Positions 1 through 52,083 of a stretch of 52,083 nt of DNA are shown here, in pieces. The stretch comes from an uncultured Clostridia bacterium. GTDB lineage: Bacteria > Bacillota > Clostridia > Oscillospirales > Oscillospiraceae. The DNA is taken from contig CAMHEN010000003.1 in the NCBI GenBank assembly GCA_946184165.1, forward strand, positions 1 through 52,083, given 5' to 3'. How positions within the stretch are numbered: the stretch's first letter is position 1; each line of letters starts with the position of its first letter. The notes below the pieces were generated by a model. The model was not told where the DNA came from. It did not search any database and saw only the letters and a program-made list of their open reading frames with translations. A program made the translations under genes and the position numbers.

Positions 1-28
1 GCTCTTGAGAGAGGGCAGAAAAAAATAT

Positions 29-138
29 GGGCTTGTAGCTCAGCTGGGAGAGCGCCTGGGCCAGTTATATTGCTTGTCTCATGGGGGCATGTACCTCACC
101 CGCCAGCCACGCGGTTCACATCCGTTTGTCGAAAGCCT
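29..138 (+). pseudogene. Degenerate/truncated tRNA-like sequence (5' half GGGCTTGTAGCTCAGCTGGGAGAGCGCCTG)
   Basis: Positions 29-58 match an acceptor strand plus D-arm, but the anticodon arm is not formed. A weak T-loop-like GGTTCACATCC follows about 50 nt later and no acceptor pairing is found. Confidence 0.5.
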
Positions 139-166
139 TGATAAATCAGCATTTTTAATCGAATAT

Positions 167-242
167 GGGGGCGTAGCTCAGCTGGGAGAGCGTACGGTTC
201 GCATCCGTAAGGTCAAGGGTTCGAATCCCTCCGTCTCCACCA
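167..242 (+). tRNA. tRNA-Ala(CGC)
   Basis: Cloverleaf readable by eye: GGGGGCG/CGTCTCC acceptor with G3:U70, GCTC/GAGC D-arm, TACGG-TTCGCAT-CCGTA anticodon arm, TTCGAAT T-loop, encoded CCA. Confidence 0.9.
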
Positions 243-246
243 ATTT

Positions 247-276
247 GGGAAGTCTGGAAGCAGACTTCCCTTTTTT
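247..276 (+). terminator. Intrinsic terminator after tRNA-Ala
   Basis: GGGAAGTCTG-GAAG-CAGACTTCCC followed by TTTTTT. Confidence 0.85.
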
Positions 277-704
277 CATACCGCAGTCTGCACGGTCAAG
301 TTCTGAAACTCCTCATAAGACACGTTGAAGTCGATCTCCAAACGGTAATCCCGAAATACCCGTACAGGCTTGATAAACTTCGATACAAACATCTTTTTCG
401 TCTCAAAGGAGCAGCGATCATATATATCTGCCCATCCGATCAGGCGGTCGTATTCCTCGCAGTCCGAGGCATCCTCGGACTGCAATCGGTCAAGCTCCGC
501 TTGCGCTTCTTCCAGCGCCTCTTTAAGCTCGTCCAGTTCCTCTTTCGCTTTAGCAGAGAGCGATGTAAGCAGTTCTGCCGAAAACTTGCTTTGCCCACGA
601 ATGACCTTGATCGTCTCGGCTTCATAGTCGGCGATCTCCTGCTGCTTATCGTTCACCTGCAGAGACAGGATTTTACACCTTGCAGACATAAGGAGGGCAA
701 ACAC
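276..704 (-). pseudogene. C-terminal remnant of a large serine recombinase
   Basis: ORF ...ADYEAETIKVIRGQSKFSAELL...GWADIYDRCSFETKKMFVSKFIKPVRVFRDYRLEIDFNVSYEEFQ resembles the coiled-coil/C-terminal part of large serine recombinases. The catalytic N-terminus is absent. Confidence 0.7.
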
Positions 705-868
705 ATGCCTGCTGTACTCATATTCCTCACGGCAGATCTTCGTGGATATTGCCGATCAGCGAAAGCTCCCGGCATATATCGCATAAAGCTCACAGGCATT
801 GTCGCTTGTGGGCTTTGTCCTTGTTATACGGCTGGGGAAATGGTATAATCATGCGCGGTGATTTTTTT

Positions 869-1042
869 ATGGAAGTCGAAAAGAAAGAATGGTCCGCTCT
901 CTCATATGAGGAGAAAAGCCATCAGCTGTTCTTGCGGCAAAAGGCGCTGCTCGATGGTTTTTTGGAACACGGCGCGATCACGCAGGCCCAGCATGATAAG
1001 AGTCTGCATGATCTGACAGAGAAAATGGGTGAACATGAATGA
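869..1042 (+). CDS. Small mobile-element-associated hypothetical protein
   Basis: MEVEKKEWSALSYEEKSHQLFLRQKALLDGFLEHGAITQAQHDKSLHDLTEKMGEHE; TATAAT just upstream. Confidence 0.55.
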   Translation: MEVEKKEWSALSYEEKSHQLFLRQKALLDGFLEHGAITQAQHDKSLHDLTEKMGEHE

Positions 1043-1236
1043 GAGCGGCTCACTGGACTCAGCGCACACATCTGTTCCGATCTGATGAGTATATTTGCTC
1101 CGCGTGTAAGGCATCAAGTGATAAGCCCTACAAGGTTTGCCCATCCTGCGGAGCGCCAATGAAGAAAGCAAAGTATGATCCATCTTGGGTGGACGAGACC
1201 GAGGGCCTGTCTGCGCTGCTGGATGACGATTGGTAA
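1039..1236 (+). CDS. Small zinc-ribbon protein of mobile-element type
   Basis: YICSACKASSDKPYKVCPSCGAPM CxxC...CxxC pair. Confidence 0.55.
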   Translation: MRAAHWTQRTHLFRSDEYICSACKASSDKPYKVCPSCGAPMKKAKYDPSWVDETEGLSALLDDDW

Positions 1237-1276
1237 TCAGGAAGACAAATCGGAGTTTGCGGAGGAAGCATTGTAA

Positions 1277-1643
1277 ATGGAATTGAAGAGAATTGGTCAT
1301 AAGCTTACTATTTGTAAAGTATCCGAGGTATCGAGCATCAACATGGATACCGACTTCTATTTTTATTGGGAAGACAGATGAAGAATTGTCGCTGGTGTGT
1401 AAAACAGAGGATACGCCGCAAAACACCGTAGAGCGTGATGATGGATGGAGAGGCTTCCGCATTCAGGGAGTTCTTGACTTTTCTCTAATTGGTATTCTGT
1501 CAAAACTGTCCGGTATCCTCGCAGATCACAAAATTGGCATCTATGCGGTATCGACTTACAACACAGATTATATTCTTGTGAAAGAAGAAAACTATGAACG
1601 AGCGCTGACCGTGTTGGCTTCTGAAGGATATACAGTAGTATAA
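1277..1643 (+). pseudogene. ACT-domain protein with apparent +1 frameshift
   Basis: MELKRIGHKLTICKVSEVSSINMDTDFYF continues as IGKTDEELSLVCKTED... only after shifting frame at the T5 run 1360-1364. RBS GGAGG upstream. Confidence 0.7.
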
Positions 1644-1727
1644 ATTCCTTTTTGCCAGCGTACCCAATCATTCAAAATGCACCCCCTAAGCGTTTTTCTG
1701 TCAAAACACGACACCCTTTCCATTTAA

Positions 1728-1755
1728 GGAAGTCTGGTAACAGACTTCTTTTTTC
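1728..1755 (+). terminator. Second copy of the terminator-like hairpin
   Basis: GGAAGTCTG-GTAA-CAGACTTC followed by a T-run; near copy of 247-276. Confidence 0.65.
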
Positions 1756-1830
1756 ATACCGCCGTCTGTCCGGTCAAATCCCGAAATCCCTTGCAGGACA
1801 TGTTGACAATCCGTTTTCCTATAAAAGCTG
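1755..1830 (-). pseudogene. Second decayed serine-recombinase C-terminal tail
   Basis: Minus-strand translation ...RIVNMSCKGFRDLTGQTAV* aligns with ...EIDFNVSYEEFQNLTVQTAV* of the 276-704 remnant. Confidence 0.65.
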
Positions 1831-1921
1831 ACGCCTTTATAGGTTGTTTTGACTGTGAAACGGATTTCCTTATGGGATGTAACTTGTATGGCAGCTAACC
1901 ATGCTGCGTTTCTTGTTTGGA

Positions 1922-1958
1922 CCAAAAAATAGAGGCGCCTGTATTTCAAGCGCCTCTA
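1922..1958 (-). terminator. Intrinsic terminator, probably for the aro operon
   Basis: On the minus strand: TAGAGGCGC...GCGCCTCTA followed by TTTTTT. Confidence 0.7.
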
Positions 1959-2194
1959 CACTGCAAGGGACGTACTGTATCATACGATCCAATTCTGTTT
2001 TTCTCGGTTTTTTCTCCGATTTATACCGCCTGTATCTGTCACAGTACCTGGTCCGCCTGGCGGCCGTGCGGGTCACTCCCCCGCCCCGGCGGAGCTTTCA
2101 TGGAATGGAAAACAGTATCAGTCAGCCTTCGGCTGCCAGTGCCCCTTTCAGGGGAGCCAGACTCTCAGCGTTCCGGGATGACCCTTTTGCTGTA

Positions 2195-3361
2195 TTATCC
2201 CATGATCTTCTTGAGATCCGCGAGGCGCTCGAGGGCGGCGTAAAGAGTCTCGTCCCGCTTTGCGAAGTGGAGGCGGATGATATGGTTCACGTTCTCCTTG
2301 AAGAAGGAACTGCCCGGGACGCCCGCGACGCCCACCTTCGCCGCCATCTCCTCACAGAACTCCACGTCGCTCTGCCCCTTCTTGAGGTAGGGGGAGATAT
2401 CGGTGAGCAGGAAGTAGGTGCCCTCGGGATCGGTGAAGGGGATGCCCAGATCTTTGAGGCCGCCGGTGAAGAGCGCCTTCATGTGGGCGTAGTGGGCGGT
2501 GAACTCCTCATAATAGCTGTCGGGCATTTCAAGGCCCACGATGGCGGCCTCCATCAGAGGAGACGGCGCGCCGACGGCGTTGAAGTCGTGAAACTGCTTG
2601 ATCCTGTCCATGATGTGCTTCGGCGCGATGGCATAGCCGAGACGCCAGCCCGTGATGGAATAGGTCTTGGAGAGGGAGTTGCAGGTGACGGTGCGCTCCC
2701 ACATGCCGGGGAGATTCGCAAGGTAGGTGTGGACATGGCCTTCGTAGATGATGTGTTCATACACCTCGTCCGTGATGGCGTAGACGTCATACTTGATGCA
2801 GAGGGAGGCGATGAGCTCCAGCTCCTCCTTTGTGAAGACGCGGCCGCTGGGGTTCGAGGGGTTGCAGATGATGATGGCCTTGATACCCTTTTTGAAGACG
2901 TCCTCCAGCACATTCGGATCGAAGCGGAAGGAGGGCGGAACGAGGGGGATAAAGACCGGCTCGCAGTCGGCGAAGAGGGTCTGGGCGGAGTAGTTTTCAA
3001 AGTAGGGGGAGAACATGGCCACCTTGTCGCCGGGATTCGTAAGGGCGAAGAGCGTGTCTACCATGGCCTCGGTAGAGCCGATGGTCACAACGATCTCGGT
3101 CTCGGGGTCGATATCCCGGCCCATGAAGCGCTTCGTCTTGGCGGCGACGGCCCGGCGGAAGTTCGGCGCGCCCATGGTGATGGGGTACTGGTGCGGGCCG
3201 ACGGCGGCCACCTCGGCGAGGCGGTCGGTCATGGCCTTGGGCGGGTCAAAGTCCGGGAAGCCCTGGGCCAGGTTGATGGCGTTGTTGGCAATGGAGATGC
3301 GCGTCATGCGGCGGATGACGGAGTCGGTGAAAAGGCTGCACTTTTGATTCATGGGTTTCAT
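2195..3361 (-). CDS. PLP-dependent class I/II aminotransferase
   Basis: NLAQGFPDFDPP, NPSNPSGRVFTKEEL, SLSKTYSITGWRLGY motifs; ATG overlaps the aroQ stop. Confidence 0.95.
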   Translation of the reverse strand: MKPMNQKCSLFTDSVIRRMTRISIANNAINLAQGFPDFDPPKAMTDRLAEVAAVGPHQYPITMGAPNFRRAVAAKTKRFMGRDIDPETEIVVTIGSTEAMVDTLFALTNPGDKVAMFSPYFENYSAQTLFADCEPVFIPLVPPSFRFDPNVLEDVFKKGIKAIIICNPSNPSGRVFTKEELELIASLCIKYDVYAITDEVYEHIIYEGHVHTYLANLPGMWERTVTCNSLSKTYSITGWRLGYAIAPKHIMDRIKQFHDFNAVGAPSPLMEAAIVGLEMPDSYYEEFTAHYAHMKALFTGGLKDLGIPFTDPEGTYFLLTDISPYLKKGQSDVEFCEEMAAKVGVAGVPGSSFFKENVNHIIRLHFAKRDETLYAALERLADLKKIMG

Positions 3362-3804
3362 GTGTTTTCTCTCCCCTTCAGATAGTCTTTGAGAAACAGG
3401 ATCGCCTGTCTATAGCCCTCGAAGCCGAGGCCGATATAGCTTTTGACGCAGGCCATGCCGGCGTAGGAGATCTGCCGGAAGCTCTCGCGCTTTGTCACGT
3501 CGGAGAGGTGCACCTCCACGGCGGGGATGCCCACAGCCTTGAGCGCGTCCAGGATGGCGACGCTCGTATGGGTGTAGGCCGCGGGATTTATCACGATGCC
3601 GTCGATCCTGCCGTACGCGCCCTGGATGGCGTCCACGATGGCCCCCTCGTGGTTGGACTGGAAAAGCTCCGCCTCGAAGCCCTGATCCCGGCAGGCGCCG
3701 CGGATAAAATCCTCCAGCGCGTGAAAATCCCGCCTGCCGTAGATGTCCGGCTCGCGCAGGCCCAGCATGTTGAGATTCGGCCCGTTGATGATGAGGATCT
3801 TCAT
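3358..3804 (-). CDS. aroQ: Type II 3-dehydroquinate dehydratase
   Basis: MKILIINGPNLNMLGLREPDIYG, NPAAYTHTSVAILDAL, EVHLSDV signatures. Confidence 0.97.
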   Translation of the reverse strand: MKILIINGPNLNMLGLREPDIYGRRDFHALEDFIRGACRDQGFEAELFQSNHEGAIVDAIQGAYGRIDGIVINPAAYTHTSVAILDALKAVGIPAVEVHLSDVTKRESFRQISYAGMACVKSYIGLGFEGYRQAILFLKDYLKGRENT

Positions 3805-5021
3805 CGGAGCACCTCCAGAATGGTCTTTGCCGTCTCCTCCGGGGTGCCGGTATTGTCCGCGGCGAAGTCGGCGAATTGTTCATAGAGCGGGGCGCGGCGG
3901 GCGTACATGGCGTTTAAGTCCGCATTCAGGGACAAGGGCCTCCCCTTCCGCGCGAGCTGCTCGACGGGCCGCTTCAGCCAGACGAGGCGCCCGTTCTGGT
4001 GCAGGAGCGGATAGTTTTCCTTCCGGGTGACACAGCCGCCGCCCGTGGCGATGACCGTGCCGGACTGCTTGCCGAGCTCGGCAAGGACCGCGGTCTCCCG
4101 CGCGCGGAAGCCCTCCTCCCCTTCCCGTGCGAAGATTTCGGGGATGGACATGCCCGCCGCCCGTTCGATCTCCCGGTCCGCCTCGGCATACGGGCGGCCC
4201 AGAAGCTCGGAGAGGCATTTACCCACGGTGGACTTGCCGCAGCCCGGCATCCCGATGAGGATGATGTTTTGCATGGAAGCATCCAGCAGCGCCGTGATGC
4301 GGGCGATCTCCCCCGCGGGAAGCTCCCGCCCCAGGAAAATCTCGCTGCTGCGTTTGGCCTGGGCCACCAGCATCGTGAGGCCCCCGGCGCAGGGGACGCC
4401 GCGCTCCTCCGCCCGGAGGAGCAGGGCGGTGCGCTTCGGGTTATACACCACGTCCAGCACCGCCTCGAGCTCCGGGAAAAAGGCGAGATCCACGGGACTC
4501 ACGCCGTTATTCGGGTACATGCCGAGGGGCGTGGTGTTGACCAGAAGTCTCGCGTCCGCGTGGCGGTCGAGGTTATTATAGTTGTCCTCCCCACGGCGGC
4601 TTATGGACACCACCGCCGCCCCGCGCGCCCGCAGCACGGCGCAGACCGTGACGGAGGCCCCGCCGGTGCCGAGGACCAGGGCTTTCTTCCCCTCGATGCT
4701 CCCGGGGAGGGTTTTGCGCAGCAGCGTCTCAAAGCCGAAGGCGTCCGTGTTGTCGCCGAAGACGGAGCCGTCCGGACGCCGCAGGAGTGTGTTCACGCTG
4801 CCGATGGTCCGGGCCGTGTCGGAGAGCTCGTCGCAGAGGGGAATGACGGTTTTTTTGTAGGGGATCGTGACGTTGAGGCCGTGCCACGCGCCGGAGCGGA
4901 TGAAGGCCTCCACCTCCTCCGGCGCTTTTTCGAAGAGCGCATAGTCATAGTCCGCAAGCTCCCGGTGGATCCGGGGAGAGTAGCTGTGGCCGAGCTTTTC
5001 GCCGAGCAGTCCGCACTGCAT
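3801..5021 (-). CDS. Fused shikimate dehydrogenase / shikimate kinase
   Basis: N-terminal AroE (GEKLGHSYSPRIHR, LNVTIPYK, GSVNTL, NTTPLGM) continuous with AroK (ILIGMPGCGKSTVGK, IATGGGCV). Confidence 0.95.
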   Translation of the reverse strand: MQCGLLGEKLGHSYSPRIHRELADYDYALFEKAPEEVEAFIRSGAWHGLNVTIPYKKTVIPLCDELSDTARTIGSVNTLLRRPDGSVFGDNTDAFGFETLLRKTLPGSIEGKKALVLGTGGASVTVCAVLRARGAAVVSISRRGEDNYNNLDRHADARLLVNTTPLGMYPNNGVSPVDLAFFPELEAVLDVVYNPKRTALLLRAEERGVPCAGGLTMLVAQAKRSSEIFLGRELPAGEIARITALLDASMQNIILIGMPGCGKSTVGKCLSELLGRPYAEADREIERAAGMSIPEIFAREGEEGFRARETAVLAELGKQSGTVIATGGGCVTRKENYPLLHQNGRLVWLKRPVEQLARKGRPLSLNADLNAMYARRAPLYEQFADFAADNTGTPEETAKTILEVLR

Positions 5022-5022
5022 C

Positions 5023-6165
5023 TCAGATCACCTCGCTGTAGCTGCCGAGATACTCGTACTCGTCCGTGAGCTCGCCCAGCTCGCCCATGAGCTGGATAAA
5101 GCGCGGGGAGTAGACCGAGGTCTCGAAGTCAAAGTAGAACATGAACTCAAAGCTGCGCTCCGGCATGGGCCGGCTCTCGAGCTTCGTGACATTGATGCCG
5201 AGGGCGTTGAAGCGGGAGAGGAGCTTATACAGAGAGCCCGGCTCGTGCGGCAGGACCATCATGACGCTGGTGCGGTCGGCGCCGGGGTAGATCTCCAGGC
5301 TGCGGGAGATGCAGACAAAGCGGGTGTAATTGTTGCCGGAGTCCTGCACGTCGCTCTTTAAGACGTCCAGACCGTAGAGCCTGGAGCAGGCGCGGGAGGA
5401 GAGGGCCGCGATCCCGGGCTCTGCGGACTCCGCCGCCATCTTTGCGGCGAGGGCGGTGTTCTCACAGGGGATGACCTTCGCCTTCGGCAGAGTCTGCAGG
5501 AAGGCCGCGCACTGGGCAATGGCCTGGGGATGGGAGTAGATCTCCCGGATATCCTCCAGCTTCGTGCCGGGGCGGACGAGGAGGTTGTGGTCCACCTTCA
5601 CCCGCACGGAGCGCACGATGCGAAAATCGTGCCTGCGCATGAGGTCGTACACCGCGTTGACCGTGCCGGCGGTGCTGTTTTCCACCGGGATCACGCCATA
5701 GCGGCAGAGGCCCTTTTCGATGGCGGCGAAGACCGCGTCAAAGGTGGAGAAATAAAAGGTGCTGGGCCGCACGAAGAGCTTTTCGCAGGCGATGCCGGAG
5801 TAGGCCCCCTCCACGCCCTGGCAGGCCACCATGGCCGTCTCGGGGAAGAGCCGTGGCGTCTCCTGAAGGGCCCGCTCGATGGCGAGGGTCTCCGCGCTCT
5901 CGGGGTGGAGGATGCGGTTCTGATAGCTGCGGGAGAGCTCCATGACGAGGGAGAAGAGAGAGGCCGCATACTCCCGCATCTCCTCCGGGCACTGGGCCTC
6001 CAGGGTGCGGAGCTTTTCCTTCTCCCGGCGCAGGTCCAGAACGCGCATGCCGTTGTCCCGCTTCCAGAGGGCGATGTCGCCCGCGATCTCCATGCGGCGG
6101 TTGAAGAGCCTGAGGAGCTCGGAATCCAGCTCGTCAAGCTGGCGGCGGTAGTCTTGCAATTCCAT
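5023..6165 (-). CDS. pheA: Bifunctional chorismate mutase / prephenate dehydratase
   Basis: N-terminal chorismate mutase helices, then GVEGAYSGIACEKLF, ENSTAGTVNAVYDLM, NYTRFVCIS and a C-terminal ACT domain (PGSLYKLLSRFNALGINVTKLESRP). Confidence 0.95.
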   Translation of the reverse strand: MELQDYRRQLDELDSELLRLFNRRMEIAGDIALWKRDNGMRVLDLRREKEKLRTLEAQCPEEMREYAASLFSLVMELSRSYQNRILHPESAETLAIERALQETPRLFPETAMVACQGVEGAYSGIACEKLFVRPSTFYFSTFDAVFAAIEKGLCRYGVIPVENSTAGTVNAVYDLMRRHDFRIVRSVRVKVDHNLLVRPGTKLEDIREIYSHPQAIAQCAAFLQTLPKAKVIPCENTALAAKMAAESAEPGIAALSSRACSRLYGLDVLKSDVQDSGNNYTRFVCISRSLEIYPGADRTSVMMVLPHEPGSLYKLLSRFNALGINVTKLESRPMPERSFEFMFYFDFETSVYSPRFIQLMGELGELTDEYEYLGSYSEVI

Positions 6166-6191
6166 ATGGGTCCCTCCCTCATACTATTTTT

Positions 6192-6214
6192 CCATAAAAC
6201 ACTGTGTTTTATGG
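6192..6214. repeat. Intra-operonic hairpin between aroC and pheA
   Basis: CCATAAAACA-CTG-TGTTTTATGG perfect 10-bp stem. Confidence 0.7.
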
Positions 6215-6224
6215 GAGATCAGTA

Positions 6225-7277
6225 TCAAATAATCATATCATAGACCGCGATCGCCGCCGCGGCTTCGATGGCCGGGACGGCGCGCGGCACGATGCAGGGG
6301 TCGTGCCGCCCTTCGACGGTGAGCGTCTCTTCGGAGAGCGTCTCAAGGTTCACGCTCTGCTGCGCCCGCGCGATGGACGGGGTGGGCTTGACGGCAGCCC
6401 GGAACAGGAGGGGCATGCCGTTCGAGATGCCGCCGAGGATGCCGCCCGCATGGTTCGTGACGGTTTCGACGCGCCCGTCTCTTACGCAGAAAGCGTCGTT
6501 ATGCTCGCTGCCGCGCATCCGGGCCGCTTCAAAGCCCGCGCCGAACTCCACGCCCTTCACGGCGGGGACGGCGAAGACGAGGCGGGCGATCTGGTTCTCA
6601 AGCCCGTCGAACATGGGGCTGCCGATCCCGGCCGGAAGGCCGCGCACCACGCACTCGACGACGCCGCCGACAGAGTCCCCCTCCGCCCGGGCGGTCTGGA
6701 TGGCGAGGAGCATCCGCTCCCCCGCGGCGTCGTCCACCACGGGGAAGGGCTTTTCCGCGACGGAAGCGTCAAAGGCGCCCTCGTCCCGGATGCCCGCGAT
6801 CTCGGCGATGCGGGCGTCGACCGTGACGCCTCTTGCTGCGAGCGCCTGCTTGAGGAGGCCCCCCGCGACGCAGAGGGGTGCCGTGAGCCTGCCGGAGAAG
6901 TGGCCCCCGCCGCTGAAGTCCTGAAAGCCGCCGAACTTCAGCTCCGCGGTGTAGTCCGCGTGGCCGGGCCGGGGCGTGATTTTCAGCTTGGAATAGTCCT
7001 TTGGCCGGGTGTTGGTGTTATGGATGATCGCCGTGAGGGGCGCGCCGCAGGTGAAGCCGTCTCTGAGACCGCAGATAAACTCCGGCCGGTCCTCCTCTCT
7101 GCGGGGAGTGGACCAGTCGTTCCGCCCGGGGGCACGGCGGTTCAGGAAGCTCTGGAGCGCGTCCGTGTCCACGGGGATGCCCGCGGGCAGGCCGTCCAGC
7201 GTCATGCCGATGGCCTCCGAATGGCTCTGCCCGAAAATCGTCAGGCAGAGCTTTTGTCCTGCAAAGCTGCTGCTCAT
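6225..7277 (-). CDS. aroC: Chorismate synthase
   Basis: LTIFGQSHSEAIGMTLDGLPAGIPVD, RPGHADYT, GGILGGISNGMPL. Confidence 0.96.
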   Translation of the reverse strand: MSSSFAGQKLCLTIFGQSHSEAIGMTLDGLPAGIPVDTDALQSFLNRRAPGRNDWSTPRREEDRPEFICGLRDGFTCGAPLTAIIHNTNTRPKDYSKLKITPRPGHADYTAELKFGGFQDFSGGGHFSGRLTAPLCVAGGLLKQALAARGVTVDARIAEIAGIRDEGAFDASVAEKPFPVVDDAAGERMLLAIQTARAEGDSVGGVVECVVRGLPAGIGSPMFDGLENQIARLVFAVPAVKGVEFGAGFEAARMRGSEHNDAFCVRDGRVETVTNHAGGILGGISNGMPLLFRAAVKPTPSIARAQQSVNLETLSEETLTVEGRHDPCIVPRAVPAIEAAAAIAVYDMII

Positions 7278-8536
7278 CTCGCGCACCTCCGGAAGTCCTC
7301 CCAGAAAGCGGGATAGGATTTTTGTACACAGTGTGCGCCTCTGATCGTTACGCTCTCACGGCACAGGCCGGCGGCGACGGCGGCGCTCATGGCGATGCGG
7401 TGGTCGCAGCAGGAATCAACGTCACCGCCGCGAAGTCCGCCTGTTCCGTGGATGACAAGGCCGTCGGGCAGCTCCTCCACCGCCCCGCCGAGGTCGCTTA
7501 TAAGCCTTGCGGTACTCTCCAGGCGGTCGGACTCCTTCATGCGGAGGCGGGCGGCGTTTATGATATGCGTGTCACCCTCAGCCCCGCAGGCCAGAACCGA
7601 TAGAACCGGAACCAGATCGGGGATGGGCGCGGCGTCAATGGTGACAGGCCGCAGCTCCGCGCGACGTACTGTCACCTCGCCCTCGAAGGCTTTGACCGAA
7701 GCGCCGCACTGTCTTAATATGTCCAGAACGGCCATGTCCCCCTGGACAGAGTGGAGATTCAGCCCACGCACGGTGACACCCTTTTCACTCAGTGCGCCCA
7801 TGCAGAGGTAGAAGGCGGCATTTGACCAGTCCCCTTCCACGCGCAGGACGCCGGGCAGCGCAAAGCGCTGGGAACCGGGAATATGCCAGGTCTGTGTTTT
7901 CCGCTCGATCCGGACACCGGAGAGCGTGAGCGCGTCCTCCGTCAGGCGGATATAGCCTGCGGATTCCAGCGTCCCCTCCGCCGTGACCGAGCTGTCGCCC
8001 GCGAGCCGCGGCAGGGCCATCAGCAGGCCGGAGAAATACTGGCTTGACACGTCCCCCGGCAGGCTGTAGTCCCCGCTGCGGAGCTGTCCGCCGAAACACA
8101 GCCAGCTCCCGTCCCGGGAAATCTCCATCCCGTGGGCGCGCAGGACGTCTTCATAGACCTGCATGGGCCGCTCGGGCAGACGGCCCTCCATTTTGAAATA
8201 GCCCGAGACGCCCAGCGCGCCGGCGACGGGGAGCAGAAAGCGCAGCGTTGAGCCGCTCTCCCCGCAGGGGAGCAGGCCGCCGCTGACCGGCTTTTGAATG
8301 GGTGTGACACGGATACGGCGTCCGTTCGTTTCGATCCCCGCGCCAAGCGCTTTGAGGCACTTCGCCGTGGCGAAAATGTCCTTGGAAAAGCCGTCGATCA
8401 GAAGTGTTGTTTTCTCCGTCCCCAGCGCGGCGCAGATCAGCAGGCGGTGGGCAACAGATTTGGAGGAGGGAATACAGACTTCGCCCGCGTAGGGCCCCGG
8501 TGTCAGTCCGACAGAAAAACTGTGTTCCTTCTTCAT
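7274..8536 (-). CDS. aroA: 3-phosphoshikimate 1-carboxyvinyltransferase (EPSP synthase)
   Basis: SKSVAHRLLICAAL, CGESGSTLRFLLPVA, RMKESDRLESTARL, DHRIAMSAAVA. Confidence 0.96.
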   Translation of the reverse strand: MKKEHSFSVGLTPGPYAGEVCIPSSKSVAHRLLICAALGTEKTTLLIDGFSKDIFATAKCLKALGAGIETNGRRIRVTPIQKPVSGGLLPCGESGSTLRFLLPVAGALGVSGYFKMEGRLPERPMQVYEDVLRAHGMEISRDGSWLCFGGQLRSGDYSLPGDVSSQYFSGLLMALPRLAGDSSVTAEGTLESAGYIRLTEDALTLSGVRIERKTQTWHIPGSQRFALPGVLRVEGDWSNAAFYLCMGALSEKGVTVRGLNLHSVQGDMAVLDILRQCGASVKAFEGEVTVRRAELRPVTIDAAPIPDLVPVLSVLACGAEGDTHIINAARLRMKESDRLESTARLISDLGGAVEELPDGLVIHGTGGLRGGDVDSCCDHRIAMSAAVAAGLCRESVTIRGAHCVQKSYPAFWEDFRRCAR

Positions 8537-9585
8537 GCCAGCCCCGCCTCCAGCCAGGTGCGCGCCTCCTCCTGTGAAACAGGGAGGATATCGCAATGCC
8601 CGACGGCGCGCGGCACGATGAGGTGCAGTCTGCCGCCGGAAAACTTTTTGTCAAGCAACAAGGTGTCGTAAAGCTCCCCGGCGCTGTAGTCCGTCTCCGT
8701 CGGGAGCTCATAGGCCCGGAGAAGGGAGAGGACCGCGTCCCGGTCGGCTTCTTTGAGAAGGCCCATCCTGCAGGCAGCGCGGCAGATCATGGCCGTGCCG
8801 ACGGACACCGTCTCCCCGTGCAGAAGGGTATAGGCGCTGCGGCTCTCCACCGCGTGGCCGAAGGTATGCCCCAGGTTCAGCAGTCTCCGCTTTCCGGTGT
8901 CCCGCTCGTCCTCGGCGACGATGGCCGCCTTGTGTTTGACGCAGGTCTCGATGACTGCGGGCAGGTCGACGCTCTTATCCCGCAGGGCATTGAAGAGCAC
9001 GGGATCGCCGAGGACGGCGTATTTGATGACCTCCGCAAAGCCGGCGGAGAGTTCCCGCCGCGGCAGGGTCGAGAGGGCGTCGGTATCGCACAGGACCAGC
9101 GAGGGCTGATAGAATGCGCCCACCTGGTTTTTCCCCTGGGGCAGGTCTATGGCCGTCTTGCCGCCGACGGAGGAGTCCACCGCCGCAAGGAGCGTGGTGG
9201 GTGCCTGGACGAAGGCGATGCCCCGCTGATAGGTCGCGGCGGCAAAGCCCGTGAGATCGCCGGTCACCCCGCCGCCGAGGGCGACGACGCAGTCCGTGCG
9301 GGTAAAGCGCTTCTCCGCGAGAAACGTCAGAAGCTCCCCATAGTGCCGCAGGCTCTTGGTCTCCTCCCCCGCCGGGAGGACGAGGGAGCAGGTCTCGAGC
9401 CCCGCGCTCCGAAGGCTCTCCAGGGCCGCCGCGCCATAGAGGGGGAAGACGTTTTCTCCCGCGATCACGGCGCACTTTTTGGCCCCGGTACTCTCGCGCA
9501 CGCCTTCGCCCAGGGTCCCGAGCAGCCCCGGGCCGATGCGGACCTCATAGCGCTGCGAGGGGGCGTTGACCGTGACGCATCTCAT
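8533..9585 (-). CDS. aroB: 3-dehydroquinate synthase
   Basis: ALGGGVTGDLTGFAAATYQRGIAFVQAPTTLLAAVDSSVGGKTAIDLPQGKN; start set at [10 protein letters not shown]. Confidence 0.96.
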   Translation of the reverse strand: MRCVTVNAPSQRYEVRIGPGLLGTLGEGVRESTGAKKCAVIAGENVFPLYGAAALESLRSAGLETCSLVLPAGEETKSLRHYGELLTFLAEKRFTRTDCVVALGGGVTGDLTGFAAATYQRGIAFVQAPTTLLAAVDSSVGGKTAIDLPQGKNQVGAFYQPSLVLCDTDALSTLPRRELSAGFAEVIKYAVLGDPVLFNALRDKSVDLPAVIETCVKHKAAIVAEDERDTGKRRLLNLGHTFGHAVESRSAYTLLHGETVSVGTAMICRAACRMGLLKEADRDAVLSLLRAYELPTETDYSAGELYDTLLLDKKFSGGRLHLIVPRAVGHCDILPVSQEEARTWLEAGLA

Positions 9586-10418
9586 TTTCCGTCGATCTCC
9601 TCTTTGAGCTTTTTCCCCTCGGCGAGCAGGCCCGTGAGAGTTTCCCCGTCCTCCGCCGCCATGGCGTCGCGGTAGGATTTCAGATTCTCGATGAGGCAGT
9701 CCACCTCGCGGATGAGGTTTTCGCGGTTTTCCAGGAAGAGCTCCGACCACATGGGGGCGTTGAGCCAGGCCACGCGGGTCAGATCTCTGTAGCTGCCCGC
9801 GGAGAAGCCGTGGTGCTGCTTTGCCGTGGGGCTTTTTACATAGGCGTTGGAGACCACGTGGGCAAGCTGGGAGGTGAAGGCGATCATCTCGTCGTGGGCC
9901 TCGGCCGTGGTGACGGAGAAGCGCCCGAAGCCCGCGGGAGAGAGCAGCGTCTTCACCCGCTCGAGCAGGAAGATATCGTCAAACTTCGGGGGGACGATGA
10001 CCATGGGCTGACGGGCGTACATGGTGGCCTTCGCGTATTTATAGCCGGAATACTGGGTGCCCGCCATGGGGTGGCCCCCCACGAAGGTGAAGCCGTACTC
10101 CTCCGCGATGGAGAAGCACGCATCGCACACGATGCGCTTGGTGCCGCAGCAGTCCATGACGAGGGGCTTTTTCCCGATATACGGGGCAAACTCCCGCAGG
10201 GTCTCGATGGCGGCCTCGGGGAAGATGGTCAGGAGTACGAGGTCGCAGTCGGAGATGTTCTCTTTTGTGAGCTCCCCGTCCGCTTCCCCGCTGAGGATCG
10301 CAAAATCCAGGGTGGATTTGCTGCGGTTGTGGGCCAGGACCGTCCAGCCCGCCGCGTGGTAGGCTTTCACGAAGCTGCCGCCGATGAGGCCGAGACCGAA
10401 TACGCCGACAGTGCTCAT
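9582..10418 (-). CDS. tyrA: Prephenate dehydrogenase
   Basis: [48 protein letters not shown]. Confidence 0.93.
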
Positions 10419-11416
10419 CGGATCGCCTCCCTCACAGCGCGGACCTTATCGGCCAGCGCCGCGAATTCCTCGGGTCTGAGGCTCTGCGCCCCGTCGCAGA
10501 GGGCGTGGATGGGGTCGTTGTGCACCTCGATGATAAGCCCGTCCGCCCCGGCCGCGGTGGCGGCGAGGGCCATGGGGGGTACCAGACGCGCGATGCCGGT
10601 GGCGTGACTCGGGTCCACGATGATGGGCAGGTGTGTGAGCTCCCGCAGCATCGGGACCGCAGAGAGGTCCAGGGTATTGCGGGTGTAGTCCGAGAAGGTG
10701 CGGATGCCGCGCTCGCAGAGCATGACCTGCTCGTTGCCGCTGGCCATGATATACTCCGCGCTCATGAGAAGCTCCTTTAAGGTATTGGCAAGGCCGCGCT
10801 TGAGGAGGATCGGTTTATTCACGCCGCCGAGCTCGCGCAGGAGGTCGAAGTTCTGCATATTGCGGGCGCCGATCTGGATGACGTCCACATCCTCAAAGAG
10901 GGGCAGATCGTTGATGTTCATGAGCTCGGTCACGATGGGGAGCCCTGTCTCGGCCCGCGCGATCTTCAAAAGCTCCAGCCCTTCGGCTTTGAGCCCCGCG
11001 AAATCATAGGGGGAGGTGCGGGGCTTGAAGGCGCCGCCGCGCATGAGCGTGGCGCCCGCCGCCTTGACGGCCTTTGCCACCGTGACGATCTGTTCCTCCG
11101 ACTCCACAGAGCAGGGGCCCGCGATCATGACGAAGCTGCCCGCGCCGATCTTCACGCCGCCCGCTTCCACCACGAGGGACTCCGGGTGGAATTTCCGGTT
11201 GCACATTTTAAAGGGCTCGGTCACGCGCTTGACGCTGTCCACGATGTCGAGACTCTCCACGAGGTCGATATCCACCGTGGAGGTGTCGCCCACAAGGCCG
11301 AGGACAGTCTGAAACTCCCCGTCGGAGATATGGATGCGAAGCCCCAGACCCTGCAGCCAGGCGATGAGCTGCGCCTTCTTTTCCGCCGAAACGCCGTGCT
11401 TCAATACAACGATCAT
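10415..11416 (-). CDS. aroF: 3-deoxy-7-phosphoheptulonate (DAHP) synthase
   Basis: [14 protein letters not shown] ferredoxin-like N-terminus, [32 protein letters not shown]. Confidence 0.95.
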
Positions 11417-11460
11417 GTTAAAACCTCCCTGACTGCACAAAGGCAGAATCATGCATAATT

Positions 11461-11687
11461 CGAATCGTTTTTCAGGCAGCTCCGCCGCCCGAAAAGCACC
11501 ATAAGCCGAGCTGTGCGAAGCCTCGCGCCGTCGTCAAACGAAACGCACCGCATTCCGCTTCCCTAATTGCGAAGAGCTGGGGAAGCTTCATATCCGTTCT
11601 TTCCGTCTTCCGCTCAAAATCAAGGCCAATGCTTTGGTTTTGTATGAGCGCGAGTATCTCGATCGAAATCAGAGATTTCAATCGAAT
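11461..11687 (-). repeat. Intergenic palindromic repeat, family A (copy a)
   Basis: Minus strand ATTCGATTGAAATCTCTGATTTCGATCGAGATACTCGCGCT ... GGCGCGAGGCTTCGCACAGCTCGGCTTATGGTGCTTTTCGGGCGGCGGAGCTGCCTGAAAAACGATTCG; aligns with 39403-39560 and 49190-49345. Confidence 0.7.
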
Positions 11688-11717
11688 AAAAATAACCGCA
11701 CAGGATAACCTGTGCGG
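11683..11717 (-). terminator. Attenuator (intrinsic terminator) of the aro operon leader
   Basis: On the minus strand: CCGCACAGG-TTAT-CCTGTGCGG followed by TTATTTTTATT. Confidence 0.9.
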
Positions 11718-11761
11718 CAAAAAGCTGATTGCTCCCCTCTTTTTTGCGCCACAAATTATCC
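11703..11761 (-). promoter_or_regulatory. Antiterminator hairpin, mutually exclusive with the attenuator
   Basis: GGATAATTTGT (adjacent to the leader stop) pairs over 11 bp, including two G-U pairs, with ACAGGTTATCC (5' arm and loop of the terminator). Pairing extends through GGCGCAAAAAAG/CTTTTTGCCGC with small bulges. Confidence 0.82.
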
Positions 11762-11818
11762 TTACCTGCCAAAGCCGGTAAAGGAATAATAATAGGCGTA
11801 GAAAAGAGAACTCTTCAT
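11762..11818 (-). CDS. Phe/Tyr-rich attenuator leader peptide MKSSLFYAYYYSFTGFGR
   Basis: 18-codon ORF with 4 Tyr and 3 Phe codons, preceded by GGGAG, located between a consensus promoter and the attenuator. Confidence 0.88.
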   Translation of the reverse strand: MKSSLFYAYYYSFTGFGR

Positions 11819-11850
11819 AAAAAATCTCCCGATCTTTCCTTGCTGTCAGC

Positions 11851-11879
11851 ATTTTATCGCAATTCCATTATACTGTCAA
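11851..11879 (-). promoter_or_regulatory. sigma-A promoter of the aro operon
   Basis: Minus strand TTGACA-N17-TAAAAT, about 33 nt upstream of the leader ATG. Confidence 0.88.
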
Positions 11880-12074
11880 GCTGAATAAGAATACGAAGAA
11901 TTCCGCTGCCCGGCCCGCTTTTTTGGAAAAATTCACGAAGCGGCGAATAGCGCGCCGCAGGCATTTTGACCTGTTCCCGTATAGTTCTCGGAGAGTTTAA
12001 GATTTTTCTCTGGTGTTTGTCGAAAAGATGTGATATCATAGTGAAAACTATATAGAAAAGAGCTGGTTTTTTTC

Positions 12075-13037
12075 ATGAAGAGAAACCTGTTACTCCCTCT
12101 CATCGTTATTCTTGCCCTGCTGCTGACAGGCTGCGGCATCGCCGCGCCCTCTGCCGCAGGCGATAAGGCCGCCGAGGTGAAGGCCACGGAAACCCCGGTC
12201 CCCACGCCGACGCCCACGCCCACCCCGAAGCCCGTCTCCCCCGAGGTGCAGGCGCTTCAACTTCGCAATCAGGAGGTCTGGCGCGAGATGCACCGGCGCG
12301 AGGGGATGGACGGACGCCTGATGATCCCCTCGGCCGGGATCAACGTGGCCCTCTTCTCCTGGATCAACGCCTCCGTCTCCGAAACCGACCCCGACAAGAT
12401 CGTGGAGCAGGTGCGGCAGCTCATCGTGGACTATGAGGACAGCGCCCTTCTGTATAACGACGGTTACGGCAGCGTCATCGCGGATCACTCCAACCAGGAC
12501 TTCATGACGCTCTCCAACGTCAAGGTGGGCGATCCCGCCTATATCCTCGCGGGAGATCACGTGGTGAGTCTCAAGTGCAATCTCGTGACCGACGGCATCA
12601 ATACCGGCACCGGCATTACCGACGCCGAGGGCAAGAACATCACCGCGGGCGAGGACTATACCTGCTACACCTGTCTCGAGGACTGGACCCATATTCTCGT
12701 GGTGGGCTTTGAGATCACCGATCAGGACTTCTTCGACGTAGACCGCTTTGATCTCGGCAAGGTGGAAAAGGACGGCAGCGATGCGGTATCGACAGCCGCC
12801 TCCACACCCGTTCCCTCCCAGCCCGTCTCCGCTACGACTCCCCCGACGCCCACGCCGATCTATACGCCTGTGGGCTCCCCCACGCCGAGTCCGAGTCCCG
12901 CCCCCGAGACTCCGCAGCAGAACGATCAGTGGGATGCCTACGATGACTATTATGACATCCTCGGCGGCTATGATATCTACGCCGATCCCGACGGCAGCGC
13001 CGGCTCCGGCAGCGTCGACGGCGGATATCTGACCTGA
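12075..13037 (+). CDS. Lipoprotein with a possible sortase-like domain and a Pro/Thr-rich linker
   Basis: Lipobox LLLTGCG; GRLMIPSAGINVALF, GSVIADHSNQDFMTLSNVKVGDPAYI, DYTCYTCLEDWTHILVVGFE resemble sortase His and Cys regions. Confidence 0.6.
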   Translation: MKRNLLLPLIVILALLLTGCGIAAPSAAGDKAAEVKATETPVPTPTPTPTPKPVSPEVQALQLRNQEVWREMHRREGMDGRLMIPSAGINVALFSWINASVSETDPDKIVEQVRQLIVDYEDSALLYNDGYGSVIADHSNQDFMTLSNVKVGDPAYILAGDHVVSLKCNLVTDGINTGTGITDAEGKNITAGEDYTCYTCLEDWTHILVVGFEITDQDFFDVDRFDLGKVEKDGSDAVSTAASTPVPSQPVSATTPPTPTPIYTPVGSPTPSPSPAPETPQQNDQWDAYDDYYDILGGYDIYADPDGSAGSGSVDGGYLT

Positions 13038-13060
13038 TACCATTTCTGACAAGACAGAAA

Positions 13061-13103
13061 AAAAGCTGAGCGAATCCGCGTTTTACGGATTCGCTCAGCT
13101 TTT
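13061..13103. terminator. Bidirectional intrinsic terminator
   Basis: AAAAGCTGAGCGAATCCG-CGTTTTA-CGGATTCGCTCAGCTTTT, perfect 18-bp stem. Confidence 0.93.
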
Positions 13104-13147
13104 CATCTTCGGTTTATCGCTCCGCGCGGCTTTCCATTGTACCCGCT

Positions 13148-13576
13148 CTATCTCCCGAGCAGCGACAGCGTCCTGCTGTCACGGCGGCCGCCGTAGTATT
13201 TTTCCAGCACCCTTGCGAACACAGGCTCATCGGGCGCGGCAAGCTCAAAGAGCGTCATGCAGGAGCGGAGCTTGAGATCGTCCGGGTAACCCAGGACCGC
13301 AGCGGGGTCGCCCGTGTCCAGCGTGAGCAGGGCCTCGCTGATCTCCACAAGACGCCGGGAGAGTACCGGGTGCTCCATATAGTCCTTTGCCTCCTCCAGA
13401 TCCTTCACGCCGTAGTATTCGGCGGTGGAGCTGAAGCCGAGACCGCGGAGCTGCGGAAAGATGTACCACATCCAGTGGCTGCGCTTGCGGCCCCCGCGGA
13501 TCTCCCGCAGGGCGGTTTCATAGTCTCCGGCCTGGGCCTTCAGATAGCGGTCGAGGCCGGCGGGATCATAATACAT
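13148..13576 (-). CDS. DUF1810 domain-containing protein
   Basis: GGRKRSHWMWYIFPQLRGLGFSSTAEYYGV motif. Confidence 0.9.
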   Translation of the reverse strand: MYYDPAGLDRYLKAQAGDYETALREIRGGRKRSHWMWYIFPQLRGLGFSSTAEYYGVKDLEEAKDYMEHPVLSRRLVEISEALLTLDTGDPAAVLGYPDDLKLRSCMTLFELAAPDEPVFARVLEKYYGGRRDSRTLSLLGR

Positions 13577-13577
13577 G

Positions 13578-14129
13578 TCACGCCTCCCATGAATAAGTCC
13601 GCCAGGTCTCCCCGGTCTCCAGATCGATCCAGCGGAAAACTCCATTCTCCAGGATCAAGGCGCTGTGGCGGCTCTGTTCCTTGGGGATCGCGGCGGAGCC
13701 CGGATTCAGGATCAGGACCCCGTCCCGCTCTTCGCACACGGGGACATGGATATGGCCGAAGAGGAAGGCGTCCCCCGGGCAGAGCTTCGGGTGCTCCTCC
13801 GGCGTGTAGAGATGGCCGTGGGTCACAAAGATTCGGCGGCTGCCGACGAGCAGAAGGCTGTAGTCCGCCATGATGGGGAAGCCCAGAACGGTCTGGTCGA
13901 TCTCCGCGTCGCAGTTGCCGCGTACACCAAAGACGGGAACATCGAGCCCGGTGAGCATGGCGGTGACCTCCTTCGGGGCATAGTCCCGGGGCAGGTCGTT
14001 GCGCGGACCGTGGTAAAGAACGTCGCCCAGCAGGAGAAGGCCCTCGCACCTCTCCTCATGCAGGCGCTCCAGCACCAGGCTGCAGTAATAAGCCGAGCCG
14101 TGGATATCGGAGGCAATCAAGAGCTTCAT
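13578..14129 (-). CDS. YfcE-type metallophosphoesterase
   Basis: LIASDIHGS, LLGDVLYHGPRN, VRGNCDAEID, VTHGHLY, FGHIHVP. Confidence 0.93.
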   Translation of the reverse strand: MKLLIASDIHGSAYYCSLVLERLHEERCEGLLLLGDVLYHGPRNDLPRDYAPKEVTAMLTGLDVPVFGVRGNCDAEIDQTVLGFPIMADYSLLLVGSRRIFVTHGHLYTPEEHPKLCPGDAFLFGHIHVPVCEERDGVLILNPGSAAIPKEQSRHSALILENGVFRWIDLETGETWRTYSWEA

Positions 14130-14132
14130 CGC

Positions 14133-15413
14133 TTATTCCGCCAGCAGGATTTCAAGTGCCGCGATGCGCTGGCAGAGGCAGAAGACCTCCATGCTGCCGT
14201 GCAGCTCGCTGATGGAGGGGAAGGACGGGGCGATGCGGATATTTTTGTCCTCCGGGTCCTTGCCGTAGGGGAAGGTGGCGCCGGCGTTGGTGAACTTCAC
14301 GCCCGCCTCCGCGCAGAGGGAAACGCAGCGCGCGGCCGTGCCGGGCAGGCCGTCAAAGCTGATGAAGTAACCGCCGTTGGGGTTGGTCCAGGTGCCGATC
14401 CCATAGGGGGCAAGGCCGGTGTCCAGGGCGGTGAGCACATAGTCGAACTTGGGGCGCAGGTAGTCGGCCTGCTTTTTCATGTGGGCCTTGATGCCGTCCA
14501 CGCTCTTGAGATAGTGGACATGACGGATCTGGTTGATCTTGTCGTAGCCGATGGTCTGCACGCCCATCTGTCTGAGCAGGAACTTGACATTGTCGGTGCT
14601 GGCGGCGAGGACCGCGACGCCCGCGCCGGAGAAGGTGACCTTGCTCGTGGACATGAACTCATAGACCATGTCCTCGCTGCCGTACTCGCGGCAGGCATCG
14701 AAGATGTTCAGGAGCTCATCGTCCTGCTCCCGGAAGCCGTGGACCAGATAGGCGTTGTCCCAGAAGATGCGGAAGTCGTCCGCCGCGGGCTTGAGGGCCG
14801 CGAAGGCGCGGACCGTGTCGGCGGAGTAGGTGTAGCCCTGGGGGTTGGAGTACTTCGGCACGCACCAGATGCCCTTGACGCTGGGGTCAGACTCCGCATA
14901 CCGGCGCACAAGCTCCATGTCCGGACCGTCGGGGGTCATGGGGATGTTGATCATCTCGATGCCGAACTCCTGGCAGATGCGGAAGTGTCTGTCATAGCCG
15001 GGCACCGGGCAGAGGAAGCGAAGCTGTCCCTGCTGGCCCCAGGGCTTGCTGCCGCCGTACACGCCCAGCACCAGCGCCTTGATGACGCAGTCGTACATCA
15101 GCGCAAGGCTGGACTGGCCGCCCATGATGATGTTCTCCATCGGAAGGCCCAGCACCTCACCGAAGAGCTCCTTGGCCTCATCCACGCCGGCGAGTTCGCC
15201 ATAGTTGCGCACATCGGTGCCCTTGCGGCTGTAGATCAGCTCATAGGGGTTCATGCTCAGCATATCCATGCTGAGATTGAGCTGGGTGGGGTCGGGCTTG
15301 CCGCGGGACATGTCGAGCTTGAGCCCCCGGCCCTTTACGATCTCGTAACGGGCCATGAGCTTCTCATGCTCCCCGCGCAGTTCTTCCTTGGTCATGGACA
15401 GGTATTTGTTCAT
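14133..15413 (-). CDS. Aminotransferase class I (MocR-type aminotransferase domain)
   Basis: LKLDMSRGKPDPTQLNLSMDML, PKYSNPQGYTYS, MSTSKVTFSGAGVAVLA. Confidence 0.9.
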   Translation of the reverse strand: MNKYLSMTKEELRGEHEKLMARYEIVKGRGLKLDMSRGKPDPTQLNLSMDMLSMNPYELIYSRKGTDVRNYGELAGVDEAKELFGEVLGLPMENIIMGGQSSLALMYDCVIKALVLGVYGGSKPWGQQGQLRFLCPVPGYDRHFRICQEFGIEMINIPMTPDGPDMELVRRYAESDPSVKGIWCVPKYSNPQGYTYSADTVRAFAALKPAADDFRIFWDNAYLVHGFREQDDELLNIFDACREYGSEDMVYEFMSTSKVTFSGAGVAVLAASTDNVKFLLRQMGVQTIGYDKINQIRHVHYLKSVDGIKAHMKKQADYLRPKFDYVLTALDTGLAPYGIGTWTNPNGGYFISFDGLPGTAARCVSLCAEAGVKFTNAGATFPYGKDPEDKNIRIAPSFPSISELHGSMEVFCLCQRIAALEILLAE

Positions 15414-15451
15414 TGTGCATTCCTCGATTTCTAAAATAGCGATTCTGTGGT

Positions 15452-16249
15452 TTACAGTTTTACCGGCACAAATCCGCCGCCGGTGAAGTGCCAGATCTCC
15501 TCAAAGCCGCAGGTACGGGCAAGCTCCTCGCACTGATCGAAGGCGCAGATGATGGCGTCCGAGCTGTGCGCGTCCGAGCTGATGCAGATCCGTCCGTTCA
15601 GTTCCCGGAGGCGGCGCAGCAGCTCCGGCGCCGGATAGGGCGTGGAGCGCCAGCCGCGGCTGATGGCCCCGGCGTTGATTTCAAAGATCTTTTCCGCAGC
15701 GTTCAGCTTTTCCAGGGCGGCAAAGGCGGCGTCTCTGTAGGCGGGAGACGCCTCGTTATACAGGGGTACACGCTCATTATATTTTGTGAGCAGGTCAAAG
15801 TGTCCCACGATGGAGACCTCCGGAAAGTCCGCCATGGTGCAGAGTCTCTCGTAATAGTACTGTGCCGCCCGGTCCGCCCCGCCGTTATATGCGATGAGCA
15901 TCTCCGCCCGCTCCGGCGACTCGTCGATTGAGATGCCGTCCAGCATATGGCAGGCGCCGATGATGTAGTCATAGGGCGGGATGCTGCGGCGCACGGCGTC
16001 CAGATCATACTCCAGCCCGCACCAGACCTCGATGCGCCCGGTGTAGAGCTCGCGCAGTCTGCGCATCTCACGGATGAATTTATCCTCGTTCTCCCCGGCG
16101 CAGCACCAGCCGGTCTCTCCGTCGATAGGGCAGTGGAGGCTGATGCCGATGGCGCTGAGGCCCGCATCCAGGGCGGCGTGGACCATCGCCTCCGGGCTGT
16201 CCTTCCCGTCGTCAAAGAATGTATGGCAATGCAGATTCTGTCGGATCAT
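15452..16249 (-). CDS. Histidinol-phosphatase-like PHP-domain protein
   Basis: NLHCHTFFDDGKDSPEAMV, GISLHCPI, IVGHFDLLTKY, ISSDAHSSDAI. Confidence 0.88.
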   Translation of the reverse strand: MIRQNLHCHTFFDDGKDSPEAMVHAALDAGLSAIGISLHCPIDGETGWCCAGENEDKFIREMRRLRELYTGRIEVWCGLEYDLDAVRRSIPPYDYIIGACHMLDGISIDESPERAEMLIAYNGGADRAAQYYYERLCTMADFPEVSIVGHFDLLTKYNERVPLYNEASPAYRDAAFAALEKLNAAEKIFEINAGAISRGWRSTPYPAPELLRRLRELNGRICISSDAHSSDAIICAFDQCEELARTCGFEEIWHFTGGGFVPVKL

Positions 16250-16283
16250 TTCTGCCCCTCCCCCTGTTTTATCTAACTATAAT

Positions 16284-16312
16284 ATTTTACCGGGACATAG
16301 AAGCTATGTCAA
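16284..16312 (-). promoter_or_regulatory. Promoter for the PHP phosphatase gene
   Basis: Minus strand TTGACA-N17-TAAAAT. Confidence 0.8.
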
Positions 16313-16326
16313 GATTTTCTTAAGGC

Positions 16327-16369
16327 AAAAGCAGAGGGAGCGTCACGATTGACTCTCCCTCTGCTTTTT
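16327..16369. terminator. Intrinsic terminator
   Basis: AAAAGCAGAGGGAG...CTCCCTCTGCTTTT. Confidence 0.88.
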
Positions 16370-16371
16370 GG

Positions 16372-16653
16372 TCATCCCGCGAGGACCCGGTCAAAGGCCG
16401 CACGGATATTCTGCTTGATGGTATCGTAGCTGTGGGTAAAGTGAGCCTCGTAGAGCTTTTCCCCGTTCCAGAAGATCGTGGGCACGCTGTAATAGTCGCG
16501 GGTTTCTGCGATCCGGGGCTGCTCGCTCTCCTCGATCCAGTCGATCCGGATGTCGGCGTAGGGCGGGTTTTCCTCCGTCAGCTCCCCGATGGCGCGCCTG
16601 GCGCTGCGGCAGTAGGGGCAGCCTGCGAGATAGAAGAGCTCGATTTCCTTCAT
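16372..16653 (-). CDS. Glutaredoxin/thioredoxin-family protein
   Basis: FYLAGCPYCRSARRAI; YYSVPTIFWNGEKLYE. Confidence 0.85.
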   Translation of the reverse strand: MKEIELFYLAGCPYCRSARRAIGELTEENPPYADIRIDWIEESEQPRIAETRDYYSVPTIFWNGEKLYEAHFTHSYDTIKQNIRAAFDRVLAG

Positions 16654-16657
16654 GGCC

Positions 16658-17197
16658 TTAATAGTTCTCGGCGTTGATTTCGAAGTACGCCTGCGGGTGG
16701 GCGCAGACGGGGCAGACGTCGGGTGCGGCCTCGCCCACCACGATATGTCCGCAGTTGCGGCACTCCCACACCTTCACGCTGCTCTTTTTGAAGACCTCCT
16801 GGATCTCCACGTTTTTCAGCAGCGCGCGGTAGCGCTCCTCATGATGCTTTTCGATGGCGGCCACACCGCGGAATTTGTCGGCGAGCTCCGGGAAGCCCTC
16901 CTCCTCGGCGGTTTTGGCAAAGCCCTCGTACATATCCGTCCACTCGTAGTTTTCCCCGTCGGCTGCGGCGGCGAGGTTTTCGGCGGTGCTGCCGATGCCC
17001 GCGAGCTCCTTGAACCAGAGCTTGGCGTGTTCCTTCTCGTTCTCGGCGGTCTTGAGGAAGAGGGCCGCGATCTGCTCAAAGCCCTCCTTCTTCGCCTTGG
17101 AGGCAAAGTAGGTGTACTTGTTCCTGGCCTGGGATTCTCCCGCAAAGGCGGCCTCCAGGTTCTTCTCGGTCTGTGTTCCGGCGTATTTGTTTGCCAT
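16658..17197 (-). CDS. Rubrerythrin
   Basis: [30 protein letters not shown]-terminal rubredoxin-like [29 protein letters not shown]. Confidence 0.96.
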
Positions 17198-17230
17198 AAG
17201 AAAACCTCCTTATTCTTTCGTAGTGTCAGC

Positions 17231-17256
17231 CGATTGCGAACCTCAGTCCGCGATCG
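17231..17256. repeat. Family A hairpin (short copy)
   Basis: CGATTGCGAAC-CTCA-GTCCGCGATCG. Confidence 0.55.
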
Positions 17257-17258
17257 AA

Positions 17259-18632
17259 TCAAAACAGCAGTGTCTTTGCGATGCTGAAGTAGACCAGCAG
17301 GGACAGGGCGTCCACAATGGTGGTGATGAAGGGACTCGCCATGACGGCGGGATCGAAGCCCAGCTTTTTGGCGCAAAGCGGCAGGGTGCAGCCCACGACC
17401 TTCGCCACCAGCACCGTGAGGGCCATGGTGAGACAGACGACAAAGGCCGTCATCACGGTGATATCCGCGTTGCCGAGGATCAGGCGGTCGAAGAGCATGA
17501 TCTTCAAAAAGCAGAGCGAGGCGAGGGCTGCGCCGCAGAGGACCGCGGTCTGGATCTCCTTCCACATGACCTTCGGCAGGTCGGCAAGCTCCAGCTCGCC
17601 CAGAGAGAGGGCGCGGATCACGGTGACGGAGGCCTGGGAGCCCGAGTTGCCGCCCGTGTCCATGAGCATGGGGATGAAAGCCGTGAGCACCACCTGGGCG
17701 GCGAGGGCACTTTCAAAGCCGGTAATGATCATGCCCGTGAAAGTGGCCGAGACCATCAGCAGCAGAAGCCAGGGGATGCGGTGCCTGAAGAGATCCCAGG
17801 GGGTAGAGCGCAGGTAGGTCTTCTCCGAGGGGAGCATACCGGCCATCTTCTCGATATCTTCCGTGGTCTCTTCCACGAGGACGTCCATGGCGTCGTCGAA
17901 GGTCACGATACCGACCATGCGCTCGTCCGTGTCCACCACAGGCAGAGCCAGGAAGTTATATTTGGAGAGCATCTGGGCGACCTCTTCCTGGTCGGTCAGG
18001 GTGTTGACGAAGATGACATGCTCGTCCATGATCTCGGAGACCGGGGTGTTGTCGTCGGATGCGAGGAGCAGGTCCTTGACCGACACGGTGCCGAGGAGTT
18101 TACGCGCCTCGGTCACATAACAGGTGTAGATGGTCTCTTTGTCCACACCGGTGCGGCGGATGCGCTGGATAGCCTCCGCCACGGTCATCTGGGGGCGCAG
18201 AGAGACATACTCCGTGGTCATGATGGAGCCCGCGGAGTTTTCGGGGTAGCGCAGGATCTCGTTGATCTCGCGGCGCATTTCGGGGTCCGCCTGGGCGAGG
18301 ATGCGCTTGACGACGCTCGCGGGCATCTCCTCGACGAGATCTGCCGCGTCGTCCACGTAAAGCTCGCTCACGACCTCGTGCAGCTCCTTATCCGAGAAGC
18401 CGAGGATCAGGTGCTCCTGCAGCTCCGGCGAGAGCTCGGCAAAGGCCTCCGCCGCAAGCTCCTTGGGCAGCAGGCGGAAGAGCAGCGGGGTGCGGTCCTC
18501 ATCCAAATCCTCGAACACCGCCGCGATGTCCGCCGCGTTCATGGTGCCCAGCACGTCCTTGAGCGTCTGATACTTCTTCTCGTCCAGGAGCCTCTTAAAG
18601 GATTTTTCAAGCGTGACAAACTGTTCTGCCAT
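17259..18632 (-). CDS. mgtE: Magnesium transporter MgtE
   Basis: N-terminal MgtE_N domain, CBS pair, then DTGGNSGSQASVTVIRALSLGEL and C-terminal TM helices. Confidence 0.95.
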   Translation of the reverse strand: MAEQFVTLEKSFKRLLDEKKYQTLKDVLGTMNAADIAAVFEDLDEDRTPLLFRLLPKELAAEAFAELSPELQEHLILGFSDKELHEVVSELYVDDAADLVEEMPASVVKRILAQADPEMRREINEILRYPENSAGSIMTTEYVSLRPQMTVAEAIQRIRRTGVDKETIYTCYVTEARKLLGTVSVKDLLLASDDNTPVSEIMDEHVIFVNTLTDQEEVAQMLSKYNFLALPVVDTDERMVGIVTFDDAMDVLVEETTEDIEKMAGMLPSEKTYLRSTPWDLFRHRIPWLLLLMVSATFTGMIITGFESALAAQVVLTAFIPMLMDTGGNSGSQASVTVIRALSLGELELADLPKVMWKEIQTAVLCGAALASLCFLKIMLFDRLILGNADITVMTAFVVCLTMALTVLVAKVVGCTLPLCAKKLGFDPAVMASPFITTIVDALSLLVYFSIAKTLLF

Positions 18633-18800
18633 CGGGGTTTCCTCCTTTCGGTTTTCGTCCGGGGTGGGAGGCCGACACGCAGACCAAAGTCCGACTTTAT
18701 CTTATTGTTCCACGGAAACGCCATGCGTATTCCGCAATCGACTTCGGCCTGCCGATGCGCCGGTACTGCTTCCAGCGTCCATGACGTCTCCTCCTTAATC

Positions 18801-18830
18801 ATTCAATTGCGAACACGGTTCGCGAATATT
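18801..18830. repeat. Family A hairpin (short copy)
   Basis: ATTCAATTGCGAAC-ACG-GTTCGCGAATATT. Confidence 0.5.
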
Positions 18831-19024
18831 CAGGCGCTTGCCTGTTTATAAATTTTAACCTGCCCGGGACTGTTTTGTCAACACCAAAACAAAGCGGGTT
18901 TTCCCTTCGCCGGACCCCGGATAATGAAAAGCCCCGGCAGGGCAGAAGCCGAAGCCGGAGCTGATCAGACAAGTCATATATAGGTTGCGAATGGGGCGCA
19001 GGCTGTTTATCCTTCCTGTTCCGC

Positions 19025-19756
19025 TCAGGCCTGATCGTTGATAAACGTGTTGCAGTGCGGGCACACGCGGGTATTGGCCGGGATCGCCTCCCCGCAGACG
19101 GGGCAGCCGATGATGGCGACGGTATTCTGGGCATCGCCCGCATCGTCCTGCGTCTGGGGCGGGACATACGCCGCCCGGCCGAGGATCTTGAGCTCCGCCC
19201 TGTTTGTGATGACCAGGGTGCCCTTGTTGCCGAAGACGCAGTAGAAGGACCAGCCGTTCATCTCCTGAGAGACGTTCCCGATGGTGAGGGTGTTGCTGAA
19301 AACGTTCGAGACAACGGCGTCGGGGAAAGCGTTCTGGAACGTCTCCATGCTGACGTCCTGCCCGTCAGGGGTGACGGCGCGCCAGCCGACGTCCGTATAG
19401 GAATCGGCGTTGGCAATGAAGGTGGCGCTGGACCCGATGTACTGCGACTCGCCGAAGGGCTGCTTGGAGATCACCGGAGCCGGGGCCGAGGGCGCGGCGG
19501 GCATCACCGCGGGTTCAGGATCGGGCTCTGCCTCAGGCTCTGCCTCGGGTGCCGGGGTCGGGGTCGGCGTCGGTGTCGGCGCGGGAGTAGGCGTCGGCGT
19601 GGGCGTCGGCGCGGGCGTCGGCGTCGGAGCGGGGGTGGGCGGGAGCGTCACGATGGGCTCAGGCTCCGGCGTGGGGGCGGGCCGGCTGCCCGGCAGGCAG
19701 CCCGCGAGCGAGAGGGCCATCACCGCGAGGAGCAAAATACAAATGCCTCTTTTCAT
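19025..19756 (-). CDS. Lipoprotein with TP-repeat linker and C-terminal zinc ribbon
   Basis: Lipobox LSLAGCLPG; (TPAPTPTP)n; CPVCGEAIPANTRVCPHCNTFI. Confidence 0.8.
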   Translation of the reverse strand: MKRGICILLLAVMALSLAGCLPGSRPAPTPEPEPIVTLPPTPAPTPTPAPTPTPTPTPAPTPTPTPTPAPEAEPEAEPDPEPAVMPAAPSAPAPVISKQPFGESQYIGSSATFIANADSYTDVGWRAVTPDGQDVSMETFQNAFPDAVVSNVFSNTLTIGNVSQEMNGWSFYCVFGNKGTLVITNRAELKILGRAAYVPPQTQDDAGDAQNTVAIIGCPVCGEAIPANTRVCPHCNTFINDQA

Positions 19757-19877
19757 ACGAAAATCAGCCTTCCTTTCCTGTCTTTTTCATGAGAAGCGGA
19801 AACCGATCGGGCTTTCCGGTTCTCTCTGTATTTTAACACGCGGGCTGTCAGAACGCAATGGAAATATGCAGCGCCGC

Positions 19878-20477
19878 TCACGAGGACGGATGCGGGATGA
19901 AGGTGGGCGTGGGCAGGGCGTTCGGATCTGCCATTTTGAGCCAGACGCTGCCCCACACCTCCGCCACGCGGAAGGACTCGAAATACATGATGTTGCTGCT
20001 CGAGTAGTTGCCGAAGGCCCAGGTGGTGGTCCGGTCGCCCTTGGGCCAGAAATGCAGAAGCTCGCTCACCTGAACGCGGTCATTCGTCCGCGGGGTGCCG
20101 GTAAAGCTGAGGGTATTGAAGTCGATGTCGAAATCCCCGCTCATCACCACGCCCTCGGCCTCGAAGCGCAGGGCCATGGTGTCCTTGTGGTCGGGGTCGT
20201 TTGCGGCGGTGAACTGCGGCTTGAGCTGCAGACCGTAGGCGATGGTGGAGGAGTCGATCTCGGCTGTGCTCTCATCCCGCACATCCGCCCGGTATTCCTT
20301 GTAGTCAAAGTAAGTATAGAGGTTGTTCAGATCCAGCCGGACCTCGAACACCTCGTTCGGCGTGGGGGTGGGGACGGGCGTCGCCGTGGGGGCGGCCGTC
20401 TCCTTCTTCCCCTTCCCGCAGCCCGTGAGGGCAAAGGCCATGCAGAGGGCGAGCAGCAGGACGACGGTTTTTTTCAT
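19878..20477 (-). CDS. Lipoprotein of unknown function
   Basis: MKKTVVLLLALCMAFALTGCGKGKKE lipobox and PTPTP linker. Confidence 0.8.
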   Translation of the reverse strand: MKKTVVLLLALCMAFALTGCGKGKKETAAPTATPVPTPTPNEVFEVRLDLNNLYTYFDYKEYRADVRDESTAEIDSSTIAYGLQLKPQFTAANDPDHKDTMALRFEAEGVVMSGDFDIDFNTLSFTGTPRTNDRVQVSELLHFWPKGDRTTTWAFGNYSSSNIMYFESFRVAEVWGSVWLKMADPNALPTPTFIPHPSS

Positions 20478-20491
20478 CTTCGCGCCTCCTT

Positions 20492-22465
20492 TCAGAGCGT
20501 GACCGGCAGGGCACAGGCCCCGTCGGTGCAGACATAGAAGCTGGGCTTTCCATCCTTTGCCTCCATAAAGGCGGTGAAGGGTGCGGCCGCAGCGAGCGCC
20601 TCCGCCCGCGCGGGGGTCTTGACCAGCACGCTCATCCCCGGGCTGCGGCGGCGCAGGACGGAAAACAGCGCCTCCGGAAACTCCTCTGCGGGCAGGACCG
20701 CGACGGTCTCCTTCGTCGGGCCGCTCCGCAGGAGCAGCGCCGTGAGACCGAAGGGCGCGGCAGCGGGATAGTCTCCCGCGGCGCGCTGCAGAAAATCGAG
20801 CTGCCCGTCCAGGAGCGCGCGCCATTTCTCCTCCGCCGTAAGGCGAAAGAGCCTGTCGAAGAGGACCGCCGCCGCGCTGTTGCCGCAGGGCAGAGCCCCG
20901 TCCTGGGTCTCCTTCGGGCGCAGGAGCAGCGCCTCCCCGTCCGAGGGGGTGTCGAAGTATCCGCCCCGCTCATCCCCATAGCGAACGGGGATCGTCTCCG
21001 CGAGGGCGGCGGCGTCCAGGATATGGCGGGGATCGAAGTCCGCGTCATAGAGCTCCAGGAGTCCGAGGGCACAGAAGGCGGTGTCGCTCAAAGAGGCGTC
21101 GAAGCGGAGCTCCCCCTCGCAGAGGCGGGCCAGGAGCCTGCCGTCCCGGTGCATGTCGGTGAGCAGGAAGTTCGCGAGCTCCTGCGCCTCGAGAAGATAG
21201 CGCCGGTCCCCAAAGGCGGCCGCCGCGCGGGAGAGGGCCATGAGCATCAGGCCGTTCCAGCCCGCAAGGATCTTCCGGTCGGTGAAGAGATTCATGCGCC
21301 CGGCCCGGTACTCGCGCAGGCGCTCGCGGTATTCCTCATAGCCCTCGGGCAGAAAGTTCCAGCGGGTGTTGAGCAGGAGGTTCGGGATGCTCCTGCCGTG
21401 GAAGTTTCCGTCGGCGGTGATGTCATAGCACTCGCAGAAGTGCCGCCCCGCCTCCGCGCCGAGTATCACTTCCACCTCTCCGGGCGTGAAGAGATAGTAG
21501 GCCCCCTCCCGCCCCTCGCTGTCCGCGTCCTGGGCGCTGTAAAAGCCGCCGTCCGGCGCTTTGAGCTCCCGGAGGCAGTAGTCCAGGGTCTGCTCCGCCG
21601 TCTCCCGCCAGAGGGCCATGTGCCCGTCCTGCCAGGCTTCGGTATAGCTGAGAGCCAGCAGGGCGTTATCGCAGAGGGTCTTTTCAAAGTGGGGCTTGAG
21701 CCACTCCCGGTCGGTGGAATAGCGGCAGAAGCCGCCGCCGAAGTGGTCATAGATGCCGCCCCGGTACATCTGCCGCAGGGTCTGCTCCACCGCCTCCCGG
21801 GGTTTCTTCTCCCCGGTGACGGCGGCGTACTCCATCAGGAACAGAAGGTTCTGGGGCGTTGGGAACTTGGTGGACCAGCCGAAGCCGCCGTACTCCGCGT
21901 CATAAGCCCCCATGAGCTGCTCGGCGGCCTTCCGGGGCAGATCCTCCACGGGGTCGCCCGGCTTTGTCTCCTGCCGGAGGTAGAAGCTCATCTCCTTCGC
22001 CGTATGCAGGAGGGTGTCCCGGTCCTCTCCCCACTTTTCGGCGATGGCTTTCAGAAGATACAGAAGGCCCATGCGCCCGCCGCGGTTCTCCTTCGGGAAA
22101 TAGGTGCCGACGAAAAAAGGCTCCTGCGCGGGGGTCAGGATCGCGGTCAGGGGCCAGCCGCCGCTGCCGTTTGCCGCGACGCAGGCCTGCATATACACGC
22201 TGTCGATATCGGGCCGCTCCTCCCGGTCCACCTTGACGGGAACATAGAAGCGGTTCAGAACCTGCGCGACCTCCGGGTCCTCAAAGGATTCGCGGGCCAT
22301 CACATGGCACCAGTGGCAGGTGGAATAGCCGACGGAGAGGAAGACGGGCTTATCCTCCCGCCGCGCCTTTTCAAATGCCTCCTTCCCCCAGGGATACCAG
22401 CTTACGGGGTTTTCCGCGTGCTGGCGCAGATAGGGGGATTTTTCGTTTATCAGTCGATTGCTCAT
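20492..22465 (-). CDS. Thioredoxin-domain protein, DUF255/YyaL family
   Basis: [61 protein letters not shown]. Confidence 0.95.
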
Positions 22466-22528
22466 GCCGGAGCCTCCAGGTGGTTTTTGTTTATTATACC
22501 CATTCGACGGGATTCTTTCAAGATGTTG

Positions 22529-22557
22529 TTGGCGCTTTGCGTTTTATATGCTATACT
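22529..22557 (+). promoter_or_regulatory. Promoter of the TPR/DUF4037 genes
   Basis: TTGGCG-N17-TATACT. Confidence 0.7.
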
Positions 22558-22590
22558 ATATCTATATTTTGTTTTCACGGAGCGCAGGCT

Positions 22591-23406
22591 ATGGATCACA
22601 ACGAATACTGCTGCATTTTTGATACGGCCCAATATACCGGCACGCCGGACTCTGCGCCCTGCCCGCAGGCGCTGGACGTGCCGCGGCTCATAGAGCGCTT
22701 CGACGCGCTATGCAGTCAGGGGCGCGAGGAGGAGGCGCGGGATCTTCTGGAGCAGGCGCAGGAGACGGCAAAGCAGGCCGGGGACTGGCGCGCCGAGCTC
22801 AGCGTGACGAACGAACTGCTCGGTCAGTACCGCCGGACACAGCAGGCCGGCAAGGGGCTTGCGGCCGTGAATCACGCGCTTGAAATCATCCGCGTCCACC
22901 GCCTGGGCCGTACGGTCTCCGGGGCGACGATCCTCCTGAACGCCGCGACGACGCTCAAGGCCTTCGGGCACGCTTCCGAGTCCATCCCCATTTTTACCCA
23001 TGCGGCGCGGGTCTATGCCGATAATCTGGCCCCTGACGACTACCGCTTTGCCGGGCTCTACAACAACATGGCGCTGAGCTATGACGACATGGGCGATGTG
23101 GCGAGCGCCGAGCGCTTTTTCGGTCTCGCCCTCAAAACCATTGAGAAGACCGAGCACCCCGGAAACGACAGCGCCGTGACCTGGTGCAATCTCGCGGAGA
23201 TGTACGGGCGGCGCGACCCGGAGGATGAACGCATCGGAGACTGCCTTGAGATGGCCTGGGACTGTCTCAACACCCCTGACCTGCCCCGGGACGGCTACCA
23301 CGCCTTCACTGTCTCCAAGTGCGCGCCGACCTTTGATTATTTCGGCTTCTTCCTCTATGCGAAGGAGCTGCGGGAAAGGGCGGAGAGAATCTATGCAGGG
23401 ACTTGA
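22591..23406 (+). CDS. Tetratricopeptide-repeat protein
   Basis: Repeated TPR helices: AGLYNNMALSYDDMGDVASAERFFGLALKTIEKTEHPGNDSAVTWCNLAEMYGR. Confidence 0.85.
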   Translation: MDHNEYCCIFDTAQYTGTPDSAPCPQALDVPRLIERFDALCSQGREEEARDLLEQAQETAKQAGDWRAELSVTNELLGQYRRTQQAGKGLAAVNHALEIIRVHRLGRTVSGATILLNAATTLKAFGHASESIPIFTHAARVYADNLAPDDYRFAGLYNNMALSYDDMGDVASAERFFGLALKTIEKTEHPGNDSAVTWCNLAEMYGRRDPEDERIGDCLEMAWDCLNTPDLPRDGYHAFTVSKCAPTFDYFGFFLYAKELRERAERIYAGT

Positions 23407-24316
23407 AGAGGCGAGGCGCCTCTATGAGCGCTATGGCGCCGACATGATCGACAGGCTCTTCCCCGCCTGGGCCGGGCGCATCGCCGTCGGGCTTGCGGGC
23501 CACGGGTCCGAGTGCTTCGGCTTTGACGATGCGCTCTCCCGCGACCACGATTTTCCCGAGGGCTTCTGTCTCTGGATCGACGACGAGACGGACCGGGCCA
23601 TCGGCGTGGAGCTGAGCCGCGCCTACCGTTCTCTCCCCTTCCGGAAGGCGGCGGAGCGAAGCGCCCTGAGCGAAGCGAGCCGCGGCGTGCGGCGCATCCG
23701 CGATTTCTATGAGCGCTACACCGGCACCGGCGGCGCACCGCAGGATCTGATGCAGTGGCTGTCCCTCCCCTCCCACGCCCTGGCGGAGGCTACGAACGGC
23801 GAAGTTTTCCGGGACGATCAGGGGCTCTTCTCCTCCATCCGTGAGACGCTGCTCAACGGGATGCCGGAGGACGTGCGTCTCAAGAAGCTGGCCGCCCGGG
23901 TGATCGCCATGGCCCAGGCGGGGCAGTATAACTACCCCCGCTGCGTGCGGCACGGAGAATACGGCGCGGCCATGCTGGCGATGGCCGAATTCGTGAACGC
24001 CGCCTGCGCATGCATCTTCCTTCTGAACCGGCGGCACATGCCCTATTACAAGTGGCAGCTCCGGGCGATGGAGGGGCTTGAGCGGCTCTCCAATCTGCGG
24101 GAGGCGCTGGAATTCCTGCTCACCGCGGAGAATGACGAGCAGGGCCGCATCCTGAAATCCGCGGTCATTGAGGATATCTGCGCCGCCGTCATTGCGGAGC
24201 TCAAGGCCCAGCGCCTCACCCACGGGAGCTGGGACTATCTGGAGCCCCACGCCTTTGAGATCGCCTCGCATATCGAGAGCCCGCAGCTTCGGGCCATGCA
24301 CATCATGGAGGGATAA
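23393..24316 (+). CDS. DUF4037 domain-containing protein
   Basis: GLAGHGSECFGFDDALSRDHDFPEGFCLW resembles a nucleotidyltransferase GS...D.D signature; overlaps the TPR gene end. Confidence 0.82.
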   Translation: MQGLEEARRLYERYGADMIDRLFPAWAGRIAVGLAGHGSECFGFDDALSRDHDFPEGFCLWIDDETDRAIGVELSRAYRSLPFRKAAERSALSEASRGVRRIRDFYERYTGTGGAPQDLMQWLSLPSHALAEATNGEVFRDDQGLFSSIRETLLNGMPEDVRLKKLAARVIAMAQAGQYNYPRCVRHGEYGAAMLAMAEFVNAACACIFLLNRRHMPYYKWQLRAMEGLERLSNLREALEFLLTAENDEQGRILKSAVIEDICAAVIAELKAQRLTHGSWDYLEPHAFEIASHIESPQLRAMHIMEG

Positions 24317-24362
24317 TATTCGATCGCAAGCTTTGGTTTGCAATCGAGATACTCGCGCTTCA
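24317..24362 (+). repeat. Family A repeat (short copy)
   Basis: ATTCGATCGCAAGCTTTGGTTTGCAATCGAGATACTCGCGCT; shares its 3' CAATCGAGATACTCGCGCT with copy a (CGATCGAGATACTCGCGCT). Confidence 0.65.
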
Positions 24363-24375
24363 GGAGGGACAAGCC

Positions 24376-25125
24376 ATGGAGATACGCTGGCTGGGACACG
24401 CCTGCTTTACCATCACACACAGGGGCTACACGCTCGCCGTCGACCCATACAACAGCGACTATGTGACCGGGTATCCCAAGCTGCGCGGGCTGCGGGCGGA
24501 CAGGCTCCTCATCAGCCACGACAGCTACGGCCACAATTACCGCGAGGGGGTCGTGCTCTCGGGAAGGCCGGAGAACGAGTGCCCCTTCACCATCACGCCC
24601 ATGGAGGTCTGGCACGACACGGTCTGCGGCATCATGCGCGGTTCCTGCCTCATCCACCTCATCGAGGCCGACGGTATCCGCGTGGCCCACATGGGCGATA
24701 TCGGCGCCCCCCTCACCGGGGAACAGGCGGGCAGGCTCTACAACCTGGACGCCATGATGATCACCGCGGGGTCCTGCACGGCCCTCCCCTCCCAGGAGGT
24801 CTTCCGCCTGAGCGAGGAGCTTTTTCCCAAGGTGCTGATCCCCATGCACTACCGGGACGGAAACCGCGGCCCCCGGCGGCTCGAGCATGTGGAGGAGCTG
24901 ACCAAGCACTTCGCGCCCAGCATGGTCAAAAGGTACGACACGGACCGCATCACGATCACCCCGGACGCGGAGCCGCAGGTGGCCCTGCTGCGCTTTCGTG
25001 GGCTTTCGCCGGAGGAGAGCGGCACGGAGAAGAAGCCCTCCCTCCTGGCCTGCGCCGTCAGAAAGCTGCCGTTTGCAAAACAGAACACATCGGGCTTGCA
25101 ATATCGGCCGGATATGGTAGAATAA
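24376..25125 (+). CDS. MBL-fold metal-dependent hydrolase
   Basis: MEIRWLGHACFTITHRGYTLAVDPY, HMGDIGAPL, IPMHYRDG. Confidence 0.88.
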   Translation: MEIRWLGHACFTITHRGYTLAVDPYNSDYVTGYPKLRGLRADRLLISHDSYGHNYREGVVLSGRPENECPFTITPMEVWHDTVCGIMRGSCLIHLIEADGIRVAHMGDIGAPLTGEQAGRLYNLDAMMITAGSCTALPSQEVFRLSEELFPKVLIPMHYRDGNRGPRRLEHVEELTKHFAPSMVKRYDTDRITITPDAEPQVALLRFRGLSPEESGTEKKPSLLACAVRKLPFAKQNTSGLQYRPDMVE

Positions 25126-25168
25126 ATAAATCGACTGTCAGTTTTACTTTTACTAATGGAGTGTCTGC

Positions 25169-26773
25169 ATGAAAGCATTTCGAAAAATCATGGCCGCAGC
25201 CGCAGCGCTGCTGCTCTGTTTGGGGCTGTTTGCGCCCGCTTTCGCGGCGGAGGACGACGGGACCGACCCCTCCTGGGACGAGGTATCCGCGAAGGTGCTG
25301 GCCGAATATGAGATGGACGAGGCGAACATCCACGCAGGCTATCTGAATCTTGTGACCGGCGAGGAGCACTACATCAACGGCGACGAATATGCCGTCGCCG
25401 CGAGTATGTACAAGGTGCCCCTTTGTATGTATTTCACCGAGCATCTCGCCGACGGCACCATCGACTGGAGCGTGTACGAGCAGTACTTCTCCTACAAGGA
25501 GATCCAGGACGCGGTCCTGATCGATTCCAGCAACGAGCAGGCGATGTTCCTCTTCAACACCTTCCTCGACGGGTACGACAATTTCCGCGCCCTGACCGCC
25601 CCCTACATGGGCGTCGAGCCGGGGAGCGAATCGGTCGACATCACGATGTACAACTACTACACGGCGCGGGAATTCATCCACTGCCTGAAGCTGCTCTATG
25701 ACGAGCAGGATCGCTTCCCCGACATCATCCCCACGATGCAGCAGGCCATGACCGACCGCTTTTTCAAGTATAACGAGCCGCGCTTCCGCATCGCCCAGAA
25801 GCCCGGCTGGATGTCCCCGCCCGACAGCTATGTGCCCGTCCTCAACGACTGCGCCATCTGCTTTACGACGCAGCCCATCGCGCTTGTCATGTTCTCCAGC
25901 AGCTTCAACACCAGCGAGGAGTTTTTAAGCGCCTGGTGCACCGCCATGTGCGAATACACCGAGACGCTCGCCAACAAGCCCAAGCCCACGCCGACCCCCA
26001 CGCCGGTTCCGGTCGTCACGCCGGAGCCGGCCCCGACGCCGGAACCCGGGCCCGCCCGCGTAGAGCTGCCGATGTTTGCCCCCGCGGTCGCGGTGGGCTG
26101 TTTTCTGCTGGCAGGGCTCATCTTCCTGATCGTTCTGTGCCTTCGCTATCACGCCCGGTTCATCGGGCTTTTCCTCGCACTGGTGCTGAGCGCGGCGGCC
26201 ATGCTGCTGGCCGTCGGCGGCGTTTACTTCGGCACGGTCTACGCGAGGCCCAGCGGAAACCCGGCGGATACGGCCGCGCATTTTCTGAACGCCGTCTGTG
26301 CCGGTGATTACGGCGCCGCCTATCTCGATCTTCGCGATTATTCGGATCTGGGCCTCTCCGAGGCGCCCGCAAGCGCCGCCGGGCAGAAGATCTACCGGGC
26401 GCTGCATGAGAGTTTCTCCTATGCTCTCGCGGGCGAGTGCCGCACAGACAAGCTGTCCGCCGCTCAGCCCGTACGCTTCCGCTATCTGGATCTGAACCGG
26501 ATGGAGGAGGCGGTGGCCCGGCAGACACAGGAGGAGGTCAAGAATATCGTACAGCTGCGCTCCACCCACGAGGTCTATGACGAAAACAACCGCTACCGTC
26601 CCGAGATCGCGAACGAGGCCTATCTCGCCGCGCTCGACACGGTGCTGCAGAACGCCCGGGACTACTATGCCGAGGCGGCGTTTGATCTCTCCCTCGCCTA
26701 TACGGACGGGAAGTGGCAGGTCCTCACCAACTCTGCGCTGCTGCGCTCCCTCGCCGGCGGCATCGGATACTGA
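25169..26773 (+). CDS. Secreted serine hydrolase (class A beta-lactamase-like) with C-terminal TM segments
   Basis: Signal peptide; AASMYKVPLCMYF (SxxK); P-rich linker, then two hydrophobic helices. Confidence 0.75.
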   Translation: MKAFRKIMAAAAALLLCLGLFAPAFAAEDDGTDPSWDEVSAKVLAEYEMDEANIHAGYLNLVTGEEHYINGDEYAVAASMYKVPLCMYFTEHLADGTIDWSVYEQYFSYKEIQDAVLIDSSNEQAMFLFNTFLDGYDNFRALTAPYMGVEPGSESVDITMYNYYTAREFIHCLKLLYDEQDRFPDIIPTMQQAMTDRFFKYNEPRFRIAQKPGWMSPPDSYVPVLNDCAICFTTQPIALVMFSSSFNTSEEFLSAWCTAMCEYTETLANKPKPTPTPTPVPVVTPEPAPTPEPGPARVELPMFAPAVAVGCFLLAGLIFLIVLCLRYHARFIGLFLALVLSAAAMLLAVGGVYFGTVYARPSGNPADTAAHFLNAVCAGDYGAAYLDLRDYSDLGLSEAPASAAGQKIYRALHESFSYALAGECRTDKLSAAQPVRFRYLDLNRMEEAVARQTQEEVKNIVQLRSTHEVYDENNRYRPEIANEAYLAALDTVLQNARDYYAEAAFDLSLAYTDGKWQVLTNSALLRSLAGGIGY

Positions 26774-26787
26774 GAGGGAGGCGGAAT

Positions 26788-28377
26788 ATGAGCAAAGACA
26801 TGTTCGATTACAGCGATCTTGACGCGATCCTCGCGGAGTTTCGCGGCGATACGGCAGCCTCTTCCGGGGAGCCTTCCCCTTCTCCCGCGGTCCGGGAGCC
26901 GGCGGAGGAGATCCCCGTCCCCGCAGCGCGGGAGATCCCGCCCGCGGAGGAGCCTGTCCCGCCGGAGGAGCCGGAAGCCCCGGCGCCCGCGCAGGACGCC
27001 AGCGAGGCCACGGTCCTCTTTGACTTTTCATCGCTCGATTCCCGTTTCGCCCAGAGCAGCCGTGAGGCCGAAGAGCCGGAGGAAGGAGAGGATCTTCCCG
27101 CGGCAGAGCCCGCCCATGAAAAGAAGCGCCTCTTCGGGAAAAAACCCAGGGCCGAAAAAGCCCCGAAACCCGAGAAAGCGCCCAAGACCCCCAGACCCGG
27201 GAAAGAGCCCAAGCCCCAAAAGCCTCCGCGCGTATACAGAAAGCGCCGCATCCCCTGGGCGCTGCGGGCGCTCCTGTCCCTGCTGTTCATCGCGCTGACG
27301 CTTGTGATCCTCGCCTGGGTGCTGCTGTATCTCCATCCGGCCTCCGGCAGTCTCGCCTTCTCGGGAACCGACACGAAACTGCGCCTTTCGGACAAGCTGG
27401 ACGTCTATGTGAACAACGCGGCCTCGGACGCCCTGGGTGAGCTTGCCTACATCCGCAAGATCTACACCCTGCAGGAGAGTCTCACCGTCGCCCCCCGGCC
27501 CGATCCCGGCGGCTTCGGCACCACCTACGACCCCGCCGATATCGAGGCGCTCATCAACCGCGCCTCCATTCTGCTGGACGGGCAGAGGATGATCTTTGAC
27601 CCCAGCGCGGATTTCGTCCCGGACGAGCCGATCCGTTACTACTTTGACGACACGATCCTCGTGATCGCCTGGAAGGAATATATCGAGCAGCGCTGCTGCA
27701 CCTTTGCCGAGGTCAAGGTCGCCCACGGCTCGCAGCTCCGGCGCAAGCTCGCGGAGGACAGCTACAGCTCCAGCGTCCAGCTCTACGCCTCCGACATGGC
27801 CAACGCCTCCAACGCGGTGGTCGCCATGAACGGCGACTTCTACGCCTTCCGCGATCTCGGCATCACGGCCTACCAGCGCAAGCTCTACCGCAACAACCCC
27901 GCCCAGGTGGATTCCTGTTTCTTCACAGCCTCCGGCGACATGCTCTTCTCCCGCGCGGGCGAGCTGATGGGCGAGGGCGAGGTTGAGCGCTTCATGGAGG
28001 ATAACGACGTGGTCTTCGCCGTGGCCTTCGGCCCGATCCTCGTGGACAACGGCGAGCTCCAGTACTGCGCCTCCTACCCCATCGGCGAGATCAACACCGA
28101 ATACTCCCGCTCCTGCATCGCCATGACGGACGAGCTGCACTACCTGCTTATGACCATCAACCACACGCCCGACGCAAGACCCCGCGCCACCATCAACGAG
28201 CTTGCGCGTATCATCTACTCCAAGAACGTCCGGAAGGCCTACACCCTGGACGGCGGCCAGACCGCGGAGATCATCATGATGGGCGGGCCCATCAACCACG
28301 TGGATTTCGGCTATGAACGCGCGGTCAGCGATATCATCTACTTTGCCACAGCGGTTCCGGAGGAGGTGCGCTCATGA
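26788..28377 (+). CDS. Phosphodiester glycosidase (NAGPA-like) family membrane protein
   Basis: Acidic/Pro-rich N-tail, TM, then NAVVAMNGDFYAFRDLGITAYQRKLYRN, AFGPILVDNGEL, YTLDGGQTAEIIMMGGPIN. Confidence 0.88.
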   Translation: MSKDMFDYSDLDAILAEFRGDTAASSGEPSPSPAVREPAEEIPVPAAREIPPAEEPVPPEEPEAPAPAQDASEATVLFDFSSLDSRFAQSSREAEEPEEGEDLPAAEPAHEKKRLFGKKPRAEKAPKPEKAPKTPRPGKEPKPQKPPRVYRKRRIPWALRALLSLLFIALTLVILAWVLLYLHPASGSLAFSGTDTKLRLSDKLDVYVNNAASDALGELAYIRKIYTLQESLTVAPRPDPGGFGTTYDPADIEALINRASILLDGQRMIFDPSADFVPDEPIRYYFDDTILVIAWKEYIEQRCCTFAEVKVAHGSQLRRKLAEDSYSSSVQLYASDMANASNAVVAMNGDFYAFRDLGITAYQRKLYRNNPAQVDSCFFTASGDMLFSRAGELMGEGEVERFMEDNDVVFAVAFGPILVDNGELQYCASYPIGEINTEYSRSCIAMTDELHYLLMTINHTPDARPRATINELARIIYSKNVRKAYTLDGGQTAEIIMMGGPINHVDFGYERAVSDIIYFATAVPEEVRS

Positions 28378-29372
28378 TCAATCCCATCGCCGTCTACAGC
28401 GGCAGCACGGTTCTGTACTGGAGCGCGATTATCATCGGCGCGGGCTTTCTGGCCGCACTGTTTATGAGTCTTTCCGTGCAGGCTACCGGCAAGGGCCGCC
28501 TTGTGGCCATGCTGCTTTTCTTCCCGCTGGCCCTGCTGTTTTCGATCCCGCTCTGCAGGCTGCTGCACTGGTACTGTCATCAGGAGCAGTACGGCGGTCT
28601 CGTCAAAGCCGTGACCGATTATACCGCCGGCAGCTATGTGCTCTCGGCCGCCATCCCCGGCGTCTGGATCGCCGCCTGGATCGCCGCGAAGCTGGACGAC
28701 GGGAACACCGCAAAGCTCCTGGACGCGGCGGCGCCGGGCCTCGCCCTCGCCATCGCCTTCGTGCGGCTGAGCTCTCTCTTCAACAACGCCTGCCGCAGCA
28801 AGATCCCCGTGACGAGCACCGTCCTGCAGCACCTGCCCTTCGCCGCCGGGATCACCAATTCCGCCGGTGCGGTGGAATATCGCTTTGCCACCTTCTTCGC
28901 CCACTTCTTCATCCTGCTGCTCCTTTGCGCGTGCATGCTCAAGTTTTATTTCAAGCGCCGCGCCGTCCCGATGAAAGCCGGACGTCCGGAGGGCAGCACC
29001 ATTATGATCTTCCTGCTGTATTACTCAGCCTCCGAGTTCGTGATGGACTCCACCCGCTACGATTCGAGCTTCCTGCCCATCAACGGCTTTGTCAGCATCG
29101 TGCAGATCATCGCGGCCGTGTGCATCCTCGTGCTGCTCATCTACTACAGCGTCCTCTCGGTACGCGCGAACGGGCGCCGCTTCTGGCACTGGCTGCTGTG
29201 GGCATTGTGGCTCGTGATGCTCGCCGGCATCGGCATGACGGAGTATCTCGTCCAGCGCCACGGCGACTGGTATATGAGCTGCTACGGCGGCATGGCCTTC
29301 TGCTGCCTCGGCCTCGCGATCATCGTACACCGCATGTATCTGAGCTGCTGCGGTGAGAGAGAAGCGGAATAA
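28374..29372 (+). CDS. Divergent prolipoprotein diacylglyceryl transferase (Lgt)-family membrane protein
   Basis: Polytopic; LAIAFVRLSSLFNNACRSK at the position of the Lgt signature. Confidence 0.65.
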   Translation: MINPIAVYSGSTVLYWSAIIIGAGFLAALFMSLSVQATGKGRLVAMLLFFPLALLFSIPLCRLLHWYCHQEQYGGLVKAVTDYTAGSYVLSAAIPGVWIAAWIAAKLDDGNTAKLLDAAAPGLALAIAFVRLSSLFNNACRSKIPVTSTVLQHLPFAAGITNSAGAVEYRFATFFAHFFILLLLCACMLKFYFKRRAVPMKAGRPEGSTIMIFLLYYSASEFVMDSTRYDSSFLPINGFVSIVQIIAAVCILVLLIYYSVLSVRANGRRFWHWLLWALWLVMLAGIGMTEYLVQRHGDWYMSCYGGMAFCCLGLAIIVHRMYLSCCGEREAE

Positions 29373-29404
29373 AATACGGGCTATGAAAAAGGCCAATTGA
29401 CATC

Positions 29405-29554
29405 GCAGGGGCCGACGCCCTCGGCGGCCCGTATGAGACAGTATGGAATTGTGCAGAAATCCCCGGCGAAAACGTGCATTTGTCACGTATTCGCCGGGGA
29501 TATGTGCATTTATTGAAATTCCGCTGCCGGGCCGCCGAGGGCGTCGGCCCCTGC
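29405..29554. repeat. Family B palindrome R1
   Basis: Perfect 27-bp inverted repeat GCAGGGGCCGACGCCCTCGGCGGCCCG / CGGGCCGCCGAGGGCGTCGGCCCCTGC around an inner hairpin ATCCCCGGCGAA...TTCGCCGGGGAT. Confidence 0.88.
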
Positions 29555-29609
29555 ACGGAACAGGCGGTGCGCAAAAAGGATTCGTTTTGCAGCCTTTTCT
29601 GCCGTTCCC

Positions 29610-31304
29610 TTATTTCTTATTTCCGAAAAGGCCGCGGATGATGGCGGTGGAGCCGGAGCGCATGGCGGAGGTCAGGGCATTCCGCGCGGCGCGCTTTGCG
29701 ATGGTCTGGGCGCTCGTGGTCTTGCCGCCGGTGGCAGCGTTGATGAGGTTTGTGGAGAGGGCGCCCACCACGGTAGAGGCGGCCGTCGTCGCAGCCTGCT
29801 GGGCGATCTTCTTTTTCTTCGCGGCCTCGGCAGCGGCGGCCTTCTCCGCGGCGAGAGCCTCCTTTTCGGCGGCCTTGAGGGCGGCGGCCTCCTCCTTGAG
29901 GCGCTGCTTCTCAGCGGCGGCGGCCTCTCTCAGGCGCTGCTTCTCGGCCTCGGCCTCGGCTTTCTTGCGGGCGGCCTCCTCGGCGGCGGCAGCCGCGGCC
30001 TCGGCGCGCTGCTTTTCAAGCTCGGCATTGGCGCGGGTGAGGACCTCAAAGGCAGACTCGCGGTCGACGCCTTCGCGGTACTTCTGATCCAGCACATCGC
30101 CGTAGATGCGGAGTCTGACCTCCTCGGTCCCGGCGGCGCCCATCAGACTCTGGGGCGGGAGGATGCTCGCCCGCTCGACGATGCTGGGGATGCCCTCCTC
30201 ATCCAGGAAGCTCACGAGCGCCTCGCCCACGCCGAGCTCCATGATGGCGTCCTCGGTCTTGAAGGCGGGGTTCACGCGGAAGGCCTTGGCAGCGGCGCGG
30301 ACAGCCTTCTGCTCGTCCGGGGTATAGGCGCGCAGGGCATGCTGGACCCGGTTGGAGAGCTGGGCCAGCACGTCTCCCGGGATATCGCTCGGGCTCTGGC
30401 TAATGAAGTAGACACCCACAGCCTTGGAGCGGATGAGCTTGACGACCTGTACGATCTTCTGCAGCAGAGCCTTGGGCATGCCGTTGAAGAGCAGATGCGC
30501 CTCGTCAAAGAAGAAGATCATCTTGGGCTTGTCGAGATCGCCCACCTCGGGAAGCTGCTCGAAGAGCTCGGTCAGCATCCAGAGCAGGAAGGTCGCATAG
30601 ACGGTGGGAGACTGAATGAGCTTCTGGCTGGAGAGAATATTGATATAACCGCGGCCGTTCTCGTCGGTGGCCATCCAGTCGGAGATGTCCAGCTCCGGTT
30701 CGCCGAAGAAGAGCTCTCCCCCCTCCTGCTCGAAGGCGAGCAGAGCGCGCTGGATAGCGCCGATGCTGGCGGCGGAGACGTTGCCGTACTCCACGGTGAA
30801 CTCCGCCCGGTTCTCACCCACGAACTGCAGCATGGCGCGCAGATCCTTGAGGTCGAGCAGCAGGAGACCGTTGTCGTCCGCGACCTTGAAGACGATGTTC
30901 AAAACGCCGGTCTGGATCTCGGTGAGACCCAGGAGCCTTGCCAGCAGCACCGGGCCCATCGAGCTGACCGTGACGCGCACGGGGTGGCCAAGCTCGCCGA
31001 AGATATCCCAGAAACGGGTGGGATAGCCCTTGTAGGAGAAGTTCTCGATGCCGAAGCGCTCAATGCGCGCCTGCATGTCGGCGCTGTCCCTGCCGGGCTT
31101 GCACATGCCGGTAAGGTCGCCCTTGATGTCTGCGAGGAAAACGGGCACGCCCATATCCGAGAAAGACTCCGCCATGACCTTCATGGTGACGGTTTTGCCG
31201 GTACCGGTGGCGCCCGCGATCAGGCCGTGGCGATTCGCCATGTTCGGCAGCAGGAAAAGGCGCTTTTCGGACTTTGCCATCCAGATTTTATTGTCTGTAA
31301 ACAT
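29610..31304 (-). CDS. HerA-like ATPase (DUF853 family) with Ala/Glu/Lys coiled-coil tail
   Basis: [61 protein letters not shown]. Confidence 0.92.
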
Positions 31305-31522
31305 GTGTCTGTCCCCCTGTTTTTAATATCATGTACAGATATTGTAGCACAGCAAGCACAAAGGCACAAGTTCAATGTCGCAATTCTTTTTATTTTTCCG
31401 CAGCCGAGGGGAAAATCTTTGCGTGTTTTGCTTTGCCCTGTTGTCTTCGGGGCGCTTTTATGATATTCTGATACAAATGAAAGATTTGTATCATTTTCCG
31501 GCGCAGAAAGAGAGGATGCCGC

Positions 31523-32317
31523 TTGAAGGACCGTGTCAAATCCGCCGCTGTTCTGATCTTGATCACAGCGGCGTGCATGCCCTTTGCCCCCGCACGAATC
31601 CTGTATTTCGGTGGGGCGGGCGCCCTGTGCGCCTATGAATACAGCAAGAATGTGGAGAAGCTCAACGCCCGCTGCACGCTCTGGGTCATGTTTGTGTATC
31701 TCGCGGCCCACGCGGTGCTGACGTTTTTTGACGCGGGCCTCTTTGCCTATTCGGTCTGCTTTGTGTTTTGCCTGTACCTCGCGCTCTTCTCCGGCGTCCT
31801 GCACCGGCAGGTCTCCGGCATCGGCGCCCTGTACACCCTCGCCGGGCTCACCTACCCCTGCGTGCTGTTCGGTATTGTCATGACCATCTCCGTCAGCCGT
31901 ATCTGGTGGCAGACGCTTCTGACGGCGGTCTTCGCGACCATCGGCTGCGACACCGCCGCGCTCTTCGGCGGGATGCGCTTCGGCAGACACAAGCTGGCCC
32001 CCGCCGTCAGCCCCAAAAAGACCGTGGAGGGGGCCGTGTGCGGCGCCCTGTCCTCGCTGCTGACGGGGGCGCTCGCCTGGTTCATTATCACCCGTGCCGG
32101 CGATCCCATCCCCCTGCCGCTTTGCCTTGCCACGGCCTTTGTCGGCTCCTGCATGGGCCAGATCGGCGACCTTGCGGAGTCCCTGCTCAAGCGCATGATC
32201 GGCGTGAAGGACTTCTCCAACCTCATCCCCGGCCACGGCGGCATGTTCGACCGGGCCGACAGCCTGCTCTTCTCCATCCCCACGGTCTACTTCTGTTTTC
32301 TCATCGCGGGGATCTGA
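31523..32317 (+). CDS. cdsA: Phosphatidate cytidylyltransferase
   Basis: CDP-archaeol/phosphatidate cytidylyltransferase signature SPKKTVEGAVCGAL...GQIGDLAESLLKRMIGVKDFSNLIPGHGGMFDRADSLL; TTG start. Confidence 0.94.
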   Translation: MKDRVKSAAVLILITAACMPFAPARILYFGGAGALCAYEYSKNVEKLNARCTLWVMFVYLAAHAVLTFFDAGLFAYSVCFVFCLYLALFSGVLHRQVSGIGALYTLAGLTYPCVLFGIVMTISVSRIWWQTLLTAVFATIGCDTAALFGGMRFGRHKLAPAVSPKKTVEGAVCGALSSLLTGALAWFIITRAGDPIPLPLCLATAFVGSCMGQIGDLAESLLKRMIGVKDFSNLIPGHGGMFDRADSLLFSIPTVYFCFLIAGI

Positions 32318-32342
32318 CACTGTGAAAAGCATCTCTTCGGAA

Positions 32343-32490
32343 CCGTAGGGGCGGATATCATCCGCCCGCGCGGCAAGAAAGAAACCGCGATAAAAAAGCC
32401 GGGCGAATTCGTATCCTATCACGAATTCGCCCAAATTCTACTGCAAATGATTTCGTTCTTTGCCGGGCGGCTGATAGCCGCCCCTACAGG
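32343..32490. repeat. Family B palindrome R2
   Basis: CCGTAGGGGCGGATATCATCCGCCCG ... CGGGCGGCTGATAGCCGCCCCTACAGG around GGGCGAATTCGT-ATCCTATC-ACGAATTCGCCC. Confidence 0.82.
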
Positions 32491-32515
32491 ATGTGAACAG
32501 CCTCCTGTATAACGT

Positions 32516-32598
32516 CGTAGGGGCCGATGCCCTCATCGGCCCGCCGTTTTCCGTTCTTTACGTGGTTCGGCGGGTCGATCCGGGGATCGGCCCCTGCG
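32516..32598. repeat. Family B palindrome R3
   Basis: CGTAGGGGCCGATGCCCTCATCGGCCCGCCG ... CGGCGGGTCGATCCGGGGATCGGCCCCTGCG. Confidence 0.85.
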
Positions 32599-32617
32599 TT
32601 TTTTGCATGAATACTTT

Positions 32618-34630
32618 TTATCTCTTATATCGGATCGCAAACAACAGGCCGAGGATGAGGACCACGGCGCAGGCCCCCAGCATGATCCAGGTCTCGGTGC
32701 TGACGGGCCGGGGGCCGGTCGGGATCTCTTCGGCAGCTTCATCCGCCGGGACCTCCTCTGCCGCCGGCGTCTGCTCCGGCCGCTCCCAGACGCCCATGGG
32801 CATGGGGGAAAAGGCCGGCCTCTCGCCGTCAACGCCCGGCATTTCTCCATCGAAATCCGGCGGCATGCCGTTCATCTCAGGCCCCGGCGGCATCTCGGAT
32901 GGCATGGGCCGCATATCCTCAGCGCCCTCGGGACGCTCGTCCCGGGGCATGCCGTCCCGCCGGTGCATCTGGCCGAAGTTCATGTTCCCGCCGAAGCCCT
33001 CGCTTCTGACGTCGCCGTAGGAGGCGGAAACCTCCTCCAGGGTGATGTGTTCTTCCTTCTCGCCGATCACGACGGTGTAGGTCTCGCCCAGCTTCATCCC
33101 GGGCGAGCTGAGGGAGACGGAGGAGAAGGCGCAGGGCGGCGTATACCGCAGGAGCACATTCCCTTCGGCGTCCTCCAGCATCACCTCGGTCCCGGCCGGG
33201 ATGCCGTAGCTGATGTTGTAGAGGACCGAGCACTGGGTGGAGCCGCTGCTGAAGCCCTCGGCCATCATATAGCTGCCGCAGGCGACCACCTCGCCGCCGC
33301 TGATCTCGCAGACGCCGCCGCTCTCGCTGCCGTAGTCGATGGCGCTGTTGCTGCCGGCGTTCGTGAGGCTGATAAAGACTGTGCCGCCGGTGATATAGAT
33401 GTCGCCGTTGGAGTCGAGACCGTCCGCGTCGCGGGCCACGTTGTTGACGATGGTGAGCGTCCCGCCGCCGATGTGGATCCAGGTCTCCTCGTCCTCTGTG
33501 CCGTCTCCGGTCGGCGCCCGGTCTCCGAACGTGCCCGGAAGGCCGAATCTGTCGCTGCCGCCGTTGGCATTCAGACCGTCATCGCCGGGGTAGATGGTGA
33601 TGTCGCCGCCGGTCAGGTCGATGGTCAGCGCTTCGATCCCCTCATAGCACTCGCTGATGGTAATCCGGCCGCCCGCGACAGAGACCGTCTTGTCGGCGTG
33701 GATCCCGTCGTCCCCGCTTGTGATATGCAGGCTCCCGTCTGTCATGGTGAAGCTGCCGCCCGCATGGACGCCGTCGCCCTCGGATAGGATGTCGAGACTG
33801 CCGCCCGCGAGTTCAAAGGCATCGGCGCTTTTGACGCCGGAGCCCGTGCTCTCGATGTCCAGGCTGCCGGAGCTGATATAGAGGATGCTCTTCTCCCCCT
33901 GCAGATCGACGCCCTCGTCCCCCGCCTTCAGGGAGAGAGAGGCGTTTTCGATCCGCAGGCCGTCGTTGACATGGATCGCGTCGCCCGGCGCCTCGATGCT
34001 GAGCGTGCCGCCGGTGATGACCAGCGTGTCGTTCACGTCGACGCCGTGCCCGGAGGCGGCAAGGATGCGAAGGCTGCCGCTGCCGTTGATGGTGAGATCG
34101 TCATGGCTGAAAAGGACGCTGTTTCGCTTGTCGGCCACGGCTTCCTCGCTGTATGTCTCGCCGCCGGACAGGCTGTTCTCCGAGCCCTCGGCCAGGGTCA
34201 GAAAGACCTTGTCCGCCTGGTCGACACGCAGGCAGGCGTCATCCGAACAGGTGATGTCCGCCCCGTCCAGCATGATCCAGACCTTGTCCCCGCTGTCCGC
34301 GTTGACAACGATGCTGCCGTCCTCCAGCGTTCCTGAGACCACATAGCGTCCGGGCTGGGCGATGACCACGTCGCCGCCGTAGGCATAGGCGCCGCCGCCG
34401 AAGACCCGTGCATGGTCCCCCGCGAGGGTGATGGTGGCCGCGCCGGAGAGACTCCAGCCGCCGTTGCGGTCGTTCCGGGTGAACCAGGCGGAATCGGTGC
34501 TGTTCTCCGCATCGCCGTCCAGGACGGATTCGAGGCCGAAGCGCCGGCCGTTTATAAACAGGACAGTGAGCAGAACTGTGCAGACAAGGACGGCAACGCA
34601 GATGAGATCAATATACTTGTGCGTTGACAC
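32618..34630 (-). CDS. Carbohydrate-binding-domain (DUF4353-like) right-handed beta-helix protein, membrane anchored
   Basis: N-terminal TM; repeated GGSLDIxSxGDGVHA / GGRITISECYEGIEA rungs; C-terminal TM. Confidence 0.82.
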   Translation of the reverse strand: MSTHKYIDLICVAVLVCTVLLTVLFINGRRFGLESVLDGDAENSTDSAWFTRNDRNGGWSLSGAATITLAGDHARVFGGGAYAYGGDVVIAQPGRYVVSGTLEDGSIVVNADSGDKVWIMLDGADITCSDDACLRVDQADKVFLTLAEGSENSLSGGETYSEEAVADKRNSVLFSHDDLTINGSGSLRILAASGHGVDVNDTLVITGGTLSIEAPGDAIHVNDGLRIENASLSLKAGDEGVDLQGEKSILYISSGSLDIESTGSGVKSADAFELAGGSLDILSEGDGVHAGGSFTMTDGSLHITSGDDGIHADKTVSVAGGRITISECYEGIEALTIDLTGGDITIYPGDDGLNANGGSDRFGLPGTFGDRAPTGDGTEDEETWIHIGGGTLTIVNNVARDADGLDSNGDIYITGGTVFISLTNAGSNSAIDYGSESGGVCEISGGEVVACGSYMMAEGFSSGSTQCSVLYNISYGIPAGTEVMLEDAEGNVLLRYTPPCAFSSVSLSSPGMKLGETYTVVIGEKEEHITLEEVSASYGDVRSEGFGGNMNFGQMHRRDGMPRDERPEGAEDMRPMPSEMPPGPEMNGMPPDFDGEMPGVDGERPAFSPMPMGVWERPEQTPAAEEVPADEAAEEIPTGPRPVSTETWIMLGACAVVLILGLLFAIRYKR

Positions 34631-34642
34631 CGCCGCGCCTCC

Positions 34643-35314
34643 TTATCCCATGTAATCGCCGCTGTAGCTGACCAGGACCGCGCTGCGCACGCCCTCGATA
34701 CGGGCGATCTCGTTGACGAAGTCGGTATTGCCGCCCCGGAGGCGGATCTCCACCGTGAGCTCCACCGCGTCCTTGCGGGCGGTCTTGCTCTTGACCGAGC
34801 AGCGCCCGGCATATTCGCGCAGGACATGCATGGCGGTCTTTTCGCTGCCGTGGCCGTCACACTCGATGACGACGATGAAGGGTCTGGACATGTCCTTGAG
34901 ATTTGCGAAAATGAGAAGGATGACGCCGATGATGACGCTGCCGAATACTGCGAGCGGGATGAGCCCCGCGGCCAGCACGATGCCCGCGGCGATCGCCCAG
35001 AAGAGGAAGGCGATGTCCAGCGGCTCCTTGATGGCCGTGCGGAAGCGGACGATGGACAGGGCGCCCACCATGCCGAGAGACAGCACGATGTTCGACGTGA
35101 CGGCGAGGATCACGAGCGTCGTGATCATGGTCAGCGCGATCAGCGTCACGCCGAAGCTGGAGGAATACATGACGCCTGCATAGGTCTTCTTATAGATGAA
35201 AAAGATGAACAGGCCCAGGCCGAAGGCCAGCACCATGGCAAGCGCCATATCCAGCACGCTCACACTGTTTACATTCTCCAGAAAGCTGGATTTGAAAATG
35301 TCCTGAAAGCTCAT
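34643..35314 (-). CDS. DUF4956 membrane protein
   Basis: TM helices, SLGMVGALSIVRFRTAIKEPLDIAFLFWAIAAGI. Confidence 0.9.
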   Translation of the reverse strand: MSFQDIFKSSFLENVNSVSVLDMALAMVLAFGLGLFIFFIYKKTYAGVMYSSSFGVTLIALTMITTLVILAVTSNIVLSLGMVGALSIVRFRTAIKEPLDIAFLFWAIAAGIVLAAGLIPLAVFGSVIIGVILLIFANLKDMSRPFIVVIECDGHGSEKTAMHVLREYAGRCSVKSKTARKDAVELTVEIRLRGGNTDFVNEIARIEGVRSAVLVSYSGDYMG

Positions 35315-35350
35315 ATGTTTTACTCCTTCTGTTAATTCAAGTGACGGCGC

Positions 35351-36028
35351 TCAATCGTAGATCCTGCACTGGGCGTATTTGGAAAAGGCCTCCGCCCGGC
35401 GGCCCGGCGTCTGCACGGCGTCCCGGATGATATCGGGCAGGAAGGCGTCCCACTTGACCTCAAGGAGGATCGGGGCGCCGCCCGCGGGGACGGTCACACA
35501 GTCCGGATTCAGAAAGTCCCGGCAGGAGAGGCCGGTGCGGATGTCATAGTCCAGCGTGACGCGGACATTGCCGGGGCGGTATATAAAAGGCTCGCGCGTG
35601 TAATCGACGATGGTTTTGGGGCGCAGGCCCTGATAGCGCATCTTGCAGTAGAGCTCCCGTACAAGATCTCTGCCGCTGTCCATCATCCAGTCGAGGTCGC
35701 CCTCTGTGATCTTCCGGGCCTCCTCCGCGCTCAGGGGGGCGCTGAACTTGGTGCCGAGACCGCCGCGCTTGCTCTTCTTCTCCAGGTGGATGACGGAGGG
35801 ATCGTTGTTGTACAGGCGGATGCGGAACTTCTCCCGCAGGTTAACCCCGTCGATTTTCTCGCGCAGGGCCTTGTCGCGCAGGTTGTCAAAGTAGAGGCTG
35901 CGGATCCGGTAGCTTCCGGATGCGGCGTGCGGGTCGAGGTCCATCACCGCCCGCAGGCGCTGCCTGAGCGCCAGCATGTCCGCGTAGCTGATCTCATGCT
36001 TCCACTCGTGCCGATATTGGAATTCCAT
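35351..36028 (-). CDS. VTC-domain polyphosphate polymerase-like protein
   Basis: YRIRSLYFDN, EKFRIRLYNNDPSVIHLEKKSKRGGLGTKFSAPLS, VTLDYDIRTGL, ILLEVKWDAFLP. Confidence 0.92.
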   Translation of the reverse strand: MEFQYRHEWKHEISYADMLALRQRLRAVMDLDPHAASGSYRIRSLYFDNLRDKALREKIDGVNLREKFRIRLYNNDPSVIHLEKKSKRGGLGTKFSAPLSAEEARKITEGDLDWMMDSGRDLVRELYCKMRYQGLRPKTIVDYTREPFIYRPGNVRVTLDYDIRTGLSCRDFLNPDCVTVPAGGAPILLEVKWDAFLPDIIRDAVQTPGRRAEAFSKYAQCRIYD

Positions 36029-36330
36029 GGTACATTCCTTCCCTTCCCTCGGCGTCTGTCGGAAGCATACACCGGAAATTGAAACGGGCCATCAAGAATA
36101 TGTAAAGAATTTGAAAAGACTACAGCAACCCATTTTGAAGATATTATATAGTCTCTCCCACCGGTTTTCAAGCATTTTGCATCTTTCGCCGCCAAGATTT
36201 CCCGCGCCCGCGCCCGCGGCAGAGCGGGCCGGCGGGCGCACTCTGCCGCACATCGGGAAAAAAGTTACCCTGAAATTAGAAATAATGCAGAAAACATTTG
36301 CTTTTTTGAACGATCGTGTTATAATACCCA

Positions 36331-36352
36331 CGATATCCGTCAATAGATATCG
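36331..36352. promoter_or_regulatory. Inverted repeat CGATATC-N8-GATATCG downstream of a TATAAT -10 box
   Basis: Perfect 7-bp dyad just 3' of TATAAT, upstream of the DUF6465 gene. Confidence 0.5.
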
Positions 36353-36378
36353 CATTCTGTAAGGAGGAGGTATTCCAC

Positions 36379-36663
36379 ATGGCACCCAGAAAAGCAAGCG
36401 AAGAGACTGCGGCTGCGAAGAAGGCTGCGCCTAAGGCCGAAGCTCCCGCCGCCAAAAAGCCTGCCGCCAGAAAGCCCGCCGCAAAGAAAGCTGCGGTCAA
36501 GAAGACTGCCGAAATTATCGTTCAGTCTCCTCTCGGCGGTGAGATCTCTGTTTCCGAGATTCTTGCCAAGGTCGGCGATGCTGATAAAGTATATGTGAGA
36601 GTCGACCAGAACAAAGCGTACTGGGTACGCGGCGAAGAGACCGGTGACACCGATCTTTGGTAA
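36379..36663 (+). CDS. DUF6465-type protein with histone H1-like Lys/Ala/Pro N-terminus
   Basis: KKAAPKAEAPAAKKPAARKPAAKKAAVKK then EIIVQSPLGGEISVSEILAKVGDADKVYVRVDQNKAYWVRG. Confidence 0.8.
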   Translation: MAPRKASEETAAAKKAAPKAEAPAAKKPAARKPAAKKAAVKKTAEIIVQSPLGGEISVSEILAKVGDADKVYVRVDQNKAYWVRGEETGDTDLW

Positions 36664-36670
36664 TCTCTCC

Positions 36671-36699
36671 ACCCGGCAGGACCTGCCGGGTCTTTTTTT
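36671..36699 (+). terminator. Intrinsic terminator of the DUF6465 gene
   Basis: ACCCGGCAG-GAC-CTGCCGGGTCTTTTTTT. Confidence 0.93.
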
Positions 36700-36716
36700 G
36701 TCTTTGATAATTTGAC

Positions 36717-36755
36717 AAAAAGGACTCCGACGGATTTGCCGTCGGAGTCCTTTTT
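36717..36755. terminator. Bidirectional intrinsic terminator
   Basis: AAAAAGGACTCCGACGG-ATTTG-CCGTCGGAGTCCTTTTT. Confidence 0.93.
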
Positions 36756-36767
36756 GCTGTGTATGTA

Positions 36768-39380
36768 TTATTTCGCCTCAGACATCCTGCGGATCTCGAT
36801 GCGCTTTTTGCGGCCCTCGATAAAGACGGGCAGCTCCTTCGGGCGGTCGAAGTAATCGATGCTCTCCACGAAGGTGCGCTTGCGCAGATGGATGGCGTCG
36901 AACTTGCAGCGAGTCGTGCAGACACCGCAGCCGAGGCACTTGTTGGGATCGACGAAGGATGCGCCGCAGCCGAGGCAGCGGGCGGTCTCCTTCTTGAGCT
37001 GCTCCTCGGTAAAGGTGCGGCGATCGTCCTTAAACGTGCAGGCCTTCTTCTCGTCTTTGCCGGGGACCTGTCGGTCGGTGGCGTCATAGTCGCGCTTGAC
37101 GGTGTCGAAGTCCACGTTGTCCTTGTCGAAGGCGCGGTAGGTGAGTCTGTCGCGGCCGATGGTGAGACTCTGTCCGGGCTGCACAAAGCGGTGGATGGAA
37201 ATGGCCGCCTGCTTGCCCTGGGCGATGGCGTCGATGGCGAACTTCGGGCCGGTGTATACATCGCCGCCGGCGAAGACGTCCGGCTGGGCGGTCTGATAGG
37301 TAACGCCGTCCGCGATCACGCGGCCCTTTTCATCACAGGTAAGCGCGCCGAGATCCAGAGCGCCCAGATCGACGCGCTGGCCGACCGCGGCAAGGATGGC
37401 GTCGCAGCGGACCTTCTTGTCGCCTTCGCAGACGAGGGCCGCGACCTTGCCGCCCTTGCCCTCGATTTCCACGGGCTTATGCTCGAAGAGGAACTTCACG
37501 CCCTCCTCCTTCGCCTCCGCTACCTCGGCGGGATCGGCGGGCATGTCGCTCTCCTTCCGGCGGTAGGCGACAGTCACCTGCGCGCCGAGACGGACAGCGG
37601 TGCGGGCCACGTCCATCGCGACGTTGCCGCCGCCGATGACGACGACCTTCTTGCCGATGGCGGGCAGAGCGCCGGAGTTGACCTCCCGCAGGAAGTCGAC
37701 GCCGCCCCAGACGCCCTTGAGATCCTCACCCGGGATGCCGAGGGGCGCGGACTTCTGAGCGCCGACAGCGAGATAGAAGGCGTCAAAGCCCTGGGCGCGC
37801 AGCTCGTCCAGCGTCACGTCTTTGCCGACCTCCACGCCGCAGCGGAAGATCACGCCCAGCTCCTTCAGCACGTCGATCTCGGCGTCGAGGACAGTCTTCT
37901 CCAGGCGGAAGTTCGGGATGCCGTAGCGGAGCATGCCGCCGGGCTGGTCGTTCCTGTCGAAGACGGTGACCTTGTAATTGTCGGCGGCGAGGAAGTAGGC
38001 GCAGCTCAGGCCCGCGGGGCCCGCGCCGATGACGGCAATCTTCTTGTCGCTGTAGTCATAGAGCTTCTTCGGCACAAAGCGGCTGTCGCGCTCCAGCTCA
38101 CGGTCGGCGATGAACTTCTTGACCTCGTCGATTGCGACGGCGCGGTCCACGTCGCCGCGGGTGCAGACGTCCTCGCACTTGCGGTTGCAGATGCGGCCGC
38201 AGACGGCGGGCAGCGGATTCTCCTTCTTGATGAGCTCAAGGGCCTCCAGATATCTGCCCTGGGCGGCGAGCTTGAGATAGCCCTGGACGGCGATATGGGC
38301 GGGACACGCGGTCTTGCAGGGCGCGGTCCCCTCGGGCGCGATATACTCGCGGTTCGTGCGGTGTTCAGGATTCCAGTGCTCCGGCGTCCACTCAATATCG
38401 TCGGGCAGCTCCATGTGCTTGTGCACGATGGGCGTTTTGGCGCAGAGCTTCTGGCCCATCTGGATGGCGTTGTTGGCGCAGCGGTCGGTGCACTGGCCGC
38501 AGGCGACGCACTTGGCCTCGTCGATCTCGGCCACGTAGTTGCTGCGGGAGGTTCCGGGGGTGTTGTAGTACTGACTCACGCCGAGGGCCAGGCAGCTCTC
38601 GGGCATGCAGTTGCAGATGGCGAAGGTCTCGCCCTGGTGCAGGGTTGTGATCTGATGGACGCAGCCGCGCTCGTCGCACTTCTTGACCAGCGCCTTGGCC
38701 TCCTCCACGGTGCAGGGGCGGCCCTTGCCGGAGCGATTGAACATGTCGCCCACGTGGCCCATGAAGATGCAGAGGCCCTCGTCCATATCGCCGCTGCCCT
38801 CGCCCATCATTTTGCGCACACGGCGGCACTGGCAGGGCGTGATGCTGAGGTGCCCGTCGTTATCCTCGATATACTTGCTGACGCGCTCGTTATCGATGGC
38901 GGTGGTGCCGGCGGGGATGGCGCTTTCAACAGGGATGACGCGCATGATGCCCGCGCCCATGGGGGTGTTCGGCGCATGCTCGATCTGGCTCGTGGTGGCG
39001 TGCTGATGGAAGGCGTAGGCAATCTCGGGATGCTGGAGGCAGAACTTCTCGTTGATGAGCAGGAATTCAAAGATGCCGGGGGTGTAGGGCGGCAGGAGAT
39101 AGATCTCCAGCCCCACCTTGGGGACGACGACCTGCACCACAAGGCCGATGTCGTAGATCTCATGCAGGACCTCGCGGGTGCGCTTGACGCTGAGACCCGC
39201 CTTGCGCGCGATGATGGGCACGAAGGCTGGCTTCATGTCGGTCAGGGCCAGCATAACGGTGATCTGCTCGTCCGTGATCCACTGCTCAAAGACCTTGTAC
39301 TCCGCGCAGTCGGGGGTGATTTTGTAATGCCCGCCGTTGATTTTTTCGCACAGCTTGATCAGATTTTCTCTGACTGCCAA
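36768..39380 (-). CDS. FAD/NAD(P)-dependent oxidoreductase with Fe-S domains, GltD-like
   Basis: CVACGQCTDRCANNAIQ, CGRICNRKCEDVC, AVIGAGPAGLSCAYFLA, VIGGGNVAMDVARTAVRLGA, CLGCGVCTTRCKFDAI. Confidence 0.93.
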   Translation of the reverse strand: MAVRENLIKLCEKINGGHYKITPDCAEYKVFEQWITDEQITVMLALTDMKPAFVPIIARKAGLSVKRTREVLHEIYDIGLVVQVVVPKVGLEIYLLPPYTPGIFEFLLINEKFCLQHPEIAYAFHQHATTSQIEHAPNTPMGAGIMRVIPVESAIPAGTTAIDNERVSKYIEDNDGHLSITPCQCRRVRKMMGEGSGDMDEGLCIFMGHVGDMFNRSGKGRPCTVEEAKALVKKCDERGCVHQITTLHQGETFAICNCMPESCLALGVSQYYNTPGTSRSNYVAEIDEAKCVACGQCTDRCANNAIQMGQKLCAKTPIVHKHMELPDDIEWTPEHWNPEHRTNREYIAPEGTAPCKTACPAHIAVQGYLKLAAQGRYLEALELIKKENPLPAVCGRICNRKCEDVCTRGDVDRAVAIDEVKKFIADRELERDSRFVPKKLYDYSDKKIAVIGAGPAGLSCAYFLAADNYKVTVFDRNDQPGGMLRYGIPNFRLEKTVLDAEIDVLKELGVIFRCGVEVGKDVTLDELRAQGFDAFYLAVGAQKSAPLGIPGEDLKGVWGGVDFLREVNSGALPAIGKKVVVIGGGNVAMDVARTAVRLGAQVTVAYRRKESDMPADPAEVAEAKEEGVKFLFEHKPVEIEGKGGKVAALVCEGDKKVRCDAILAAVGQRVDLGALDLGALTCDEKGRVIADGVTYQTAQPDVFAGGDVYTGPKFAIDAIAQGKQAAISIHRFVQPGQSLTIGRDRLTYRAFDKDNVDFDTVKRDYDATDRQVPGKDEKKACTFKDDRRTFTEEQLKKETARCLGCGASFVDPNKCLGCGVCTTRCKFDAIHLRKRTFVESIDYFDRPKELPVFIEGRKKRIEIRRMSEAK

Positions 39381-39402
39381 AGGGCTTCCCTCCTAAAATT
39401 AT

Positions 39403-39560
39403 TTCAATTGCAAACAACGTTTGCAATCGAGGACCCGCATTTATCGCACGCGGCGGAGCGTACACGCCGCGTTTGGCCGATGCGAGGCCTCGCAAGGCTC
39501 GGCTCAGGGTGTTGTTGAGGCGGCAAAGCGGCCTCAACAACGATTTGAAATCCTGCCGCC
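39403..39560 (+). repeat. Intergenic palindromic repeat, family A (copy b)
   Basis: TTTCAATTGCAAACAACGTTTGCAATCGAGGACCCGCATTTATCGCACG ... GCGAGGCCTCGCAAGGCTCGGCTCAGGGTGTTGTTGAGGCGGCAAAGCGGCCTCAACAACGATTTG. Confidence 0.75.
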
Positions 39561-39698
39561 GAAGGCCCTTGCCAGCAAGTGGTCTTCGCAATTGACGCAA
39601 GATTGTATCATCGGCCGCCGGTGTTCGCGGCCGGAATGATTTTCTGTTTTCCAGTTTATTCGTTTTCCCTGGAAAAGTCAAGAAAAGCCGTGAAAAAG

Positions 39699-40049
39699 CT
39701 ACCTGTAAACGGGCATGGGCAGGGGCTTTTTCAAAACGACCTTCCCGAGGCAGAGGCAGGCGGCCTTCTCCGCCCGGCTGAGGGACAGGTTTTCGCGCTC
39801 CCGCCGGGGATTGGCACAGAGAAGATGCAATGTACCCTCGCTGTCCTCGCACCACTGTCGGCAGAGGATCCGGCCCCGGTACCAGAAGACGCCCGGCTGC
39901 AGCTCATCCGGAGCCTCGCTTCGGTCCACATATACGATCTCCCCCTGCCGGAGCCAGGGCTCCATGCAGTCGTTATCGAGGCGCAGGCAGAAGTCCGCGC
40001 CCGGAGGCGTTCTCTGCGTCCGCGGGACAAAGCTGTATTCCTCCGTCAT
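39699..40049 (-). CDS. S24/LexA-like peptidase-fold protein without HTH
   Basis: FCLRLDNDCMEPWLRQGEIVYVDRS resembles the LexA/S24 DSMEP motif with Cys in place of Ser. Confidence 0.65.
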   Translation of the reverse strand: MTEEYSFVPRTQRTPPGADFCLRLDNDCMEPWLRQGEIVYVDRSEAPDELQPGVFWYRGRILCRQWCEDSEGTLHLLCANPRRERENLSLSRAEKAACLCLGKVVLKKPLPMPVYR

Positions 40050-40168
40050 ATTCTCACCTTCTTTTTCTGCCTTTCACAATCGACCGTTCCAGCATACAGG
40101 CTTATCACACCGGGGTCAAGAAGAATCGCTTGAAATTTCTCCGGGAGGAGATATAATGACTATATGAT

Positions 40169-40376
40169 GGCGAAACGCCGCAAGGCGTTCCGCCGAGCCG
40201 CCCTGCGGCTCAGCGCCGCAGATTGGCTGCGGCGCCCTATATTCATTGCAATGAGCATCGCGCGAATGATTATGAAATCATTCGCTGCCAAACTTGTCGT
40301 TTGGCGGCGAAATCAATCGAATCCTCGATTGATTTCACCGTGCGATGATCATTATAATGGGTAAAACGCAAGCGTT
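40169..40376. repeat. Tandem array of about seven distinct short hairpins
   Basis: Stems at 40169-40194, 40195-40211, 40213-40235, 40262-40285, 40287-40305, 40309-40336 and an AACGC-AA-GCGTT dyad near 40365-40376. Confidence 0.85.
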
Positions 40377-40388
40377 GGGAGGATTGTC

Positions 40389-41192
40389 ATGATTCTTGTC
40401 ATCTTTTCCGTGATTTCCGTCATCGCGGGAATCGTCTCGACCGCGCTGGGCCATACCCCCTGGCAGAGCGTGCTGGTATTCCTCGGGGCGTTTCTGGGGC
40501 TCAATCTTTTGTACGCGATCTTCTGGTTCGGCGTGTCCGCCACAGTGGACCGGAAGAAGCCCCTTGAGAAGATCCGCCCCATCTACCCCGAGGGCTGCAT
40601 CTCTGTTGCGGGCTGGCTCTGTGCCTGGGCGGGCGTCCGCGCCGAGGTAAACGGGATGGAGAAGCTGCCGCAGGAGGGTCGCTTTCTCCTTGTGTGCAAC
40701 CACCGCTCCATGTTCGACCCCATCGTGACGGAGTATGTGCTGCGCAAATACCGCCTCGCCTTTATCACCAAGCCCTCGAACCTGGAGATCCCGGGCATCA
40801 GCAGGCTGGCTGTGGGCGCGGGCTTTCTCGCCATCGACCGGGAGAACGACCGGGAGGCCCTCAAGACCATTCTGAAGGCCGCGGACTTTCTCAGGAAGGA
40901 TCTCTGCAGCATGGTTGTCTACCCCGAGGGCACCCGCAGCAAGACCGGTGTGATGGGCCCCTTCCACGCGGGCAGCTTCAAGATCGCCCAGCGGGGCAAT
41001 GTGCCGGTGGTCGTGGCGGCGATCCGGGGCACCGAGCAGGTACACAGGCACTTTCCCTTCCGTCCCACCCACGTGACTCTGGACATTCTGGACGTGATCC
41101 CCGCAGAGGAGGTCAAGGCCATAACCACCCAGGAGCTCTCCGCCCGGAGCCGCGCGCTTATTGAAAAGGATCTGGAGGAGGGCGCGGCATGA
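40389..41192 (+). CDS. plsC: 1-acyl-sn-glycerol-3-phosphate acyltransferase
   Basis: LLVCNHRSMFDPIV, FLAIDRENDREALKTI, VVYPEGTRSKTGVMGPFHAGSFKIA. Confidence 0.93.
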   Translation: MILVIFSVISVIAGIVSTALGHTPWQSVLVFLGAFLGLNLLYAIFWFGVSATVDRKKPLEKIRPIYPEGCISVAGWLCAWAGVRAEVNGMEKLPQEGRFLLVCNHRSMFDPIVTEYVLRKYRLAFITKPSNLEIPGISRLAVGAGFLAIDRENDREALKTILKAADFLRKDLCSMVVYPEGTRSKTGVMGPFHAGSFKIAQRGNVPVVVAAIRGTEQVHRHFPFRPTHVTLDILDVIPAEEVKAITTQELSARSRALIEKDLEEGAA

Positions 41193-41920
41193 GAAAGGTC
41201 GCCCTTGTGACCGGCTCCTCCCGCGGCATCGGCAGAGCCTGCGCCGAGGCTCTGAGCGCGGCGGGCTTCGCCGTCTGTCTCAACTGCCTGGAGCGGGACG
41301 ATCTCGCCGCCGCGCTCTGCGATTCGCTCCGCGCAAAGGGCGGGGACGCCATCTGGGTCAGGGCCGACGTGGCCGATCCCGACGCCGTGCGGGAGATGGT
41401 CGCGCGCGCGGAAAGGGAGCTCGGCAAAATCACGCTGCTTGTGAATAACGCCGGCATTGCGAAACAGCAGCTCTTTCAGGATATCGACCGCGCCACCTGG
41501 GACCGGGTCTTCGCGGTAAATCTCGGCGGCTGCTACAACACCATCCAGGCGGTGCTGCCCTCCATGCTGCACGAGCACGCCGGCGCCATCGTCAACATGA
41601 GCTCCGTATGGGGCAGGCACGGCGCCTCCTGCGAGGCGACCTATTCCGCCACGAAGCACGCCATCATCGGGCTCACGCGCTCCCTCGCGGCGGAGCTTGC
41701 CCCCAGCGGCATCCGGGTAAACGCGGTGGCCCCCGGCGTCATCGACACCGACATGGTGCAGGTCCTCGGGCAGGGCACCCTGGATATGCTCAGAGACGAG
41801 ATCCCCCTGGGCCGCCTCGGACAGCCGGAGGAGATCGCCCGGGCGGTCCTGTACCTCGCGGAGGCGGCGTACGTCACCGGCCAGGTCCTGCACGTCGACG
41901 GCGGATTTCCGATCATATAG
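41189..41920 (+). CDS. SDR-family 3-oxoacyl-ACP reductase (FabG-like)
   Basis: ALVTGSSRGIGRACAEAL, LVNNAGIAKQ, YSATKHAIIGLTRSLAAELAPSGIRVNAVAPGVIDTDM. Confidence 0.94.
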   Translation: MRKVALVTGSSRGIGRACAEALSAAGFAVCLNCLERDDLAAALCDSLRAKGGDAIWVRADVADPDAVREMVARAERELGKITLLVNNAGIAKQQLFQDIDRATWDRVFAVNLGGCYNTIQAVLPSMLHEHAGAIVNMSSVWGRHGASCEATYSATKHAIIGLTRSLAAELAPSGIRVNAVAPGVIDTDMVQVLGQGTLDMLRDEIPLGRLGQPEEIARAVLYLAEAAYVTGQVLHVDGGFPII

Positions 41921-41939
41921 CTGATTGAATCCTCAAGAC

Positions 41940-42023
41940 CGCAGGGGTCGATCCCCAGATCGACCCGCCGAGCAGCACACATTGCTGGATAACGGCGGGC
42001 CGATGAAGGCATCGGCCCCTACG
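41940..42023. repeat. Family B palindrome R4
   Basis: CGCAGGGGTCGATCCCCAGATCGACCCGCCG ... CGGCGGGCCGATGAAGGCATCGGCCCCTACG. Confidence 0.85.
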
Positions 42024-42753
42024 GCTTTGTTTTTATCTTCCGGTACTCGCTCGGGAGCATGTGGTAGCGCTCGCGGAAGGCGGCGGAGAAGCGGCTCGGG
42101 CTGTCATAGCCTACAGCGGCGGCCACCTCGCCGATGCTCAGTTCCCCCTGCTGCAGCAATTCCGCCGCCTTTTCCATGCGGTGCTCCTTCATGTGGGAGG
42201 CGAGGGAGTCTCCGTACACCGCTTTGAACACGGCCTTGAGCGTGGTGGGATTCATGAGGCAGCGGCGGGAGAGCTCCTCAATGGTGACGCGCTCTTCGGG
42301 GTGCTGCAGGAGCTCATCGTGCATGCGGCGCACAGTGGCGGCCTGCTCCGGCGTAAAGGCCGCCGCATGCTCCTGCTCCTCCTCCCCGTATTCGGGACAG
42401 GAGATCTCCATGGTCTTCTCAATGACGCTGTGCAGGAGCTTTACCGTAGGGGTGTCGGCCGCGCGGTAGCAGACCTCCTTCCCCTCCCGGCGGCAGACGA
42501 TGAGGCCCGCCTCTTTTAATAGGCGCAGGTGGTGGGAGACGGCAGGGCTCGAGAGCCCCGTGAGGGCGGAAATATTCAAAACGCACTCCTCACAGTGGCA
42601 CAGAAGCCAGAAGATGCGCACGCGGCTCCCGTCGTCCAGGAGCTGAAAGATTTCCGCCACGGTGTCAAAGCCGCCCCCTTTCGCGAGGGCGCTTTTCAGG
42701 ATCGCCGCCCGCCGGATGTTCCCGTGGTTGTGGGGCATGAGTTCTATGTTCAT
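42019..42753 (-). CDS. Fused ArsR-family HTH + AraC-family HTH regulator
   Basis: N-terminal LDDGSRVRIFWLLCHCEECVLNISALTGLSSPAVSHHLRLLKEAGLIVCRREGKEVCY; C-terminal LSRRCLMNPTTLKAVFKAVYGDSLASHMKEHRMEKAAELLQQGELSIGEVAAAVGYDSPSRFSAAFRERY. Confidence 0.9.
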   Translation of the reverse strand: MNIELMPHNHGNIRRAAILKSALAKGGGFDTVAEIFQLLDDGSRVRIFWLLCHCEECVLNISALTGLSSPAVSHHLRLLKEAGLIVCRREGKEVCYRAADTPTVKLLHSVIEKTMEISCPEYGEEEQEHAAAFTPEQAATVRRMHDELLQHPEERVTIEELSRRCLMNPTTLKAVFKAVYGDSLASHMKEHRMEKAAELLQQGELSIGEVAAAVGYDSPSRFSAAFRERYHMLPSEYRKIKTKP

Positions 42754-42819
42754 GTTCTCCTCCGATGCGCCCGTTTGGCAATGCTTTTCTCCCTTTCGGC
42801 AGGGATCGCGCCCCGGGCG

Positions 42820-42849
42820 TTGACTTTTTATCTCGGCAAGGATTATACT
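42820..42849 (+). promoter_or_regulatory. Promoter of the metal-efflux genes
   Basis: TTGACT-N18-TATACT, followed by the dyad ATTAA-N8-TTAAT (candidate ArsR-type operator). Confidence 0.6.
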
Positions 42850-42899
42850 CCGCTCAGAAAGATTAAACAACTACTTAATTGAAGCGGAGGAACAGCCAT

Positions 42900-43118
42900 A
42901 TGAAAAAGAGCTACAAGATTGAAGTAGACTGCGCCAACTGCGCCAATCTCATGGAGCAGGCCGCGAAGAAGACCCCCGGCGTGAAGGACGCGGCGGTGAG
43001 CTTCATGGCGCTCAAGATGACGGTAGAGTTTGAGGACGGAGCCGAGCCCGCCGCCGTGATGAAGGACGTGCTGAAGGCCTGCCGCAAGGTGGAGCCCGAC
43101 TGCGAGATCTTCATGTGA
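42900..43118 (+). CDS. HMA-domain protein (metal-binding chaperone-like)
   Basis: YKIEVDCANCANLMEQAAKKTPGVKDAAVSFMALKMTVEF. Confidence 0.9.
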   Translation: MKKSYKIEVDCANCANLMEQAAKKTPGVKDAAVSFMALKMTVEFEDGAEPAAVMKDVLKACRKVEPDCEIFM

Positions 43119-43120
43119 TC

Positions 43121-43192
43121 GACAAGAGCAGCCGCAAAGGGAGTTTCCGCCGCCGGCGCGGCGGGCCGTTTCCCTCTGCGGCTGTCGTTTTT
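43121..43192 (+). terminator. Long hairpin / possible partial terminator between HMA gene and P-type ATPase
   Basis: CAGCCGCAAAGGGA...CCGCCGC-CGGC-GCGGCGG...TCCCTCTGCGGCTG then GTCGTTTTTGG. Confidence 0.6.
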
Positions 43193-43205
43193 GGAGTAAT
43201 AAGCT

Positions 43206-45080
43206 ATGAACAAAAAGCAGAAAAAGGTCCTGTACCGCATCCTGATCGCCGCGGCGCTGCTGGTGCTGGCGAACGTGCTGCCCCTCCCCTTCCCGGCGTC
43301 CTGCATCCTGTATGCCGTCTCCTACCTCACCATCGGCTGGGACATCCTGCGCAAGGCGGCTCTCGGCATTGCGAACCGACAGGTCTTCGATGAGAACTTC
43401 CTCATGGCGGTGGCAACCCTCGGCGCCATCGCCCTCGCCGTCGCGGACCGGAGCGGGGATTTTAACGAGGCCGTGGCTGTTATGCTCTTCTACCAGATCG
43501 GTGAGCTCTTCCAGAGCATCGCCGTGGGCAAGAGCAGGCGCAGCATTGCCTCCCTCATGGACATCCGCCCGGACTGTGCCAACCTGGAAACGGACGGCGG
43601 CATCGTGGAGACGGACCCGGAGGAGGTCCCGGTCGGGAGCGTCATTGTCGTTCAGCCCGGGGAGCGCATCCCCATTGACGGCACGGTGATCGAGGGCAGC
43701 TCCGGTATCGACACCGCGGCTCTCACCGGTGAGAGCGTCCCCCGGGATGTGACCGTCGGGGACGAGGTAATCAGCGGCTGCATCAATTTGAGCGGCGTGC
43801 TGCGGGTGCGGACGACCCGGGAGTTCGGCGAATCCACCGTGAGCAAGATCCTGGAGCTGGTGGAAAACTCCAGCTCCCGCAAGTCCAGATCCGAAAATTT
43901 CATCTCCAAATTCGCGCGCATCTACACCCCCGCCGTGTGCTGCAGCGCGCTGGCCCTGGCGCTTCTGCCGCCGCTTGCGCGTCTCATGCTGGGGATGGCC
44001 CCGGCCTTCGGCACCTGGGCCTACCGGGCGCTCACCTTCCTTGTCATCAGCTGCCCCTGCGCGCTCGTGATTTCCATTCCGCTGAGTTTCTTCGCGGGTC
44101 TCGGCGGGGCGAGCCGCGAGGGTATCCTGATCAAGGGTTCCAACTATCTCGAAACCCTCTCCAAGGTCAAGACCGTGGTGTTTGACAAGACCGGCACCAT
44201 CACGAAGGGCGTCTTCGAGGTCAGCGGCGTGCACCACCACGAGGGAAAGGACGAGGAGCTCATCGAATACGCGGCCCACGCCGAGTGCGCCTCCTCCCAC
44301 CCCATCAGCCAGAGCCTGCGCCGCCACTACGGAAAAGAGCCGGACCGCAGCCGCGTGCGCGACATTGAGGAGATCAGCGGCCACGGCGTCACCGCCACGG
44401 TGGATAACGTCTCTGTCGCCGCCGGGAACGACAAGCTCATGCGCCGTCTCGGGGTGGAGTACATCCCCTGCCACAGCGCCGGGACCGTGATCCACGTGGC
44501 CCTCGACGGCAAATATGCGGGACACATCCTCATCTCCGATGTGGAGAAGGAGAATATCTGCGAGGCTCTCAAGGCGCTGCGCGAGGCGGGCGTGGAGAAG
44601 ACCGTGATGCTCACGGGCGACGTGGAGAGCGCGGCGAAGCAGGTGGCGGAGCATGTGGGCGTGGACGAGTACCACAGCGAGCTGCTGCCCGGCGACAAGG
44701 TGGAGAAGGTGGAGGCGATGCTCCGGGAGCTGGGCTCCGGCAAGCTCGCCTTCGTGGGGGACGGCATCAACGACGCGCCCGTCCTCTCCCGGGCGGACAT
44801 CGGCATCGCCATGGGAGCGCTGGGCTCCGACGCCGCGATTGAGGCGGCGGACGTGGTGCTCATGGACGACAACCCGATGAAGATCGCCCGGGCCATCAAA
44901 ATCTCCCGCAAGTGCCTTCGGATCGTGTATGAGAACATCGTGTTCGCCATCGCGGTCAAGCTCGGATGCCTGCTCCTGGGCGCGCTGGGCTTCGCCGGGA
45001 TGTGGGCCGCCATCTTCGCCGACGTGGGCGTGATGGTCCTCGCGGTGCTCAACGCGATGCGGGCGCTGAAAACGAGATAA
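43206..45080 (+). CDS. Heavy-metal-translocating P1B-type ATPase (Zn/Cd/Pb type)
   Basis: ISCPCALVISIPLSF (CPC), VFDKTGTITKG, GDGINDAPVLSRADIGIAMG. Confidence 0.95.
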   Translation: MNKKQKKVLYRILIAAALLVLANVLPLPFPASCILYAVSYLTIGWDILRKAALGIANRQVFDENFLMAVATLGAIALAVADRSGDFNEAVAVMLFYQIGELFQSIAVGKSRRSIASLMDIRPDCANLETDGGIVETDPEEVPVGSVIVVQPGERIPIDGTVIEGSSGIDTAALTGESVPRDVTVGDEVISGCINLSGVLRVRTTREFGESTVSKILELVENSSSRKSRSENFISKFARIYTPAVCCSALALALLPPLARLMLGMAPAFGTWAYRALTFLVISCPCALVISIPLSFFAGLGGASREGILIKGSNYLETLSKVKTVVFDKTGTITKGVFEVSGVHHHEGKDEELIEYAAHAECASSHPISQSLRRHYGKEPDRSRVRDIEEISGHGVTATVDNVSVAAGNDKLMRRLGVEYIPCHSAGTVIHVALDGKYAGHILISDVEKENICEALKALREAGVEKTVMLTGDVESAAKQVAEHVGVDEYHSELLPGDKVEKVEAMLRELGSGKLAFVGDGINDAPVLSRADIGIAMGALGSDAAIEAADVVLMDDNPMKIARAIKISRKCLRIVYENIVFAIAVKLGCLLLGALGFAGMWAAIFADVGVMVLAVLNAMRALKTR

Positions 45081-45098
45081 AGAATCCCAAAACGATTT

Positions 45099-45126
45099 AT
45101 CCCCCGGGACGGCCGTCCCGGGGGAT
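45099..45126. terminator. Palindromic bidirectional terminator
   Basis: ATCCCCCGGGACGGCCGTCCCGGGGGAT perfect 28-bp palindrome between convergent genes. Confidence 0.75.
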
Positions 45127-45130
45127 CGAT

Positions 45131-45613
45131 TTACAGTACGATATGAATGACGCCGTAGGTCACAAGGGTCATGATCGCCGCGGCGATGCAGACGCCCAGC
45201 ATGATCACCGGCACGGCCTTGGCGGTCCGCAGATCCAGCAGCGCCGCAATCAGCGCGCCGGTCCAGGCGCCGGTGCCCGGCAGGGGGATCGCCACGAAGA
45301 GGAGCAGGCCCCAGGGGCCGTATTTCTGCACGGTCTCTCCCTTGAAGTTCGCGCGGGTTTCAAGCTTGGTCACCAGCGCGTCGAGCCTCGGCAGGTTCCT
45401 GCGCATCCAGTCAAAGATGCGCTTGATATACACGATGATGAAGGGCACCGGGATCATATTCCCCAGCAGCGCGGCCATCAGCGCGAGCGGGTATTCCAGC
45501 CCCAGCGCAATCCCATACGGGAGGCCGATGCGCAGCTCCCCCACAGGGAGCATCGAGAGGAAAAAGGTCGCGCAGATCTTGCCGGCATCCGTGCCGGTCA
45601 GCCAGTCAATCAT
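45131..45613 (-). CDS. Small multidrug export-like membrane protein (COG2426 type)
   Basis: SMLPVGELRIGLPYGIALGL...KYGPWGLLLFVAIPLPGTGAWTGALIAALLDL. Confidence 0.88.
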   Translation of the reverse strand: MIDWLTGTDAGKICATFFLSMLPVGELRIGLPYGIALGLEYPLALMAALLGNMIPVPFIIVYIKRIFDWMRRNLPRLDALVTKLETRANFKGETVQKYGPWGLLLFVAIPLPGTGAWTGALIAALLDLRTAKAVPVIMLGVCIAAAIMTLVTYGVIHIVL

Positions 45614-45746
45614 AGAGTCACTCCGTCTTTTCCGGGAAAGCGGCGCTTTCGCAGAAGCATGATAACAGTTATTTATTATACCATACGTGTCGGAAACATA
45701 CAAGTATAAAAAGAATCATCCGGGAAAAGGCGACAATCCCGCCGTA

Positions 45747-46817
45747 TCAGTTTCGGGCTTTCCTCCGCAGCAGGGCGGCCGGCAGCTCCAGGCGGCCGAA
45801 GATCTCATACAGGACGACGGCGGTGACAAGCGACAGCGCCGTCCCCAGCGCCAGCATCGCCGTGCCGGGGAGCGGCAGCTCCAGGCGGATCAGCAGCTCA
45901 AAAATCGTCCAGTGCAGCATATAGAGCATAAAGGTGCTGCCGGACAGATAGGCGGCGGCGCGGTTTCTCTCCCGTCCGCCCGCAAAGCACCGGACGCCCG
46001 CGCAAAGGGCAAGCCAGAGCAGGAGGAAGGGCACGATGCCGTAGGCCTCGTTTCTCACAAAGGAGTAGCCGACCAGCGCGAGGAGCGAGCCCGCAAAAAG
46101 AAGGGGCGCCGCCTTTGCGTCGAGACTCCCATAGAAGTAGTAGCCCAGAACGCCGAGGGCAAACACAAAGCCGAGCCCGCCGCCGCGGCCGCCGATCAAA
46201 TACTCGTAGGGCAGCAGCACCAGCAGCCCGAGGAGCGCCATGTCCCCGAGGCCCAGCCGCTCCCTGTTGCGGACGGCAAGAAAGAGGCGCGCAAAGATCA
46301 GATAGAAATACCACTCGAGCGACAGGGTCCACAGCGGTTTCCCGGACCCGAAGGCGAGCATCTGCACACCGGGCAGGCGATTGACCGCCGTCCACTGCAG
46401 CAGGAGGAGATTCCCGAGGAAGGTTTTTAAATCCCAGGTGTCATAGTATCTGTACTGCCCGGGGTTCAGGCGGATCGACAGGGCGTCGAGCGCCGCGATC
46501 AGCAGGAGCGCCGGAACGTATTCCTTCATGATCCGCGCGAGCTTGTGGCGGAAGAAGGCGCCGAAGCGGTAATCCCCCCGGGCGTTTCGCCCCTCCAGTG
46601 AGCAGGCTGTCAGAAAGCCGGAGAGCAGGAAAAAGATCACGACGCCCAGATCCTGCAGCAGCGGGAAGCGGTCGCCCGTCGAGAAAACCGTGAGATCCGT
46701 GAGAAAAAAACCGTGTCCGAACAGGACCATTCCCGCCGCCGTCAGGCGGACCGCATCCAGAAAGGTCTTTTGTCCGCCGCTGAGAGGCGGTCTGCCGCCG
46801 GTGCGAATATCCTCCAT
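45747..46817 (-). CDS. Acyltransferase-3 family membrane protein
   Basis: FLDAVRLTAAGMVLFGHGF, VVIFFLLSGFLTACSL and about 10 TM helices. Confidence 0.85.
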   Translation of the reverse strand: MEDIRTGGRPPLSGGQKTFLDAVRLTAAGMVLFGHGFFLTDLTVFSTGDRFPLLQDLGVVIFFLLSGFLTACSLEGRNARGDYRFGAFFRHKLARIMKEYVPALLLIAALDALSIRLNPGQYRYYDTWDLKTFLGNLLLLQWTAVNRLPGVQMLAFGSGKPLWTLSLEWYFYLIFARLFLAVRNRERLGLGDMALLGLLVLLPYEYLIGGRGGGLGFVFALGVLGYYFYGSLDAKAAPLLFAGSLLALVGYSFVRNEAYGIVPFLLLWLALCAGVRCFAGGRERNRAAAYLSGSTFMLYMLHWTIFELLIRLELPLPGTAMLALGTALSLVTAVVLYEIFGRLELPAALLRRKARN

Positions 46818-46820
46818 GCG

Positions 46821-48095
46821 TCAGCAGTTGAGCAGCGCAGCCGCGGCAGAGCCCGGCAGCGTCGTCTCCTGGCCGACGTGCAGTTCAAAGGCGATGCCGC
46901 GCTTCTCCGTGCCGTAGAGCTGCAGGAGCCGCTCCAGCTCCGGGCGGTAGCAGCGGCCCTTCTGGACGAGGGACCCCTCCGCCAGCATGCAGATGGGCTT
47001 GTCCCGCCCGCCGATAAGCTCGGCGAGGGCCAGAAGGTTCACGCACATGCACCGCGCCGAGCGGTGGAAGAGCGCGAGACTCAGGGTCCGGGCAAAGCTG
47101 TGGTCGTCCTCGTTCCCGCCGAGGATGTCGAAGCCCTCGCCGCAGGCCCAGGCGTCGATGACGGCGGAGTCGAACACGGGAAGCTCCCGCACCTTTGCGG
47201 CGCAGTCGTCGCTCAGAAGCCCCTCGTCCGCGGCGGCGCTGAGCATGAGGTGGCAGATCTCGCCGAGATAGACACCCGCCGTCAGCTTTTCAAAATGCTT
47301 CTGGCCGGGGTTGTGGCTCTCCTCATCGAGCATGCGGTCGAAGTCGCCGCCCTTGATGCCGTCATACTTGCCGGACTCCAGATTGACGATCATGCCGCGA
47401 TCGCCGCTCAGCCCCAGCTTGCCGATGGCGGAGACGGGCAGGGACACGCAGGTATTGGTGCCGGTGCCGCTGACCTGGCCGATAAAACCGCCGTACTTGG
47501 ATTTGTCCAGTCCAGCCGCCATGCCGAGCAGCACCGCCACGGTGTCGTTGAGGATGACGATGCGCTTTCCGGTGATGCCGCGGCGCGCAAGCTCCGCGAG
47601 CAGGGACGCGCCGATGAGCTGCCCCTCGCAGCCGGTGACCACGACTTCCTTGTCGATGGTGATGACGCGCCCGTCCATCTCCGGGGTGATGGTGGCGGCG
47701 TAAGAGAAGCAGAAGCCGATCATGTCCGCCCGGTCCATGAGCGGCTCGATGGCGTCCGCCGTGAAGCGGATGAACTCCTCCCAGGTGCAGGGAGCCTCGG
47801 TACCCGGCATCTTGCGCTTGATCATGTCGGAGACCGTGCAGCCGGCGGGCTGGAAGCGCACGAGGGCGCTGCGGAAATTGGTGCCGCCTGCGTCGATGAC
47901 CGCGGCGCTTACGCCGGGCTGCAGCTCGCCGTCGTTGGAGAGATAGGTGGGGATCATATCCATGGAGCAGGCCTCCCCCTGGAGGCCGCTGCGCATCTCG
48001 GTGAGCATCCTGTAGATGCACATGTCGGGGTCGACGCTCTCAGGCGTCATGCCGTGGGCTTCCAGAAAGCGGAGCGCTGATTCATTGATAGTCAT
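46821..48095 (-). CDS. Hexokinase (eukaryotic-type fold family)
   Basis: VIDAGGTNFRSALVRF, GFCFSYAATITPEMDGRVITIDKEV, ILNDTVAVLLGMA, GQVSGTGTNTC, NLESGKYDG. Confidence 0.88.
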   Translation of the reverse strand: MTINESALRFLEAHGMTPESVDPDMCIYRMLTEMRSGLQGEACSMDMIPTYLSNDGELQPGVSAAVIDAGGTNFRSALVRFQPAGCTVSDMIKRKMPGTEAPCTWEEFIRFTADAIEPLMDRADMIGFCFSYAATITPEMDGRVITIDKEVVVTGCEGQLIGASLLAELARRGITGKRIVILNDTVAVLLGMAAGLDKSKYGGFIGQVSGTGTNTCVSLPVSAIGKLGLSGDRGMIVNLESGKYDGIKGGDFDRMLDEESHNPGQKHFEKLTAGVYLGEICHLMLSAAADEGLLSDDCAAKVRELPVFDSAVIDAWACGEGFDILGGNEDDHSFARTLSLALFHRSARCMCVNLLALAELIGGRDKPICMLAEGSLVQKGRCYRPELERLLQLYGTEKRGIAFELHVGQETTLPGSAAAALLNC

Positions 48096-48152
48096 GGCAG
48101 TATTCCTTCCGTTAAAAGAGGCTGTGAAAAAAGAGGAGACGTATTCCCCGTG

Positions 48153-48227
48153 CCGCAGGGGTCGATCCCCGGATCGCCCCGAAAATGCAGGAAGCGCAGG
48201 TTTTCGGGCCGATGAGGGCCCCTGCGG
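48153..48227. repeat. Family B palindrome R5
   Basis: CCGCAGGGGTCGATCCCCGGATCGCCCCGAAAA ... TTTTCGGGCCGATGAGGGCCCCTGCGG; flanked by outer dyad GGCTGTGAAA... / ...TTTCACAGCC. Confidence 0.82.
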
Positions 48228-48276
48228 GAGAGAACGGACTTCTTTCACAGCCACTTGATTTTTTGTGGGATGCGGA

Positions 48277-49170
48277 TTATTTCTCCTTTACGGATTCCAG
48301 AAGACCGGCCGCGAGGCCCGCGACGCCCTGGATCTCGCTCGGGATGATGATCTTGGTTGCCTGGCCGTTGGCGGCGCTGGCAAAGGCCTCCATGGCCTTG
48401 AGCTTGATGACGGCCTCGGAGGGCGCGGCCTCGTTGATGAGACGGATGCCTTCGGCGGTCGCTGTCTGCACCTTGAGGATGGCTTCCGCCTGGCCTTCGG
48501 CCTCCAGGATCTGCTGCTGCTTCTTGGCGTCGGCCCGCAGGATGGCGGATTCCTTCTCGCCTTCGGCCTCCAGGATGGCGGCCCGCTTCTCGCCCTCGGC
48601 GCGGAGGATGGCTTCGCGGCGTTCGCGCTCGGCCTTCATCTGCTTCTCCATGGCGTTCTGGATCTCCTTGGGCGGCAGGATGTTCTTCAGCTCCACGCGG
48701 TTGACCTTGATGCCCCAGGGGTCGGTGGCCTCGTCCAGGATGGAGCGCATCTTGGAGTTGATGATGTCGCGGCTGGTCAGGCACTGGTCCAGCTCCAGCT
48801 CACCGATGATGTTTCGCAGGGTGGTGGCGGAGAGGTTCTCGATGGCGAGCATGGGCTGCTCGATACCGTAGGTGTAGAGGCGGGGGTCGGTGATTTGGAA
48901 GTATACGACGGTGTCGATCTGCATGGTGACGTTATCCTTCGTGATCACGGGCTGGGGCGGGAAGTCCGCCACCTGCTCCTTCAGGGAGACGACCTTGGCG
49001 ATGCGCTCCACGAAGGGGAGTTTGAAGTGGATGCCGACGTTCCAGGTAGTCTTGTACGCGCCGAGGAATTCGATCACGTAGGCGCGGGCCTGCTGTACGA
49101 TGCGGATGCAGCGCACGGCGATGATGATGACCAGAAGCAGGATAACAGCGAAGAGAATGACAGAGCTCAT
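48277..49170 (-). CDS. SPFH/Band 7 domain protein
   Basis: Single N-terminal TM, QARAYVIEFLGAYKTTWNVGIHFKLPFVERIAKVVSLKEQV, Ala/Glu coiled coil. Confidence 0.93.
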   Translation of the reverse strand: MSSVILFAVILLLVIIIAVRCIRIVQQARAYVIEFLGAYKTTWNVGIHFKLPFVERIAKVVSLKEQVADFPPQPVITKDNVTMQIDTVVYFQITDPRLYTYGIEQPMLAIENLSATTLRNIIGELELDQCLTSRDIINSKMRSILDEATDPWGIKVNRVELKNILPPKEIQNAMEKQMKAERERREAILRAEGEKRAAILEAEGEKESAILRADAKKQQQILEAEGQAEAILKVQTATAEGIRLINEAAPSEAVIKLKAMEAFASAANGQATKIIIPSEIQGVAGLAAGLLESVKEK

Positions 49171-49189
49171 TTTGCAGCCTCCTTTTTTA

Positions 49190-49345
49190 ATTCGATTGCA
49201 AACACGGTCTGCAATCGCGGAACTCGCATTTATCGCACACAGCGGTGCGTGATCCGCCGCGTTTGGTCGACGCGAGAGTTCGCTTTGCTCACTGACGGTG
49301 TTTCTGAGGCGGCAAAGCTGCCCCAAAAACGATTTGCGTAATTTG
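49190..49345 (+). repeat. Intergenic palindromic repeat, family A (copy c)
   Basis: ATTCGATTGCAAACACGGTCTGCAATCGCGGAACTCGCATTTATCGCACA ... GACGCGAGAGTTCGCTTTGCTCACTGACGGTGTTTCTGAGGCGGCAAAGCTGCCCCAAAAACGATTTG. Confidence 0.75.
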
Positions 49346-49348
49346 TAC

Positions 49349-49807
49349 TCAGGGTTCCTTTTCCTCAACAATCAGCTTGACGCCTTCTATGCGCAGTACG
49401 CGCAGGACAACTCCCTTCGGGGCCTTACCGTCAGCCGCGGCCATGCGCGCGGTCCAGGTCTTGCCGCCGACCGACACGGTGCCGGTGCCGAGTACGTTGT
49501 CGATCGCCTCCGTCACCACGCAGTCCTTGCCGATGACCATATCGGCGTTGGTGGGGACGGCGCGGCCGTTGACGTATTTTTTCGCAAGGGGCCGCGTGAG
49601 CAGCAGCGTCACGATGGAGATGAGGAAAAACCAGACAATCTGCAGCCAGAGCGGCGCGCCCAGCATGGCCGAAATCATCGCAGCCAGCGCTCCGAGCGCG
49701 AACCAGATCGAAACAAGCCCCGGCGCGAGTCCCTCCACAATCAGCAGCACAACCGTCGCGGCAAGCCACAGGACGGCCATGCCGGATCCGAGTATTCCAA
49801 AGTTCAT
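49349..49807 (-). CDS. NfeD-like membrane protein
   Basis: TM cluster then C-terminal OB-like GKDCVVTEAIDNVLGTGTVSVGGKTWTARMA; adjacent to the SPFH gene. Confidence 0.9.
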   Translation of the reverse strand: MNFGILGSGMAVLWLAATVVLLIVEGLAPGLVSIWFALGALAAMISAMLGAPLWLQIVWFFLISIVTLLLTRPLAKKYVNGRAVPTNADMVIGKDCVVTEAIDNVLGTGTVSVGGKTWTARMAAADGKAPKGVVLRVLRIEGVKLIVEEKEP

Positions 49808-50075
49808 GGCTTCTCCTTTCTGCGGGAAAACGCCCCCGCGTTCTATCTGTGTGAAGCGTCTGGGGAACGGCAGGAACGCCTGACGATGTCCCGCCATCGT
49901 ATCGCCATCATTATAGTATGCCGCGCGGAAATCCGCAAGTGGGATTGCGTTCCCGTTATTGAATTTTCGGTGAACTTGTGAAAAGCCCCTTTACTTTTCC
50001 AGTGTAATGATGTAAAGTGTGAAGGGAATAGAAAATGCTGCCAGTTGCTCCCACAGCCGGCAGACGGAGGTAAAC

Positions 50076-50372
50076 ATGAACAAGCATATCCGGAAGCCCC
50101 GCAACGAAAAGCTGTATGAGGCGATCCTGAAGCTCGAGACGATGGATGAGTGCATGCGCTTTTTTGACGACCTGTGCACCGTGTCGGAGCTCATGGCCAT
50201 GGAGCAGCGCTACCAGGTCGCTGCCTGTCTGAACGACGGGATGATCTACAATGATATTCTGGCGCAGACCGGCGCCTCCAGCGCCACGATCAGCCGCGTC
50301 AACCGCTCTCTGCAGTACGGCAGGGGCGGCTACGCCGTGGTGTTTGACCGTCTGCGGGAGAAGGATTCGTGA
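50076..50372 (+). CDS. YerC/YecD-family TrpR-like DNA-binding protein
   Basis: MRFFDDLCTVSELMAMEQRYQVAACLNDGMIYNDILAQTGASSATISRVNRSLQYGRGGY. Confidence 0.93.
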   Translation: MNKHIRKPRNEKLYEAILKLETMDECMRFFDDLCTVSELMAMEQRYQVAACLNDGMIYNDILAQTGASSATISRVNRSLQYGRGGYAVVFDRLREKDS

Positions 50373-51094
50373 ACTGCTATGACGCTCTCGCCCCCTGGTA
50401 TGACAGTCTGACGGGGGACGTGCCCTACAGTGCCATCGCGGATCTCTATGAAGCGGAATTCTCCGCAAAGGGCGGGGAGTTCCGCCTGCTGCTGGATCTC
50501 TGCTGCGGCACGGGCTCCATGACCTGGGAACTGGCGCGCCGCGGGTATGAGATGGTTGCGGCGGACCGCTCAGTGGAGATGCTGATGCAGGCCCGGGAAA
50601 AGCAGGAGACGTGCCGTGTGCAGCCTCTTTTTCTCTGCCAGGCGGCGGAGGAGCTGGATCTCTACGGGACGGTGGACGCCGCGGTGTGCTGCCTGGACGG
50701 GTTCAACTACATCGCCTTTGACGCCCTGCGGGAGGTCTTCCGCAGGCTGCGTCTCTTTGTGCGGCCCGGCGGGCTCCTTATCTTCGATGTGCGGACGCCG
50801 GACTTTCTCCGCGCTCTGGACGGGCAGGTCTTTGTGGACGAGACGGAGGACGTGCTCTGTCTCTGGCGCGCGGATTTTGACGAAGAGCTCCGGGCGCTTA
50901 TCTACGGCATGGACCTCTTTACGCGCCGGGGGCGCCTCTGGGAGCGCAGCGGTGAAGAGCATATCGAATACGCCCACGAACCGGAGGCCCTGCGCGAGGC
51001 TCTCGAAGAAGCCGGATTCGGCGGCGTCCGCCTCCGGCAGGACGGGCCCCAGGGCGACGCGGGCAGACTGTATATCATTGCGGAAAGGCTTTAA
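50369..51094 (+). CDS. Class I SAM-dependent methyltransferase
   Basis: LLDLCCGTGSMTWELARRGYEMVAADRSVEML; GTG start overlapping the yerC-like stop. Confidence 0.92.
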   Translation: MNCYDALAPWYDSLTGDVPYSAIADLYEAEFSAKGGEFRLLLDLCCGTGSMTWELARRGYEMVAADRSVEMLMQAREKQETCRVQPLFLCQAAEELDLYGTVDAAVCCLDGFNYIAFDALREVFRRLRLFVRPGGLLIFDVRTPDFLRALDGQVFVDETEDVLCLWRADFDEELRALIYGMDLFTRRGRLWERSGEEHIEYAHEPEALREALEEAGFGGVRLRQDGPQGDAGRLYIIAERL

Positions 51095-51096
51095 AT

Positions 51097-51999
51097 ATGG
51101 ATAGAATTATCAGAGCGACGACGGCGGACGGCTCTGTCAAAATGGCGGTCATTACGGCAAGGGACACTGTGGAGCGGGCAAGGCAGATCCACGATCTCAG
51201 CCCCACGGCCTGCGCCGCCCTCGGGAGGACCCTCTGCGGCGCTTCTCTGCTGGGGCAGGCCATGAAAGAGGAAAAGGCCAGCCTCACCATCCGCATCAGC
51301 GGCGGCGGTCCCATCGGGAGCGTTGTGGCGGTCTCGGACCATGATGGCAATGTGCGCGGCTACGTGGAGAATCCGCATGTCGATCTGCCCCTCAGATCCG
51401 ACGGAAAGCTCAACGTGGGCGGTGCGGTCGGCCGGGACGGCATGCTCACGGTCAGCCGGGATATCGGCCTGCGCGAGCCCTATATCGGCTCCGTGGAACT
51501 CGTGAGCGGCGAGATCGCGGAGGATCTCAGCTCTTACCTGCTGGAGAGCGAGCAGGTCCCCTCCGCCTGCGCCCTCGGGGTGCTGGTGGACACGGACAGG
51601 ACCATCCGGGCGGCGGGCGGTTTTCTCGTGCAGCTCATGCCCGGGGCCGACGAGACGTGCATCGAAAAGCTGGAGGAGAACATCCTTCTGATGGATCAGC
51701 TCACCACCGTCCTGGACGAGGACGGCGCGGACGCGGTCTTCGCACAGGTCCTGAAGGGCTTCGACTGGCACAGCGTCGGCGAGTACCCGGTGGAGTACCG
51801 CTGCTATTGCAGCCGCGGGCGGGTGGAGTCCGCCCTCTCAGTCATCGACGAGAGCGAGCTTGCGGAGATGATCGCCGAGGGGAAGGACATCTCCGTCTCC
51901 TGCCAGTTCTGCGACCGGGTATACGCCTTCTCCCCCGATGCGCTCAGATCCGTGCTGGAGGCCAAAAAGAAAAAACAAAATTCCGAAAATGCCCCTTGA
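51097..51999 (+). CDS. hslO: Hsp33 redox-regulated chaperone
   Basis: N-terminal IIRATTADGSVKMAVITARDTVERA, C-terminal CYCSRGRVESAL...VSCQFCDRVYAF zinc motif. Confidence 0.96.
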   Translation: MDRIIRATTADGSVKMAVITARDTVERARQIHDLSPTACAALGRTLCGASLLGQAMKEEKASLTIRISGGGPIGSVVAVSDHDGNVRGYVENPHVDLPLRSDGKLNVGGAVGRDGMLTVSRDIGLREPYIGSVELVSGEIAEDLSSYLLESEQVPSACALGVLVDTDRTIRAAGGFLVQLMPGADETCIEKLEENILLMDQLTTVLDEDGADAVFAQVLKGFDWHSVGEYPVEYRCYCSRGRVESALSVIDESELAEMIAEGKDISVSCQFCDRVYAFSPDALRSVLEAKKKKQNSENAP

Positions 52000-52024
52000 C
52001 AAATCCGGGATTATTTAGTATTAT
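51996..52024 (+). promoter_or_regulatory. Consensus promoter of the tRNA-Val gene
   Basis: TTGACA-N17-TATTAT. Confidence 0.92.
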
Positions 52025-52040
52025 TACAAAGCTGTGACGC

Positions 52041-52083
52041 GGGAGCATAGCTCAGCTGGTTAGAGCACCTGCCTTACAAGCAG
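52041..52083 (+). tRNA. tRNA-Val(TAC), truncated by window end
   Basis: GGGAGCATAGCTCAGCTGGTTAGAGCACCTGCCTTACAAGCAG, anticodon TAC. Confidence 0.88.

Follow-up and report, generated by a model that had tools for sequence, protein, structure and literature searches.

The hairpins clustered upstream of a plsC-like gene in the window, the whole 52,083-nucleotide stretch of DNA analysed here from an uncultured Clostridia bacterium, form one unit: as judged by comparing its copies, the array is a single copy of a dispersed, 201-bp, non-autonomous palindromic mobile DNA element of gut bacteria. We consider it quite probable that the full explanation is a mobile double-cloverleaf element that is moved by a trans-acting enzyme and that cuts and restores -10 boxes, with survival of the promoters it enters.

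Structure of the element

The first-pass annotation of this DNA had described separate hairpins lying back to back at 40169-40376. The palindromes are located there in the sequence and the hairpins are real, but they are nested in two larger stems that form two cloverleaves. The unit also starts further upstream, at 40154, and the last hairpin of that range, AACGC-AA-GCGTT (~40365-40376), belongs to the native plsC leader and not to the element. The features of the locus are as follows.

40154..40354, + strand: whole mobile element, core TAATGA...TCATTA, 201 bp; from ~100 aligned copies and the empty ortholog of the window's site (L358 in genome G084)
40154..40159, + strand: left terminal repeat TAATGA, which with flanking TA makes TATAAT; >90% conserved at 102 sites
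40154..40248, no strand: cloverleaf A, stem 40154-40166/40236-40248 enclosing H1 (40169-40194), H2 (40195-40211) and H3 (40213-40235); from folds and pair counts
40243..40254, no strand: central seam TCATTGCAATGA; from the sequence and intact tandem junctions at three loci (L241, L244, L251)
40250..40353, no strand: cloverleaf B, stem 40250-40261/40342-40353 enclosing H4 (40262-40285), H5 (40286-40306) and H6 (40307-40338); from folds and pair counts
40349..40354, + strand: right terminal repeat TCATTA, which with flanking TAAT makes TTATAAT; from aligned copies and tandem junctions TCATTATAATGA
40130..40157, + strand: predicted plsC promoter rebuilt by the left end, TTGAAA (40130-40135), 16-bp spacer, TATAAT (40152-40157); promoter scan, 10-11/12 match
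40329..40358, + strand: putative promoter formed as a hybrid at the right end, TTGATT (40329-40334, in H6), 18-bp spacer, TATAAT (40353-40358, partly element and partly target); promoter scan, 10/12 match
40389..41192, + strand: gene for a plsC-like acyltransferase, preceded by the split promoter; Pfam PF01553, E = 1.6e-25

The element thus reads as stem A with its three hairpins, the seam, and stem B with its three hairpins, between terminal inverted repeats that are perfect over 6 bp only. The TCATTGCAATGA dyad, listed in the first-pass annotation among the stem-loops, is the seam between the two cloverleaves. At the three loci with tandem copies, abutting elements are joined as TCATTATAATGA, which suggests that the seam is probably an old tandem junction of this kind, now fused and mutated.

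Folding supports the structure on either strand. Over 40150-40400, the plus strand reaches -122.6 kcal/mol, compared with -78.6 +/- 5.1 in dinucleotide shuffles (z = -8.6), and the minus strand reaches -124.9 compared with -73.1 kcal/mol (z = -9.7). None of 200 shuffles was as stable as the native sequence, so that the array passes the shuffling test proposed for it at first reading. With DNA parameters, the element folds at z = -10.4.

Distribution and variants

A BLAST search of the window's own assembly returned 23 stretches matching the element, and a second copy in that genome is identical at 207 of 208 bases (99.5%). Within the genus the family occurs in 57 of 102 genomes, some with dozens of matches (74 stretches in G022), and at the family level in 12 of the 201 genomes drawn. 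An order-wide search beyond the family gave just short, weak matches of 21-46 nt, and the phage and plasmid collections searched for the element gave no match. The named matches are uncultured Oscillospiraceae or Clostridiales MAGs, for many of which the isolate names give rumen and gut. By these sequence matches, the element is shown to be dispersed and recently mobile.

The family also has structural variants. Seven copies in G022 (L228-L234) are of a long form of ~356 bp, in which a 157-bp insert occupies the loop of hairpin 4, and this insert is itself a dispersed three-hairpin family found in 36 of the 102 genus genomes. Apparent single-cloverleaf copies exist too. Members of the 157-bp family were also seen in G000 (C23, C7 and C24), and one of its hairpins occurs separately in several genomes.

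Insertion without target duplication

Empty orthologous sites were found at seven loci, six elsewhere and the window's own. In the relative G084, the empty site at the plsC locus carries an uninterrupted TTGAAT-N16-TATAATGGGG, and the reconstructed empty site of the window reads TTGAAA-N16-TA^TAATGGG, ~30 nt before the plsC start codon. These sites are consistent with TAATGA..TCATTA having been added cleanly at A^T, leaving the target unduplicated. The accretion of independent hairpins, as first envisaged, does not apply here, because relatives carry the empty site and the hairpins therefore moved in as one unit. The accretion of palindrome elements, also proposed at first as a landing zone, does have substance elsewhere in the family, in the second hairpin family nested in hairpin 4 of the long form, in the abutting TCATTATAATGA copies and in a seam that resembles a fused junction.

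The cleanest filled and empty pair (L215 in G072 and L331 in G007) is 99% identical, and the remaining pairs are 80-96% identical with gaps near the junction. The insertion step is A^T at ~95% of sites. At such sites, the resulting sequence is the same with a 2-bp AT duplication as without one; L215, a confirmed exception and the only clear non-A^T site, is inserted at G^T, which favours no duplication. Scanning 102 sites for duplications of 1-9 nt turned up no more than a weak signal at 3 nt (7 cases, with 1.7 expected), which arose among hundreds of combinations and has no support from the empty sites. The L215 copy lies directly before an apparent stop codon TAA (GAAG^TAAGCC), and the TAATGA start of the element restores the TAA.

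Landing in -10 boxes

When the core was removed in silico from 122 unique sites, a perfect TATAAT cut at TA^TAAT was recovered in 46, divided 21 to 25 between the two orientations. The same hexamer was found at 2.7% of 259 nearby A^T control sites and at 0.97% of 41,387 background A^T sites, and the background comparison, which uses 41 distinct TATAAT sites rather than 46 because some sites match in both directions, gives a 34-fold enrichment (binomial p ~1e-59, with sites treated as independent). The remaining 62% of insertion sites are without a perfect TATAAT. Upstream of the cut boxes, the match to TTGACA peaks at a spacer of 17, where 22% have at least 5/6 matches compared with 0-7% at other spacers. 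From these reconstructed sites, insertions are shown to be strongly enriched for sigma-70 -10 boxes cut as TA^TAAT, in both orientations and upstream of gene starts, and the element ends are shown to restore TATAAT on both sides.

With gene starts taken from a simple home-made, GC-frame-aware caller, ~66% of the insertions between genes fall 10-80 bp before a start codon, compared with 23% of A^T controls; among inserted TATAAT sites the proportion is 76%. Selection should act against insertions in 5' regions, and the bias therefore points to targeting, although survivorship of harmless insertions may contribute. A plain sequence preference for TTATAA(T) could yield much of the promoter bias.

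That last possibility leads to the strongest alternative, an ordinary MITE that prefers AT-rich TTATAA, hits promoters as the main location of TATAAT in GC-rich genomes and restores the box incidentally. The element is short, non-coding, dispersed and present in many copies, with terminal inverted repeats and empty sites in relatives, as a MITE would be. Enrichment reaches 28-fold for the palindrome TTA^TAA and 14-fold for TATAA lacking the final T, the TTA/TAA preferences on the two sides (left and right) are independent of each other (p = 0.41), and 46% of uninserted intergenic TATAAT also lie 10-80 bp upstream of starts. Unlike typical MITEs, however, the element makes no target site duplication. 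In addition, even where TATAAT is lacking, 60% of the insertion sites fall 10-80 bp before a start, well above the 23% of controls, and -35 boxes are better at inserted than at uninserted TATAAT: matches of at least 4/6 occur at 43% of the former and 27% of 157 uninserted intergenic sites (Fisher p = 0.047; Mann-Whitney p = 5e-4 for -35 quality), a modest excess. We regard this alternative as a serious one whose chance falls somewhat short of even. A stronger form of targeting, in which the transposition system is aimed at active sigma-70 promoters, for example at the melted DNA of the open complex at -11/-10, and in which box-mimicking ends rebuild the -10 to preserve function, is put forward tentatively and strikes us as rather unlikely.

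At the plsC locus, the promoter scan of the window gave two sites on the plsC strand, where shuffles expect 0.5 promoter-like sites in all. From these predictions, plsC could still be transcribed, either starting at the left junction, in which case its hairpin leader would be longer, or starting at the right one.

Proposed mechanism and mobilising enzyme

In the mechanism that we favour for the mobile double-cloverleaf element, a recombinase or transposase supplied in trans would recognise the folded or palindromic element and join its ends as a circle junction, TCATTA.TAATGA (TCATTATAATGA), which would then recombine with a target having a shared TTATAAT-like core. The lack of duplication, the palindromic AT step, the use of both orientations and the TCATTATAATGA-like target would together be the mark of a short-core recombinase. 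The rebuilt -10 box keeps its native distance from the host -35, so that transcription could continue from the left junction through the element into the gene, and such read-through would add a hairpin leader of ~0.2 kb. In one orientation, the right end may supply a second, hybrid promoter (TTGATT-N18-TATAAT). The restored -10 box would lower the cost of landing in a promoter and help the family persist.

Open reading frames at 116 element loci gave no recurrent transposase cluster and no autonomous partner with the same ends in these incomplete MAGs. Serine-recombinase (IS607) or IS110-type elements use a 2-bp core. An AT core common to circle junction and target would similarly explain the insertion pattern of the element, as a shared palindromic core would account for the strict A^T, the absence of net duplication and both orientations. 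An IS110 origin was not supported: the domain was over the cut-off in 24 of 102 genomes and in none of the high-copy carriers G000, G021, G022 and G002, all incomplete MAGs. An IS630/Tc1 origin was not supported either, as the empty sites do not fit a TA duplication and DDE_3 was absent from searches of G000, G022 and G002, again incomplete MAGs.

A further alternative is a single-strand element of the REP/REPIN kind, or otherwise derived from IS200/IS605, that depends on a Y1 tyrosine (RAYT-type) transposase for its movement. The element is palindromic and makes no target duplication, Y1_Tnp domains occur in 57 of the 102 genus genomes, and RAYT-like Y1_Tnp seem commoner where the element occurs, as counted by eye. 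However, element matches at E < 0.01 were found in 0 of 31 RAYT-like loci among the stretches fetched, and the hairpins on the flanks of many of these loci are of the CGTAGGGGC..GCCCCTACG kind instead. No Y1_Tnp match was obtained in carriers such as G000, G020, G002 and G052, which are incomplete MAGs, and the element ends are symmetric with both sides constrained. REPs are hairpins of 20-40 bp tagged with GTAG or CGTC (PMC3733652). The element resembles them in being a dispersed intergenic palindrome, and REPINs likewise consist of two inverted halves; it differs in its length of ~200 bp, its six hairpins and the lack of RAYT association in the loci read, and it is not a GTAG- or CGTC-tagged hairpin near a RAYT gene. 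We judge a RAYT-type origin improbable. Separately, REP-like GTAGGGGC...GCCCCTAC hairpins were noticed in the window at ~41995-42026 and at three other loci (L310, L339 and L344), and hairpins of this type flank RAYT-like genes in the genus, sometimes in tandem.

Comparison with other palindromic elements

Correia elements (CREE/NEMIS) of Neisseria are short, palindromic, high-copy MITEs with sigma-70-like promoter sequences (PMC10969869, PMC2229807). The present element is also short, non-coding, palindromic and high-copy, with TA-containing ends, frequent positions upstream of genes and sigma-70-like promoter sequences. Unlike Correia elements, compared by description, it makes no target duplication, has perfect ends of 6 bp rather than ~24 bp, contains an internal double cloverleaf, often inserts into the -10 hexamer in a fixed register and has no known autonomous partner.

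Helitrons insert between A and T without target duplication and have asymmetric ends, 5' TC and 3' CTRR, with no terminal inverted repeats. The element shares this mode of insertion, but its ends are the inverted repeats TAATGA and TCATTA and do not have the TC/CTRR form. In the open-access literature searched, the combination of a double cloverleaf, duplication-free insertion and a -10 register is not described, and we file the element as a new variant among palindromic non-autonomous elements.

Small palindromic elements are commonly dismissed as inert litter between genes. The present family apparently lands at a precise point within the promoter core and carries ends that mend the break; such a strategy would allow a parasite to spread across regulatory regions and rewire 5' leaders. 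The family also offers a concrete test of whether bacterial transposition machinery recognises promoters or open complexes.

Covariation of the stems

One fold is common to 13 full copies. This shared structure comprises 83 pairs, with pairing in 96.5% of cells and two-sided changes at 21 pairs; 0 of 500 shuffles reached these pairing and covariation values, and slid controls were 30-50% paired. Compensatory changes in relatives, which the first-pass annotation had suggested looking for, are abundant: the 105 full-length copies show 348 two-sided changes alongside 403 one-sided ones, and Watson-Crick pairs make up 95% of their cells. G-U and A-C mismatches are about equal (22 and 20 in one count). 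Among the 105 copies there are ~90 G-U and 102 A-C after omission of one fixed T.G pair, which accounts for 93 of 183 G-U cells, and the balance is independent of promoter orientation. The constraint on the stems thus looks strand-symmetric and at the DNA level, as would fit DNA palindromes under constraint or mutational correction; the pattern speaks against an RNA with a strand-specific structure. The early suggestion of a structured ncRNA or UTR therefore holds for position, as the hairpins lie between the plsC -35 and the ribosome-binding site, and fails on covariation.

A functional, non-mobile cis-regulatory RNA in the 5' leader of plsC and other genes would account for the stable fold, the strong covariation and the location between -35 and start codon, yet it is highly improbable and already largely refuted, given the many different sites in both orientations relative to the promoter, the empty orthologs, the absence of a G-U excess over A-C and the absence of a family match among Rfam covariance models (best, a sub-threshold 15.9 bits). 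As natural material, at least 100 insertions with covarying stems bear on how hairpin arms stay complementary.

Another dispersed multi-hairpin family, of ~150 bp, is present in the window at 39397-39555 and 49187-49336, with 43 matching stretches in the same genome. Many of its copies adjoin a reverse-strand Shine-Dalgarno-like CCTCC in one orientation, which makes the family a candidate for a 5'-leader element or for a further mobile element close to promoters.
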